DNA of 42,061 bases from a virus: the IMG/VR virus record IMGVR_UViG_3300045911_000295, positions 1 to 42,061 of that record. One strand, 5' to 3'. Position numbers and translations under genes: made by a program. Shown here piece by piece: positions 1-42,061 of the stretch. Below the pieces are notes generated by a model. The model saw only the letters and a program-made list of their open reading frames with translations. It searched no databases and was not told the origin of the DNA. Position 1 is the first letter of the stretch; each line of letters opens with the position of its first letter.

Positions 1-444
1 GGTGGCAGCTTCGGTGGCGGCTTCGGTGGCGCCCCTGGTGGCGGCATCGGTGGCTGCCCAAGTGGCGTCCCAGGTGGCAGCCCTGGTGGCGGCCCTGGTG
101 GCGGCATCCGTGGCGGCATCGGTGGCGGCCCAGGTGGCGGTCCAGATGGCTTCCGTGGTAGCGGCCTCGGTGGCGCCCTCGGTGGCGGCCCTGGCGGCGT
201 CCCTGGTAGCGACCCCGGTGGCGTCCCAAGTGGCGTCACTGGTGGCGGCATGGGTGGCGTCCCAGGTGGCAACTCTGGTGGCGCCCCAGGTGGCAGCCCT
301 GGTAGCGGAATCCGTGGCAGCTTCGGTGGCGGCCTTGGTGGCGGCATCGATGGCAGCCCTGGTGACGGCCATGGTGGCCGCCCTGGTGGCGGCCCAGGTG
401 GCGGCCTCGATGGCGTCCCTGGTGGCGGCCTTGGTGGCGGCCTC
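1..444. repeat. Imperfect 12-bp tandem repeat, 37 units, inside a coding region
   Basis: The plus strand shows GGTGGC followed by a variable hexamer every 12 bases from 1 to 444. It encodes the (A/D)AT-x repeats of the leftward gene. Because 12 is a multiple of 3, gain or loss of units keeps the frame. The array runs off the left edge, so its true length is unknown. Confidence 0.95.
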
Positions 445-699
445 TTTATGCCGATGCCAAATCGCTGCCGCGAACCCACCAGCGAACGTCAGCACGAATG
501 GAGACGGCACGAACACGATCGCCTTGGGTGGTGGTTTTCCTGCAGCGGCATAAAGCCGCCGCACCGCGTCTCGGCAAACATCGCGATCGTGTTCAGTCAT
601 TGCCTCCGTGGACATCGCGTTCGCGATCCACTTGTCAGCCCAGGGCTTCAACTGCGCCCGATGCTCCGGGGTGAGTTCGTATGGCTTTCTGCGCGCCAT
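1..699 (-). CDS. Tetrapeptide-repeat protein with DUF6745-like N-terminus (3' end cut off)
   Basis: The frame reads leftward from the ATG at 699 and is still open at base 1, giving 233 codons with no stop. Residues 1-86 look globular, with Trp20, Trp24 and a 'GKPPPKAIVFVPSPF' segment. From memory this resembles the N-terminal part of DUF6745 proteins; a profile search would settle that. Residues 87-233 are 37 consecutive four-residue units, mostly (A/D/G)-A-T-x with x usually Arg, Trp, Glu or Asp. No signal peptide or membrane segment is seen. The gene follows the 703-1029 gene by 3 bp and is the last visible gene of the leftward early operon. Function is unknown. The repeat could form a long helix with a Thr/Ala stripe or another solenoid. 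The plus-strand reading of the same repeat is open only because the repeat has no stops. Confidence 0.8.
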   Translation of the reverse strand, partial: MARRKPYELTPEHRAQLKPWADKWIANAMSTEAMTEHDRDVCRDAVRRLYAAAGKPPPKAIVFVPSPFVLTFAGGFAAAIWHRHKEAATKAATRDAIEAATWAATRAATMAVTRAAIDAATKAATEAATDSATRAATWGATRVATWDATHAATSDATWDATGVATRDAARAATEGATEAATTEAIWTATWAATDAATDAATRAATRAATWDATWAATDAATRGATEAATEAAT

Positions 700-702
700 G
701 GG

Positions 703-1029
703 TCAGTCCTCCACGCGCCGAATCGCCTTTGGGTGGTATTCCCGCTGACGCCGAACCTCGTAGTAGCCGGGCTGCAGCAGGAGCGTGGTGTGTTCCTGGT
801 GCTCCAGCGATGCGGGGGTGCCGGTGACGGTCAAAAACAGGCCACCGCCGCTGCCGTCTTCCCGGAAGAGTGCCACGTTGTTGGCCAACGCGAAGCTGTG
901 GTGGTGCCCGGTGGCCTCGCCATGCGCGAGGACAAGCCGGCCATTCTCCGCCGGCACGGGCTGAACGCCGTCCGGCAGTGACTCGACGCGACGCAGCACA
1001 ACGTCGCCCTGGCGGATGAGAGTGGTCAT
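703..1029 (-). CDS. Conserved 'RQGDV' protein of unknown function
   Basis: The protein has 108 residues. The start at 1029 is chosen because AGGGA lies 7 bases upstream; longer readings of the frame run back into the antisense of the next gene. It begins with an RQGDVVLRRV motif (residues 6-15), then a histidine-rich 'HGEATGHHHSF' stretch, and ends with a 'PGYYEVRRQREY' segment. From memory, similar small proteins occur in bacteria next to DUF6745 proteins, and here the neighbour 3 bp downstream is DUF6745-like. The pair may therefore be a conserved two-gene unit. It looks like a small beta-rich cytoplasmic protein. No enzymatic role can be assigned from the sequence. Confidence 0.85.
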   Translation of the reverse strand: MTTLIRQGDVVLRRVESLPDGVQPVPAENGRLVLAHGEATGHHHSFALANNVALFREDGSGGGLFLTVTGTPASLEHQEHTTLLLQPGYYEVRRQREYHPKAIRRVED

Positions 1030-1051
1030 CTGCGATCCCTCTGTTTGCTTT

Positions 1052-1720
1052 TCAGTAAACCTGTTGTCCGGCTGGTGTGGTGGCACCATCCTCTCCATCG
1101 CCCTCGTCCTCGTCCTTGGTGCCCCGCGGCTGCGCATCCTCGGGATTGCCCGACTTTGCCCTGCGCCCACCACGCGCCCCACGCCGAGTGCTGACAACCT
1201 CGCGCGGCTTCTTGAGCGCATCGGGTCCCATCTCTCTGGCGATGTGCTCCTGCCCGCGCATGTAGCCGGCATCCCAAGCCACGTAGAGCTCGGAGCCTGG
1301 CGCGTGCGGATTGCTGGCCGTCCGGTGGTCGCCTGCACGACCGGCGTGATATCCTTGCTGGCCGGCGCTCCACAACGCATCCTCGGCGCGCTCCTTCTCG
1401 CTCAGCCCGTCCATTGTCGCCCGCTCGTCTGCGTCGAACAGGTCGAACTGGAGGCCCGAGATCCGGATGCCCGACCAGTGCATGTACTCCACCATGTCGT
1501 ACACCTCGGATGCCACCACATCGGGGTCCTTCTGGCGGGCAGCGATGGCATTCGCCAGCGCTTTAACGTTGAAACCCGCCTTCTTGGCAGCCTTGAACCG
1601 ATGCAGCACCGCGGCATTGGCGCTGTCGCGCTCCTGCTGCAGCTCGATGATCTCGCGCACCGTGGCACGGAACTGCGCCTTGGTTGGTCGATTGGAACCG
1701 GCGTTCAGTCGTTCCGCCAT
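1052..1720 (-). CDS. GapR/DUF2312-like helix fused to RMF-like segment
   Basis: The protein has 222 residues. ATG at 1720 is preferred over TTG at 1729, because GGAG sits 9 bases before the ATG and touches the TTG. Residues 15-65 are a charged helix resembling the GapR/DUF2312 alphaproteobacterial DNA-binding coiled coil ('AAKKAGFNVKALANAIAARQ'). Residues about 117-157 contain GYHAGRAG, a central Asn-Pro and 'YVAWDAGYMRGQ'. This is the spacing of ribosome modulation factor, the small protein that dimerises 100S ribosomes. The C-terminal 50 residues are basic, then acidic and low complexity. Family matches are from recognition, not a search. A link between DNA or replication and host ribosome control is a plausible but untested role. 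Confidence 0.8.
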   Translation of the reverse strand: MAERLNAGSNRPTKAQFRATVREIIELQQERDSANAAVLHRFKAAKKAGFNVKALANAIAARQKDPDVVASEVYDMVEYMHWSGIRISGLQFDLFDADERATMDGLSEKERAEDALWSAGQQGYHAGRAGDHRTASNPHAPGSELYVAWDAGYMRGQEHIAREMGPDALKKPREVVSTRRGARGGRRAKSGNPEDAQPRGTKDEDEGDGEDGATTPAGQQVY

Positions 1721-1784
1721 TGTTGGCAACTCCGTCTTGGTTCAGATTTGCGGCAGCGCCGACCTCGCAAGGAGACCGCGCGTT

Positions 1785-2042
1785 TCAAGCGGGGATCGGC
1801 GCAATCGAGGTGATCGGAGTGATGATCGCCTCGTGGTCGCTGGCCTTCGAGACGAACACCAAAGCGCCGCCGTCCCGGCCCGAAATCATCATGATGTCGC
1901 CCACTTTCAGCAAATCGGCGCATGGATTGAAGAAGCCCGACTTCGCCGCCTCGGACAAATCGAGGGGTCCAAGCTTGTAGTGCCAGAGCGTAAAGCCCTG
2001 CGCATAGGCGAGGACGGAGAGGTTGCGGACGGCGAAAGCCAT
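1785..2042 (-). CDS. Small conserved phage protein (MAFAVRNLSV...)
   Basis: The protein has 85 residues. The start at 2042 is supported by a strong AGGAGG 8 bases upstream; the longer reading from 2087 would begin inside the 3' end of the ATPase gene and lacks such a site. The N-terminal 'AVRNLSVLAYAQGFTLWHYK' and central 'DIMMISGRDGGALVFV' segments suggest a compact alpha/beta fold. I recognise it as a type of small protein often seen in alphaproteobacterial phages and prophages, but no function is known to me. It sits just after the SbcC-like ATPase gene (2 bp gap), so it is co-expressed with the recombination module. Confidence 0.85.
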   Translation of the reverse strand: MAFAVRNLSVLAYAQGFTLWHYKLGPLDLSEAAKSGFFNPCADLLKVGDIMMISGRDGGALVFVSKASDHEAIITPITSIAPIPA

Positions 2043-2044
2043 GG

Positions 2045-3745
2045 TCAGGCTCCTCCTGGTTCGATGAGTTTGCCGGCACCCAGCCACAACGAGCGGCCCA
2101 GTTTGTGAGCGGCTAAGTCGGGCAGCGCGGGCGGCTTGCCTTCGCGCGCCATCATGGCAACGAGCACGGTCATGCCGCTTGCGGCGAGCGTACGGAACAC
2201 GGGCTCGCGCGCCTGCGGGTGCAGCAGATCCAGCCGGTCAACGAGGAACAACTTCGCCCCCTCCTTGACCGCCAGCAAAATCCCCATGGCGAGGTCGGCG
2301 CGCATCTGCTCACTCTCGCTGAGCATGTCGTAGTCACGGCCCGCGTAGCGCAGCGCGCCGGACGTGGTGATCGACACTTCGAGCATGCCGCACCGTTCGG
2401 CGATGGCGCCAAGCTGGACGTTGATATCCGCCATCTTCCGCTCCATGACTGCGGCTCGGATGCCAGACGGTTCCAGAGCTTCGAGGATCGCGCGGCCGCG
2501 CTCCCACTCTTCGTTGATCGCGACCGCGCGCTGCAGCGTCTGAATTGCCTTGCACCGTTCTTCGGCTGCGGTCAGCCTGTTGCGGGCGGCGAGGATGGTC
2601 TCGTGGTCGGGCTCGGGAAGGTCGCGGATCTGTTGCAGCTTCTCCTCGGCTGCCATCGCAGACTGCAACGCTACCTCGGCCTCCGTGCGCTTCTTCATCG
2701 CCGGAATCAGCGCGTCGGTGCATTGTTTGTGCGCGGCGACCAACGCGGCACGAATGGCCAAAGCGTCGTTGTATGCCTGGATCGAAAGCTCCTTGCGGGC
2801 AGGCTTCTCAAGCGTCAGCCCACCTTTGGCGGTGCGCACGATTGCCAAGGGCTTGAGGCACTCCGGGCATTGCGGAAACTTGCGTGGGTCCGTCGGCTCG
2901 GGGTGTTTCTCCAACTCTGCCGTCGCAGCGTCGGCTGCGGCTTGCGCCTCGTCGTACGCGGCTTTCGCCGCTGCCAGTGCCTCCCGCGCCGCCGGCAACT
3001 TTGCCGCCTCCTGTTCGATGATGCGGCGCATCTCTGCTTCGATGGTGGCTTTGGCGAGCGCCTGCGTGAGCGCCTCCTGCGCCGCTTCGACTTCCTTCTG
3101 TGCTGCGGCCAAGTCGTATTCCTCGCCGCGGTGCAAGCCGGCCGGTGCCCACGTCAGCCGAACCGACGAACCCCAAGCCTGTCCGGTCCGTTCGCGCCAC
3201 TGGCCCGTCAGCATCTTGCACGCGCTGTCGACGCGCTTGGCGATGGCGTCCCAGCCGGAGGTGCGAATGTCGTCCCAGAGGGCGTTGGCAGCATCGCTGT
3301 TGGGATCAAGCTGGGCGGCAGAGTGAGTGACGAACCAAGCGTTGAAGTCTTCGCGGGTCGGCGCCGTATTGAACCGCTCGGCCATCTCCTTGGCGCGTTG
3401 CTTCTCGTCCAGCCGCATCCACCGCGCGGCGCCGATGCCAAGGGCAGAGCCGAGGGTGGGAGGTTCACCCTGCTGGTCGATGATGCCGCCTGGGTAGGAG
3501 ATGCGCACCGAGCCCCGTGGGTACTCGAGCAGGATGGAACCGGTGTCAGACCCGTCGCGCGTGAGGCGCGACGTGTCACGCTTCTGTGTCACGCCGCGCA
3601 TCTTCCAGTCCATCAGCGCCGCAGCGGCGACGCACTGCAGGAGAGAAGTTTTTCCGGAGCCGTTCAGGCCGCCCACCAGCACTTGGCCGTCGAGATTGAT
3701 ATCGACGTACTCGAGGCCCAAGACGTTGCGGATGCGAAGGTGCAT
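2045..3745 (-). CDS. SbcC/Rad50-like ABC ATPase of the recombination module
   Basis: The protein has 566 residues. The Walker A motif GLNGSGKT is at residues 26-33. Two alanine-rich coiled-coil stretches (about 210-285 and 330-440) flank a zinc-hook-like CPEC at 293-296. A signature-like LSESEQ is at 475-480, and a Walker-B-like LVDRLD at 501-506. This is the layout of Rad50/SbcC-type SMC ATPases, which hold DNA ends and license a partner nuclease. Family members usually end Walker B with Asp-Glu; here the second residue is Arg. No SbcD/Mre11 phosphoesterase gene is nearby, and the visible nuclease partner is the PD-(D/E)XK protein at 4894-5751. The start follows the previous stop by 6 bp, and the TAG region carries a weak purine-rich site. 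Confidence 0.9.
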   Translation of the reverse strand: MHLRIRNVLGLEYVDINLDGQVLVGGLNGSGKTSLLQCVAAAALMDWKMRGVTQKRDTSRLTRDGSDTGSILLEYPRGSVRISYPGGIIDQQGEPPTLGSALGIGAARWMRLDEKQRAKEMAERFNTAPTREDFNAWFVTHSAAQLDPNSDAANALWDDIRTSGWDAIAKRVDSACKMLTGQWRERTGQAWGSSVRLTWAPAGLHRGEEYDLAAAQKEVEAAQEALTQALAKATIEAEMRRIIEQEAAKLPAAREALAAAKAAYDEAQAAADAATAELEKHPEPTDPRKFPQCPECLKPLAIVRTAKGGLTLEKPARKELSIQAYNDALAIRAALVAAHKQCTDALIPAMKKRTEAEVALQSAMAAEEKLQQIRDLPEPDHETILAARNRLTAAEERCKAIQTLQRAVAINEEWERGRAILEALEPSGIRAAVMERKMADINVQLGAIAERCGMLEVSITTSGALRYAGRDYDMLSESEQMRADLAMGILLAVKEGAKLFLVDRLDLLHPQAREPVFRTLAASGMTVLVAMMAREGKPPALPDLAAHKLGRSLWLGAGKLIEPGGA

Positions 3746-3751
3746 GCGGCC

Positions 3752-4786
3752 CTATTCCCCGCCGAACGACATGTCGTCTTGATCAGCCTTCGGCGGCTCG
3801 ATTTGCTTCCGGCCCGTATCTTCGGCCGATGGAGGCTGCTCATGCGCGGCCTGCGGCGGCTGGGCGGCTGCCTTCGGCACGGGCGCGGCCTTGGGCTCGC
3901 GGCGCTGTTCCTGGTTGTCGTCTGCGCCTTCACGATTGTCGTCCGCCTGCTCCGTGGTGGGGAACAGGTCATCGGCGGTCGCGAAATTGTCCTCGATCGA
4001 CCGCAGGCGCGCGGCGGCTGTGGCAATGTCGGTCACGGTCCAGCGGTCGATGGGCCGACCGATGACGCGCTCGATGCGGCTACCGTCAATCCCAAGCTTG
4101 TTGGCGAGCTTGATGCACCCAGCCTTGGCCTTGGCGGGGTCCTTTTCGATCACTGCCAGCAGGCCGCGCTTGGCCTCCTCCACCGCAAAGTCGGTCAGGT
4201 CGCCAAGAGCGGCGCGGATCACGTTGCGCAGCGCCTTCGACTGCGCAATCTGGAACACCATGTCGGACGCACGGTCCACGTCCTTCATGCCGACGTTCTG
4301 GTTCTTGCGCTGCTGGAACTGCCGCACGAGCGTGAAGCCCGTTTCGTAGTCGACAAATTCGGCCGCCATGGTCCAGTGGGTTGGCGTTTCGTTGGCCACG
4401 ATGCAGCGCACGGCGCAGTTGCCGTAGATGCGCGCCACTGCCATTGCACCGGTGATCGACACGCCCTCGACCACATCCTTGGTGCCGGCGCGGCGGTTGT
4501 TCACTTCCCAGCGGTAGAAGAAATCGCTGCCTGCCGACTGCGCGGCCAAGCCGATACTGCGGCGGATTTCGCCCTGGTTCCGTTTGATCGCCACCCGCTG
4601 CGCGGTGACGATCTGCGCGAGTGCGCGGTCGGTGGCTTGGCCACCGGCCGGGTACGCCGCCGGCATGATCGGCATGGGCAATGCATCTCCGTCGATCACC
4701 ATGCCGCCTAGGCCACCGGCGGCCCACGGATCATCGGGCGTCGACACGGTTGCCGGTGCCGCGCCGCGAGTGCGAGCGCCGCTCAC
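3752..4786 (-). CDS. Candidate phage recombination protein (single-strand annealing type)
   Basis: The protein has 344 residues and starts at GTG 4786. AAGGTGG lies 4 bases upstream, and the GTG overlaps the stop of the upstream micro-ORF as GTGA. The conserved core is residues about 60-220, with 'RWEVNN', 'VEGVSITGAMAVARIYGN', a tyrosine/threonine strand 'DYETGFT' and 'QSKALRNVIRAALGD'. The last 90 residues are Gln/Pro/charged and probably disordered. A 'VEG-SI' core followed by 'K-LRN-I' is typical of a phage family found beside exonucleases. Its position between a Cas4/RecB-type nuclease and an SbcC-like ATPase fits a RecT/Erf-like annealing protein. That assignment is contextual; a structure prediction compared with Redbeta/RecT would test it. 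Confidence 0.7.
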   Translation of the reverse strand: MSGARTRGAAPATVSTPDDPWAAGGLGGMVIDGDALPMPIMPAAYPAGGQATDRALAQIVTAQRVAIKRNQGEIRRSIGLAAQSAGSDFFYRWEVNNRRAGTKDVVEGVSITGAMAVARIYGNCAVRCIVANETPTHWTMAAEFVDYETGFTLVRQFQQRKNQNVGMKDVDRASDMVFQIAQSKALRNVIRAALGDLTDFAVEEAKRGLLAVIEKDPAKAKAGCIKLANKLGIDGSRIERVIGRPIDRWTVTDIATAAARLRSIEDNFATADDLFPTTEQADDNREGADDNQEQRREPKAAPVPKAAAQPPQAAHEQPPSAEDTGRKQIEPPKADQDDMSFGGE

Positions 4787-4869
4787 GACGCCACCTTAGC
4801 GCAGCGGTAGGCCATTGCGTCGAACCTGATACCGGTAGCCAGAATGCGGGCTCGTGCGGTCTTGGCCAT
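4783..4869 (-). CDS. 28-residue micro-protein in the recombination operon
   Basis: ATG at 4869 is preceded by a perfect AGGAGG with 5-base spacing. The frame (MAKTARARILATGIRFDAM...) closes at a TGA that overlaps the GTG start of the next gene. This strong site and GTGA coupling are the evidence. The peptide is basic and amphipathic and has no recognisable domain. It may be a real micro-protein, or a leader whose translation couples to the downstream gene. Confidence 0.6.
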   Translation of the reverse strand: MAKTARARILATGIRFDAMAYRCAKVAS

Positions 4870-4893
4870 TATGGCCTCCTGTGCAGTTGGAGA

Positions 4894-5751
4894 TCAGGCG
4901 TGGGCGCGGCAGAACTTCGTGCCCCACGCTGGGCACCATCGCTCGCCGCAAAGCGATGAAGCTGGGTTTGGCAGGAAGGCGCCGAGCGGATCGTCGCCAT
5001 GGGGATCGGCCAACCGCGCCTCAAACTCGCTGGCGGATCGCTTGATGGCGGAGATGACGTTCCAGGCGCCGCGGACAGCCTCGCCGCGGTCAACCTCAAC
5101 TGTGAGCGGCGGCGGCTGCTCGCTCTTGATCGACACCCGTCGAATGAAATCCTCGTGGAGTTCCGGCACCCGGTAGCCGTGCGCTTCGAACACGATCGCA
5201 TAGGCGCCGTACTGGACGCCGTTCGCGCGCCGCACGGTCCCGGTCTTGTTGTCGCGCAGTCCCTCGTCGGGGTTCCCGGTGAGGAGGTCGGCCTGGCCGG
5301 ACACCAGCCAGCCATCGCCGACATCGGCCACCAGCCGCTCCTCAACGATCAGCGGGGTCACGGTCGGCGCAAGGTGGCGACGGTAGGTGCGCACCATGCG
5401 CGCGGCCTGTTGCTTGGCAATGGGAATGTTCGCGGAGGTCTCATCCCAGGTAACGCCGTTCTGGGTTTGCTCGATCAGTGCCATCTCGGCGCGGTTCTCG
5501 GCCTCCGTCTCATTGCCGAGCGTGCCGCTGGTGCGCTTCGTCTGAAGCGTGTAGGCGATGCCAGCGTGAACGGCTGTCCCGACGGCGGCGCCGATGTGGC
5601 GCGGTCGCGGAGGCGCAAGTTGGAAGCCGGCCGCCGTCACCATGTCAACCAGGTGACGAGCAGCAAACCGTCGCGGGCAATCCAGGTACGTCGTCAAACT
5701 GGACGGCCGGATGAGCCCCTTGCGGCTCTCCACCTGTTCTGCGTCACTCAT
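4894..5751 (-). CDS. PD-(D/E)XK nuclease with Cas4/AddB-type Fe-S cysteine set
   Basis: The protein has 285 residues. Motifs in order: Cys25 in 'LDCPRRF', His62 in 'GTAVHAG', Glu137, Asp155 in 'SGQADLL', Asp167-Asn-Lys169 in 'RDNKTG', and Gln180 in 'QYGAYA'. Three cysteines follow at 268, 273 and 281. The H...D...DxK...QxxxY order is the RecB/Cas4-like PD-(D/E)XK nuclease core. One early and three late cysteines are the arrangement that binds a 4Fe-4S cluster in Cas4 and AddB. It would resect DNA ends, giving the 3' single strands that an annealing protein uses. Its start overlaps the upstream gene's end by 8 bp. There are no cas genes or CRISPR repeats nearby, so a recombination role is preferred over spacer acquisition. 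Confidence 0.88.
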   Translation of the reverse strand: MSDAEQVESRKGLIRPSSLTTYLDCPRRFAARHLVDMVTAAGFQLAPPRPRHIGAAVGTAVHAGIAYTLQTKRTSGTLGNETEAENRAEMALIEQTQNGVTWDETSANIPIAKQQAARMVRTYRRHLAPTVTPLIVEERLVADVGDGWLVSGQADLLTGNPDEGLRDNKTGTVRRANGVQYGAYAIVFEAHGYRVPELHEDFIRRVSIKSEQPPPLTVEVDRGEAVRGAWNVISAIKRSASEFEARLADPHGDDPLGAFLPNPASSLCGERWCPAWGTKFCRAHA

Positions 5752-6016
5752 TGCGGTGCACTTTCAGAGCTTCGCGCAGTATCTGCACATGCCGTTCGGC
5801 TTTGGGAATTGCTTCGGTGAGCAGCGCATCGTAGATCGCGCCCCGCCATTTCCAGGTGAACGGCTGCCATCCTTTTTCCCACCGTTCAAATCCGTTGAGC
5901 GGCGCACCGGCACGTTGGCAGAGTCGCACCTTATTGACTTGATATCGAATGCGGAGTTCTCGGCACTTGGAGCCAGAGAACTTCGCGAAGGGAGGGACCA
6001 AGATTCGGTTCGACAT
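5744..6016 (-). CDS. Small basic protein, first gene of the leftward early operon
   Basis: The protein has 90 residues (MSNRILVPPFAKF...) and is rich in Arg, Lys and Trp, with a 'WEKGWQPFTWKWRGAIYDALL' type core and a helical C-terminus. It overlaps the nuclease gene by 8 bp. ATG 6016 is chosen because upstream in-frame starts (6019 GTG, 6043, 6052) either sit in or beyond the dyad at 6026-6045 or lack a ribosome site. AGGTG within the dyad may serve as the site. The N-terminus could be wrong by a few residues. It is small and basic, so it may bind nucleic acid, but no family is recognised. Confidence 0.65.
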   Translation of the reverse strand: MSNRILVPPFAKFSGSKCRELRIRYQVNKVRLCQRAGAPLNGFERWEKGWQPFTWKWRGAIYDALLTEAIPKAERHVQILREALKVHRNE

Positions 6017-6025
6017 CACGCGCGC

Positions 6026-6045
6026 GCACCTATTGCGGCGCATTA
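6026..6045. promoter_or_regulatory. Operator-like dyad, copy 0 (head of leftward early operon)
   Basis: GCACCTATTGCGGCGCATTA matches the late-operon dyad at 20050-20069 at 17 of 20 positions and lies 10 bp upstream of the first leftward start. The arms GCACC and GGCGC pair with one G-T wobble. It is probably a binding site shared with the other two units, or an RNA hairpin near the ribosome site. Confidence 0.55.
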
Positions 6046-6235
6046 TGCACATAAGGATGGCTTAGGCAACGGCATTCTTCGTGGGAATGCGCCGTATTAA
6101 GGGAAGGTTGCATTTCCCTGCGGCTTTGATGAAGATTGTGGGAGCTGGTCCCGGGTGATGGCGACACCTCATACCGCGCGGCGCTCATCTGCCGCCGCTC
6201 GGCTGGGACCAGCGCCACCTTCGCCAGGCAAGCCG
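6046..6235. other. Divergent intergenic region between early operons
   Basis: This is about 190 bp without a convincing gene. It contains the inverted repeat GCATTC (6072-6077) / GAATGC (6085-6090), TATTAA at 6095-6100 as a possible -10, and a spaced inverted pair GCTGGTCCC / GGGACCAGC around 6144 and 6205. The rightward frame could extend back to GTG 6155, but that segment reads as low-quality Arg/Pro/Ser. Promoters for one or both arms are expected here; none is clear enough to name. Confidence 0.5.
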
Positions 6236-6661
6236 ATGACAAGCATTTCGCGCCCGCTGCTTGCAAAAATCCTTGGCCGGCTGGGCTCCGCGGCTGAGGC
6301 CGAGGTGTTGGCCGCCGGTCGCCAGGCGGACCAGATGGTGCGCCGGAGCGGGATGACCTGGGAGGACGTTCTGTCCGGCAAGACCGCGCCAGGGCCGGCA
6401 GTATCCGGGCTGGGGCTGCCGCCGGACCCTGCGGTTTTCGTGGCCGGGCGCGAACTTCGGCCGTTCGCTGGGGATCGCTGGATTGAGAGCGTGCTATACC
6501 TGCTAGGCGTCTGCGACCGCGGCGATCTGCGCCTTTCGGGCCAAGACCTGAGGTTCCTCCGCAGCATGCCCGCAAGGCTCAAAGAGCGGCGCATCCGGGA
6601 CTACGAAGCCGGGTTCCTGCACCGGTTGAAGCGTCGTCTTGACGAGGGAGGGGCCGCCTGA
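6236..6661 (+). CDS. Hypothetical early phage protein, first gene of rightward operon
   Basis: The protein has 141 residues. An N-terminal helical segment ('LLAKILGRLGS', 'GRQADQMVRRSGMTWEDVL') resembles the start of many phage early proteins that open with an 'LGxLGS...GLTWADVL' motif. After a Pro/Gly linker come 'RWIESVLYLLG' and a basic C-terminal helix 'RLKERRIRDYEAGFLHRLKRR'. The stop overlaps the ATG of the initiator-like gene (TGATG), so the two are probably translated together. ATG 6236 has only a weak AGGCAAG site. GTG 6155 is an alternative, with GGGAG 11 bases upstream, but it adds a poor-quality N-terminus. The function may be to help load replication proteins; this is inferred from position only. 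Confidence 0.65.
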   Translation: MTSISRPLLAKILGRLGSAAEAEVLAAGRQADQMVRRSGMTWEDVLSGKTAPGPAVSGLGLPPDPAVFVAGRELRPFAGDRWIESVLYLLGVCDRGDLRLSGQDLRFLRSMPARLKERRIRDYEAGFLHRLKRRLDEGGAA

Positions 6662-7710
6662 TGGCCAGGATACGCAGCATCCATCCTGGTCAGTGGACGG
6701 ACGAGGATTTCGTCGAGCTTTCGCCGCTGGCGCGCCTCCTCACCCTGGGGCTGCGGAACATGGCCGACGACCAAGGCGTGTTCGATTGGAAGCCCAAAAC
6801 CATCAAGATGGCCATATTCCCGGCTGACTCCTGCGATGTCAGCGCGCTCCTCGACGAACTGGTCACGCACAACCAGGTTGTGCGGTTTGAGGTGGATGGG
6901 AAGGGTTACGGCGCCATCAGGAACTTCCGCAAATGGCAGTCGCCGAAATACCCCAATCATCTCTATCCGTTGCCGGACGAGCTGCGATCCTATGTCGGCC
7001 TTTCCTCCAACACCGAGGCGTTGAACTCCTCCCATTCCCCCAATGGGGGGGTGTTGAAGTCTCCTGATTCCTCCAATGAGGGGGTGTTGAACTCCTCCGA
7101 TTCCTCCAATGAGGGGGTGTTGAACTCCTCCGATTCCTCCAATGGCGACCCTTCAAGCACCAGCAGTTTCGGAAGGCCTTCCGAAATCGCCGGCCAGAGG
7201 GAGAGGAGAGGAGAGGAGAGGAGAGGAGAGGAGAGGAGAGGAGAGGAGAGGAGAGGAGAAGATAGTACATCTGCTATCGCAGATGTGTCCCCGCCGTGCG
7301 GCGGAGACCATCCTCGCCTCGACCTTGAACCGCCCACACCAATCCCTCGGAAGCCCGCGCCTGTCCCGTTGCAGCGCGCGGTGGAAATCTGGAACGCGCT
7401 GTGCGGATCGGCGTACGGCACCGTCACGAAGCTGACCCCCGTGCGCGAACGGCACCTGCGGAGCTTGCTAGTCGAATGGCCACCATCGGAACGGATCGAC
7501 CGCTGGGAGGCCTACTGCCGGCGCCTCCTCGCCAGCGACTTCCTTTCTGGTCGAGCGCCCCGCTCGGGGGATCACGCCAATTGGCGGTGCAACTTCGACT
7601 TCTCCGTGCGGCCGGCGACCGTCGTGAAGGTGCTGGAAGGGCGCTACGACAATCGTCCACGCGACGGGCCGCCCGATGCACCACGACCCATAGCCCCAGG
7701 AACGGTTTGA
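6661..7710 (+). CDS. Replication initiator-like protein with internal microsatellite
   Basis: The protein has 349 residues and starts at ATG 6661 with GGGAGGGG about 8 bases upstream. Residues 1-115 ('MARIRSIHPGQW', 'LLTLGLRNMADDQGVF', 'YGAIRNFRKWQSPKYPN') are a winged-helix type domain seen at the front of many phage replisome-organiser proteins. A linker with 11-residue repeats (VLNSSDSSNEG, residues about 121-160) and a run of ERRGE units (residues about 180-200) follows. A C-terminal helical domain contains 'WNALCGSAYG' and 'NWRCNFDF'. It probably binds the phage origin or recruits the helicase encoded downstream; this is an inference from context. The ERRGE run is encoded by a 5-bp repeat, so slippage would shift the frame and separate the two domains. 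Confidence 0.8.
   Translation: MARIRSIHPGQWTDEDFVELSPLARLLTLGLRNMADDQGVFDWKPKTIKMAIFPADSCDVSALLDELVTHNQVVRFEVDGKGYGAIRNFRKWQSPKYPNHLYPLPDELRSYVGLSSNTEALNSSHSPNGGVLKSPDSSNEGVLNSSDSSNEGVLNSSDSSNGDPSSTSSFGRPSEIAGQRERRGEERRGEERRGEERRGEDSTSAIADVSPPCGGDHPRLDLEPPTPIPRKPAPVPLQRAVEIWNALCGSAYGTVTKLTPVRERHLRSLLVEWPPSERIDRWEAYCRRLLASDFLSGRAPRSGDHANWRCNFDFSVRPATVVKVLEGRYDNRPRDGPPDAPRPIAPGTV
7021..7144 (+). repeat. 33-bp tandem repeat, about 3.8 units, in coding sequence
   Basis: Units begin at 7021, 7054, 7087 and 7120 with TTGAA. The third and fourth are identical where they overlap; the first is the most diverged. They encode the 11-residue repeat VLNSSDSSNEG in the linker of the initiator-like protein. 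Unit changes keep the frame. Confidence 0.9.
7199..7259 (+). repeat. Pentanucleotide microsatellite (GGAGA)n, about 12 units, in coding sequence
   Basis: An uninterrupted run of GAGAG/GGAGA units encodes Glu-Arg-Arg-Gly-Glu repeats. Five is not a multiple of three, so a one-unit slip shifts the reading frame. The tract is pure purine on this strand and every unit contains a Shine-Dalgarno-like GGAG. Confidence 0.95.
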
Positions 7711-7712
7711 TC

Positions 7713-7937
7713 ATGTCGGACTTCTTTGCCCCCACACTCGACGAGCAGATTGCCTGCGTGGAGCGTGAGTTGCGCTTGCGTCGTCAGGTCTATCCGCGCT
7801 GGGTTGCCAACGGCCGGAAGAAGCAGGCGGTTGCCCACCGCGAAATTCAGGTCATGGAGGCCGTGCTGACAACGCTGCGGGCGCTCCAATCGTCCCGCAA
7901 TGGCCACGCCAAACAGGGAGACCATTCGCCATGCTGA
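7713..7937 (+). CDS. Small helical phage protein
   Basis: The protein has 74 residues (MSDFFAPTLDEQIACVERELRL...) and starts 2 bp after the initiator-like gene. The core 'IACVERELRLRRQVYPRWVANG' followed by 'REIQVMEAVLTTLRAL' is a two-helix pattern. I recognise it from many phage genomes, usually close to replication or DNA-modification genes, without a known role. The 3' end overlaps the next small frame by 7 bp. No strong ribosome site is present, so translation may depend on the preceding gene. Confidence 0.8.
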   Translation: MSDFFAPTLDEQIACVERELRLRRQVYPRWVANGRKKQAVAHREIQVMEAVLTTLRALQSSRNGHAKQGDHSPC

Positions 7938-8026
7938 CCCACCAGCAGATCATCCGCCGCTTTGACCGAAGCCGCCACTGGCACAACGCCGAGGCGTTGC
8001 TGGAGGTGACGCATGCTGTCGCCTGA
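7931..8026 (+). CDS. 31-residue small protein, overlapping both neighbours
   Basis: The frame starts at ATG 7931 with GGGAGA 9 bases upstream. It overlaps the previous stop by 7 bp and the next start by 14 bp. The sequence (MLTHQQIIRRFDRSRHWHNAE...) is basic and predicted to be helical. It has no known domain. Support rests on the ribosome site and tight overlaps, so it could also be a coupling leader for the next gene. Confidence 0.45.
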   Translation: MLTHQQIIRRFDRSRHWHNAEALLEVTHAVA

Positions 8027-8480
8027 GCAGCATCGCGTCAGCCAGGCGCTTGCCAACCAAAGCCGAGCGGCATGGACCTTCGGCATGCTTATCGCCCAAG
8101 GGCGTATGACACGCGAGGATGTATTGCCGGTGCTGATCGCCACCGCGCGGCAAACTGAGCCAACGATTCCTGAGCCTCTAGTGCGCTCGACCATGGCCGA
8201 CTTGCTTCGCGACCGTGTTAATGCGTGGGTCCATGTGCGCGATCTCGTGCGGGGCCGGATTTGGCGCGCCCTGGATCCGCTTGTCGCTGCGCGCCAACCG
8301 GCGCGGTCGATGCTTGCCGCTGCCCATCGCATCAACGCCGAGGCGGAGCAGCCTCCGGGAGCGCCGTGGAAGCCTTGGTCGTACCTCCGACCTCTGGCCA
8401 AGCACGAGGTGACGGAGTTGGTTCGCCGCAAGCTCGATCATACCATGCGCGAGATGCAGCGGGAGGCGAAGGCGACGTGA
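8013..8480 (+). CDS. Hypothetical helical protein upstream of helicase
   Basis: The protein has 155 residues and starts at ATG 8013 with an excellent GGAGGTGA 4 bases upstream. It is mostly alpha-helical by composition ('HRVSQALANQSRAAWTFGMLIAQGRM', 'LVRRKLDHTMREMQREAKAT'), with no cysteines, signal peptide or membrane segment. Its stop overlaps the GTG start of the helicase gene (GTGA). Strict coupling to the helicase suggests a helicase loader, primase cofactor or other replisome accessory, but no family is recognised. Confidence 0.75.
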   Translation: MLSPEQHRVSQALANQSRAAWTFGMLIAQGRMTREDVLPVLIATARQTEPTIPEPLVRSTMADLLRDRVNAWVHVRDLVRGRIWRALDPLVAARQPARSMLAAAHRINAEAEQPPGAPWKPWSYLRPLAKHEVTELVRRKLDHTMREMQREAKAT

Positions 8481-10099
8481 GCGACGATCCGATATTGGCG
8501 TGGGATCGAGACGTGGCGGTAGCGCCACCATTGCGCACGCCAGTCGAATTGGCGCAGCACTCGGCGGAGGAGATGCAGCATCGGCCCAAGCCCATGCTGG
8601 CTTGGCTGGAGGGGTTAGGGATCAGCGAAGAAACGACGTGCATGTTCGGGCTGTACAGCCGGCCGTGGCGGTTCAAATCCGATCCTGGCCGCCAAGCGCA
8701 GCCCGCCGTGGTGTTCCCGTATCGGCTTCGCGGCAAGGTCGTGAACCGTGCCTACCGTCACCCACAGGGGTGGGCCGTGGAGTACGAGTCCGATGCGTGG
8801 TGCTACACGTTGTTCAACATCGATGCTGTTGATGAGACGACCCCGCAGGAACTGGTGTTGGCGCAGCGCGAACTGGATGTGCTGGCGCTGCACGAAGCAG
8901 GCTTTCCGCAGACCGTGGCGCTACCGCAAATCGCAGCAGCACGCGATCCTGATGATGTATCGGACCCAGAGCCGGACGAGACGCGCTTCTTGGCGCTGCG
9001 CACTCATGCGGCCATGCTGGGCGCAGCCAGCAAGATCGTACTGGCAATGGACCGCAGCATGTACGGCGAGGAACTGCGCGAGGCGCTGGCGCGCAGGTTG
9101 GGGCGGCATCGCTGCTGGGTAGCAACCTGGCCTGATGGTTGCGAGACGGCCGGCCAGGTGCTGAAGAGGCTGGGGGCGGAGGTTCTGGCGAAGGCAATTG
9201 CGGATGCCGAACCCTATCCCATTGACGGTTTGCACCGTCTCACCGAGGAGACGCTGCTGGCACTGCGCCGGCGCAAGAAGCCGCCAACGATGGGGACGGG
9301 AGTTGGCGTGCTAGACCGCATCCTGCGCCTGCCGACCGACGGCCGGCTGATCGTGGTCACGGGAATACCCAATCATGGGAAAACCCCCTTCGTACGCCAC
9401 CTTGCCATGCACACCATGGAGAGGCACGGCCGACGCTGGGCCGTGTTCTCGCCCGAGATGCGGCCGTGGGAGAGGTTTGCTGCGAGCTGCGCCGAATGGC
9501 TGGTGGGGAAGTCGTTCTGGCCTCCGCGGCGCGATGGCAATCACGAGACCGGACTCGCGCAGCATGAGGTGATGAGCGATGAGGAGCTGCGCAACGCATC
9601 TTGGTGGCTGCGGGACCGCCTGTTCATGCTGGTGAACGATGCAGAAGCGCAGCGGCCGACGGTTGATTGGCTTCTCGAACTGGCCCGGATCACGGCATTG
9701 CGCGACGGGACCACTGATCTGTGGATCGACCCGTGGAACGAAATGGCGCACCAGCGCCCTGTCCAGCAACGCGAGGACGAATACATCGGAGAGAGCCTCC
9801 AGCGCCTTCTCGCCTTCGGGAACCGCTACGGCTGTAACGTGTGGGTCAACGTCCATCCGGTGACTCTGCGGCCGCGCCCTGGCGAGAAGTTGCAGCCTCC
9901 CGGTCCGTACGACATTGCCGGCGGCGCCATGTGGTTCAACAAGGCCGACCTGATGCTTACGGTGTTCCGTCCGGCCGACAGCCCGCTGAGCCAGATCATT
10001 GTGCGGAAGGCGAAAGACCCCGAATGGGGCCGTAGAGGCGACAGCGCCGAACTGGCCTACAGCGTCGATACCGGCCGCTACAGCACGCCGATTGGCTGA
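8477..10099 (+). CDS. Twinkle/T7 gp4-like replicative helicase with degenerate TOPRIM
   Basis: The protein has 540 residues and starts at GTG 8477 (GTGA overlap). Residues 60-220 have the shape of a TOPRIM primase domain ('RLRGKVVNRAYRH', 'QRELDVL' at 130-136, 'VLAMDRS' up to 194). The RecA-like helicase domain has Walker A GIPNHGKT (296-303), Walker B 'LWIDPWNEM' (415-423), a 'VHP' motif (459-461) and 'DIAGGAMWFNKADLMLTVFR'. This is the DnaB/Twinkle/T7-gp4 superfamily 4 helicase that unwinds the fork in the cytoplasm. The zinc-binding primase domain is absent. The usual catalytic Glu of TOPRIM aligns with Gln, and the Asp-x-Asp motif reads Asp-Arg-Ser. It is probably a helicase that has lost primase activity and so needs host primase. 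Confidence 0.9.
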   Translation: MSDDPILAWDRDVAVAPPLRTPVELAQHSAEEMQHRPKPMLAWLEGLGISEETTCMFGLYSRPWRFKSDPGRQAQPAVVFPYRLRGKVVNRAYRHPQGWAVEYESDAWCYTLFNIDAVDETTPQELVLAQRELDVLALHEAGFPQTVALPQIAAARDPDDVSDPEPDETRFLALRTHAAMLGAASKIVLAMDRSMYGEELREALARRLGRHRCWVATWPDGCETAGQVLKRLGAEVLAKAIADAEPYPIDGLHRLTEETLLALRRRKKPPTMGTGVGVLDRILRLPTDGRLIVVTGIPNHGKTPFVRHLAMHTMERHGRRWAVFSPEMRPWERFAASCAEWLVGKSFWPPRRDGNHETGLAQHEVMSDEELRNASWWLRDRLFMLVNDAEAQRPTVDWLLELARITALRDGTTDLWIDPWNEMAHQRPVQQREDEYIGESLQRLLAFGNRYGCNVWVNVHPVTLRPRPGEKLQPPGPYDIAGGAMWFNKADLMLTVFRPADSPLSQIIVRKAKDPEWGRRGDSAELAYSVDTGRYSTPIG

Positions 10100-10144
10100 G
10101 GAGTCGGCGAACATGATTGAAGACAATTCGGAGGTTATGCGCTG

Positions 10145-10843
10145 ATGCAGCGGTGGACTGCGGAACTCGTGGGGGAGCGCATGAGGGAGGCAGCCAGCAC
10201 CCTGGACCGCTCGCGTTCCGTGGCCAATGGGCCGCAGGGTATGCGGGTGGCCTGGCCGACGGTGCTGCATGACCGCAACGAGGCGTACGGCTACAATGCC
10301 GTGATGGTTCCACGCATAGAGCCCAGCGCGGCCGAGCTTGCGGCCATGGAGAAGGTGCTGGAATGGTCCTCGCGCTACCTCTGCGTCGCCGCCTGCCAGC
10401 GCGCCGGTTTGCCTGATGACACGGGCATGATGGTGTGGCTCCGAGCCCGCGGCCTGTCCATAGCACGCATTGCCAAGCAGCGTCAGCGGTCGTGGAAGGG
10501 CAGAGTACCGACGGCAAACTCGCGCGAGAGTGTGCGCCTGGTGATCGCGCGTGCGCACCAGCACGTCGCGGACCAGCTCAACGGCGCCAGCGTGCCTCTG
10601 ACTGCCGGCTCTGCGCGAGCCCCGGCAAATCCTCCATCGGTGCTGCGAGGCCGTCATGAGACGCTGCCGCGCGCGATGGATACCCGCATATGGGTGCTGA
10701 ACGAGCGGCCGTGCGGAGAGTGTCGCCACATGAAGATCATCCGGGCGGTGCCACGCTGCGGGCAAAGCGGCGCCGAGGTGGTTGCGGAAATGCCGGCGCG
10801 GCACCCGCAGGGCCAGCCGTGTTTCGAGGAAAAGGCACCGTGA
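10145..10843 (+). CDS. DUF6362-like protein with cysteine-rich C-terminus
   Basis: The protein has 232 residues and starts at ATG 10145; GGAGG lies 10 bases upstream, and a 10-codon frame from 10112 ends immediately before. Residues 1-140 match the DUF6362 pattern that I know from alphaproteobacterial phages: 'RWTAELVGERMREAAS', a 'WPTV...AYGYN' segment, and a helix-turn-helix-like 'VWLRARGLSIARIAKQRQRSW' ending 'LNG'. The C-terminal 55 residues add CGEC, a further Cys-Gly and a last Cys, possibly a zinc site. A DNA-binding regulator is a reasonable guess from the HTH-like part, but DUF6362 has no assigned function. The stop overlaps the GTG of a 15-codon frame. Confidence 0.78.
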   Translation: MQRWTAELVGERMREAASTLDRSRSVANGPQGMRVAWPTVLHDRNEAYGYNAVMVPRIEPSAAELAAMEKVLEWSSRYLCVAACQRAGLPDDTGMMVWLRARGLSIARIAKQRQRSWKGRVPTANSRESVRLVIARAHQHVADQLNGASVPLTAGSARAPANPPSVLRGRHETLPRAMDTRIWVLNERPCGECRHMKIIRAVPRCGQSGAEVVAEMPARHPQGQPCFEEKAP

Positions 10844-10887
10844 CCGATTCCAGAAGAAACGCTGCTATAGAGGCGTGGGCACCATGA
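10840..10887 (+). CDS. Possible 15-residue coupling ORF
   Basis: A frame from GTG 10840 (MTDSRRNAAIEAWAP) overlaps the preceding stop as GTGA and the following start as ATGA. It exactly bridges two genes that otherwise have a 40-bp gap. It may carry terminating ribosomes to the PP-loop gene. The peptide itself shows no conserved feature. Confidence 0.3.
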   Translation: MTDSRRNAAIEAWAP

Positions 10888-11762
10888 GCCCCTTCCACAT
10901 TACCGGCCCGGCGATCATCAGCTTTTCCGGCGGTCGCACCAGCGCCTACATGCTCTGGCGCATTTTGGACGCGCACGACGGCAAACTGCCTGATGACGTG
11001 CATGTGTGTTTCGCGAACACCGGCCGGGAGATGCCTGCCACCTTGGACTTCGTGGAGGAGTGCGCTTCCCGCTGGGGCGTGCGAGTGAACTGGCTGGAGT
11101 ACCGGCGCGACCCCGAGACCGGGCGCGTTTGGACGGAGACTGTAAGTTACAACAGCGCCTCACGAAACGGTGGTCCGTTTCGTGCCTTGCTGGCCGGGAA
11201 GCAGATGCTACCGAACCCGACCATGCGATTTTGCACAGAGGAACTAAAGATTCGTCCTGTGCGGCTTTGGATCGACCGGGAACTAGGCTGGCGCACGTGG
11301 AAGTCGATTGTCGGTCTCCGGTACGATGAATTGCACAGGGTGGTGCGAATAGCGCGGCGCAATGCCAGCGGCAAGGCGCGGTTCGTGTCCCGCTGTCCCT
11401 TGGCCAAGGCGCGCGTCACAAAGGCGCAGCACATCATGCCGTTCTGGGCCGCGCAGCCCTTCGACCTTCGCTTGCACCCGTGGGAAGGCAACTGCGATGG
11501 CTGCTTCCTGAAATCGCTGGCCGCGAAGCGCCGTCTGATTGCTGACCATCCCGAGCGGCTGGCCGCGTGGCGAGACGATGAATTGCTGGCCGCCAAAAAG
11601 GCCCCGCTGTCTCCCGATGCCGCCTTGTACCGCAACGACGGGCCGAGCTATGCCGAGTTGTTTGAAGAGGTGCGGCGGAACCCAAGGTTGCCAGGCATCG
11701 ACCGTGATCCTGGTGACGGCACGGATGTTTTCGTGGACGGGTGCGATGTTTGCGGCGCATGA
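10884..11762 (+). CDS. PAPS-reductase-like PP-loop protein
   Basis: The protein has 292 residues; ATG 10884 is chosen because GAGGCG precedes it and the PP-loop then lies near the N-terminus as usual. SGGRTS at residues 15-20 is the PP-loop signature of adenine-nucleotide alpha-hydrolases. 'PTMRFCTEELKIRPVR' is the second typical motif of the phosphoadenosine phosphosulfate reductase-like family. CDGC (about residue 200) and a C-terminal CDVC could bind a metal. Phage members are common but rarely characterised. Candidates are sulfur transfer to nucleic acid, sulfate assimilation in the host, or nucleotide chemistry. No dnd, queuosine or other DNA-modification genes are nearby. Confidence 0.82.
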   Translation: MSPFHITGPAIISFSGGRTSAYMLWRILDAHDGKLPDDVHVCFANTGREMPATLDFVEECASRWGVRVNWLEYRRDPETGRVWTETVSYNSASRNGGPFRALLAGKQMLPNPTMRFCTEELKIRPVRLWIDRELGWRTWKSIVGLRYDELHRVVRIARRNASGKARFVSRCPLAKARVTKAQHIMPFWAAQPFDLRLHPWEGNCDGCFLKSLAAKRRLIADHPERLAAWRDDELLAAKKAPLSPDAALYRNDGPSYAELFEEVRRNPRLPGIDRDPGDGTDVFVDGCDVCGA

Positions 11763-11871
11763 TGCGAATGCGTCGCGCCGGGATGACGAACTGCGCGAGG
11801 AAACTGCCGCAATTCTGGATCGCATCGAGGCGACTGCGCGCGCGCGCGGCTGGGATATCGATATGGGGTGA
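11746..11871 (+). CDS. 41-residue acidic small protein
   Basis: Frame MFAAHDANASRRDDELREETAA... overlaps the end of the PP-loop gene by 17 bp and ends 6 bp before the next gene. The middle is a strongly charged helix ('RDDELREETAAILDRIEATARARGW'). The ribosome site (GGACGG) is weak, so expression may depend on the upstream gene. No family is recognised. It fits the tiling of this operon better than any alternative frame. Confidence 0.5.
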   Translation: MFAAHDANASRRDDELREETAAILDRIEATARARGWDIDMG

Positions 11872-11877
11872 TGACCA

Positions 11878-12222
11878 ATGTCAATTGTGCCGAGCCCGAC
11901 CTTGTCAGGTGCAATTCTTGCCCGAGCGGAGGCAATCCGCACCCTGGCCAATCTGCTTGCGGACGTGCTCCCTGACGTCGCCCGTTGTTTGGCCTCCCAC
12001 GCAGCCTCACTTGGGCTGCTCCACATGCACGCGGACGCGCTTGAACGCCAACTGTCCGCCGCCAGGCGCACCATTGCGGAGATTCATGCGCAGGCTGCCG
12101 AAGATGCCGACGCGGCCGAGGCAACCGCCCGCGCGGCGGACCCTGAACGCGCCGCGCGTTGGCAGCGCCATGCCCGCATCATCGCCGCGATGCTGCCCCC
12201 TATCGCACGGCGTGAACCGTAA
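11878..12222 (+). CDS. Hypothetical alanine-rich helical protein
   Basis: The protein has 114 residues and starts at ATG 11878 with GGGGTGA 7 bases upstream. It is rich in Ala, His and Arg and predicted almost wholly helical, with a heptad-like stretch 'HADALERQLSAARRTIAEIHAQAAEDADAAEA' suggesting a coiled coil. There is no membrane segment. It probably oligomerises. No recognisable family or enzymatic motif is present. Confidence 0.7.
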   Translation: MSIVPSPTLSGAILARAEAIRTLANLLADVLPDVARCLASHAASLGLLHMHADALERQLSAARRTIAEIHAQAAEDADAAEATARAADPERAARWQRHARIIAAMLPPIARREP

Positions 12223-12242
12223 TCAGCAAGGATACCCACACC

Positions 12243-12524
12243 ATGAGCAGCAGATGCTTGCCGCCTGATGGCACTCCGAACGGAACAATGTGCGTGCTAG
12301 TGGCCCCCGACGGAACAAAAAGAAAATGGAAATGGCAAGGTTCATATGTAAAGTTTAAATGGAAATGCATCAAAAGTCGTTCGAACTACACCCCTGAATT
12401 TATGTATGAGCAGGGTTGGCGCTTCCATTCTATTGCACAATGTCGACTTCGTAATCCCACCATGGCCTATAAAACCTCGATTGAAGGGACGCGCAGTACC
12501 GATGGCAGCCAAGGTTCCACGTGA
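12243..12524 (+). CDS. AT-rich hypothetical protein, possible recent acquisition
   Basis: The protein has 93 residues and starts at ATG 12243 with AAGGA about 10 bases upstream. It contains 'PDGTPNGTMCVLVAPDGTKRKWKWQG' and a lysine/tryptophan-rich core. Bases 12300-12480 are clearly richer in A and T than the flanking genes (runs such as AAAAAGAAAATGG), unlike the rest of the operon. The fold may be a small beta barrel. It is the last gene before the terminator-like hairpin at 12585. No family is recognised, and foreign origin is inferred from composition alone. Confidence 0.6.
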   Translation: MSSRCLPPDGTPNGTMCVLVAPDGTKRKWKWQGSYVKFKWKCIKSRSNYTPEFMYEQGWRFHSIAQCRLRNPTMAYKTSIEGTRSTDGSQGST

Positions 12525-12584
12525 AACGCCATCACTCGGTGCAGCGTTGCTTGCTGCGAGGAACAGCGGCTCACCAAAGAACAG

Positions 12585-12615
12585 AAAACCCCGCCACGGG
12601 GCCATCGTGGCGGGG
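12585..12615 (-). terminator. Rho-independent terminator-like hairpin (leftward T-run)
   Basis: A perfect 10-bp stem CCCCGCCACG (12589-12598) / CGTGGCGGGG (12606-12615) with a 7-base loop is followed on the minus strand by TTTTCTGTTC. No T-run follows on the plus strand. It would stop leftward transcription reaching the replication operon; rightward activity is doubtful. Confidence 0.7.
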
Positions 12616-12666
12616 TCACTGGACAGAGCCGTCTGCTCCAGAAGCAGACGTTTGCGCAGGCGCTGC

Positions 12667-12694
12667 TAGCAAGGTGCTCTATAGCACGTTGCTA
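12667..12694. promoter_or_regulatory. Near-perfect 12-bp inverted repeat, candidate operator or RNA hairpin
   Basis: TAGCAA-G-GTGCT (12667-12678) and AGCAC-G-TTGCTA (12683-12694) pair with a single G-G mismatch around a CTAT centre. It lies about 50 bp upstream of the DUF551-like gene in an otherwise empty 222-bp gap (12525-12746), so it may control that gene. No sigma70 promoter is obvious beside it. Confidence 0.55.
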
Positions 12695-12746
12695 TGTGCC
12701 GCGCAAGAACATAGGGGACAAGGATTTCTGCTGAAAGGAGACGAAT

Positions 12747-13091
12747 ATGGACAAGAAAAAGCTGCGCCGACAACTGATCGTGTTTTTCAAGCGCAGGTGG
12801 TGGCCGCATGCGCCTTCCGGCAAAACCGATCTTCTGTTGGACTGGCTTGCCGAAAAAAACTACGCCATCGAACAGGACTGGCAGCCGATTGAGACGGCGC
12901 CAACGGATGGCACGCCGGTGTTGATCTATGCCACACTCAATCCTCCAGAGAACCGGAATCAGTCAGTGCTCGACCTGAAGCCGTTTTATTGCGTCGCCTG
13001 CTATCATCCAGATGCAGGATGGTGCGTCGATGAGTTCCGTGAGGCGACGCACTGGAGGCCTCTTCCTGCCCCGCCCCAGACGAAGGACTGA
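12747..13091 (+). CDS. DUF551-like small protein
   Basis: The protein has 114 residues and starts at ATG 12747 with a clear AAGGAG 7 bases upstream. 'DWQPIETAPTDGTPVLIYA' and the C-terminal 'EATHWRPLPAPP' are the hallmarks of DUF551, a small domain frequent in phages and prophages whose function is unknown. The N-terminal 40 residues are strongly basic with Trp-Trp and could contact nucleic acid or membrane. The gene is separated from the preceding operon by the hairpin at 12585 and the inverted repeat at 12667, so it may have its own promoter. Confidence 0.85.
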   Translation: MDKKKLRRQLIVFFKRRWWPHAPSGKTDLLLDWLAEKNYAIEQDWQPIETAPTDGTPVLIYATLNPPENRNQSVLDLKPFYCVACYHPDAGWCVDEFREATHWRPLPAPPQTKD

Positions 13092-13174
13092 TCCATGCCC
13101 CGCCAGTCGCGGCCTGGGCGGGAATGGCAACCCGTGGTGGGTCAAGCAAAACTGCTTTGGAAGGCGCCCGAGCG

Positions 13175-13753
13175 ATGAGCCTCATCCTCCGCGAAACCCT
13201 GATCCTCGCCATCAATCTGGCGGGAAACGAGGTTGATCTGGCTCACTGGTGGGGCCAGCACAAGGCGGTGTTGAAGTCCCTGTCCGATGAGGATTGGCAG
13301 GCGGTGTGGGTGGCAAAGGAAACCCGCCGGCAGTATTACCGGCGGGCTTTCGAGGAGAGGATGAAGGCGGACGGCGCGACCGGCGATGCGCGGCCGAGCG
13401 CCTGGGGGAAAGCGGAGGACGAGCGGCGCGTTTATGCGTCAGCCGGACCGCACCAGAGGCATGGCATGGTTTTCGTCGGCCTCGGCCACGCGCCAACGCG
13501 CGCTCGGCAGAAGTCGCCTGCTGCGGGCCAACGCGGCTTCGGCCTCGCTTATCCCGGCGAAGATCCAAGCGCGCTTGGCGTCGCTGGTGATGATCCCGGT
13601 GTCGGTCAGGTAACCCAAGGGCTTCTTTCGGCCCTTGATCGTGATGATGAAGTTGCGGGTGGCGTTCATGGTTCGTCGTCTTCGGCCAAGGCTTCGTGGA
13701 CGGCGGCCACCCAGGCGGCCTCTTGCGGGGAATGGATCGCGCTGACTTCGTAG
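13175..13753 (+). CDS. Hypothetical protein whose 3' half lies antisense to leftward genes
   Basis: The frame starts at ATG 13175 (GGAAGG upstream) and runs 192 codons. Residues 1-88 look like a real protein: 'LILRETLILAINLAGNEVDLAHWW', 'HKAVLKSLSDEDWQAVWVAKETRRQYYRRAFEE'. Beyond 13439 the frame is antisense to the small leftward gene and then to the next one, and its composition there (Gly/Ser/Ala) is not protein-like. A terminator-like hairpin (13323-13346) also lies inside it. It may be an intact gene that lost its own stop when the leftward cassette was joined here. The N-terminal domain is believable; the C-terminal part is not. Confidence 0.5.
   Translation: MSLILRETLILAINLAGNEVDLAHWWGQHKAVLKSLSDEDWQAVWVAKETRRQYYRRAFEERMKADGATGDARPSAWGKAEDERRVYASAGPHQRHGMVFVGLGHAPTRARQKSPAAGQRGFGLAYPGEDPSALGVAGDDPGVGQVTQGLLSALDRDDEVAGGVHGSSSSAKASWTAATQAASCGEWIALTS
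13323..13346 (-). terminator. Terminator-like hairpin at the end of the leftward cassette
   Basis: CCCGCCGG (13323-13330) and CCGGCGGG (13339-13346) form a perfect 8-bp stem. The minus strand continues GTTTCCTTTG, a weak T-run. It is about 90 bp downstream of the last leftward stop at 13439. On the plus strand CTTTC follows, so weak two-way activity is possible. It overlaps a rightward reading frame. Confidence 0.5.
13439..13669 (-). CDS. Small hypothetical protein, last gene of leftward cassette
   Basis: The protein has 76 residues (MNATRNFIITIKGRKKPLGYL...). Its ATG overlaps the TGA of the upstream leftward gene as ATGA, which fixes the start. An N-terminal beta-hairpin 'NFIITIKGRKKPLGYLTDTGII' is followed by 'AWIFAGISEAEAALARSRRLL' and a short C-terminus. 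It looks like a small alpha/beta protein, without a recognised family. Its coding strand is more convincing here than the opposite frame. Confidence 0.7.
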   Translation of the reverse strand: MNATRNFIITIKGRKKPLGYLTDTGIITSDAKRAWIFAGISEAEAALARSRRLLPSARWRVAEADENHAMPLVRSG

Positions 13754-14385
13754 CGCCACGCGGTCGTCGTGCTTCCGTCTGCCTGCGGTACCTCCTCCCC
13801 ATTGTCGTCGTTGCAGTCGTAGTCCAGCACCACGATGTCGCACGGGCCGTCGGCGCTGGCACCCTGCACCATGCCGCCCTCGATGCCGATCACCACGCGC
13901 AGGGGGCGGGGCTCCGGGGCTGGCGTCGGATTGGCTTGCGCGGCCTCGTTGTTGTGATGGCAACTGTCGGCCAGCAAAGCGCGCAACCGGGCGTTCTCGG
14001 CGCGCAGGTTGTCGCGCTCATCCAGCACCGCGCAAGCCTCGCCAGCATTGAGATAGGGGAGGGGCCAATCGACGTTGTTGGGATCGAGCCGATCCAGTGC
14101 CCGGGCAAGGGGGATGTCAGCAGCCCAAAGCGCCATTCCCTCCAAATGGTCGAGGGTCGATTGGCAATGGGCTATCCAGTCCTGCCGCAGCTCGTCCAGT
14201 TCCTCGGGGGGCAGCGTCAGCAGGACATTGGCCACGTCGTCGGCACTGTATCCGCCGTCGCTGATCTTGGCGCAGGCCGCGATCCACGTCTCCGAGGCGT
14301 CGAACGCGACTTCGTTGTCGCGGTCGGGCTCGGCGACGCGGATGTCGTCCAGGGTGAGAGCGGGCAAGGTGGCGGTGTCGGTCAT
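13666..14385 (-). CDS. Two-part protein with C-terminal 'EGG-VQ-SADGP' domain
   Basis: The protein has 239 residues and starts at 14385, with AAGGA 7 bases upstream. The N-terminal two thirds are acidic and helical ('WIAACAKISDGGYSADDVANVLLTLP', then a Leu/Arg helix 'ERDNLRAENARLRALL'). Residues about 160-239 carry 'RVVIGIEGGMVQGASADGP', 'CDIVVLDYDCND' and a terminal 'AAWVAAVHEALAED'. The same C-terminal domain is in the 18142-18699 gene at the other end of the cassette. Similar 'EGG-VQ...vvDyD' modules occur in phages and plasmids, from memory, without known function. The fold is probably a small beta-sheet with a C-terminal helix. Confidence 0.75.
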   Translation of the reverse strand: MTDTATLPALTLDDIRVAEPDRDNEVAFDASETWIAACAKISDGGYSADDVANVLLTLPPEELDELRQDWIAHCQSTLDHLEGMALWAADIPLARALDRLDPNNVDWPLPYLNAGEACAVLDERDNLRAENARLRALLADSCHHNNEAAQANPTPAPEPRPLRVVIGIEGGMVQGASADGPCDIVVLDYDCNDDNGEEVPQADGSTTTAWRYEVSAIHSPQEAAWVAAVHEALAEDDEP

Positions 14386-14432
14386 GGTGTTTTCCTTTCG
14401 CTTTGGTTGTCCCAGGCGGCGGCCCAGGCGAG

Positions 14433-14453
14433 AGGGGCGCTTGCGGCGCCCCT
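14433..14453. other. Intergenic hairpin downstream of LRR gene 14469-15113
   Basis: AGGGGCGC (14433-14440) / GCGCCCCT (14446-14453) form a perfect stem around TTGCG, in the 83-bp gap between two leftward genes. There is no T-run on either strand. It may be an attenuator, an RNA-stabilising hairpin or part of a cassette boundary. Confidence 0.5.
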
Positions 14454-14468
14454 GCCGTCTGCGTGGCG

Positions 14469-15113
14469 TCAAGGCGAGGCCGAGCGGCCAAGGGCGCGAG
14501 CCTCGATTTCCTCCAGGCGCTGCAACGCGCGCCTGGCCAACATCAGCTGCTCCGGACGCCTCGCCCAATGGTGCTCGGCTTCTTCCAGCGAGAAATTACG
14601 GCACCCTGCGATCAGTCGGATGCCGGAGGCGAGACGGACGGCAAAAAACTCATACCCTCGGGAGTCTGTCCCACCACGGCCGACGTTGTCCACGGGGCAG
14701 TCGCCGAGGTAGAGGCTGACACCGACCGTCAGCCCTCTGGGCATGGACGTGAGGCTGGTGCAGCCGCTGAGGTTGAGGTAGCCCTCGACCGTCAGTCCCT
14801 CGGGCAGGGCCGTAATGGCGGTGCAGCCGTTCAGGTAGAGGCTCCCACCGACCGTCAGCCCTCTGGGCATGGACGTGAGGCTGGTGCAGCCGCTGAGGTT
14901 GAGGTGTTCACCGACCGTCAGCCCGCTGGGCAGGGACGTGAGGGACGTGCAGCCAATGAGGTAGAGGCTGCCAGCGACCGTCAGCCCCTCGGGAAGGGCC
15001 GTGAGACGAGTGTGCCTGTATAGGTTGAGGTCTCGCTCGACACGGAGTCCCGTCGTCCGCATGAATTGGTCGATGGGCACGGGGCGCCCGTCGATGGTGA
15101 TGCTTTGAGGCAT
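14469..15113 (-). CDS. LRR-type solenoid protein with C-terminal 'IAGCRNF' tail (5 repeats)
   Basis: The protein has 214 residues; GGAGG lies 7 bases before ATG 15113. The N-cap 'SITIDGRPVPIDQFMRTTG' is followed by about five and a half 21-residue repeats of the form LxVxxxLxLxGCTxLTSLPxG. They resemble the LPxxL leucine-rich repeats of bacterial effectors, with an added cysteine position. The last 75 residues are not repeats: 'VGRGG', 'RGYEFFAVRLASGIRLIAGCRNF' and a helix 'QLMLARRALQRLEEIEAR'. There is no signal peptide or membrane segment, so it acts in the cytoplasm. It is paralogous to the 17556 gene along its full length and to the 16166 gene in N-cap and repeats. LRR solenoids bind other proteins; the target is unknown. 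Confidence 0.85.
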   Translation of the reverse strand: MPQSITIDGRPVPIDQFMRTTGLRVERDLNLYRHTRLTALPEGLTVAGSLYLIGCTSLTSLPSGLTVGEHLNLSGCTSLTSMPRGLTVGGSLYLNGCTAITALPEGLTVEGYLNLSGCTSLTSMPRGLTVGVSLYLGDCPVDNVGRGGTDSRGYEFFAVRLASGIRLIAGCRNFSLEEAEHHWARRPEQLMLARRALQRLEEIEARALGRSASP

Positions 15114-15171
15114 TGTGTTCCTCCGTTGTGTGCTGCGGGCAGTGCCCGCCCCTGGCTCGGCCTAGGCCAAA

Positions 15172-15194
15172 GCCTCCGGCGCATGGCCGGAGGC
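15172..15194. other. Duplicated intergenic hairpin element, copy A
   Basis: GCCTCCGGC / GCCGGAGGC forms a perfect 9-bp stem around GCATG. On the minus strand it is followed by TTTGG, a weak terminator-like tail. The flanking bases 15164-15210 match 18105-18152 closely. Both copies sit between the stop of the upstream gene and an LRR gene with the C-terminal tail. Confidence 0.65.
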
Positions 15195-15199
15195 AGGGG

Positions 15200-15481
15200 T
15201 TAGGTCGCGGTTCCAGGCTGCGATCCGCGCTCCGATTCCGGCGCCGTGAACCACGCGCGCCATGCCGCAGCCTGCTCGGCCGTGAGGGGCAGCGTCCGTA
15301 GCCTGTCTGCGTAGTGCGCCTGTAGTGTCGGCGAGACACCGGCAGCCTGGCGCATCCCGGCCTCGATGGCATCAGCAGGTGTATCGCCCACAGCCCAAGG
15401 CATCAGCCGCCCGTCGTGGCCATAGGAGACCGCGAGGTAGGCAGAGACCGCCGGCATGAAGCGGGCATTGAGGATGTCCAT
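15200..15481 (-). CDS. Hypothetical alpha-helical small protein
   Basis: The protein has 93 residues and starts at ATG 15481, overlapping the upstream stop as ATGA; a GGAG is very close upstream. 'AVSAYLAVSYGHDGRLMPWAVGDTPADAIEAGMRQAAG' is followed by 'LTAEQAAAWRAWFTAPESE'. It is soluble and Ala/Arg-rich. No family is recognised. Its gene ends at the copy-A hairpin, which may reduce expression of the LRR gene that follows. Confidence 0.7.
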   Translation of the reverse strand: MDILNARFMPAVSAYLAVSYGHDGRLMPWAVGDTPADAIEAGMRQAAGVSPTLQAHYADRLRTLPLTAEQAAAWRAWFTAPESERGSQPGTAT

Positions 15482-15801
15482 CACTCCGCCCCCCGCTTGA
15501 TGCAGGCCTCGACAGCGGCGTGGTTTGCCGCCAACGCGCGCCATTCCGGTTCCGTCAGGGCATGTGTTCCCTCGTAGTGTGTCAGGCCGTTGGGCGACTC
15601 CACGAACACGCTGTAGCTGGCGCGCAGTTTGCCGCTGATCCCGCACGAGCGATGGTCGTACGGTTCGCCCAACAGAAACCCGGCGCCTGTCCAGGCGACG
15701 GGCGGGAGGATTTCGAGCATGTCGTGGTAGTGCTCGGACGGGACCGGCTTGAGCGCAAACCCGGCCGGCAGCCGGGTCAGGATGGCGTCGATGCTGTGCA
15801 T
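15481..15801 (-). CDS. Hypothetical protein in leftward cassette
   Basis: The protein has 106 residues and starts at ATG 15801; the site GAGGAG is 8 bases upstream. It contains 'LEILPPVAWTGAGFLLGEPYDHRSC', 'YSVFVESPNGLTHYEGTHALTEPEWRALAANHAAVEACI'. A mixed alpha/beta fold with no membrane helices is likely. The stop is fused to the following start as ATGA, so the two proteins are likely made in similar amounts. The function is unknown. Confidence 0.75.
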   Translation of the reverse strand: MHSIDAILTRLPAGFALKPVPSEHYHDMLEILPPVAWTGAGFLLGEPYDHRSCGISGKLRASYSVFVESPNGLTHYEGTHALTEPEWRALAANHAAVEACIKRGAE

Positions 15802-15803
15802 TG

Positions 15804-16079
15804 CTACGTCTCCTCGCGCGGCAGGTGCAGGGCGCGGTAGGCCGACTCGTAGGCATTCCACGCGGCGCGCATCTCGTCGCGCAGGTGACACAAGCGGCGA
15901 TGCTTCGGGTGACGGTTGATGCTCCCGTAACTGGCGTAGGCCGACGCAGATGCGCCGAATGTGCGCGTCAACTCCGCCTCGTAGGTGCGCAGCGCGGTGT
16001 CTGCTGCGCGGCCCAGCGCGATGCAGCGCGCGGTTGGGTCAACCGGGGGGATGGTCAGATTGGGGATGGGATTGGTCAT
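15804..16079 (-). CDS. Hypothetical helical protein in leftward cassette
   Basis: The protein has 91 residues. ATG 16079 is preceded by AAAGGA with 8-base spacing; a longer reading would run into the previous intergenic repeat. The sequence is an Ala/Arg-rich helical protein ('CIALGRAADTALRTYEAELTRTF', 'RDEMRAAWNAYESAYRAL'), probably a helical hairpin or bundle. The gap to the next gene is 2 bp. No family is recognised. Confidence 0.72.
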   Translation of the reverse strand: MTNPIPNLTIPPVDPTARCIALGRAADTALRTYEAELTRTFGASASAYASYGSINRHPKHRRLCHLRDEMRAAWNAYESAYRALHLPREET

Positions 16080-16099
16080 CAGCGTAAATCCTTTGGGTT

Positions 16100-16120
16100 T
16101 GGTTTGCCGCTCGTGGCGGT
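16100..16120. repeat. Intergenic direct repeat, copy 1 (pairs with 17478-17498)
   Basis: A 21-bp sequence starting TGGTTTGCCGC and ending GTGGCGGT occurs identically at 17478-17498. Both copies lie 20 to 40 bp upstream of cassette genes' 5' ends or downstream of their neighbours' stops, in non-coding gaps. Its reverse complement can form a short CCGC/GCGG hairpin. Confidence 0.8.
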
Positions 16121-16165
16121 TGGGCGCATGGTTGCCCCCAACCGCCATCATTTCGGGGAGGCAGG

Positions 16166-17158
16166 TCAGGATGGTGGAGCCGCCCAACCAAAGATGCCCC
16201 TGACCGTCACACTGTCGGGCAGGGATTTCAGCGAGGTGCAGCCGCCGAGCCGGAGGTAGCCTCCAACCGTCAGGTTTTCGGGGAGGCTCGCGAGCGAGGT
16301 GCAGTCAGACAGGTCGAGGTCGCCCGCAACCTCCAGGTTCTCGGGGAGGCTCGCCAGCGAGGTGCAGCGGCTGAGCCACAGATCGCCTGCAACCGTCAGC
16401 CCGTTGGGGAGGGCCGTCAGCGCGGTGCAGTCAGTGAGGTAGACGTTACCTCGGACCATCAGCCCCTCTGCCACGGTCTCCAGTGCGGTGCAGCGGCGGA
16501 CGTGGAGACTATGCCGCACATCCAGCCCCTCGGGCAGGGATTTCAGCGAGGTGCAGCGGCTGAGGTAGAGGTTGCCACCGACCACCAGCCCCTTGGGAAG
16601 GCTTTCCAGCGCCGTGCAATGGCTGAGGTGAAGGTCTCTCGGAACCATCAAATCCTTGGGCAGCGTAGTCAGCGCCGTGCAGCCGCCGAGGTAGAGACTG
16701 CGCCCGATCAGCAGGCTTTCGGGCAGAGACGTCAGCGCGGTGCAGTCGGCGAGATCGAGATCGCCTCCGACCATCAGCCTGTCGGGCAGGGATTTCAGGG
16801 AGGTGCAATGGCTGAGATAGAGGTGTCCTGCGACCAGCAGCCTGTTGGGGAGGCTCTCCAATGCGGTGCAACCGTCGAGCAGGAGATTATCTCGGACCAG
16901 GAGCCCTTCGGGCAGAGACGTCAGCGCGGTGCAGCCGCGCAGGTCGATGCATCCTCCGACCGTCAGCCTGTTGGGCAGGCTCGTCAGAGCGGTGCATTCG
17001 GCGAGGTTGAGATCGCGCCCGACCGTCAGTCCCTCGGGCAGGCTCGTCAGCGCGGTGCAGCCGCTGAGGTCGAGATGCCCATCCACGCGGAGTCCCCGCG
17101 CTGCCATCAGGTCTTCGATCGACATGGATCGACCATCGATCGTGATCATGTACGTCAT
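16166..17158 (-). CDS. Long LRR-type solenoid protein (14 repeats, no C-terminal tail)
   Basis: The protein has 330 residues. The N-cap 'MITIDGRSMSIEDLMAARG' is followed by 14 successive 21-residue repeats close to LxVGGxLxLSxCTALxSLPxG, then a short end 'RGIFGWAAPPS'. Cysteine is kept at the same position in every repeat. The C-terminal 'IAGCRNF' tail found in its two paralogues is missing. Either it was lost or this protein represents a tail-less form. Surface positions of the solenoid vary between repeats while Leu, Cys and Pro are fixed, as expected for a binding scaffold. It is probably cytoplasmic and protein-binding; the target is unknown. Confidence 0.88.
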   Translation of the reverse strand: MTYMITIDGRSMSIEDLMAARGLRVDGHLDLSGCTALTSLPEGLTVGRDLNLAECTALTSLPNRLTVGGCIDLRGCTALTSLPEGLLVRDNLLLDGCTALESLPNRLLVAGHLYLSHCTSLKSLPDRLMVGGDLDLADCTALTSLPESLLIGRSLYLGGCTALTTLPKDLMVPRDLHLSHCTALESLPKGLVVGGNLYLSRCTSLKSLPEGLDVRHSLHVRRCTALETVAEGLMVRGNVYLTDCTALTALPNGLTVAGDLWLSRCTSLASLPENLEVAGDLDLSDCTSLASLPENLTVGGYLRLGGCTSLKSLPDSVTVRGIFGWAAPPS

Positions 17159-17202
17159 GTTGTTCTCTCGGTGTGTTGCGTTGTCGCCTGGTTGCGCCGA
17201 TT

Positions 17203-17231
17203 CGGCCGGGCAATCCGCTTGCCCGGCCGAC
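17203..17231. other. Perfect 12-bp intergenic hairpin between cassette genes
   Basis: TCGGCCGGGCAA (17203-17214) and TTGCCCGGCCGA (17220-17231) pair perfectly around TCCGC. It lies between the 17244-17465 gene and the long LRR gene. No T-run follows leftward, so it is more like an attenuator or RNA-protecting structure than a classic terminator. Confidence 0.65.
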
Positions 17232-17243
17232 GGGGCGGCAATG

Positions 17244-17465
17244 TCATCCCAGAGGATAAGGCGAGGTGTAGATGTACGTCTGGCGCCGCTCGGCTTCCTC
17301 CTCCAGTCGCCGCCACGCTTCCCAGTCGGCGGCGGTCCAGTGCTGCTGGTTCTCAGGCAATTCCTCCTCCAGGAAGGACGAGGGCGTGATCACTCCGTAC
17401 CATCGCGTAGGAATTTCGTCGCGGGGCGGGAAGGGGCGATCGTTCTGCTGGGCGATGCTGTTCAT
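17244..17465 (-). CDS. Small acidic protein sharing an 11-residue start with gene 18142-18699
   Basis: The protein has 73 residues and starts at ATG 17465 with a strong AGGAGG 4 bases upstream. Its first 11 residues, MNSIAQQNDRP, are encoded by a 33-bp sequence identical to 18352-18384 inside the upstream gene. The rest is different: 'TRWYGVITPSSFLEEELP', a Trp-rich 'HWTAADWEAWRRLEEEAERR' helix and a Tyr-rich end. This suggests the start and ribosome site were copied onto a new gene body by recombination. Function is unknown. Confidence 0.75.
   Translation of the reverse strand: MNSIAQQNDRPFPPRDEIPTRWYGVITPSSFLEEELPENQQHWTAADWEAWRRLEEEAERRQTYIYTSPYPLG
17433..17465. repeat. 33-bp exact direct repeat, copy 1 (pairs with 18352-18384)
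   Basis: The two copies are identical over 33 bp and lie 919 bp apart, both covering the start region of an MNSIAQQNDRP coding sequence. Recombination between them would delete the 17556-18059 LRR gene. Confidence 0.9.
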
Positions 17466-17477
17466 TGGGTCCTCCTA

Positions 17478-17498
17478 TGGTTTGCCGCTCGTGGCGGT
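17478..17498. repeat. Intergenic direct repeat, copy 2 (pairs with 16100-16120)
   Basis: The sequence is identical to the 21 bp at 16100-16120, in the gap between genes 17556-18059 and 17244-17465. It supports growth of the cassette by duplication of spacer plus gene units. Confidence 0.8.
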
Positions 17499-17555
17499 AG
17501 AGAGTAGGGGTTATGAATGTGGGCATGGCGGCGGAAGCCGCCCCCTGCGATACGG

Positions 17556-18059
17556 TCAGCCGCGAGCCTCGATTTCCTCCAGGTGCTGCAACGCGCGTCT
17601 GGCCAACATCAGTTGCTTCGGCCGTGAAGCCCAATGCGCCTCGGCTTCGTCGGGAGAGAAATTGCGGCAGCCAGCAATGATACGGATGCCGGTGGCGCAA
17701 CGAATGGCGAAAAACTCATACCCTCGCTGATCCTTCCCACCACGGCCGACGTTGCGCACGGAACAGCCGGTGAGGCAAAGTTCCCCCTTGACCGTCAGCC
17801 CCTCGGGCAGGCTGGTCAGCGCGGTGCAGCCGGTGAGGTTGATGTCGCCTCCAACCGTCAGTCCGTCTGGGAGGGCGGTCAGCGCTTTGCAGCCGGGGAG
17901 GTAGAGACCCCTTCTGACCGTCAGCCCCTCGGGCAGGCTCGTCAGCTCGGTGCAACCGGTGAGATTGAGGTTCCCATCCACGTGGAGTCCCGTGGCCATC
18001 TCGAATTTATCGAGAGACATGGCTTCCCCATTAACGATGATTTCTCTTTTCGACGTCAT
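17556..18059 (-). CDS. Short LRR-type protein with C-terminal 'IAGCRNF' tail (3 repeats)
   Basis: The protein has 167 residues. ATG 18059 has GGAGG 6 bases upstream; a longer reading crosses the copy-B hairpin and is rejected. The N-cap 'EIIVNGEAMSLDKFEMATG', about three and a half 21-residue repeats and a C-terminal tail match the 14469-15113 paralogue. The tail ('GYEFFAIRCATGIRIIAGCRNF', 'QLMLARRALQHLEEIEARG') is more conserved between the two than the repeats are, so it is likely the effector or oligomerisation part. The protein is cytoplasmic. Repeat number differs between paralogues (3, 5, 14), a sign of unequal recombination. Confidence 0.85.
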   Translation of the reverse strand: MTSKREIIVNGEAMSLDKFEMATGLHVDGNLNLTGCTELTSLPEGLTVRRGLYLPGCKALTALPDGLTVGGDINLTGCTALTSLPEGLTVKGELCLTGCSVRNVGRGGKDQRGYEFFAIRCATGIRIIAGCRNFSPDEAEAHWASRPKQLMLARRALQHLEEIEARG

Positions 18060-18112
18060 GCGGTCCTCCGTGTGTGAAGCGGTTTGCACCGCCCTAAACG
18101 TCCCAGGCCAAA

Positions 18113-18135
18113 GCCTCCGGCCACGCGCCGGAGGC
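18113..18135. other. Duplicated intergenic hairpin element, copy B
   Basis: GCCTCCGGC / GCCGGAGGC form a 9-bp stem around CACGC, followed leftward by TTTGG. It matches copy A at 15172-15194, including flanks, and again precedes an LRR gene that carries the C-terminal tail. Confidence 0.65.
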
Positions 18136-18141
18136 AGGGGT

Positions 18142-18699
18142 CTAGGTCGCGCGGTTGGCCAATTCGTCATGAATGGTGTTCACCCAGACGGCCGCTCGCG
18201 CCGAATGGTTGGTGATCACCCCGTAGCGCCGCACAATCGGAAGACCGCCGTCTTCGCCGTGGTCGTCGTAGTCAACCACCACGATGTCGCACGGGCCGTC
18301 GGCACTGGCGTGTTGGACCACGCCGCCCTCAATGGTGATCACCACACGCACGGGGCGATCGTTCTGCTGGGCGATGCTGTTCATCTGGTCCTCGTCGCTC
18401 GTGCGCTCAGCGTTCTGCATGGCCGCTTCGATCGCTTTTTTGGCGTCCTCCATCTCGGATGACGCAGTCATCATGTCATCCCGCGATGTGATCCGCCTGT
18501 ACGCCATCTCGGCGCGGAGATAGTCCGCGGGATCGGGGCGGGACCAGTGCCCATCGGTCGTGCGCTCGGCATCACCGCTCGCCAGTATGCGAGCGTCGCC
18601 CGAGGCGATCTCGTCGTCCGTGGTGCCGGGCGGATGGAGGCTCCAGCCACCATCGCCGGCATCTGATCGGCAGAGGACCATGCGCGTCACGTCCCCCAT
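18142..18699 (-). CDS. First gene of leftward cassette, C-terminal 'EGG-VQ-SADGP' domain
   Basis: The protein has 185 residues. ATG 18699 is chosen over 18732 because GAGGAGGG lies 4 to 6 bases before it. The N-terminal part is acidic and hydrophilic ('CRSDAGDGGWSLHPPGTTDDE', then a helix 'EMEDAKKAIEAAMQNAE'). An internal ATG at 18384 begins MNSIAQQNDRP and has its own GAGG, so an 80-residue short form could be made. The C-terminal domain ('RVVITIEGGVVQHASADGP', 'IVVVDYDDHG', 'AAVWVNTIHDELA') is paralogous to that of the 13666 gene. Thus the first and the second-last genes of the cassette share a module. The gene lies just downstream of the dyad at 18757. Confidence 0.78.
   Translation of the reverse strand: MGDVTRMVLCRSDAGDGGWSLHPPGTTDDEIASGDARILASGDAERTTDGHWSRPDPADYLRAEMAYRRITSRDDMMTASSEMEDAKKAIEAAMQNAERTSDEDQMNSIAQQNDRPVRVVITIEGGVVQHASADGPCDIVVVDYDDHGEDGGLPIVRRYGVITNHSARAAVWVNTIHDELANRAT
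18352..18384. repeat. 33-bp exact direct repeat, copy 2 (pairs with 17433-17465)
   Basis: It is an in-frame internal segment of the 18142-18699 gene. Its 3' plus-strand end is the complement of an ATG at 18384, preceded leftward by GAGGACC, close to the AGGAGGACC before the other copy. Confidence 0.9.
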
Positions 18700-18756
18700 T
18701 TCGCCCTCCTCTCTGCTGTTGTGCGCGCTCATCCGACCGCGCTGATCAGCCTGCCT

Positions 18757-18776
18757 TTGCGCCTAAATAGGCGCAA
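18757..18776. promoter_or_regulatory. Operator-like dyad, copy 1 (head of leftward cassette)
   Basis: TTGCGCCTAAATAGGCGCAA has two perfect 9-bp arms around AA. It lies 58 bp upstream of the first cassette start and is the most symmetric of the dyads related to 6026 and 20050. It is probably bound by a dimeric regulator not encoded in this window, or by a host factor. Confidence 0.7.
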
Positions 18777-18782
18777 TGTCAA
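18777..18782 (-). promoter_or_regulatory. Consensus -35 box TTGACA for leftward cassette
   Basis: On the minus strand TTGACA directly abuts the dyad, which would fill the spacer. The hexamer at the expected -10 position reads CAAAGG, which is poor, so the promoter may need an activator or a non-sigma70 factor. Confidence 0.45.
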
Positions 18783-18789
18783 GCTTAAT

Positions 18790-18805
18790 GTGCCTATTTG
18801 AACGT
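18790..18805. promoter_or_regulatory. Weaker second dyad-like site, copy 2
   Basis: GTGCCTATTTGAACGT keeps the CCTATTTG core of the 20050 site but has a poor right arm. It is 13 bp from copy 1 and could be a secondary operator or the control site for rightward transcription toward 19103. Confidence 0.4.
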
Positions 18806-19102
18806 TAAAAATGCATCAATGACGCGGAATGTTCTTGCAAAATTTGCAAACGACGCGGCCAGTGCCCACCATGCTCGGCGTACGCCGCCCAATGCGGGGG
18901 GGGCGAAAACCCCTAGAGGGGGGGCAGGGGGGGAGTGTCGGGAAAGCACGGGGGGGGCGCGAGGGGAGCGCGCATCGGGGACGCATGTTGTAAGAGACAG
19001 AGACAGAGACAGAGAGAGAGAAAGAGAGAAAGAGAGAGAGACAGAGAGAACCCCGCGCGCGCGCACGCGCGGGAACAAAGAAACACCTGACAGAAACCCA
19101 CC
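18806..19102. other. Low-complexity region: G-runs, purine tract, hairpin
   Basis: This gap of about 300 bp has no convincing gene. It contains four G-runs of at least 7 (18896-18903, 18918-18924, 18927-18933, 18950-18957) suited to a G-quadruplex on the plus strand. An almost pure AG/AGAC tract follows (about 18992-19048), then the stem CCCGCGCG (19052-19059) / CGCGCGGG (19066-19073). The region sits before the presumed small terminase gene, where packaging sites often lie. Confidence 0.7.
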
Positions 19103-19717
19103 ATGCAGCGATCCACACCGGCCGTCCTCGCCGCCGCGACCGCGCGAGCCAGACGAGCTACCCAGCACGCAGCAGCAGCAGCTACAGCAGCTACAGCAGC
19201 GCAAGCAGCGCAAGCACAACCAGCAGCGCCAAAAAACCCGCCCAAACCACCCGCACTACCACCAGACCACACCAGCTCACGCCGCACCACCCGTGAGGAC
19301 CAGGCGCCCAATTCACCCCGCACACACACAGCAGGGAGGACGGAGACACGTGACGGCGGGCCCGAGCAGCGTGATCGGGACGCGCAGATCGTGGCGGCGC
19401 TGCGCGCTCACTCGTCGGCCCCGCAGGTGATGGCGCTGGTGCCCGACGAAGAGCTACTCGCGATCTGGCGCGCGATGTGGGATGGCGCGCGGGCGCGCGG
19501 CAGTGCTGGCGCGTCCGATCGTGCAGCTATCACCCGCGCGATTGGCCTGCCGTTCTATCAACAGCCCTCGCGCGGCGGCGGCGCGGCCAAGCCGCTCGGC
19601 GACGACGCATTTGCGCGGCGGCTCGAAACTGCGCTGGCGCGCGCGCAGGCGGCAGCGCGTCTGCGCGGGCACACTGACGACACAAACGACGACGACGACG
19701 ACGACGACGCGCAGTAA
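19103..19717 (+). CDS. Candidate small terminase / DNA-binding protein
   Basis: The protein has 204 residues. The N-terminal 100 residues are Ala/Pro/Thr/Arg low complexity and probably disordered. A folded part (about 110-185) contains 'QIVAALRAHSSAPQVMALVPDEELLAIWRAMW' and 'AAITRAIGLPFYQQP'. The end is a run of Asp. No good ribosome site precedes ATG 19103, so the true start may lie further in. The place just before the large terminase gene is usual for a small terminase subunit, which recognises the packaging site. The sequence itself shows no clear helix-turn-helix match, so the assignment is contextual. Confidence 0.5.
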   Translation: MQRSTPAVLAAATARARRATQHAAAAATAATAAQAAQAQPAAPKNPPKPPALPPDHTSSRRTTREDQAPNSPRTHTAGRTETRDGGPEQRDRDAQIVAALRAHSSAPQVMALVPDEELLAIWRAMWDGARARGSAGASDRAAITRAIGLPFYQQPSRGGGAAKPLGDDAFARRLETALARAQAAARLRGHTDDTNDDDDDDDAQ

Positions 19718-20049
<332 letters not shown>

Positions 20050-20069
20050 GCGCCTATTTGGGCGCATTA
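20050..20069. promoter_or_regulatory. Operator-like dyad, copy 3 (head of late operon)
   Basis: GCGCCTATTTGGGCGCATTA, arms GCGCC/GGCGC, ends 2 bp before the terminase ribosome site AGGAG. A TTGCCC at 20041-20046 lies just before it, an arrangement like the TTGACA next to copy 1. It links late-gene control with copies at 6026 and 18757. Confidence 0.6.
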
Positions 20070-20083
20070 GAGGAGACTGATTG

Positions 20084-21667
20084 ATGGCTCGCCGTAGGGT
20101 TAATGAGGCGGGAGTTGAGGTTGAGGGGGATGATTTGATTGAGGCGATTGCTAGGTTTAAGTATGACCCATATGGTTTTGTGATGTTTGCGTTTGAGTGG
20201 GGTGTTTCTGGGACTGATTTAGCTGGGGAGGATGGTCCGGACGCATGGCAGCGCGAGGTATTGATTGAGTTAGGTCGTCAGGTTCGGGAGCGTGCTGCGA
20301 ATGTTGACATGGCGGCGATTCAATTTGCGGTTGCGTCTGGTCATGGTGTTGGCAAGACGGCCTTGTTGTCGTGGGTGATTATTTGGTTTTGTTCTGTTCA
20401 CATGGACATTCAGGTTGTGGTTACGGCGAACACGTTGGGTCAGTTGTCTGGGAAGACGTGGCGGGAGCTTGCCCGGTGGCATCGTCGGGCGATTAATGCG
20501 GATTGGTTTCAGTGGACTGCGACGACGTTTTATTTGAAGGCTCTTCCTGAGACGCACAAGGCGAACGCGGTTGCGTGGTCGAAGGAGAACAGTGAGGCGT
20601 TTGCTGGGACGCATGCTCGTCATGTATTGATGGTATTTGACGAGGGTTCTGCGATTGCGGACTCGATATGGGAGGTTACTGAGGGTGCGTTGACGACGTC
20701 TGGTGCGATATGGCTTGTGTTTGGTAATCCGACGAAGAACACGGGTCGTTTTCGCGAGTGTTTTCGTTCTTTTCGTCATCGGTGGACGACGTGGCAGGTT
20801 GACAGTCGTCAGGCGAAGAAGGCGAACCGCGGTCAGATCCAGGCTTGGATTGAGGACCATGGTGAGGACAGTGACTTTGTTCGGATTCGGGTTCGTGGTG
20901 AGTTTCCTCGGTCGTCGTCTTCGCAGTTGATTGGGACGGACCTGGTTGAGCAGGCGCAGACGGAGTGGAAGCGTCGTGTTCCTCGTTCTGAGATTAGCCG
21001 TGCATTGGCGGCTGGTCCTGAGGCGTTTGCGAAGTTGCGTTTGGACATGTCGCGGACGGCGGCGCGGCTTCTTTCATGTGACGTGGCGCGATATGGGTCG
21101 GACCAGACGGTGATTGGGTATCGTGAGGGTCGGACGTTTGTTGTGCTGGCGAAGTATCGGTCGTTGGGCATTGACCAGGTTGCGTATCGTCTGATGGAGT
21201 GGATGCGGGCTCTGGAGCCTGACGCGACGTTTGTTGACGGTTCTGGCATGGGTGCTGGGGTGTGCGACATCATCCGCTCGGCTGGGTATGAGGTGATTGA
21301 GGTGAACGGCGCGAGCAAGGCGATGAACGAGGCGCGGTTTGTGAATCGCCGGTCGGAGATGTGGTGGTTGATGAAGGAATGGCTGTCGAAGAACGGGGCG
21401 ATTCCGGCGGACGATCCTGATTTTCTGACTGACCTGACGGGTCCCGAATACACGTTTGCTGGGAAGGATCGGATTGCGCTGGAGACGAAGGACGACATGA
21501 AGGCACGTGGTCTTTCATCGCCGGACACGGCGGATTGCCTTGCGATGACGTTTGCGACGCCGGTTGCTGCGCGTCAGTCTCGGCCTGTGCGGTCGACGGA
21601 AGACCTGTGGCAGGCGTTTGTCAGTCGCGGCAGCCGCGGTGGGCAGCCGACATGGCGTAGCCATTGA
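20084..21667 (+). CDS. terL: Terminase large subunit
   Basis: The protein has 527 residues and starts at ATG 20084, with AGGAG 8 bases upstream. The ATPase part has Walker A SGHGVGKT (85-92) and Walker B 'VLMVFDE' ending Asp186-Glu187. The RNase H-like nuclease has Asp333 in 'CDVARYGSD', Asp385 in 'FVDGSGMG', and Asp481/Asp484 in 'SPDTADCL'. The length is normal for the family. It pumps DNA into the prohead at the portal and cuts concatemers. Codon use is unusual: third positions are mostly T or G with little C, whereas neighbours strongly prefer C or G. The shift starts and stops with this gene, suggesting recent exchange with a different phage lineage. Confidence 0.96.
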   Translation: MARRRVNEAGVEVEGDDLIEAIARFKYDPYGFVMFAFEWGVSGTDLAGEDGPDAWQREVLIELGRQVRERAANVDMAAIQFAVASGHGVGKTALLSWVIIWFCSVHMDIQVVVTANTLGQLSGKTWRELARWHRRAINADWFQWTATTFYLKALPETHKANAVAWSKENSEAFAGTHARHVLMVFDEGSAIADSIWEVTEGALTTSGAIWLVFGNPTKNTGRFRECFRSFRHRWTTWQVDSRQAKKANRGQIQAWIEDHGEDSDFVRIRVRGEFPRSSSSQLIGTDLVEQAQTEWKRRVPRSEISRALAAGPEAFAKLRLDMSRTAARLLSCDVARYGSDQTVIGYREGRTFVVLAKYRSLGIDQVAYRLMEWMRALEPDATFVDGSGMGAGVCDIIRSAGYEVIEVNGASKAMNEARFVNRRSEMWWLMKEWLSKNGAIPADDPDFLTDLTGPEYTFAGKDRIALETKDDMKARGLSSPDTADCLAMTFATPVAARQSRPVRSTEDLWQAFVSRGSRGGQPTWRSH

Positions 21668-21684
21668 AGGCGCGTACAACGAAC

Positions 21685-21993
21685 ATGCTCAATCGTGCCA
21701 ACAGCCAGATTGTTCATATGGGCATCAGCATATTTGGCGTGGTGGCAGCGGCGTTTGGTGCCTATTACGGCAACCAAATCGTCATTGAGCGGTTCATGGC
21801 GCGCATCGACCAGACGTTGGCATCGCATGTGCAGCGCATCAATCGCCTTGAGGAGAGACAGCAAGAGTCGGGCACCGACCGACTTTCGATGGAGCGCCGC
21901 GTGACCGGCTTGGAGGTGGGGCAGAACACGATCCTGGGCGTGCTCAAAGAGATGCGCGACGACATTCGCGCCATGCGAGACCGCCAGCCATGA
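21685..21993 (+). CDS. Membrane-anchored coiled-coil protein
   Basis: The protein has 102 residues from ATG 21685; a TTG at 21664, overlapping the terminase stop, is an alternative start. One membrane segment lies near the N-terminus ('IVHMGISIFGVVAAAFGAYYG'). A charged heptad helix follows ('HVQRINRLEERQQESGTDRLSMERRVTGLEVGQ'). The layout, one membrane helix plus a coiled coil, is that of small phage lysis-related or head-vertex proteins. Its position between terminase and portal does not decide between them. The stop overlaps the portal ATG as ATGA. Confidence 0.72.
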   Translation: MLNRANSQIVHMGISIFGVVAAAFGAYYGNQIVIERFMARIDQTLASHVQRINRLEERQQESGTDRLSMERRVTGLEVGQNTILGVLKEMRDDIRAMRDRQP

Positions 21994-23966
21994 GTCTCAC
22001 GTTGCCGACTGGCTCTGGCCGCGTCATTGCTCCGCGCGACCGGCTGCCGCCGCAGAATTGGGAACTGTTGCTGCTCCACCATGATCGCTTCTACCGCGAT
22101 GCCGACGCGCACCAGAAGTGGGCCGAGGTGGCGAAGAAGTGCATCGACTACTACGAAGGGAAGCAATGGTCGGCGGCGGATATCGCCAAACTGGTCGCGG
22201 ACGGCCGCCCCGTTCTGACCCTGAACAAAATCCGGGCGCTGGTGAACTTGGTGATGGGGTATCACATCAACAACCGCACCGACCGCAAGGCATCGCCGGC
22301 AAACGATGGCACTGGCACCGCCGAGATGGCGCTCGTCATGAGCCACGTGCTCAAGCACATCGCCGATATCAATCAGCTCAAGTTTGTCGATACCGAGGTG
22401 TATCTGGACGGCCTCATCGGCGCGCGCGGCTGGTGGGAGACGGATGTCTCATGGGAGAACAACGCGCTCGGCGAATGCCGCACGCGCGCCGTCGATCCAT
22501 TCTGCGTTCTGGTCGACGCCGATGCCTCCGACTACGATCCCAACGGGCCGACCCATACCCGCATCACGAAGACCGACTGGATCTCGCTGGACGAAATCGA
22601 GGCGTGGTACGGCCGGCAAGCCTTGGCCCAACTGACACCCCTGGCCCGCAACGGGGTCTCTGCGGCAACCATGCCCACCGACTACTACGGCGCCGTGGAA
22701 ATCTCGCCCGCCCGCACCTTCAGCATGAGCGAGGATGACGGGATGCGCTGGCGACAGTTCCGCGACCGCGCCGCCGAATGGGTGGACGTGTATCGCAAGA
22801 TCATCCGCCGCATCAGCATCCAGCATTGGGTGCGCTGCCACCGCTGGGCAGTCATGGACCTCGAAACAGGCGACCGACGCTGGGTGCCCGACCATTGGGA
22901 CATGCAGCGCATCCAAAAGGTAGCCCTGTGGGCCCAGCACATGCAGGAGCCCATCACCTTCGAGCAGGTGCGCACCCGCCGCCTGCGCTGGACCCACATC
23001 ATCGGCGACACAATCGTATTCGATGAATGGTCCCCCTATGAGCGCGTGACGCTCACCCCTTTCTTCCCCTACTTCCGCCGTGGCGTGACGCAGGGAATGG
23101 TCGAGCCCCTCATCGACGTGCAGGACGAAATCAACGTCCGGCGCTCCGCCCGCCTCAACCAGATCATGCGCTCGTCGCACTCCGGGTGGAAAATCCACAA
23201 AGGGACGCTCACCCCGGAGGAAAAGGCCCGCCTCGAGCGCGAGGGCGGACGCGCCGGCTTCGTCCTCGAGTACGACCTGAAAGGCAACCTGCCCGCGCCC
23301 GAACAGATCCATCCGAACGCCTCGCCAGTGTCCATCGCGGAACTGGAGCATGAAGCCACCAACGACATGCTCGCCATCGCCGGCATCAACCGCGCCGCAA
23401 TGGGTCAGGTTGACGGCACGAACATCAGCGGCAAGAACCTGCAGGTGCGCGCGCAGGCCGCGGTGGTCGGCCAAGAGATGATCCAGCTCAACTGGCACCG
23501 CTCGGCCCAGCTGGTCGGGCTCAACCAGATGAGCGTCGTGCGGAACTTCTACACCCAGCCGCGCATCCTGCGCATCGAAGGCAAGACCGACGGAAACCCG
23601 ATCCAAATGGCCATCAACATCCGCGCCGCCGAAGGCACGATCAACGACGTAACGTCAGGCAACTATACCTGCGTGGTGGACGAAACCTCGCTGTCCGAGA
23701 GCTTCCTGGCCCAGCAGTTCTCCGAGCTGATGCTGCTGGTGCAAAACGGCTTCCCCATCCCGGCCGAGTTCCTGATCGACGCATCCTCGATCGGAAGGAA
23801 GGAGGAACTGCGCGCCGCCTTGGCCGCCCAGAAACAGGCCGCCGCGGCGGCGACGCCAACCGAACCGGCCAAGCCGGGAACACAGGCACCCCAACCGCCC
23901 CAACCGCCCCAACCGCCCCAACCGCCACAGGGGCCAAAACCCCTGCCGCGCGAACCGTGGCAATAA
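21990..23966 (+). CDS. Portal protein, P22 type
   Basis: The protein has 658 residues and starts at ATG 21990. 'AKKCIDYYEGKQW', 'RPVLTLNKIRALVNLVMGYH' and 'VYLDGLIGARGWWETDVSW' are typical of the long P22-like portals, as are 'ATNDMLAIAGINRAAMGQ' and the 'SGKNLQVRAQAA' segment. It forms the dodecameric ring at the capsid vertex through which the terminase pumps DNA. The last 30 residues are Pro-Gln repeats encoded by a 9-bp CAACCGCCC unit repeated four times near 23892-23927, followed by a Pro/Lys end. The length suits the P22 group better than the shorter lambda or HK97 portals. Confidence 0.93.
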   Translation: MSLTLPTGSGRVIAPRDRLPPQNWELLLLHHDRFYRDADAHQKWAEVAKKCIDYYEGKQWSAADIAKLVADGRPVLTLNKIRALVNLVMGYHINNRTDRKASPANDGTGTAEMALVMSHVLKHIADINQLKFVDTEVYLDGLIGARGWWETDVSWENNALGECRTRAVDPFCVLVDADASDYDPNGPTHTRITKTDWISLDEIEAWYGRQALAQLTPLARNGVSAATMPTDYYGAVEISPARTFSMSEDDGMRWRQFRDRAAEWVDVYRKIIRRISIQHWVRCHRWAVMDLETGDRRWVPDHWDMQRIQKVALWAQHMQEPITFEQVRTRRLRWTHIIGDTIVFDEWSPYERVTLTPFFPYFRRGVTQGMVEPLIDVQDEINVRRSARLNQIMRSSHSGWKIHKGTLTPEEKARLEREGGRAGFVLEYDLKGNLPAPEQIHPNASPVSIAELEHEATNDMLAIAGINRAAMGQVDGTNISGKNLQVRAQAAVVGQEMIQLNWHRSAQLVGLNQMSVVRNFYTQPRILRIEGKTDGNPIQMAINIRAAEGTINDVTSGNYTCVVDETSLSESFLAQQFSELMLLVQNGFPIPAEFLIDASSIGRKEELRAALAAQKQAAAAATPTEPAKPGTQAPQPPQPPQPPQPPQGPKPLPREPWQ

Positions 23967-23977
23967 CGGAGAGACCT

Positions 23978-24178
23978 ATGAAAGCATTCACCGGTTGGCT
24001 CATCGCCCGCCTCAACGAGCGGTCAACGTGGACGGCCGCCATCCCCACCATCGGCTCCTTCGTGGGCATCCAACTGCATCCAGACCAAGCCGCGGCGATT
24101 GCGACCGTCGGCATGCTGGTCGCGTCCTTGCTCACCGGCGTCGTCCCCAACGGCACCGTGATCAAGATCAAGGATTGA
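23978..24178 (+). CDS. Small holin-like membrane protein
   Basis: The protein has 66 residues and starts at ATG 23978 with GGAGAG 4 to 5 bases upstream. An N-terminal amphipathic segment 'KAFTGWLIARLNERSTW' leads into one or two membrane spans ('TAAIPTIGSFVGIQL', 'AAAIATVGMLVASLLTGVV') and a charged end 'VIKIKD'. Similar short proteins beginning 'WLIARLNERSTW' are annotated as holins in other phages, from memory. It is located in the head operon rather than beside an endolysin, and no endolysin is present in the window. The holin role is therefore likely but not proven. Confidence 0.7.
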   Translation: MKAFTGWLIARLNERSTWTAAIPTIGSFVGIQLHPDQAAAIATVGMLVASLLTGVVPNGTVIKIKD

Positions 24179-24182
24179 GCCG

Positions 24183-24704
24183 TTGCCGCTGCTGCTGCCA
24201 AACGGAATGCCGATCCTGGGAGACGGGGTCCGGCTGCTGCGTCTTGGGACCAGACTGCACAACGTCTCCGACGAAGCGGTGTCCTACCGCGCGCTCGACG
24301 ATCTCGTGCAATTCACGGAAACCGACGACTGGTATGCCGCCATCGCCTTCAGCGACGGCCGGATCCTGCTGCGCCCCGCCTTGAAGGACGCGCCGCCGAT
24401 CCCGCCCGATGTGTGCGAGAAGATGATCGAGATCGCTCACATCGCAAACCGCGATCTGCATCATGACGGTCACTGGCTGGTGGCCGCCGGCGACGGCTAC
24501 ATCACCGCCATCTTCCGCGATGCCTCAGGCGACGTGTGGTTCTCCCAGACCTTCGCCGACACCTGGGCGCGCCTGCGGCACATGCACCGCCTCACCTGGG
24601 TGAACATCCTCGAAAACTGCTGGAAGGAAGCCCGCCGCCGCTATCGCGAACTGGGCTTGAAGCAGTCTCAGATCATCCGGCCAGCCGCCGGCAGCCTGGT
24701 GTGA
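24183..24704 (+). CDS. Hypothetical protein between portal and scaffold
   Basis: The protein has 173 residues from TTG 24183, which has AAGGA 9 bases upstream; ATG 24207 lacks a site at the right distance. It contains 'RALDDLVQFTETDDWYAAIAFSDGRILL', 'HHDGHWLVAAGDGYITAIFRDASGDVWF' and a C-terminal basic helix 'WKEARRRYRELGLKQSQIIRPA'. It looks like a soluble alpha/beta protein. It could be a minor head protein or head assembly factor by position. No family is recognised. Confidence 0.68.
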   Translation: MPLLLPNGMPILGDGVRLLRLGTRLHNVSDEAVSYRALDDLVQFTETDDWYAAIAFSDGRILLRPALKDAPPIPPDVCEKMIEIAHIANRDLHHDGHWLVAAGDGYITAIFRDASGDVWFSQTFADTWARLRHMHRLTWVNILENCWKEARRRYRELGLKQSQIIRPAAGSLV

Positions 24705-24772
24705 TGACTGATCCGCACCGGCTGAACCATTCGTTGCCAGCGAACGATATCCGCTGGGCCGCCGCCGGGTGA
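24704..24772 (+). CDS. Possible 22-residue ORF (weak)
   Basis: Frame MTDPHRLNHSLPANDIRWAAAG overlaps the preceding stop at 24702-24704 and ends 6 bp before the ATG at 24779. There is no clear ribosome site, so translation could only follow from the upstream gene. It may simply be spacer sequence. Confidence 0.25.
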   Translation: MTDPHRLNHSLPANDIRWAAAG

Positions 24773-24817
24773 CGGGCGATGCCGCAACCGACCAGCGATA
24801 CAGGACGGACAGCCTCA

Positions 24818-25927
24818 ATGTCAGGAACCAACGAACTCGTTACCCAGCCCGCGAACGACAGCCTTCCCGCTCCCTTCGTCAACATCCCTGCGGACGATCC
24901 CGACCGCGCTGCCCTTGAGCAAGCGTTGGCCGAGATCAACGGCACAGCGGACGCCAATCCGACGCCCGCTCCTGCAGTGTCGCAGGAGACCGACAAACCG
25001 GCCGCCACGGTTCAGGACAAGCCCGATCCGGCCGACGGTCAGCCCATGGTGCCCCTGGCGCGTTTCCAGCAGGTGAACCGCGCTCGGGACGAAGCCATCG
25101 CTCGTGCCCAATACCTCGAGGGCGCTCTTGCCGCCATGCAGCAGCAGTTGCGGAACGCCAGCCAGCAGCCGGCGCAACCGCAGCAGCAGCAGCAGCAGCA
25201 GCAGGCGACGGCCATGCAGCGTCTCATGGAGGCCGAAAAGGCGTTGGTCGAACTTGCCGACGAGTGGGAAAGCGGCCAGGGCATGACGGCTGGAGAAATG
25301 GAGCAAAAGCGCCTCGTTCTCCTGGGCCGCATCCTGAACACCCGCGACGAACTGTTCGCGCAGCGGCTCATGGGCCTCGTCCACGAAGTGGTGGAGCAAT
25401 CCATCGCCAACCATACGGGACTGGTGGATGGACAGGCGCTGGAAGCTCAAATCGGCGTACTCGAGGCAAAGCACCCGTGGCTCAAGATCATGCCGGATGA
25501 GTCGATCAAGGCCATGGAGGAAATTGCCCGAGCCGAAGGCGCAGCAATCGGCAAGCCATACGGGCATGGCCCCGCCGAAGTCGCGCGCCTGCGGGCGCGC
25601 ATCGCGGTTCTCTCCGACCGCTACGGCCCGGAATGGTTCCCTGACATGACTCCGCCGGCCGCGGCCGCCCCTGACGCCAAGGCCCCCGTCAACACCAAGC
25701 CCCAGCCGGCCAGCGCCGGCCATCAGGTTGTCGCGCCCAATGCGGCCGACCGCCTGGCGGCCATGCAGGCGCGCGCCGCGCATCCCCCCAACGAGCCCAC
25801 CAACCGCTCAACGGCCGACGTGACGCTCACCCTCGATGCCCTCGACGCGATGAGCGACGAGCAGATCGAGAACGGCCTGTCTGTCGACCGCCTGCGCGCG
25901 ATTGTTGGGCTTCCACCGCGAAGGTAA
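24818..25927 (+). CDS. Scaffolding-like protein with polyglutamine linker
   Basis: The protein has 369 residues from ATG 24818; an in-frame ATG at 24779, with GGGTGA upstream, would add 13. The sequence is acidic and largely helical. The N-terminal half is disordered, followed by a helix 'QQVNRARDEAIARAQYLEGALAAMQQQL' and a polyglutamine stretch encoded by eight CAG codons (25181-25204). A helical core 'MQRLMEAEKALVELADEWE' follows, with a Pro/Ala-rich linker and a short C-terminal helix 'ALDAMSDEQIENGLSVDRLRAIVGLPPRR'. This layout and place, before the major capsid gene, match P22-like scaffolds, whose basic C-terminus contacts coat protein. No catalytic motif is seen. Confidence 0.78.
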   Translation: MSGTNELVTQPANDSLPAPFVNIPADDPDRAALEQALAEINGTADANPTPAPAVSQETDKPAATVQDKPDPADGQPMVPLARFQQVNRARDEAIARAQYLEGALAAMQQQLRNASQQPAQPQQQQQQQQATAMQRLMEAEKALVELADEWESGQGMTAGEMEQKRLVLLGRILNTRDELFAQRLMGLVHEVVEQSIANHTGLVDGQALEAQIGVLEAKHPWLKIMPDESIKAMEEIARAEGAAIGKPYGHGPAEVARLRARIAVLSDRYGPEWFPDMTPPAAAAPDAKAPVNTKPQPASAGHQVVAPNAADRLAAMQARAAHPPNEPTNRSTADVTLTLDALDAMSDEQIENGLSVDRLRAIVGLPPRR

Positions 25928-25932
25928 CAGCA

Positions 25933-27051
25933 ATGGCAACCACCGACTTTGGCGCTCTGAGCGATGCCCAGAAGCGCGTGTACGCTCTGACCATCTTCAT
26001 GGCCGGCCGGGACGAAAGCTTCTGGCAGTCCAACGGCTTCATCGGCAAGGGCTACAACTCCGTGATCGAGCAGATCACCGAGCTCACCAAGACCGCCCGC
26101 GGCGATCAGGTCATCATGAACCTCGTGGCCGACTTGGTGGGCGACGGCATCGCCGGCGACAACCAGCTCGAAGGCCAGGAGGAGGCGCTGTACAACGACG
26201 CCATCACCCTGCGCATCGACCAGCTCCGCAACGCGGTGCGCAACAAGGGCAAGATGGCCGAACAGCGCACCGTCATCCAGTTCCGCGCGACCGCCAATGA
26301 AAAGCTCACCTTCTGGGCGGCGGAGAAGCTGGACGAGCTGCTGTTCCTGACGCTGGCGGGAATCCCGTACTCGCTGAAATTGGACGGCAGCACCCGTGCG
26401 ACCTCGCAGCTTCCCCAGCTGGCCTTCGCGCAGGACGTTGTCGCCCCCTCCTCCGGCCGGAAGAAGTACACGGGCTCGGCGACCAGCACCGCCACGCTCA
26501 CCGCCGCCGACAAAATCACCTGGAACACGGCGATCCAGGTGCAGGCGTACGCCAAGCGGAAGAAAATCCGCCCCATCAAGAGCGGCGGCCGCGAGCACTA
26601 CGTGTGGGTGATCTCCACCGAGGGGCGCAAGGACCTGGTGACGGACAGCACCTACCAGCAGAACGTCGCTCGCGCGGCCCCGCGTGGCTCGGACAACCCG
26701 CTGTTCCGAAACGCTCTGGCGGTGATCGACGGCCTCATCATCTACGACCACAACAAAGTGCCGACCACGCTGGGCCTGTCGTCCGGCAACAAGTGGGGCT
26801 CCGGTGGCACCGTGGATGGCAGCCAGTCCCTGCTCCTTGGCGCGCAGGCAGCCGGCATCTCAATGCTCGGCGGCGTGGAGTACAACGAGAGCACCATGAC
26901 CGACTACGGCAACCGGCCGGCCATCGCCGTCGGGCGCATGTTCGGGATGATCAAGCCGCAGTTCATCAGCCTGACGGACCTCGATGCCAACGGGCGCCCG
27001 ACCAAGCAGGACTTCGGCGTCGTCTCGCTCTACCACGCCATCTCCGCCTGA
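25933..27051 (+). CDS. Major capsid protein, N4-gp56 like
   Basis: The protein has 372 residues and starts at ATG 25933. 'IFMAGRDESFWQSNGFIGKGYNSVIEQITEL' and 'DQVIMNLVADLVGDGIAGDNQLEGQEEALYNDAITLRIDQLRNAV' match the N4-gp56/DUF4043 group of HK97-fold capsid proteins, as do the 'WVISTEGRKDLVTDSTYQQN' block and the C-terminal 'RPAIAVGRMFGMIKPQFI'. It would assemble the icosahedral shell around the scaffold. The gene is followed by a long stem-loop (27069-27108), so its mRNA may be stabilised relative to downstream genes. The mix of an N4-type capsid with a P22-type portal and adaptor is a known podovirus combination. Confidence 0.92.
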   Translation: MATTDFGALSDAQKRVYALTIFMAGRDESFWQSNGFIGKGYNSVIEQITELTKTARGDQVIMNLVADLVGDGIAGDNQLEGQEEALYNDAITLRIDQLRNAVRNKGKMAEQRTVIQFRATANEKLTFWAAEKLDELLFLTLAGIPYSLKLDGSTRATSQLPQLAFAQDVVAPSSGRKKYTGSATSTATLTAADKITWNTAIQVQAYAKRKKIRPIKSGGREHYVWVISTEGRKDLVTDSTYQQNVARAAPRGSDNPLFRNALAVIDGLIIYDHNKVPTTLGLSSGNKWGSGGTVDGSQSLLLGAQAAGISMLGGVEYNESTMTDYGNRPAIAVGRMFGMIKPQFISLTDLDANGRPTKQDFGVVSLYHAISA

Positions 27052-27068
27052 ACCATGGCCATACGGCG

Positions 27069-27108
27069 GCCACGCGCAGCCGGTTCGGCTAATCGGCAGG
27101 CGCGTGGC
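27069..27108 (+). other. Stem-loop after the major capsid gene
   Basis: GCCACGCGC (27069-27077) pairs perfectly with GCGCGTGGC (27100-27108) over a 22-base loop that holds a small CCG/CGG stem. No T-run follows. It probably acts as an attenuator or mRNA 3'-end stabiliser that raises capsid output over later genes. Confidence 0.55.
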
Positions 27109-27143
27109 GCTTGGCCCTTCTCGTTCCATAAGGGATGCTTCCA

Positions 27144-27878
27144 ATGGCTTTCACCATCTACTCCGTGCAGCTCATGGACAAGACCTCCAACAAGCTGCTC
27201 CAGACCGCCGGCGGCGCCTTCATCGTCGTGGCTGCGGGCTCGCTTCTCAAAGCGTCGCTCATCAACCCGCTGACGCAGGCCAGCCTTACCAACCCCGTCA
27301 CCCCCACCAATGGCAAGATCTCCTTCGCCATCAACCATACGACGCCGCTGGAAAGCAGCGTCGACCTGTACGGCATCACGGCCGATGGCCGCGCGGTCAT
27401 GGCCCGCGGCATCACGTCCGCCCATCAGGAAATCTGGGTCGACGGAAACCGCCAGCACCAGGTCCTGGTGCTGCCGGTGCACATCTCCAACTACCCGCAG
27501 AACGTCGAAACCAATACCGGGATCGACCTGCTCACCGGATCGCTTGTGCTGCCCGATCTGGCCGTGAAGGTGGTGGTGGCCGACCCCACCGAGACGCTGG
27601 ATGTGGGGCTGCTGTCGACCCAAACCGGCGGCGATGCCGACGGCTTCCTGGCCGCAATCGACGTGGGGACCGTTGGCACGGTCGCCGCCAAGGCTGCCAC
27701 CACTCCGACCAAGGGCGCGCTCATTCGCGAGACCATCCCCGCCGACGCCGGCACCGCTTCGATCCCGAAGGCGTACGTCATCGGCTCCACCGCCAAGACC
27801 ATCTCGGTCACCACGAGCCCTGGCTCGGATACGGTGCAGGCGTTTGTGCAGATCCCCTACATGATGCCCATGTCCTGA
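27144..27878 (+). CDS. Putative capsid decoration or minor head protein
   Basis: The protein has 244 residues. ATG 27144 has AAGGGA 8 bases upstream and is preferred to ATG 27135. It is strongly beta-rich, Thr/Ala/Val-rich, with no cysteine: 'NGKISFAINHTTPLESSVDLYGITADG', 'QHQVLVLPVHISNY', 'GIDLLTGSLVLPDLAVKVVVADPTETLDVG', 'AKTISVTTSPGSDTVQAFVQIPYMMP'. A compact beta-barrel or Ig-like protein directly downstream of the major capsid gene suggests a shell decoration protein. Family membership is not recognised with certainty. Confidence 0.7.
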   Translation: MAFTIYSVQLMDKTSNKLLQTAGGAFIVVAAGSLLKASLINPLTQASLTNPVTPTNGKISFAINHTTPLESSVDLYGITADGRAVMARGITSAHQEIWVDGNRQHQVLVLPVHISNYPQNVETNTGIDLLTGSLVLPDLAVKVVVADPTETLDVGLLSTQTGGDADGFLAAIDVGTVGTVAAKAATTPTKGALIRETIPADAGTASIPKAYVIGSTAKTISVTTSPGSDTVQAFVQIPYMMPMS

Positions 27879-27901
27879 CGGCGCACCAGGCGACCAGGAC
27901 A

Positions 27902-27927
27902 GCCCGGCGCCCTGAGCGGCGCCGGGC
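27902..27927 (+). other. Perfect 10-bp hairpin after decoration gene
   Basis: GCCCGGCGCC (27902-27911) / GGCGCCGGGC (27918-27927) around CTGAGC lies in the 94-bp gap before 27973. No T-run follows, so it is an attenuator or stabiliser rather than a full terminator. Confidence 0.6.
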
Positions 27928-27972
27928 GCGGCGTCGCCAACCCCCGACAACACCAACGGAAACACCCAGCCA

Positions 27973-28503
27973 ATGCCGAACGACACCGCAGCAGTCCAGC
28001 GCCCGCATGGCGCTTGGGGCGTGAAGGACACCAATGCGCGGCAGCGCATGCCAGATGGAACGTTCATCCCGCGCGTGCATGAAATCATGACCGCCAACGG
28101 CGCCATCGTCAGCTACCCGCTGCGCATGGAGCCGGAAACGTACATGCCGGAGGCTCACGCCCGCCAGTTCCTCAAGGACGAAGCCTTCATCGTCACCAAT
28201 GCCTTGGGCCAAGTCATGAAGCCGCTGAGCGAGGAGCAGCAGGAGCGTGTGCCGCCTCCCCGGCTGTCGCCCGGCCATGTGATCGCCGCGTGGGAGGAGC
28301 TGACCACCGACGCCCTTCTGACCAGGGCCGGCACGCTGAGCGGCTTCGACAACCTCCCACCCGAGCCAGACCGATCCATGCTCATCGACTTCTTGACCGG
28401 CCGCATGCAACAGCTCGAGCCAGGCGACGGCGATGACGACACCATCCTTGGCGAGGAGCGGGGCGGCACCGAAATTGCCAACGCGCTGCTTGGTGGCGAG
28501 TAG
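27973..28503 (+). CDS. Hypothetical structural-region protein
   Basis: The protein has 176 residues and starts at ATG 27973. 'ARQRMPDGTFIPRVHEIMTANGAIVSYPLRMEPETYMPEAHARQFL' is followed by 'EAFIVTNALGQVMKPL', an acidic helical half and the end 'ALLGGE'. It is soluble, with no cysteine. It stands between capsid/decoration and adaptor genes, a place often held by head completion or connector-associated proteins. No family is recognised. Confidence 0.72.
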   Translation: MPNDTAAVQRPHGAWGVKDTNARQRMPDGTFIPRVHEIMTANGAIVSYPLRMEPETYMPEAHARQFLKDEAFIVTNALGQVMKPLSEEQQERVPPPRLSPGHVIAAWEELTTDALLTRAGTLSGFDNLPPEPDRSMLIDFLTGRMQQLEPGDGDDDTILGEERGGTEIANALLGGE

Positions 28504-28508
28504 CACCC

Positions 28509-29237
28509 ATGCGCCTTGCTCCCTCCATCAACGACGTCTGCAAACGGGCGTTGCGGAAGATTGGCGAATATGCCCTGCGCGCGTCTGGACCGCGTCCGGA
28601 GGCGATGGAGGAGGCGCGCTACTGGCTCGACATGGTGGTTGCGCACGTCGCCACCCTCGAACGCACCTGGTGGCTCATTCCGCGCACCGGCACCTTCCCT
28701 CTCATCCCCGGCCAGCGGGAATACAACCTCGTCGATGCGTTGGGCCCTGCACAGGCAGCGGATGGCATCGAGTTCGTGGTGGCCATCATGATCGTCAACG
28801 CGGCGAGCGGCAACCTCGTCAACGACGTGAACATGCTGCGCCGCATCGAATACGAACAGCTCAAGGCGCACGATCCTGCGGCAAGCGGAGCCCCATCTGC
28901 CTGCTACATTGACCGGGACCGCACGCCCACGGTGCATTTCCTTGAGGTGCCGGACGACGCACTCCCCTACCAAGCGAAGGTCGTGTTCCAGGGCTTTGCG
29001 CCAAGCCTCCTCAACGGCACCGACAACGAGCGGATGGTGAAGTTCCGCGATGGCTGGCAGCTCTTCCTCGTCACCGCACTGGCCGCCCAGATCGGCGACG
29101 GACCGGTGCGCAAACTGCCGGCCGACGAGACGCACAAGATACGAGCGGATGCCGAGCGGCTGCTGCAACAGCTCCAGGCGTACGACGCCCACGAACATCA
29201 AACCGAACGTCGTGTCCGGTTCCACAACTTGGGCTAA
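28509..29237 (+). CDS. P22 gp4-like head-tail adaptor
   Basis: The protein has 242 residues. The opening 'SINDVCKRALRKIGEYAL' and the following 'EEARYWLDMVVAHVATLERTWWL' are the helical bundle pattern of P22 gp4-type tail accessory proteins. The middle has strands ('REYNLVDAL', 'FVVAIMIVNAASGNLV', 'VHFLEVPDDALPYQAKVVFQGFAPSLL'). The C-terminus is a long helix 'ADETHKIRADAERLLQQLQAYD'. Gp4 docks under the portal after DNA packaging and joins it to the rest of the tail. The downstream plug-like protein (34040) and spikes fit this tail type. Confidence 0.82.
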   Translation: MRLAPSINDVCKRALRKIGEYALRASGPRPEAMEEARYWLDMVVAHVATLERTWWLIPRTGTFPLIPGQREYNLVDALGPAQAADGIEFVVAIMIVNAASGNLVNDVNMLRRIEYEQLKAHDPAASGAPSACYIDRDRTPTVHFLEVPDDALPYQAKVVFQGFAPSLLNGTDNERMVKFRDGWQLFLVTALAAQIGDGPVRKLPADETHKIRADAERLLQQLQAYDAHEHQTERRVRFHNLG

Positions 29238-29243
29238 CGCAGT

Positions 29244-31100
29244 ATGACCGCAATTTCTGCTCGCACCCTCCTTACCGACTTCTCGTTGGCCAATCCGCTC
29301 TATGCCAATGCAACGGTCCAAGTTCTTGAGGCCAATGAGACGACTTGGCTGCCGACGCAGACCCTCGCTCCTCTGTACGCTGGACCGACTGGCACGCAGA
29401 AACTTGCCAATCCCCAGCGCCTGGATGGCGATGGCCGATGGGTGCACCCGGTCTATGTGGACCGGCCTGTGGTAATCCGCGTCGGACAAGGCCAAGTGCC
29501 GACGCACGATACGGGCGTGGCTGGGCTTGTTCCGACGTTCCGCGGCCAATGGGCAACGGGGGAGAATTACGGCGTGGCCGACATCGCCCGCTACGCGCCC
29601 ACCGGAAAGCTGTACATCGCCGCAATTCAGCACGTCGCTGGCGCCGTATTCACCGACGATCTGGCTGCCGGAAAGTGGGAGCTTTACGTCGATGCATCCC
29701 AGCCGGTGAGCTACCATGACATCATCACGCAGTCGGAAACCGGATACTTCTTTCAGGCCGATGGGGCGCGCATCAACCGGATGGCCGATCGTCTGTTCCT
29801 GGGCAGCGCGGTGCACAACGACGGTAGTTCGCTCGGCGGCGGAGCCAATGCCGACTGGTTCAGCCGGGGCGCCCCCAATGATTCTGCGGCAGGCTTGGCC
29901 TGGGTTCACTATGCCGCGTCGGTGGCGCTGACCGTTCCAAGCGGGAAGGTCGGCTTTGCTGCCGCATCGCGAGCCTCCGACGTTCCCGATGGCTACGGCT
30001 CTTCGCAGACCACGATCCCCTTCGTTGGCGTCGCGATCATGGATCGCGTTGGCTCGGCGCCGCCGTACTGGACAAGCTACGCTGCCTACCTGGAGGCTCG
30101 TGTCGAGCCCGCCACCATCGGGACGGTGATCGGTCTTGAGATCGAGGCGGTCAACTTCGGCCCGGCAGCCGGCCAAAGCACGCCGTGGCGGCTGCAGACG
30201 CTCGCTGGTGCAACTGCCCTCTGGATTGGTTCCGGTGGTGACCCAGCCAACCACGGGCGATCGGTAGGTCCGGCGCAGCTTGCGATCGGCATCATCAACA
30301 ACGGCCAGAAATTTGAAAGCGGCCTGGTGTTCGCGAAGGATGCGATCCACGGAACCGATGGCGTCAGCGGCTTTGGCGACGCGATACTGCTGGCGAGCCG
30401 CCATATCGTCGGCTGGTGGCGAAACGATGGCGGCATTGGCGAACGCACCAACTACATCACCAGCACCGCCACCCAGCGCGGCCACTCCCTCCAGTTCCAT
30501 AACGGCGCTACCCTGCTCATCAATGCCAATGACCAGATTGACTTCGCCGTGTCTAACGTTTCCTCCGCAGTGAACGGCATCGGGATCAAACCCGCCGTAA
30601 CTGGTGGGCAACCAGCAATCGAGACGTTCGGCGACACCAACGTGGATTTGCGGATTCAGCCGGCCGGCACCGGCAACGTGGCTCTCTATTGCGAGCAAAT
30701 TCTGTTCTACGATGACGTTGGCCACCAGCTCGCAGGCCTCATCAACAGCGTCAACAACGACAACTTCATGAACACACTACAGTTTGCCAATGGCGGCCCG
30801 TTCTTCTATGGCCGCGGCGGCGTGATCGCGTCCTTTTCCCAGGTAGCCAACCCGGTTTCGTACATCAGCATCTCGAACGCTGCGAGCGGCGATGCACCTG
30901 GTTTTACCGCGCAGGGCACCGGGGATGTGGACATTCTGCTGTCCCCTGCCGGATCAAATGGCACCCTCCGCCTGGTGCTCCCCTCCGTCACATCAGCCCA
31001 AGTGGGTGGTGCCTCAGCTCTGCCTGGCCCGCCAGCCGGCTACTTCAAGGTCCGAGATGCCGGAGGCACCATGCGCACCGTCCCCTACTGGAACCCTTAA
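29244..31100 (+). CDS. Tail fibre/spike 1 with shared N-terminal anchor
   Basis: The protein has 618 residues. Residues 1-100 form an anchor ('LANPLYANATVQVLEAN', 'APLYAGPTGTQKLANPQRLDGDGRWVHPVYVDRPVVIRVG') that matches the same part of the 32072 gene. The remainder is beta-rich, with Gly/Asn-rich strands in 'TPWRLQTLAGATALWIGSGG', 'GHSLQFHNGATLLINANDQIDF' and a possible trimeric repeat region 'TAQGTGDVDILLSPAGSNGTLRLVLPS'. The C-terminal 'PAGYFKVRDAGGTMRTVPYWNP' resembles the end of other fibre proteins. It probably binds receptor or surface polysaccharide. No catalytic residues can be named. Confidence 0.82.
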   Translation: MTAISARTLLTDFSLANPLYANATVQVLEANETTWLPTQTLAPLYAGPTGTQKLANPQRLDGDGRWVHPVYVDRPVVIRVGQGQVPTHDTGVAGLVPTFRGQWATGENYGVADIARYAPTGKLYIAAIQHVAGAVFTDDLAAGKWELYVDASQPVSYHDIITQSETGYFFQADGARINRMADRLFLGSAVHNDGSSLGGGANADWFSRGAPNDSAAGLAWVHYAASVALTVPSGKVGFAAASRASDVPDGYGSSQTTIPFVGVAIMDRVGSAPPYWTSYAAYLEARVEPATIGTVIGLEIEAVNFGPAAGQSTPWRLQTLAGATALWIGSGGDPANHGRSVGPAQLAIGIINNGQKFESGLVFAKDAIHGTDGVSGFGDAILLASRHIVGWWRNDGGIGERTNYITSTATQRGHSLQFHNGATLLINANDQIDFAVSNVSSAVNGIGIKPAVTGGQPAIETFGDTNVDLRIQPAGTGNVALYCEQILFYDDVGHQLAGLINSVNNDNFMNTLQFANGGPFFYGRGGVIASFSQVANPVSYISISNAASGDAPGFTAQGTGDVDILLSPAGSNGTLRLVLPSVTSAQVGGASALPGPPAGYFKVRDAGGTMRTVPYWNP

Positions 31101-31103
31101 CCC

Positions 31104-31430
31104 ATGAGACACATCCCCCTCCGCGTAATCCCGGCGCCTCCCGGCAGCCGGTTCTCCGATTTCTCCTACCGAGATGCGCTGCGGCAGGTGTTGCTCGCCG
31201 CACCAGCCAACGGCTCACTCTCGAGCGACCAGATCCTCGCGCGTGTCGAGGTGGCCAGGATCCTGGCGGCTGTATCGCCCCAAGCGGATGCGCTGGTGCT
31301 GGAGGAGGACCAGTACCGCACCCTTCTCTCGGCAGAGAAAACGTTTCCATGGGCCGTGGCCAACGAAGAGATCGCCGACTTCATCACGGCCATCCGCAAC
31401 GCCCCCAAGATCGATCCCAACGGAGCGTGA
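31104..31430 (+). CDS. Small hypothetical protein after spike 1
   Basis: The protein has 108 residues and starts at ATG 31104, 3 bp after spike 1. A basic, Pro-rich start 'HIPLRVIPAPPGSRFSDFSYRDALRQVLLAAP' is followed by helices ('SSDQILARVEVARILAAVSPQADALVLEEDQYRTLL', 'VANEEIADFITAIRNAP'). It may be a fibre chaperone or minor tail protein by position. No family is recognised. Confidence 0.72.
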   Translation: MRHIPLRVIPAPPGSRFSDFSYRDALRQVLLAAPANGSLSSDQILARVEVARILAAVSPQADALVLEEDQYRTLLSAEKTFPWAVANEEIADFITAIRNAPKIDPNGA

Positions 31431-31434
31431 TCCC

Positions 31435-32061
31435 ATGCGCATTCTCAAGAAATCCACGGCCGTCACGATCCAACTGGGTCCGTTCGTCGACGCCACCGAC
31501 GGGTTCACGCTGAAAACGGCACTCAACCCCGGAGCCAACGATGTCGAGCTTTACAAGGCGGGCGCCACGTCGCCCGTCGATGTGTCGTCGCGCTCATGGA
31601 CTCACCGCGCGAACGGCGTGTACACGATTGCGCTGCTGGCCGGCGACGTGGACACCGCTGGCCCCCTGTTCATCAGCACCCAGATCACCGGTGCCCGGCC
31701 TGTGGCGCACGAGTTCGTGGTGGTGGCGGCAAGCGCCTACGATGCGCTCATGTCCGGCACGCCAATCCCGTCCAACCTCACCCAGATCTCTGGCAATGCG
31801 ACATCGGCGGTGAACCTCACATTCACGATGCTTGGCGTGGAGCAGTTCACCGTCCAGAGCGGCAGCACCGTCAACCGGATCGCCACCGACCTGACGCAAA
31901 GCATCTCGTCGCACTGGAAGGACCGCACGATTGTCATGTTCTCGGGTGCCTTGAAGGGCCAAGCCGCACGGATCACCGGCTACAACGGCGCGACCAAGGA
32001 GCTGACCGTAGAAGGGCTGACCAGCGCGCCATCGCCAGGCGATACAGCGGTCATCGTCTAG
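31435..32061 (+). CDS. Conserved phage structural protein (MRILKKSTAVTIQLGPF...)
   Basis: The protein has 208 residues. ATG 31435, with GGAG about 10 bases upstream, is preferred to the much longer frame that begins inside the neighbouring gene. The N-terminal segment 'STAVTIQLGPFVDATDGFTLKTAL' with 'GPLFISTQITGARPVAHEFVVV' is a widespread phage module in tail-region genes. The C-terminal half ('QSISSHWKDRTIVMFSGALKGQAARITGYNGATKELTVEGLTSAPSPGD') is a second beta-rich domain common in phage structural proteins. It lies between two spike genes and is probably a virion component of the tail or its assembly. Confidence 0.8.
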   Translation: MRILKKSTAVTIQLGPFVDATDGFTLKTALNPGANDVELYKAGATSPVDVSSRSWTHRANGVYTIALLAGDVDTAGPLFISTQITGARPVAHEFVVVAASAYDALMSGTPIPSNLTQISGNATSAVNLTFTMLGVEQFTVQSGSTVNRIATDLTQSISSHWKDRTIVMFSGALKGQAARITGYNGATKELTVEGLTSAPSPGDTAVIV

Positions 32062-32071
32062 GGGATCGACC

Positions 32072-34036
32072 ATGAGGACGCGCCTCGGTCTATATGGCGG
32101 CCCAATCACGGCAGTTGAGATCGGGCCCAAGACCGCCTACGGGCTGCCGGCGTTTGGCACTCGCATTCGCGAGTTCGACACTTGGCAGGCGTCATATGCC
32201 GGGGCATCGGTGCTGGTCATCAGGGCTGGCACCACCGAGCATGCACCCCTCTATGCCGACCCCCAGCTTACCTCGCCGCTGCCCAATCCGCAGACGCTCC
32301 TGACATGGACCGACGGCAATGGAGTGCGGTACGGGAAATGGGCACAGCCGGTTTACACCTACGTCCCCTACCGAATGACCATCAACGAGACGGCGGTGAC
32401 TGGCATCGAACGGCCGCCCTTGGTGGAGCTGACGGGGCAAGACGTTTCGCGGGCCATCGCCGCCACCGCGCGCGGCGGCTTCTTGCAAACGATCAGGGAT
32501 TTGGTCGACAAGCAGGTGTTTGCCGCCGACTTCGGATCGTTGGCTGTCGCGGTGGGTGCATTGGCCTCCGGCGCGGTGATCGCCAAGGCAATCGGCGCGG
32601 CCGCCGCTCAGGGCGGAGGCACGGTCATCCTGCCCGCTGGCGACGTGTTGTTCGTGAGCCTGGAACTGCCCGAGAATGTGGTGCTGCAGGGGCAGGGAGT
32701 GGGGGTGACCAACCTCATCAGCACGTCGGCGCAGCCAGTGGTGACGCTGCGGGGAGACCGTTCCGGACTGCGCGATCTGACCCTTGACGGGGTGAACCTG
32801 CCCGCTGGCTCCATCGGTGTCTATGGGGTGGGGCTGGCCAACGTCATCTTGGATCGGGTGGAGGTGAAGCGGTTTGCCGACGGCATCGTGTTCCGGGGCC
32901 TGAACTACTGCTACTGGAACGACCTTTCCGTGACCAACTGCGTCAATGCGGTGCAGATCAGGGGCGACACCGATCCCAGCGGCGGCGGGCTAGGCGGCGA
33001 TGTGCGCGGCATCGTCTGGTCAGGAGGAGCAGTGACGCTGAACACAACATCCGGCGTTCAGCTCTGGTTCTTCGACGACCTGGTTGACGGCGTGACCATG
33101 GACGGCGTGCTCATCGCCGGCAACCTCGACAAGGGGGTCCTCCTGAACGGTGCCCGCAATGTGCGGCTGGTCGACTGCCAGTGGGACGCCGGGGAGGACG
33201 TGGGCCTGCTGGTGGTGCAGGACGACAGCAACCTCGCTCGCCGCGCCGACAACACCGTGGATCACCTGACCATCGAGGGCGGCGTCATCCGCGGCGGCCG
33301 CCTGAGCTTCAACGGCACCTGCGCGTCGGTGATGCTGCGCGGCGTGGACCTGCGGGGGACCAACCTTGTCCTCTCCGTGCCCGAAGAGCCTATCCTGCTG
33401 GTGGACTGCATCGAGGATGCGGACGTTACCATCCAGGGCGATGGGTCGCGTCTCCTGCGCGCCACCACGGCCGACGAGGGGGCAGTGACTGGCTACACGA
33501 CAGACGCCACCCCGATCACAGCCTATCGGGAGGAAATCGAGCCTGGGGGTGTGGTGCTGTTCTCGGCCGAGGTGGTGGCGCAGCGACAGGACGGCCCGCA
33601 GTACGGCATCTTCCACATCGAGGCGGGCGCCGCGCGGCCCGGCTCCACGTTGGCGTTTGACACGCAGACCGTCAATTTCACCGCCGGCGCTACGGTCACC
33701 GGGGCAACATCCGGGGCGACCGGACGCATCATCGCCGTCACGCAAGGGGGCGGCACCGGCACGCTCACGCTGGGAGACCTCACTGGGACCTTCATCCTGG
33801 GCGAGGTGCTGACCGATTCCGAGGGAGGGGCGGCCAGGGTTGCAGGCGCGCTTGCGGCGCAGAACCTGGCGCTTGACGCCATTGGCAGCGTCGCCCTGCG
33901 TGCGGCCGGGCTATCTCCGGCGACGAACTATGCCGCGGTCTGGGATGCCTCTGGGGGCAATCTGCGCCTGCGGTTGACGGGGGAGGCCGGGCATCTGGTC
34001 CAGTGGACCGCGCGTATCCGTCGCTTGAGGAGCTGA
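32072..34036 (+). CDS. Tailspike 2, beta-helix type, shared N-terminal anchor
   Basis: The protein has 654 residues; GGGGA precedes ATG 32072. Residues about 28-120 are an anchor paralogous to spike 1 ('SYAGASVLVIRAG', 'PLPNPQTLLTW', 'GKWAQPVYTYVPYRMTI'). A right-handed beta-helix follows ('AAAQGGGTVILPAGDVLFVSLELPENVVLQGQGVGVTNLI', 'LRDLTLDGVNLPAGSIGVYGVGLANVILDRVEVKRFADGI'), the pectate-lyase-like fold of many depolymerase spikes. Residues 530-610 hold 'FTAGATVTGATSGATGRI' and 'LTLGDLTGTFILGEVL', a beta module often found in phage adhesins. It may recognise or cut capsular or O-polysaccharide. Catalytic Asp/Glu residues cannot be picked without a structure. Confidence 0.85.
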   Translation: MRTRLGLYGGPITAVEIGPKTAYGLPAFGTRIREFDTWQASYAGASVLVIRAGTTEHAPLYADPQLTSPLPNPQTLLTWTDGNGVRYGKWAQPVYTYVPYRMTINETAVTGIERPPLVELTGQDVSRAIAATARGGFLQTIRDLVDKQVFAADFGSLAVAVGALASGAVIAKAIGAAAAQGGGTVILPAGDVLFVSLELPENVVLQGQGVGVTNLISTSAQPVVTLRGDRSGLRDLTLDGVNLPAGSIGVYGVGLANVILDRVEVKRFADGIVFRGLNYCYWNDLSVTNCVNAVQIRGDTDPSGGGLGGDVRGIVWSGGAVTLNTTSGVQLWFFDDLVDGVTMDGVLIAGNLDKGVLLNGARNVRLVDCQWDAGEDVGLLVVQDDSNLARRADNTVDHLTIEGGVIRGGRLSFNGTCASVMLRGVDLRGTNLVLSVPEEPILLVDCIEDADVTIQGDGSRLLRATTADEGAVTGYTTDATPITAYREEIEPGGVVLFSAEVVAQRQDGPQYGIFHIEAGAARPGSTLAFDTQTVNFTAGATVTGATSGATGRIIAVTQGGGTGTLTLGDLTGTFILGEVLTDSEGGAARVAGALAAQNLALDAIGSVALRAAGLSPATNYAAVWDASGGNLRLRLTGEAGHLVQWTARIRRLRS

Positions 34037-34039
34037 TCT

Positions 34040-35440
34040 GTGGTTCAGTGGGCCAACTTCCCCTGGGAGCACGCGCTCTACGCCAACGCCGATGAGGCAA
34101 TCCTGACCAACGCCGTTGCTGCTGTGGAGAACGCCACCGCCAACCCGGCGGGGGGCCATTCGCGCTTCCCAGGGCTCAAGCCGTTCTCAAGTTTCCCATG
34201 TCAGCGGTGCTACGGCCGGTTCTGGCAGGACAACCTCTACGTGGCCACCGACGAGGGTCGACTGTTCAGGGTAGACCGCGATGGCACCGCGACCGACGTA
34301 ACGGGCGTGCCCATCAGCGGAGGCGGCCGTGTCATCATGGACGCCACCGATGACCGTTTGGTGATGGCTGCCGGCGGGCCCATCGTGCAGCTCCACGGCG
34401 CCAAGACCTCAATCCTCTCGGCGGACGCGCCACGGTCAACGCACGTTGCCTTTGTCGATGGCTACCTGCTGGCGATCGAGCCGAACAGCCAGCGGTTCTA
34501 CCATTGCGCCCCGGGCGAGTACGCGAAGTGGGATCCCATCGACGTGTTCTCCGCCAACGCCAAGCCCGACAACATCAAGGCGATGGTGGTCACGCCCTAT
34601 CGCGAGTTGCTGCTGGCCGGGCCGGATCATATCGAGCAATTTGAACGGCTGCCGAACGGCTCCCAGCCCTTCGCGCGCCGATGGTCAACCGGCGAGGGCG
34701 TGGCGCATCCGTATACGCTGGTGGCCGACAAGAGCGGCACCTACGGCGTCAACCCAGAAAGCCAGTTCGTGCGCTTCGCCGGCCAGATCAGCCAGGATCA
34801 GAGCGAACCCGTCGGGCTGGTGCTGTCGAACATCACCGACTGGCGCGACGCTTGGGCGCAGCAGATTTATGCCGGTGGCGAAGCGATGATCCTGCTGCAG
34901 GCGCCGTTTGCCAAAAACGCGCACGGCACCGAGGGCGTGACTCTGCTCTACGACTACCGCGGCCGCCGCTGGTCGTTCCTCTATGGCTACGACGCCGCGA
35001 CGGACCAAGCGGTGCGGTATCCCGCGTGGTCCTTTGTGCGGGCTTGGGGCAAGGTCTATGCAGGGGTGCCAGGCGGACTGGCGGAAGTCTCAATGGACAC
35101 GTTCGACCTCCTGGGACAGCCTTTCCCCTTCGTGGTCCGCTCTGGGCATGTCGACAAGTTCGGGCCAAGCCGCATCGACGCCGTGCGCATCCGCGTCAAG
35201 CGCGGCGTCGGCAGCTACACCGGCCGGGCGCCGCTTATCGGCCTGCGCGTGAACCGGGACAATACCGGCTTCGACCAGTGGACATGGGAGGAGCTGGGCC
35301 GTCCCGGCCATGGCGACGCCATCATCCATTTCGGCAACCAGGGCTGCGCGGACACCTGGCAGTTTGAGATCCGTGTGACTGATCCGGTGAACGTGCAGTT
35401 CGTGAACATGGACATCTGGGTTGAACGCTTGGGCTGGTAG
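34040..35440 (+). CDS. P22 gp10-like packaged-DNA stabilisation (plug) protein
   Basis: The protein has 466 residues; GTG 34040 has AGGAG 8 bases upstream. It is a repeated beta pattern with aromatic and Gly/Asp turns ('QDNLYVATDEGRLFRVDRDGTATDV', 'GGPIVQLHGAKTSIL', 'DGYLLAIEPNSQRFYHCAPGEYAKWDPIDVF', 'GAVEGV'-type turns later). This suggests a beta-propeller, as in P22 gp10 (phage stabilisation family). It ends with a 'YTGRAPLIGLRVNRDN' and 'DPVNVQFVNMDIWVERLGW' beta module. Gp10 sits below gp4 and holds the packaged DNA in place before needle attachment. Its location next to the spikes is typical. Confidence 0.82.
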   Translation: MVQWANFPWEHALYANADEAILTNAVAAVENATANPAGGHSRFPGLKPFSSFPCQRCYGRFWQDNLYVATDEGRLFRVDRDGTATDVTGVPISGGGRVIMDATDDRLVMAAGGPIVQLHGAKTSILSADAPRSTHVAFVDGYLLAIEPNSQRFYHCAPGEYAKWDPIDVFSANAKPDNIKAMVVTPYRELLLAGPDHIEQFERLPNGSQPFARRWSTGEGVAHPYTLVADKSGTYGVNPESQFVRFAGQISQDQSEPVGLVLSNITDWRDAWAQQIYAGGEAMILLQAPFAKNAHGTEGVTLLYDYRGRRWSFLYGYDAATDQAVRYPAWSFVRAWGKVYAGVPGGLAEVSMDTFDLLGQPFPFVVRSGHVDKFGPSRIDAVRIRVKRGVGSYTGRAPLIGLRVNRDNTGFDQWTWEELGRPGHGDAIIHFGNQGCADTWQFEIRVTDPVNVQFVNMDIWVERLGW

Positions 35441-35462
35441 CCCGTCTCTCAAGGAGATGCTG

Positions 35463-35678
35463 ATGATCGAGATGATTGAAACGTCCAAGGGTCTGCTCCC
35501 TGCGGTCGCGCTCAACATCACCTCCTGGTACGTGGCGGAAGAAGATGATGAGCGCGCCATCTATCGGCGCGATTACTTCCATGCGGCCACGGACGAGTTG
35601 GTGCGCAACGATCTGCATGTGCAGCTCAAGCGATGGCCGGATGGGGTGAACCTTACCCCCGGCCAGGTGGGAGGCTGA
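35463..35678 (+). CDS. Small hypothetical virion-region protein
   Basis: The protein has 71 residues. ATG 35463 is chosen because AAGGAG lies 6 bases upstream; an earlier in-frame ATG at 35457 sits too close. The sequence 'GLLPAVALNITSWYVAEEDDERAIYRRDYFHAATDEL' with 'LHVQLKRWPDGVNLTPGQVGG' looks like a compact alpha/beta protein. It is coupled with the gene after it by 4 bp. No family is recognised. Confidence 0.72.
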   Translation: MIEMIETSKGLLPAVALNITSWYVAEEDDERAIYRRDYFHAATDELVRNDLHVQLKRWPDGVNLTPGQVGG

Positions 35679-35682
35679 TCCT

Positions 35683-36138
35683 ATGGCAAACAGCCAGGCG
35701 ATTGCGACCTCGTTCAAGCAGGAGCTGCTTTGCGGGCACCACGCATTTGGCACCTCCGTCGTCCGTGGCACCAACGACGTCGACACCTTCAAGGGCGCGC
35801 TGTACTACGCAAGCGCGTCGCTCGGCGCCAGCACGACCACCTATTCCGCGACCGGAGAGGTGAGCGGAACCGGCTACACCGCTGGCGGCGCGACCATCAC
35901 CAACGGCACGCAGCCAACAACGTCGGGCACGACCGCATTCTGGACCCCAAGCGCGTCGCTCCAATGGACTGGGCTCACCATCTCGACCGCCTTCGATGCC
36001 CTCCTGATCTACAACAGCACGCAGGGCAACAAGGCCGTCGGCGTGTTCACCTTCGGTTCGCAGACAATCACTTCCGGCACGCTCACCATCAGCATGCCCA
36101 CGAACGACGCTTCCAATGCGCTGGTGAGGTTGGGGTGA
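35683..36138 (+). CDS. Conserved virion protein with Ser/Thr-rich beta repeats
   Basis: The protein has 151 residues and starts at ATG 35683, with GGGAGG about 9 bases upstream. 'SFKQELLCGHHAFG' is followed by a Gly/Thr/Ser-rich beta part ('GTGYTAGGATITNGTQPTTSGTTAFWTPSASLQWTGLTI', 'FDALLIYNSTQGNKAVGVFTFGSQTITSGTLTISMPT'). I recognise it as a common small protein in phage tail-fibre regions, thought to be a structural or fibre-tip associated component. Secretion signals are absent. It is likely part of the tail or an adhesin partner. Confidence 0.8.
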   Translation: MANSQAIATSFKQELLCGHHAFGTSVVRGTNDVDTFKGALYYASASLGASTTTYSATGEVSGTGYTAGGATITNGTQPTTSGTTAFWTPSASLQWTGLTISTAFDALLIYNSTQGNKAVGVFTFGSQTITSGTLTISMPTNDASNALVRLG

Positions 36139-36139
36139 T

Positions 36140-37726
36140 ATGGCCGGGCCACTGTTCTTCGACCAAGTCCGGGAGCTGAGCAGCACGACCGGCACGGGCC
36201 CGATCACCCCTTCGGGGGCCTACAGCGCCGACTATGTGACCATCGGTTCCGTGCTGACGAACGGCGACACGGCCTACTTCAAGGCCAAGGACAATACTGG
36301 CCTGTGGCAGGTGTTCCTTGGGACGTGGAACGGCACGTCCGTCGCCCGCACGACCGGAATATCGGGCACGAACGGCACCAGCGATGTTTCCTTCGTGGGC
36401 CCGGTGGAAATCTCGATTGTCGCTCCGGCGGTGGTGCTGCAGGGCTTGGTGAATGCCACCGGCGGCGTCGAGTTTGTGACCAGCGGCTTGCGCGGCACCC
36501 TGAAGCGCGAGGTCAAAACGTCCAGCTACACTATCGTCGCTGCCGACCGCGGCAAGATGATCGAATACGCTGGATCGACTGAGGCGACGATCACGCTGCC
36601 CAGCGCATCTTCGGTCGGAGCAAACTGGTCGTGTATCCTCAAGAACAGCGCGACTGGGACGACGGCGGCGGCCAAGAAATTGTCCATCTCCGGCACCCTG
36701 GATGGCGTATCGAACCCCGCCACCTATCCGGGCGATACCCGCATCATCCAGAGCGACGGGACCAACCTAACTTCCATCCTGCTGAAAGGGGGCTCGCTGA
36801 CGCTGCTGGCATCGGACAGCACGTTCTCTCTCGTGCAGCCGACCGGAGCCAACTGGCACGAATGGCACGTATGGGGTGGAGGCGGAGGTGGTGGTTCTGG
36901 CCGTCGCGGTGCTGCTTCAAATACTCGTGGCGCCGGAAGTGGTGGCGGTGGTGGCGCGCACAATCGCATCAAGCTCAGTGATGCAGAGGTCACGTCCTGG
37001 CCTATTACCTGCACAATCGCTGCGGCGGCTGCCGGTGGCGCGGCGGTTACCACCAACGACACCAATGGCAACAATGGGACGGCTGGCAACAACACGACGG
37101 TCGGTTCTATTTTGACCGGCTATGGCGGTGGTGGAGGCGCCGGTGGCAACATTATACCAATTTCCGCCGGGTCCGGTGGTGGAGTGGGAGGCGCCGGTTC
37201 AAGCGGCGGGAGTAACCCCGCCGCTGGAGGAGGCTCTGTCTCGAATGGAGCTGGCCACTTTACCGGCGCGGGATCGGGAGTAGGGCAAGCCGGTACGGTT
37301 TCAGGATATGGTGGGGCGTCTGGAGGCGGTTCCACAACAGGGAGTACGAGTTTCGCTGGGGGCTGCTCTGCCTACGGAGGGTCCGGCGGTGGGGGCGGAG
37401 GCGGCATCACGAGCGGAAATGTCGCTGCGGCAGGCGCCGCCGGAGGATCCCAGACAGGAGCTAATGGCGGGGGAGGCGCTGGTGGCTCGGCTGGTACTGG
37501 GGATGCAGGCGGCTCTGGCACGGCAGGCCCATCAATTCTGGGGCCTGGCACAGCGGGAGGAGGCGGAGGGTCTGGCGATACCGCTGGCACGATAGCAGGC
37601 GGCGCCGGGGGTGACGGAGGGATTGCTTGCGGCGGCGGCGGTGGGGGGGCTTCGACGAACGGCGCCGATTCCGGTGCTGGCGGCCAAGGTGGACCTGGGC
37701 TTATTCGGTATTGGTATGGACCATGA
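36140..37726 (+). CDS. Glycine-rich tail adhesin (polyglycine sandwich type)
   Basis: The protein has 528 residues. Residues 1-250 are a beta-rich domain ('YFKAKDNTGLWQVFLGTWNG', 'SYTIVAADRGKMIEYAGSTEATITLPSASSVG', 'ANWHEWHVWGGG'). From about 245 the sequence is dominated by Gly with Ala/Ser/Asn/Thr in runs GGGGGGGSG, GGGGGA and GAGGNI, ending 'GGQGGPGLIRYWYGP'. Gly-rich ends closing with 'GGPGL-R-WYG' are typical of phage receptor-binding proteins in which polyglycine helices pack, as in T-even type adhesins. It would be the third receptor-binding protein of this virion. Long Gly runs also make repeat-length variation likely. Confidence 0.88.
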   Translation: MAGPLFFDQVRELSSTTGTGPITPSGAYSADYVTIGSVLTNGDTAYFKAKDNTGLWQVFLGTWNGTSVARTTGISGTNGTSDVSFVGPVEISIVAPAVVLQGLVNATGGVEFVTSGLRGTLKREVKTSSYTIVAADRGKMIEYAGSTEATITLPSASSVGANWSCILKNSATGTTAAAKKLSISGTLDGVSNPATYPGDTRIIQSDGTNLTSILLKGGSLTLLASDSTFSLVQPTGANWHEWHVWGGGGGGGSGRRGAASNTRGAGSGGGGGAHNRIKLSDAEVTSWPITCTIAAAAAGGAAVTTNDTNGNNGTAGNNTTVGSILTGYGGGGGAGGNIIPISAGSGGGVGGAGSSGGSNPAAGGGSVSNGAGHFTGAGSGVGQAGTVSGYGGASGGGSTTGSTSFAGGCSAYGGSGGGGGGGITSGNVAAAGAAGGSQTGANGGGGAGGSAGTGDAGGSGTAGPSILGPGTAGGGGGSGDTAGTIAGGAGGDGGIACGGGGGGASTNGADSGAGGQGGPGLIRYWYGP

Positions 37727-38133
37727 GATACGCTCAAATTGACCGAAATCGGCGCGCGGTGGTCTTCCTCCATGGCCATCCGGACCAATGGCCCGATCTG
37801 CGCGACGCGGACCTCCTGGTCCCCGCCGGCCCGGAGGTTGAAGCCGGGTGGTTGTGGGATGGCGCAAGGTGGCAGCCGCCTCCACCGCCACCGAAAGAAC
37901 CCATCAGCGCGCTTGAGTTCCGCCGGAGGTTTACGCAGCAGGAGCGTGGCGCCATCACGCTGGCAGCCTCGCGCGCGCTGGACGCCGGAGATCCCACCCT
38001 GCAGGTGTGGCTCGACGATCTGGCATCTGCTGGCGAAATTCGCCTTGACAGCGAAGAAGTCGCAGCCGCGCTTCAACTGCTGATCGAGCGCAATCTGATC
38101 TCTCCCGCTCGCGTGGCGGACCTGCTGGCCTAG
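37723..38133 (+). CDS. Fibre-associated small protein (possible assembly factor)
   Basis: The protein has 136 residues; ATG 37723 overlaps the adhesin stop as ATGA. The N-terminal half ('RYAQIDRNRRAVVFLHGHPDQW', 'VPAGPEVEAGWLWDGARWQPPPPPP') has the 'G+...W..DG..W' layout of phage fibre-assembly and adhesin-partner proteins. The C-terminal half is a helical pair ('ALEFRRRFTQQERGAITLAASRAL', 'EVAAALQLLIERNLISPARVADLLA') common in tail-associated small proteins. It probably helps fold or attach the Gly-rich adhesin. Confidence 0.75.
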   Translation: MRYAQIDRNRRAVVFLHGHPDQWPDLRDADLLVPAGPEVEAGWLWDGARWQPPPPPPKEPISALEFRRRFTQQERGAITLAASRALDAGDPTLQVWLDDLASAGEIRLDSEEVAAALQLLIERNLISPARVADLLA

Positions 38134-38135
38134 CC

Positions 38136-38606
38136 GTGCTTTCCTTCGGCCCCATCAGCGATGCGCCCATCAGCGACATCTCGGGGCCGGTCAATGTTGC
38201 GCTGACGGGCGCGGCGATCACCGTTGCAGCGGGCAGCGTATCGTATAGCGGGACAGTGACGCTGTCCGGCGGGATGATCGGCACAACGGCCGGAATGCTA
38301 GCCGCTGAGGGCGGAGACGTAGTGTCCGCGCTGCGCGGAGAGCTCATCACCGTCCTGCCTGGGAACGTCAAGGTCACGGGCGGCACCCGCTGGTATGCAC
38401 CAGTGGCTCCGCGCACCGAGACGCTGGCAATCACCGCCGGCAACACTCTGCCGCCGCCACCGCGCGCCACCGGCAATGTGCAGGCCGACCTCATCGCGTT
38501 GCAGCAATGGGCGGCGACGTTCTACGACCAGTTCGTGAAGGCCCACAACGTTTTCGGGCAGCTCACCAGTATCAAGGCCCGTTTGACCAAGCTTGAGGAG
38601 AAGTAG
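38136..38606 (+). CDS. Tail-region protein with C-terminal coiled coil
   Basis: The protein has 156 residues from GTG 38136. It starts with a beta-rich segment ('ISDAPISDISGPVNVALTGAAITVAAGSVSYSGTVTLSGG'), followed by a Pro-rich linker and a C-terminal helix 'IALQQWAATFYDQFVKAHNVFGQLTSIKARLTKLEEK' that should form a coiled coil. It is probably a small trimeric tail or fibre base protein. No strong ribosome site precedes the GTG. No named family is recognised. Confidence 0.68.
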   Translation: MLSFGPISDAPISDISGPVNVALTGAAITVAAGSVSYSGTVTLSGGMIGTTAGMLAAEGGDVVSALRGELITVLPGNVKVTGGTRWYAPVAPRTETLAITAGNTLPPPPRATGNVQADLIALQQWAATFYDQFVKAHNVFGQLTSIKARLTKLEEK

Positions 38607-38609
38607 CAC

Positions 38610-40004
38610 ATGGCCAGCGCGTTCCGCTACGCCGACACCAGCAGGGCGGCAAAAGTCGGGCGTACCCGAACTGGCTTGGCCGCGGTGGGCAACAGCAGCG
38701 GCGGCACCGCGCCCTATCAGCTTGCTGCCCTGCAGCCGGGAGCGCGCGGGTATTGGGCCAGTTCGTTCGGGATGGCACCGACCACGGGCGGGCTCGAGGC
38801 CAAGACGCCCGAGGCGCCGCCCGCCGCAGAGCAAAAGCCGGCCGACACGCCGGCCACCGCGCCGGAGCTGCTTGACCCATTCGTAGGCGCGGACGCGCGC
38901 GGCGGCAACATGGCGGAGGGCAGCGGCGCCAACGACATTGGTGGCAATCCGCGCGGGCCCGCCATGGACCTAGGCGGGTTCGGAGATTTCGCCATCACCG
39001 GCGCGGATATCGGGAAGTTCGGCGGGGGGGTGCTCGGTGGCGTGCTGGGTGGCCCGCTGGGCGCGCTAATGGGTACTGCTGTTGGGTATGCGCTGGGGAA
39101 AGCCTATGACAGTTCGCACGACAATCAACAGGGCACGGGTCGCGCTGCGCAAGTTCCGGGCGATGTGACTGGCACTTCCTACGAGGGGCAGGAGCAGGAA
39201 ATCGCGCGGTCCATGGACCAAGCGAACATTGACTCTGGCATGGCTGGCACGGCTTACGAGGGGCAGGCGCCCGGCCAGGCCGTGCAGGGCGAGGTCACGG
39301 CCGAACCGCTTGGGCCGCCGACTGGCGCGTATTCGAGGGGCGGCGTGGTGACGCCGGCTGGACTGCAGAAAGGCAAGCAGATGATGCAGCATTACGGCAG
39401 GAAGCCCGGAGGTGGGCTCCGGCAGGTGGGGGAGAGGTACATGGGCGGCTATGCCTATGGGGGCTCGGTGCCCAATTACGCCTATGGCGGCATGGTTGAT
39501 CAGCACGTCCTAGCCGGCCCGAACCCACCGGGGCCGGATGACGGCTTTGCGGCGCTCGACGGCGGCGAATACGTGGTGCGGGCCCAGCAGGCCCAGCGCC
39601 CCGACTACGCCCCGATCCTGCAGCAGATTAACGCCGGCACCTACGACCCCGAGAAGGACGATGGCATGGGTGACGAGCCCGTGTACACCAACGGAAGCTC
39701 CATTCAGGACGGGAACGCCGGCTCGCGCATCACCGCGCTGGATGCGTCCGAGCGGGAGGCTATCATGGCCGCGATGCAGCGTGATCCGATGCTGAAGATG
39801 GCGCTCATGGATCTGCTGGGCCCGGAGGGCATGTCCATGTTGATGTACGTTCCCCCATCGGAGACGGGCGTTGACACGGCGACGTTCCAGAGCTCGCGTG
39901 CGCCGCTGCAAGGCCCGCCGATCCCGCCTGGTACCGCCTCGCCACCGGGCTTCCCGCCGCCCAGCCAGCGCGCCCGCGGCGGGCTGGGATCGGTTGGCGC
40001 GTAA
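38610..40004 (+). CDS. Putative internal virion/ejection protein with glycine-zipper segment
   Basis: The protein has 464 residues and starts at ATG 38610; GAGGAG is upstream. Long stretches are Gly/Ala/Pro-rich and probably disordered. A glycine-zipper helix 'GGVLGGVLGGPLGALMGTAVGYALG' (about residues 140-165) can enter membranes. 'GEYVVRAQQAQRPDYAPILQQINAG' and a C-terminal helical 'EAIMAAMQRDPMLKMALMDLLGPEGMSML' follow. A membrane-active, flexible protein before other ejection-like genes suggests it leaves the capsid with DNA to make a channel across the host envelope. The role is inferred from features and order. Confidence 0.65.
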   Translation: MASAFRYADTSRAAKVGRTRTGLAAVGNSSGGTAPYQLAALQPGARGYWASSFGMAPTTGGLEAKTPEAPPAAEQKPADTPATAPELLDPFVGADARGGNMAEGSGANDIGGNPRGPAMDLGGFGDFAITGADIGKFGGGVLGGVLGGPLGALMGTAVGYALGKAYDSSHDNQQGTGRAAQVPGDVTGTSYEGQEQEIARSMDQANIDSGMAGTAYEGQAPGQAVQGEVTAEPLGPPTGAYSRGGVVTPAGLQKGKQMMQHYGRKPGGGLRQVGERYMGGYAYGGSVPNYAYGGMVDQHVLAGPNPPGPDDGFAALDGGEYVVRAQQAQRPDYAPILQQINAGTYDPEKDDGMGDEPVYTNGSSIQDGNAGSRITALDASEREAIMAAMQRDPMLKMALMDLLGPEGMSMLMYVPPSETGVDTATFQSSRAPLQGPPIPPGTASPPGFPPPSQRARGGLGSVGA

Positions 40005-40028
40005 CCGCACCAGCAGGAGGCTTGCGCC

Positions 40029-40817
40029 ATGGCGTTCTTCGACAACCTGTTCCAGGGCCTGGGCGTCGGCGGTGCCAACGTCTTGTCTGCCGGCATCAAT
40101 CTCCTCGGCAACGTCATCGGCGGGAACAAGGCGGTCAATGCCGCGAAGGAAGCGGCGCAGATCAACGCCAACGCCGCGGCGCGGCAGGAGGCGTTGCTGC
40201 GCGAGGCCAAGAACGCCGCCACCGGGTACATCGACCAGGGCGCAAAGGACTACGCCACCACCATCGAACCGCTGCTCGCCGAGCGGCCGGTGCTGATGCC
40301 GACATTCCGCGGGCTGACGGACCAGCAGCAGCTCGGACGCCAAGACCTCCTTCGGACGGGCGGGGCGCAGCTCGCAGCTTCCGGTTTGCGAGGCGCGGGG
40401 CGGGCTGGGCTTGGTGTCGTCATGGACCAACTGCGTCGCTACGACGCCGCCGCGCGCGCATCGAACGATGCGGCTGCGCTGGCGGCGAAGCAGGCGGCGC
40501 GCAGCAGCGCCGACAACGCGCGCGCTGGTCTGGCGTCGGTCCGGGCGAACACCGGCACTGCCAAGGGCAATGCGGAGCTTGGCGTGGGCTCGGCGCTTTC
40601 CGGCGTGGTTGGCAACGCCGGCAACGTCCAGGCGAAGATGGCCGCGGACCAAGGGCAGGAGCTGGGCAACATGTACACGAGCAGTGCCCGCACCATCGGC
40701 AACGCCCTTATGACGGGCGCGGGCTATGTTGTCGGCAACTCGCCGAATGACCCCGCGACCTCGCCGTATTGGGCGTATCCGCTGCAAAAGCAGCAAACCG
40801 TCCAGCAGAGGGTGTAG
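40029..40817 (+). CDS. Putative internal virion protein (ejection, helical)
   Basis: The protein has 262 residues and starts at ATG 40029 with GGAGG 8 bases upstream. It is strongly helical and Ala-rich, with an N-terminal small-residue segment ('FDNLFQGLGVGGANVLSAGINLLGNVIGG') and long helices ('AARQEALLREAKNAATGYIDQGAKDYATTI', 'YDAAARASNDAAALAAKQAARSSADNARAGL', 'GNAGNVQAKMAADQGQELGNMYTSSARTI'). This profile, following a glycine-zipper protein and preceding a giant repeat-bearing protein, matches the ejection-protein clusters of short-tailed phages. Sequence-level family identity is not established. Confidence 0.72.
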   Translation: MAFFDNLFQGLGVGGANVLSAGINLLGNVIGGNKAVNAAKEAAQINANAAARQEALLREAKNAATGYIDQGAKDYATTIEPLLAERPVLMPTFRGLTDQQQLGRQDLLRTGGAQLAASGLRGAGRAGLGVVMDQLRRYDAAARASNDAAALAAKQAARSSADNARAGLASVRANTGTAKGNAELGVGSALSGVVGNAGNVQAKMAADQGQELGNMYTSSARTIGNALMTGAGYVVGNSPNDPATSPYWAYPLQKQQTVQQRV

Positions 40818-40821
40818 CGCC

Positions 40822-42061
40822 GTGGTGCAGTACAGCCAGGACACCGGGACCGACGTTTTTCTCCGGGGGCTGGAAGCTGGCATGCGCGCGCGCGCTAACC
40901 GCGACGCGGTGGCGGCAGACACCGCCATCCGGCATGGCGTCGCGAGTATGTTGGGGCCGGCCGCCAGCCAGCCTGCCGCGCCAGACGCCACGCCAGACGC
41001 CACGCCAGACGCCGCAACTGCGCCGCAACGTGCCGAACCCCAAGCTGCAGCGACCAGCCCACGCCCCGCACAGCCGACCCAGCCTGCCGCAACGGCGGCA
41101 GCGACCGCTCCCACGATGCCCATGGCGCCCAAGCAGCCGCCACAGGCCGGCGGACGCTATGACCCGTTGCTGCGCTCTCTGGCCACCACCCCTGGCGCCG
41201 GTCAGGTCGCGCTGCAGGTGCTGCAGCAGCAGGGTTATGAGGACGCGCTTGCCGCGCGTCGGCGGGACCAGCTGGGCCGCTTGGCCATGCACTCCCTTGC
41301 GCGCGGCGATACCGTGACCGCTCATTGGTTCGCCGACCAAGCCGGTATCCGGCTCCCGCCGCTCGCCGGCGGCAGCGGGCGGGGTGGCCGCGCCGCTTCT
41401 GGCGACGCTGGGCCGGGCGACATTGGCGTTAACCCGCGCCTGCTGGGCGTGGCTGGCACGCTGGCGCATCGCATTTACGGCTCTAATCCGGATCAGGCGC
41501 GGACATTCCTCGAAACCTACGTGGCGACCGGAGGCAACATCCGTGCGGCTTGGGAGAAGGCGGGTCCACCAACCGGCGGCATGGTCAACTTCCAGAGAGT
41601 ATGGGACGAGGAGAACCAGACCTTCCGGTACTTCGGTATCCAGCGCGACGGCACCGGCCGCCCAGTGCTGACTCAGGACGGCGAACCTCTTACGGGCGGC
41701 CAGCCGCCTGGCCGCGCTCCGGCTCCGCGCATTGTGCAAACGCCCGACGGACCGGTGCTGGTTGATCCAGTGACAGGCCAAGCGCGTCCGGCTACGATGG
41801 CCGAGACGGGTGAGCGCGTGACGCCGCCGGTAGGCCGCGCTCCGGCTCCGCGCATTGTGCAAACGCCCGACGGACCGGTGCTGGTTGATCCAGTGACAGG
41901 CCAAGCGCGTCCGGCTACGATGGCCGAGACGGGCGAGCGCGTGACGCCGCCGGTAGGCCGCGCTCCGGCTCCGCGCATTGTGCAAACGCCCGACGGACCG
42001 GTGCTGGTTGATCCAGTGACAGGCCAAGCGCGTCCGGCTACGATGGCCGAGACGGGCGAGC
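40822..42061 (+). CDS. Large ejection-type protein with 41-residue repeats, cut off at right end
   Basis: GTG 40822 has GAGGGTG upstream, and the frame stays open to the end of the window (413 codons and one base). Residues 1-60 are helical; a long Ala/Pro/Gln-rich linker (about 50-110) includes ATPD repeats. A folded region has 'RYDPLLRSLATTPGAGQVALQVLQQQGYEDALAARRRDQLGRLAMHSL' and 'NPRLLGVAGTLAHRIYGSNPDQARTFLETYVATGG'. From 41710 come 41-residue repeats 'GRAPAPRIVQTPDGPVLVDP...'. It is the last and probably largest of the ejection-like proteins. C-terminal domains, possibly including a lytic enzyme, would be outside the window. Confidence 0.75.
   Translation, partial: MVQYSQDTGTDVFLRGLEAGMRARANRDAVAADTAIRHGVASMLGPAASQPAAPDATPDATPDAATAPQRAEPQAAATSPRPAQPTQPAATAAATAPTMPMAPKQPPQAGGRYDPLLRSLATTPGAGQVALQVLQQQGYEDALAARRRDQLGRLAMHSLARGDTVTAHWFADQAGIRLPPLAGGSGRGGRAASGDAGPGDIGVNPRLLGVAGTLAHRIYGSNPDQARTFLETYVATGGNIRAAWEKAGPPTGGMVNFQRVWDEENQTFRYFGIQRDGTGRPVLTQDGEPLTGGQPPGRAPAPRIVQTPDGPVLVDPVTGQARPATMAETGERVTPPVGRAPAPRIVQTPDGPVLVDPVTGQARPATMAETGERVTPPVGRAPAPRIVQTPDGPVLVDPVTGQARPATMAETGE
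41710..42061 (+). repeat. 123-bp near-identical tandem repeat, at least 2.9 units, at window end
   Basis: Units begin at 41710, 41833 and 41956 with GGCCGCGCTCCGGCTCCGCGC-like sequence. The only difference I see between units is one T/C near the end of the first. Such identity suggests very recent duplication or an unresolved assembly repeat. Unit length is a multiple of 3. Confidence 0.92.

Follow-up and report, generated by a model that had tools for sequence, protein, structure and literature searches.

Does a phage protein that resembles both a nucleoid-associated protein and a ribosome hibernation factor act on DNA, on ribosomes or on both? GapR (UPF0335/DUF2312, Pfam accession PF10073) is a nucleoid-associated protein of Alphaproteobacteria and many phages that forms a tetrameric ring around overtwisted DNA, and the ribosome modulation factor RMF forms 100S ribosomes. 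A first-pass annotation of a 42,061-nt viral sequence (IMG/VR record IMGVR_UViG_3300045911_000295, positions 1 to 42,061; hereafter the window) proposed that one of its genes fuses segments of these two types into a host-takeover factor touching both DNA topology and ribosome hibernation. We asked whether the two-part composition is real, how widely it occurs and which function it best fits.

A phage gene combining GapR-like and RMF-like segments

The open reading frame lies exactly where it had been annotated, on the minus strand, and its GC content by codon position (0.70/0.49/0.77) is coding-like (Table 1). For the early expression that had also been proposed, a promoter search gave one promoter-like match, with 0.6 expected by chance. 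Pfam identifies two families only in the encoded protein: GapR_DNA-bd (PF10073) at residues 14-71, just over its cut-off (23.0 versus 22.6 bits, E=6e-5; 25.0 bits in a six-frame search), and RMF (PF04957) at residues 110-158, 3.3 bits below its cut-off (24.6 versus 27.9 bits, E=2.6e-5). Comparison with the DUF2312 and RMF models thus bears out the first assignment at threshold and leaves the second short of it. NCBIfam returns the same two names with weak scores, and GapR chains rank first in a sequence search of the PDB, at a weak E of about 0.1.

Relatives with the same two-part layout exist (see below), so that the match is more than chance, and we consider the GapR-like and RMF-fold composition of this polypeptide very probably real. 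The presence of a GapR-like coiled coil and an RMF-like segment in one protein is borne out by Pfam, hhalign, the predicted fold and the recurrence of the family. The outcome that would have spoken against it, neither family over threshold and neither fold predicted, did not arise, since GapR passes and an RMF fold is predicted.

Table 1. Features of the fusion gene and its neighbourhood, with positions in the window
Feature	Positions	Strand	Details and evidence
GapR-like/RMF-fold fusion protein gene (P0001)	1052..1720	-	222 aa + stop; ATG at 1720
GGAG, likely ribosome-binding site	1730..1733	-	9 nt 5' of ATG, read from sequence
GapR-like domain, residues 14-82	1475..1681	-	motif AKKAGFNVKAL...RQKD; Pfam PF10073, hhalign with controls, AlphaFold2
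RMF-fold helical hairpin, residues 108-165	1226..1399	-	GYHAGRAG...NP...W..GY; Pfam PF04957, Foldseek
Disordered tail, residues 172-222	1055..1207	-	basic stretch KPREVVSTRRGARGGRRAKSG, then acidic stretch; low pLDDT
phrog_27831 protein, 108 aa, downstream neighbour	703..1029	-	E=1.4e-16
phrog_18004 small protein, upstream neighbour	1785..2042	-	E=2.3e-5
SbcC/RecF-like coiled-coil ATPase	2045..3745	-	phrog_77 + AAA_23
phrog_3657 protein	3752..4786	-	E=1.7e-32
PD-(D/E)XK (RecB/Cas4-type) exonuclease	4894..5751	-	PF12705 E=5e-14; phrog_69 exonuclease

The fusion protein belongs to an undescribed phage family

The fusion protein belongs to an undescribed phage protein family that occurs in a dozen or so unrelated phages. 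We identified at least 12 relatives in IMG/VR that have the N-terminal helical domain, the RMF-like hairpin and the basic tail and are 26-35% identical to the window protein; this fixed architecture is found in at least 13 phage records. The family alignment used throughout comprises the window protein and the 12 relatives (n=13). Pairwise identities between family members range from 19% to 91%. Two relatives lie beyond the 12 that were aligned, one full length and divergent (L154) and one with an in-frame internal deletion (L153). In the latter, the deletion removes everything between mid-helix 2 in the GapR-like part and the centre of the RMF fold and leaves a 138-codon open frame (L153:4271-4687, minus strand). 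A literature search returned no paper that treats either a fusion of GapR with RMF or the RMF/CrpP proteins of phages.

These relatives surfaced only when the RMF part was searched for as a degenerate DNA pattern, which yielded two contigs with open reading frames matching the window protein in length and layout that were used as seeds. The window protein itself drew no tblastn match among 50,697 phage and 72,556 plasmid records, and a related-locus search with it as the single query found none. Four relatives used as queries against the phage collection gave weak partial matches at most. One was to a protein of a Yersinia phage (E=0.3). In another, the N-terminal domain of the divergent relative L134 weakly matched the 101-aa gp41 of Mycobacterium phage Amelie (L151:2989-3294; E=0.02), which is encoded next to an excisionase gene. 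Strict patterns, which prophage members could escape, were applied in two scans to 84,980 bacterial and archaeal species and yielded no confirmed relative. No homologue of the window's portal was detected in the relatives' phages, which is weak evidence given that some records are fragments.

A degenerate pattern based on the GapR core matched at least 119 viral DNA stretches, and an in-frame RMF part was absent from all 119 GapR-pattern viral contigs among the matches listed, on which ground we rejected ordinary phage GapR as the source of the architecture. A second, stand-alone GapR or RMF gene was looked for in the window and in the relatives' records and was not found.

The N-terminal domain resembles GapR and keeps part of its DNA-contact surface

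AlphaFold2 predicts, with good confidence, helices at residues 14-47, 52-63 and 66-82, an order (long H1, short H2 and H3) as in GapR. Alignment of the family's N-terminal region to 14 phage GapR sequences by hhalign gave a probability of 97% over about 80 columns (score 57.6) and, with the window protein removed, 88% (E=3e-6, score 35.2), whereas reversed and 60 column-shuffled GapR profiles failed, scoring about 10-18 (maximum 18). The 13-member profile, searched against the whole PDB, retrieves the GapR chains 6cfx, 6cg8, 6jyk and 6ozx together with the RMF chains 2jrm, 6h4n and 4v8g, with weak E-values that span 0.01-0.4 across both sets. RelI (9sdc), which appeared near the GapR matches, was set aside as part of a mycobacterial toxin-antitoxin pair.

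Other searches returned less. The PF10073 cut-off is passed by one of the 13 members, the window protein, and by none of the 12 relatives; weak GapR matches also turn up in unrelated control genomes; the NCBIfam GapR equivalog (NF052541) scores 16 bits against a cut-off of 140; and Foldseek did not retrieve GapR with the predicted N-terminal model.

GapR contacts DNA through K34, K42, K49, K56, K59, R63 and K66 (PMC8510090, PMC7498317), and its D68 and Y82 provide the H3 N-cap and the core of the tetramer interface, respectively (PMC7498317). The transfer of this numbering is our own mapping, made by aligning the AK..GF[DN].K motif without gaps. The contact positions in the window protein read R, L, K, K, A, A and Q, so that three of seven are kept and K42, K59, R63 and K66 are lost; relatives keep about one to five. 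K49 and D68 are present in all 13 members and Y82 in 12. Among 114 phage GapR sequences, K34, K42, K59 and K66 are basic in 81-98% and R63 in 43% (K49, K56 and R65 are fixed in this set by the search pattern). A role in DNA topology, as first proposed, stays possible and is weakened by this partial retention of contacts.

The fusion protein is like GapR in its predicted three-helix N-terminal region, its AK..G[FI][DN] turn, its equivalents of D68 and Y82 and its profile score over the cut-off. It is unlike stand-alone GapR, a protein of about 80-100 aa with seven basic DNA contacts, in its reduced contact set and in the added RMF fold and tail. A separate group of phage GapR proteins (L011, L012, L030, L066, L077, L098, L102 and L111) is 240-320 aa long, with a long C-terminal extension that ends in a Cys/His-rich motif (for example NPEACGGYGDKHCHGCTVAMRE) and may represent a zinc-binding GapR variant.

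The RMF fold is conserved without its ribosome contacts

The predicted hairpin consists of helices at residues 108-128 and 144-164, and its best two PDB matches in Foldseek are both RMF: the NMR structure 2jrm (TM 0.69 on target, rmsd 2.9, E 0.35) and 9iot_y, a chain of the hibernating E. coli ribosome (TM 0.73, rmsd 1.3, E 0.71), with Foldseek probabilities of 0.97-0.99. The weak E-values are expected because the target has only 55 residues. Pfam RMF matches 10 of the 13 family members, and its cut-off is reached by no relative. Core residues A12, G16, G20, G23 and W40 are present in all 13 aligned members, and the window protein retains A12, G16, A19, G20, G23, P30 and W40, with W44 replaced by Tyr.

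Ribosome binding and dimerisation by RMF are reported to need R3, K5, R11, R45 and C29, and replacing individual conserved RMF residues by alanine largely abolishes 100S formation (PMC8126665). The equivalents in the window protein are E, A, S, M and N. C29 is Asn in all 13 members, and at most one of R3, K5, R11 and R45 is kept in any of them. The net charge of the domain is -3 in the window protein and -8 to +3 across the family, mostly acidic, compared to +7 for E. coli RMF. The hairpin thus shares the two-helix form and the GYxAGxxG...P...W core of RMF (PF04957, E. coli rmf) and differs in being embedded in a larger protein, in charge and in the missing contact residues, which make ribosome hibernation unlikely.

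A library of viral structures (BFVD) contains RMF-like hairpins in many small phage proteins. The hairpin being common in phages, its presence alone says little about ribosomes. Phage Rmf/CrpP-fold proteins (NF041887, phrog_13106; BFVD entries from, for example, Caulobacter phages CcrBL9 and CcrSC) have the same hairpin and, unlike the fusion protein, are stand-alone proteins of 44-60 aa in many phages; the window protein scores 13.6 bits with NF041887 (equivalog cut-off 40). The sole BFVD match with E<0.001 is A0A6J5QP74, an uncharacterised 212-aa protein of an uncultured Caudovirales phage, which spans the whole protein (E=1.7e-6, 231 columns) at 21% identity and a whole-length TM of only 0.38, so its domain arrangement may differ.

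Basic tails recall AT-hooks in part of the family

A GR[PKR] basic core occurs in 11 of the 13 tails and RGRP, an AT-hook-like core, in 6 of 13, compared to means of 0.9 and 0.06, respectively, in 2000 composition-preserving shuffles, figures that overstate the difference somewhat in that the 13 members are not independent. Pfam AT_hook (PF02178) matches three members, weakly. The window protein's own tail lacks RGRP and has RRGARGGRR; its basic stretch, RRGARGGRRAKSG, is followed by the acidic one, for a net charge of 0, so the AT-hook reading is weaker for this protein.

DNA-metabolism genes predominate among the annotated neighbours

The fusion gene sits in a contiguous leftward block, after the genes for the exonuclease, the phrog_3657 protein, the SbcC/RecF-like ATPase and the small protein; primase/helicase, terminase, P22-like portal and capsid genes are found elsewhere in the window. 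In the relatives, for which selected neighbours were scanned, most of those that could be annotated belong to DNA metabolism: primase/helicase (L137), helicase (L142), endonuclease/resolvase-like (L145), RuvC-like and RecT-like (L141), RuvC-like (L148), and ParB-like, helicase and DNA methyltransferase (L139). Some of the scanned neighbours are terminase, head-tail or antirepressor genes, and several have no known function.

Two other loci in the window are unusual. An open reading frame at 1-699 (minus strand), cut by the window edge, has a phage-like start, MARRKPYELTPEHRAQLKPW, followed by a long 12/60-bp tandem repeat; the repeat (13-442) comprises about 36 copies of 12 bp and encodes degenerate ATxAAT-type repeats. 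The protein encoded at 16166-17158 (minus strand) matches the LRR_EndoS Pfam model (E=1.3e-9), which is unusual in a phage; no stretch of the match passes alone, so it probably reflects repeats.

Candidate functions

The reading that we favour, and to which we would give an about even chance, is that the fusion protein oligomerises, associates with DNA and assists the phage replication/recombination module as an accessory factor, rather than acting in ribosome hibernation. The long GapR-like helix would pair into a coiled-coil dimer and perhaps further into a dimer of dimers, and duplex DNA would be held by the basic tail together with what is left of the coil's basic face. With its ribosome-contact residues gone, the RMF fold could then act in protein interaction or as an adaptor, a compact module recruiting an exonuclease, annealing protein, resolvase or helicase to the bound DNA. 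A family with a fixed layout, both domains by Pfam, GapR homology with K49, D68 and Y82 retained, an RMF core conserved without its ribosome contacts, AT-hook-like tails and DNA-metabolism neighbours all point in this direction. Weighing against it are the loss of four of seven GapR DNA contacts, a window tail with an acidic end and no RGRP, the failure of Foldseek to return GapR and the weakness of neighbourhood inference in compact phage genomes. A more specific proposal, which we regard as possible and rather doubtful, is that the RMF fold was taken from translation and built into a GapR-like protein that would encircle or bridge DNA and aid phage replication or recombination where the DNA is topologically stressed, with the hairpin as adaptor to a DNA-metabolism partner.

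The AT-hook-like tails would also suit a protein that binds DNA to regulate the transcription of phage or host genes or to silence them in a nucleoid-like manner, with oligomerisation through the coil and binding of AT-rich minor grooves through the tail, as in GapR and H-NS-type proteins. In four relatives (L141, L142, L145 and L148) the gene does lie near the start of a rightward block beside leftward genes. The window gene, however, is inside a long gene block and not at a divergent promoter, and Pfam finds no helix-turn-helix or other regulator domain, so that such a role appears unlikely.

Retention of the interface-type residues D68 and Y82, together with loss of K42, K59, R63 and K66 in the window protein and their reduction in most relatives, is the pattern that a dominant-negative or mixed-oligomer partner of host GapR might display. 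Such a protein would insert into host oligomers and alter or poison them, freeing gyrase-dependent steps or stopping host replication, and the abundance of GapR in phages (at least 119 stretches) indicates that phages exploit the fold. We nonetheless consider this quite unlikely: the host may lack GapR, the coil has diverged enough to make mixed coils doubtful, and the RMF fold and basic tail are left unexplained.

It is likewise quite unlikely that the GapR likeness is only that of a generic coiled coil, in which case the RMF fold of this phage protein would have been joined to a coil unrelated to GapR. The single Pfam pass among 13 members, the weak matches in control genomes and the Foldseek miss would fit that explanation, but the similarity extends beyond the coil into the loop and H2 (AK..G[FI][DN]..AL...D), the hhalign match survives removal of the window protein while its shuffled and reversed controls fail, and a PDB search with the family profile brings up several GapR chains. 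Finally, the host-takeover factor of the original proposal, binding DNA and driving hibernation through its RMF-like segment, is highly improbable: the RMF profile match and top-ranked RMF structures favour it, but the residues reported as needed for ribosome binding and dimerisation are largely gone across the family, the domain tends to be acidic and most annotated neighbours serve DNA metabolism.

Implications

An undescribed phage family thus joins two well-studied bacterial folds, those of GapR and RMF. The retention of fold and core in the absence of ribosome contacts indicates that an RMF-like match in a phage is not necessarily a sign of ribosome hibernation and cautions against labelling such phage genes 'ribosome modulation factor'. 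The fusion protein also provides an easily expressed test case for GapR-type coils in phage recombination modules.
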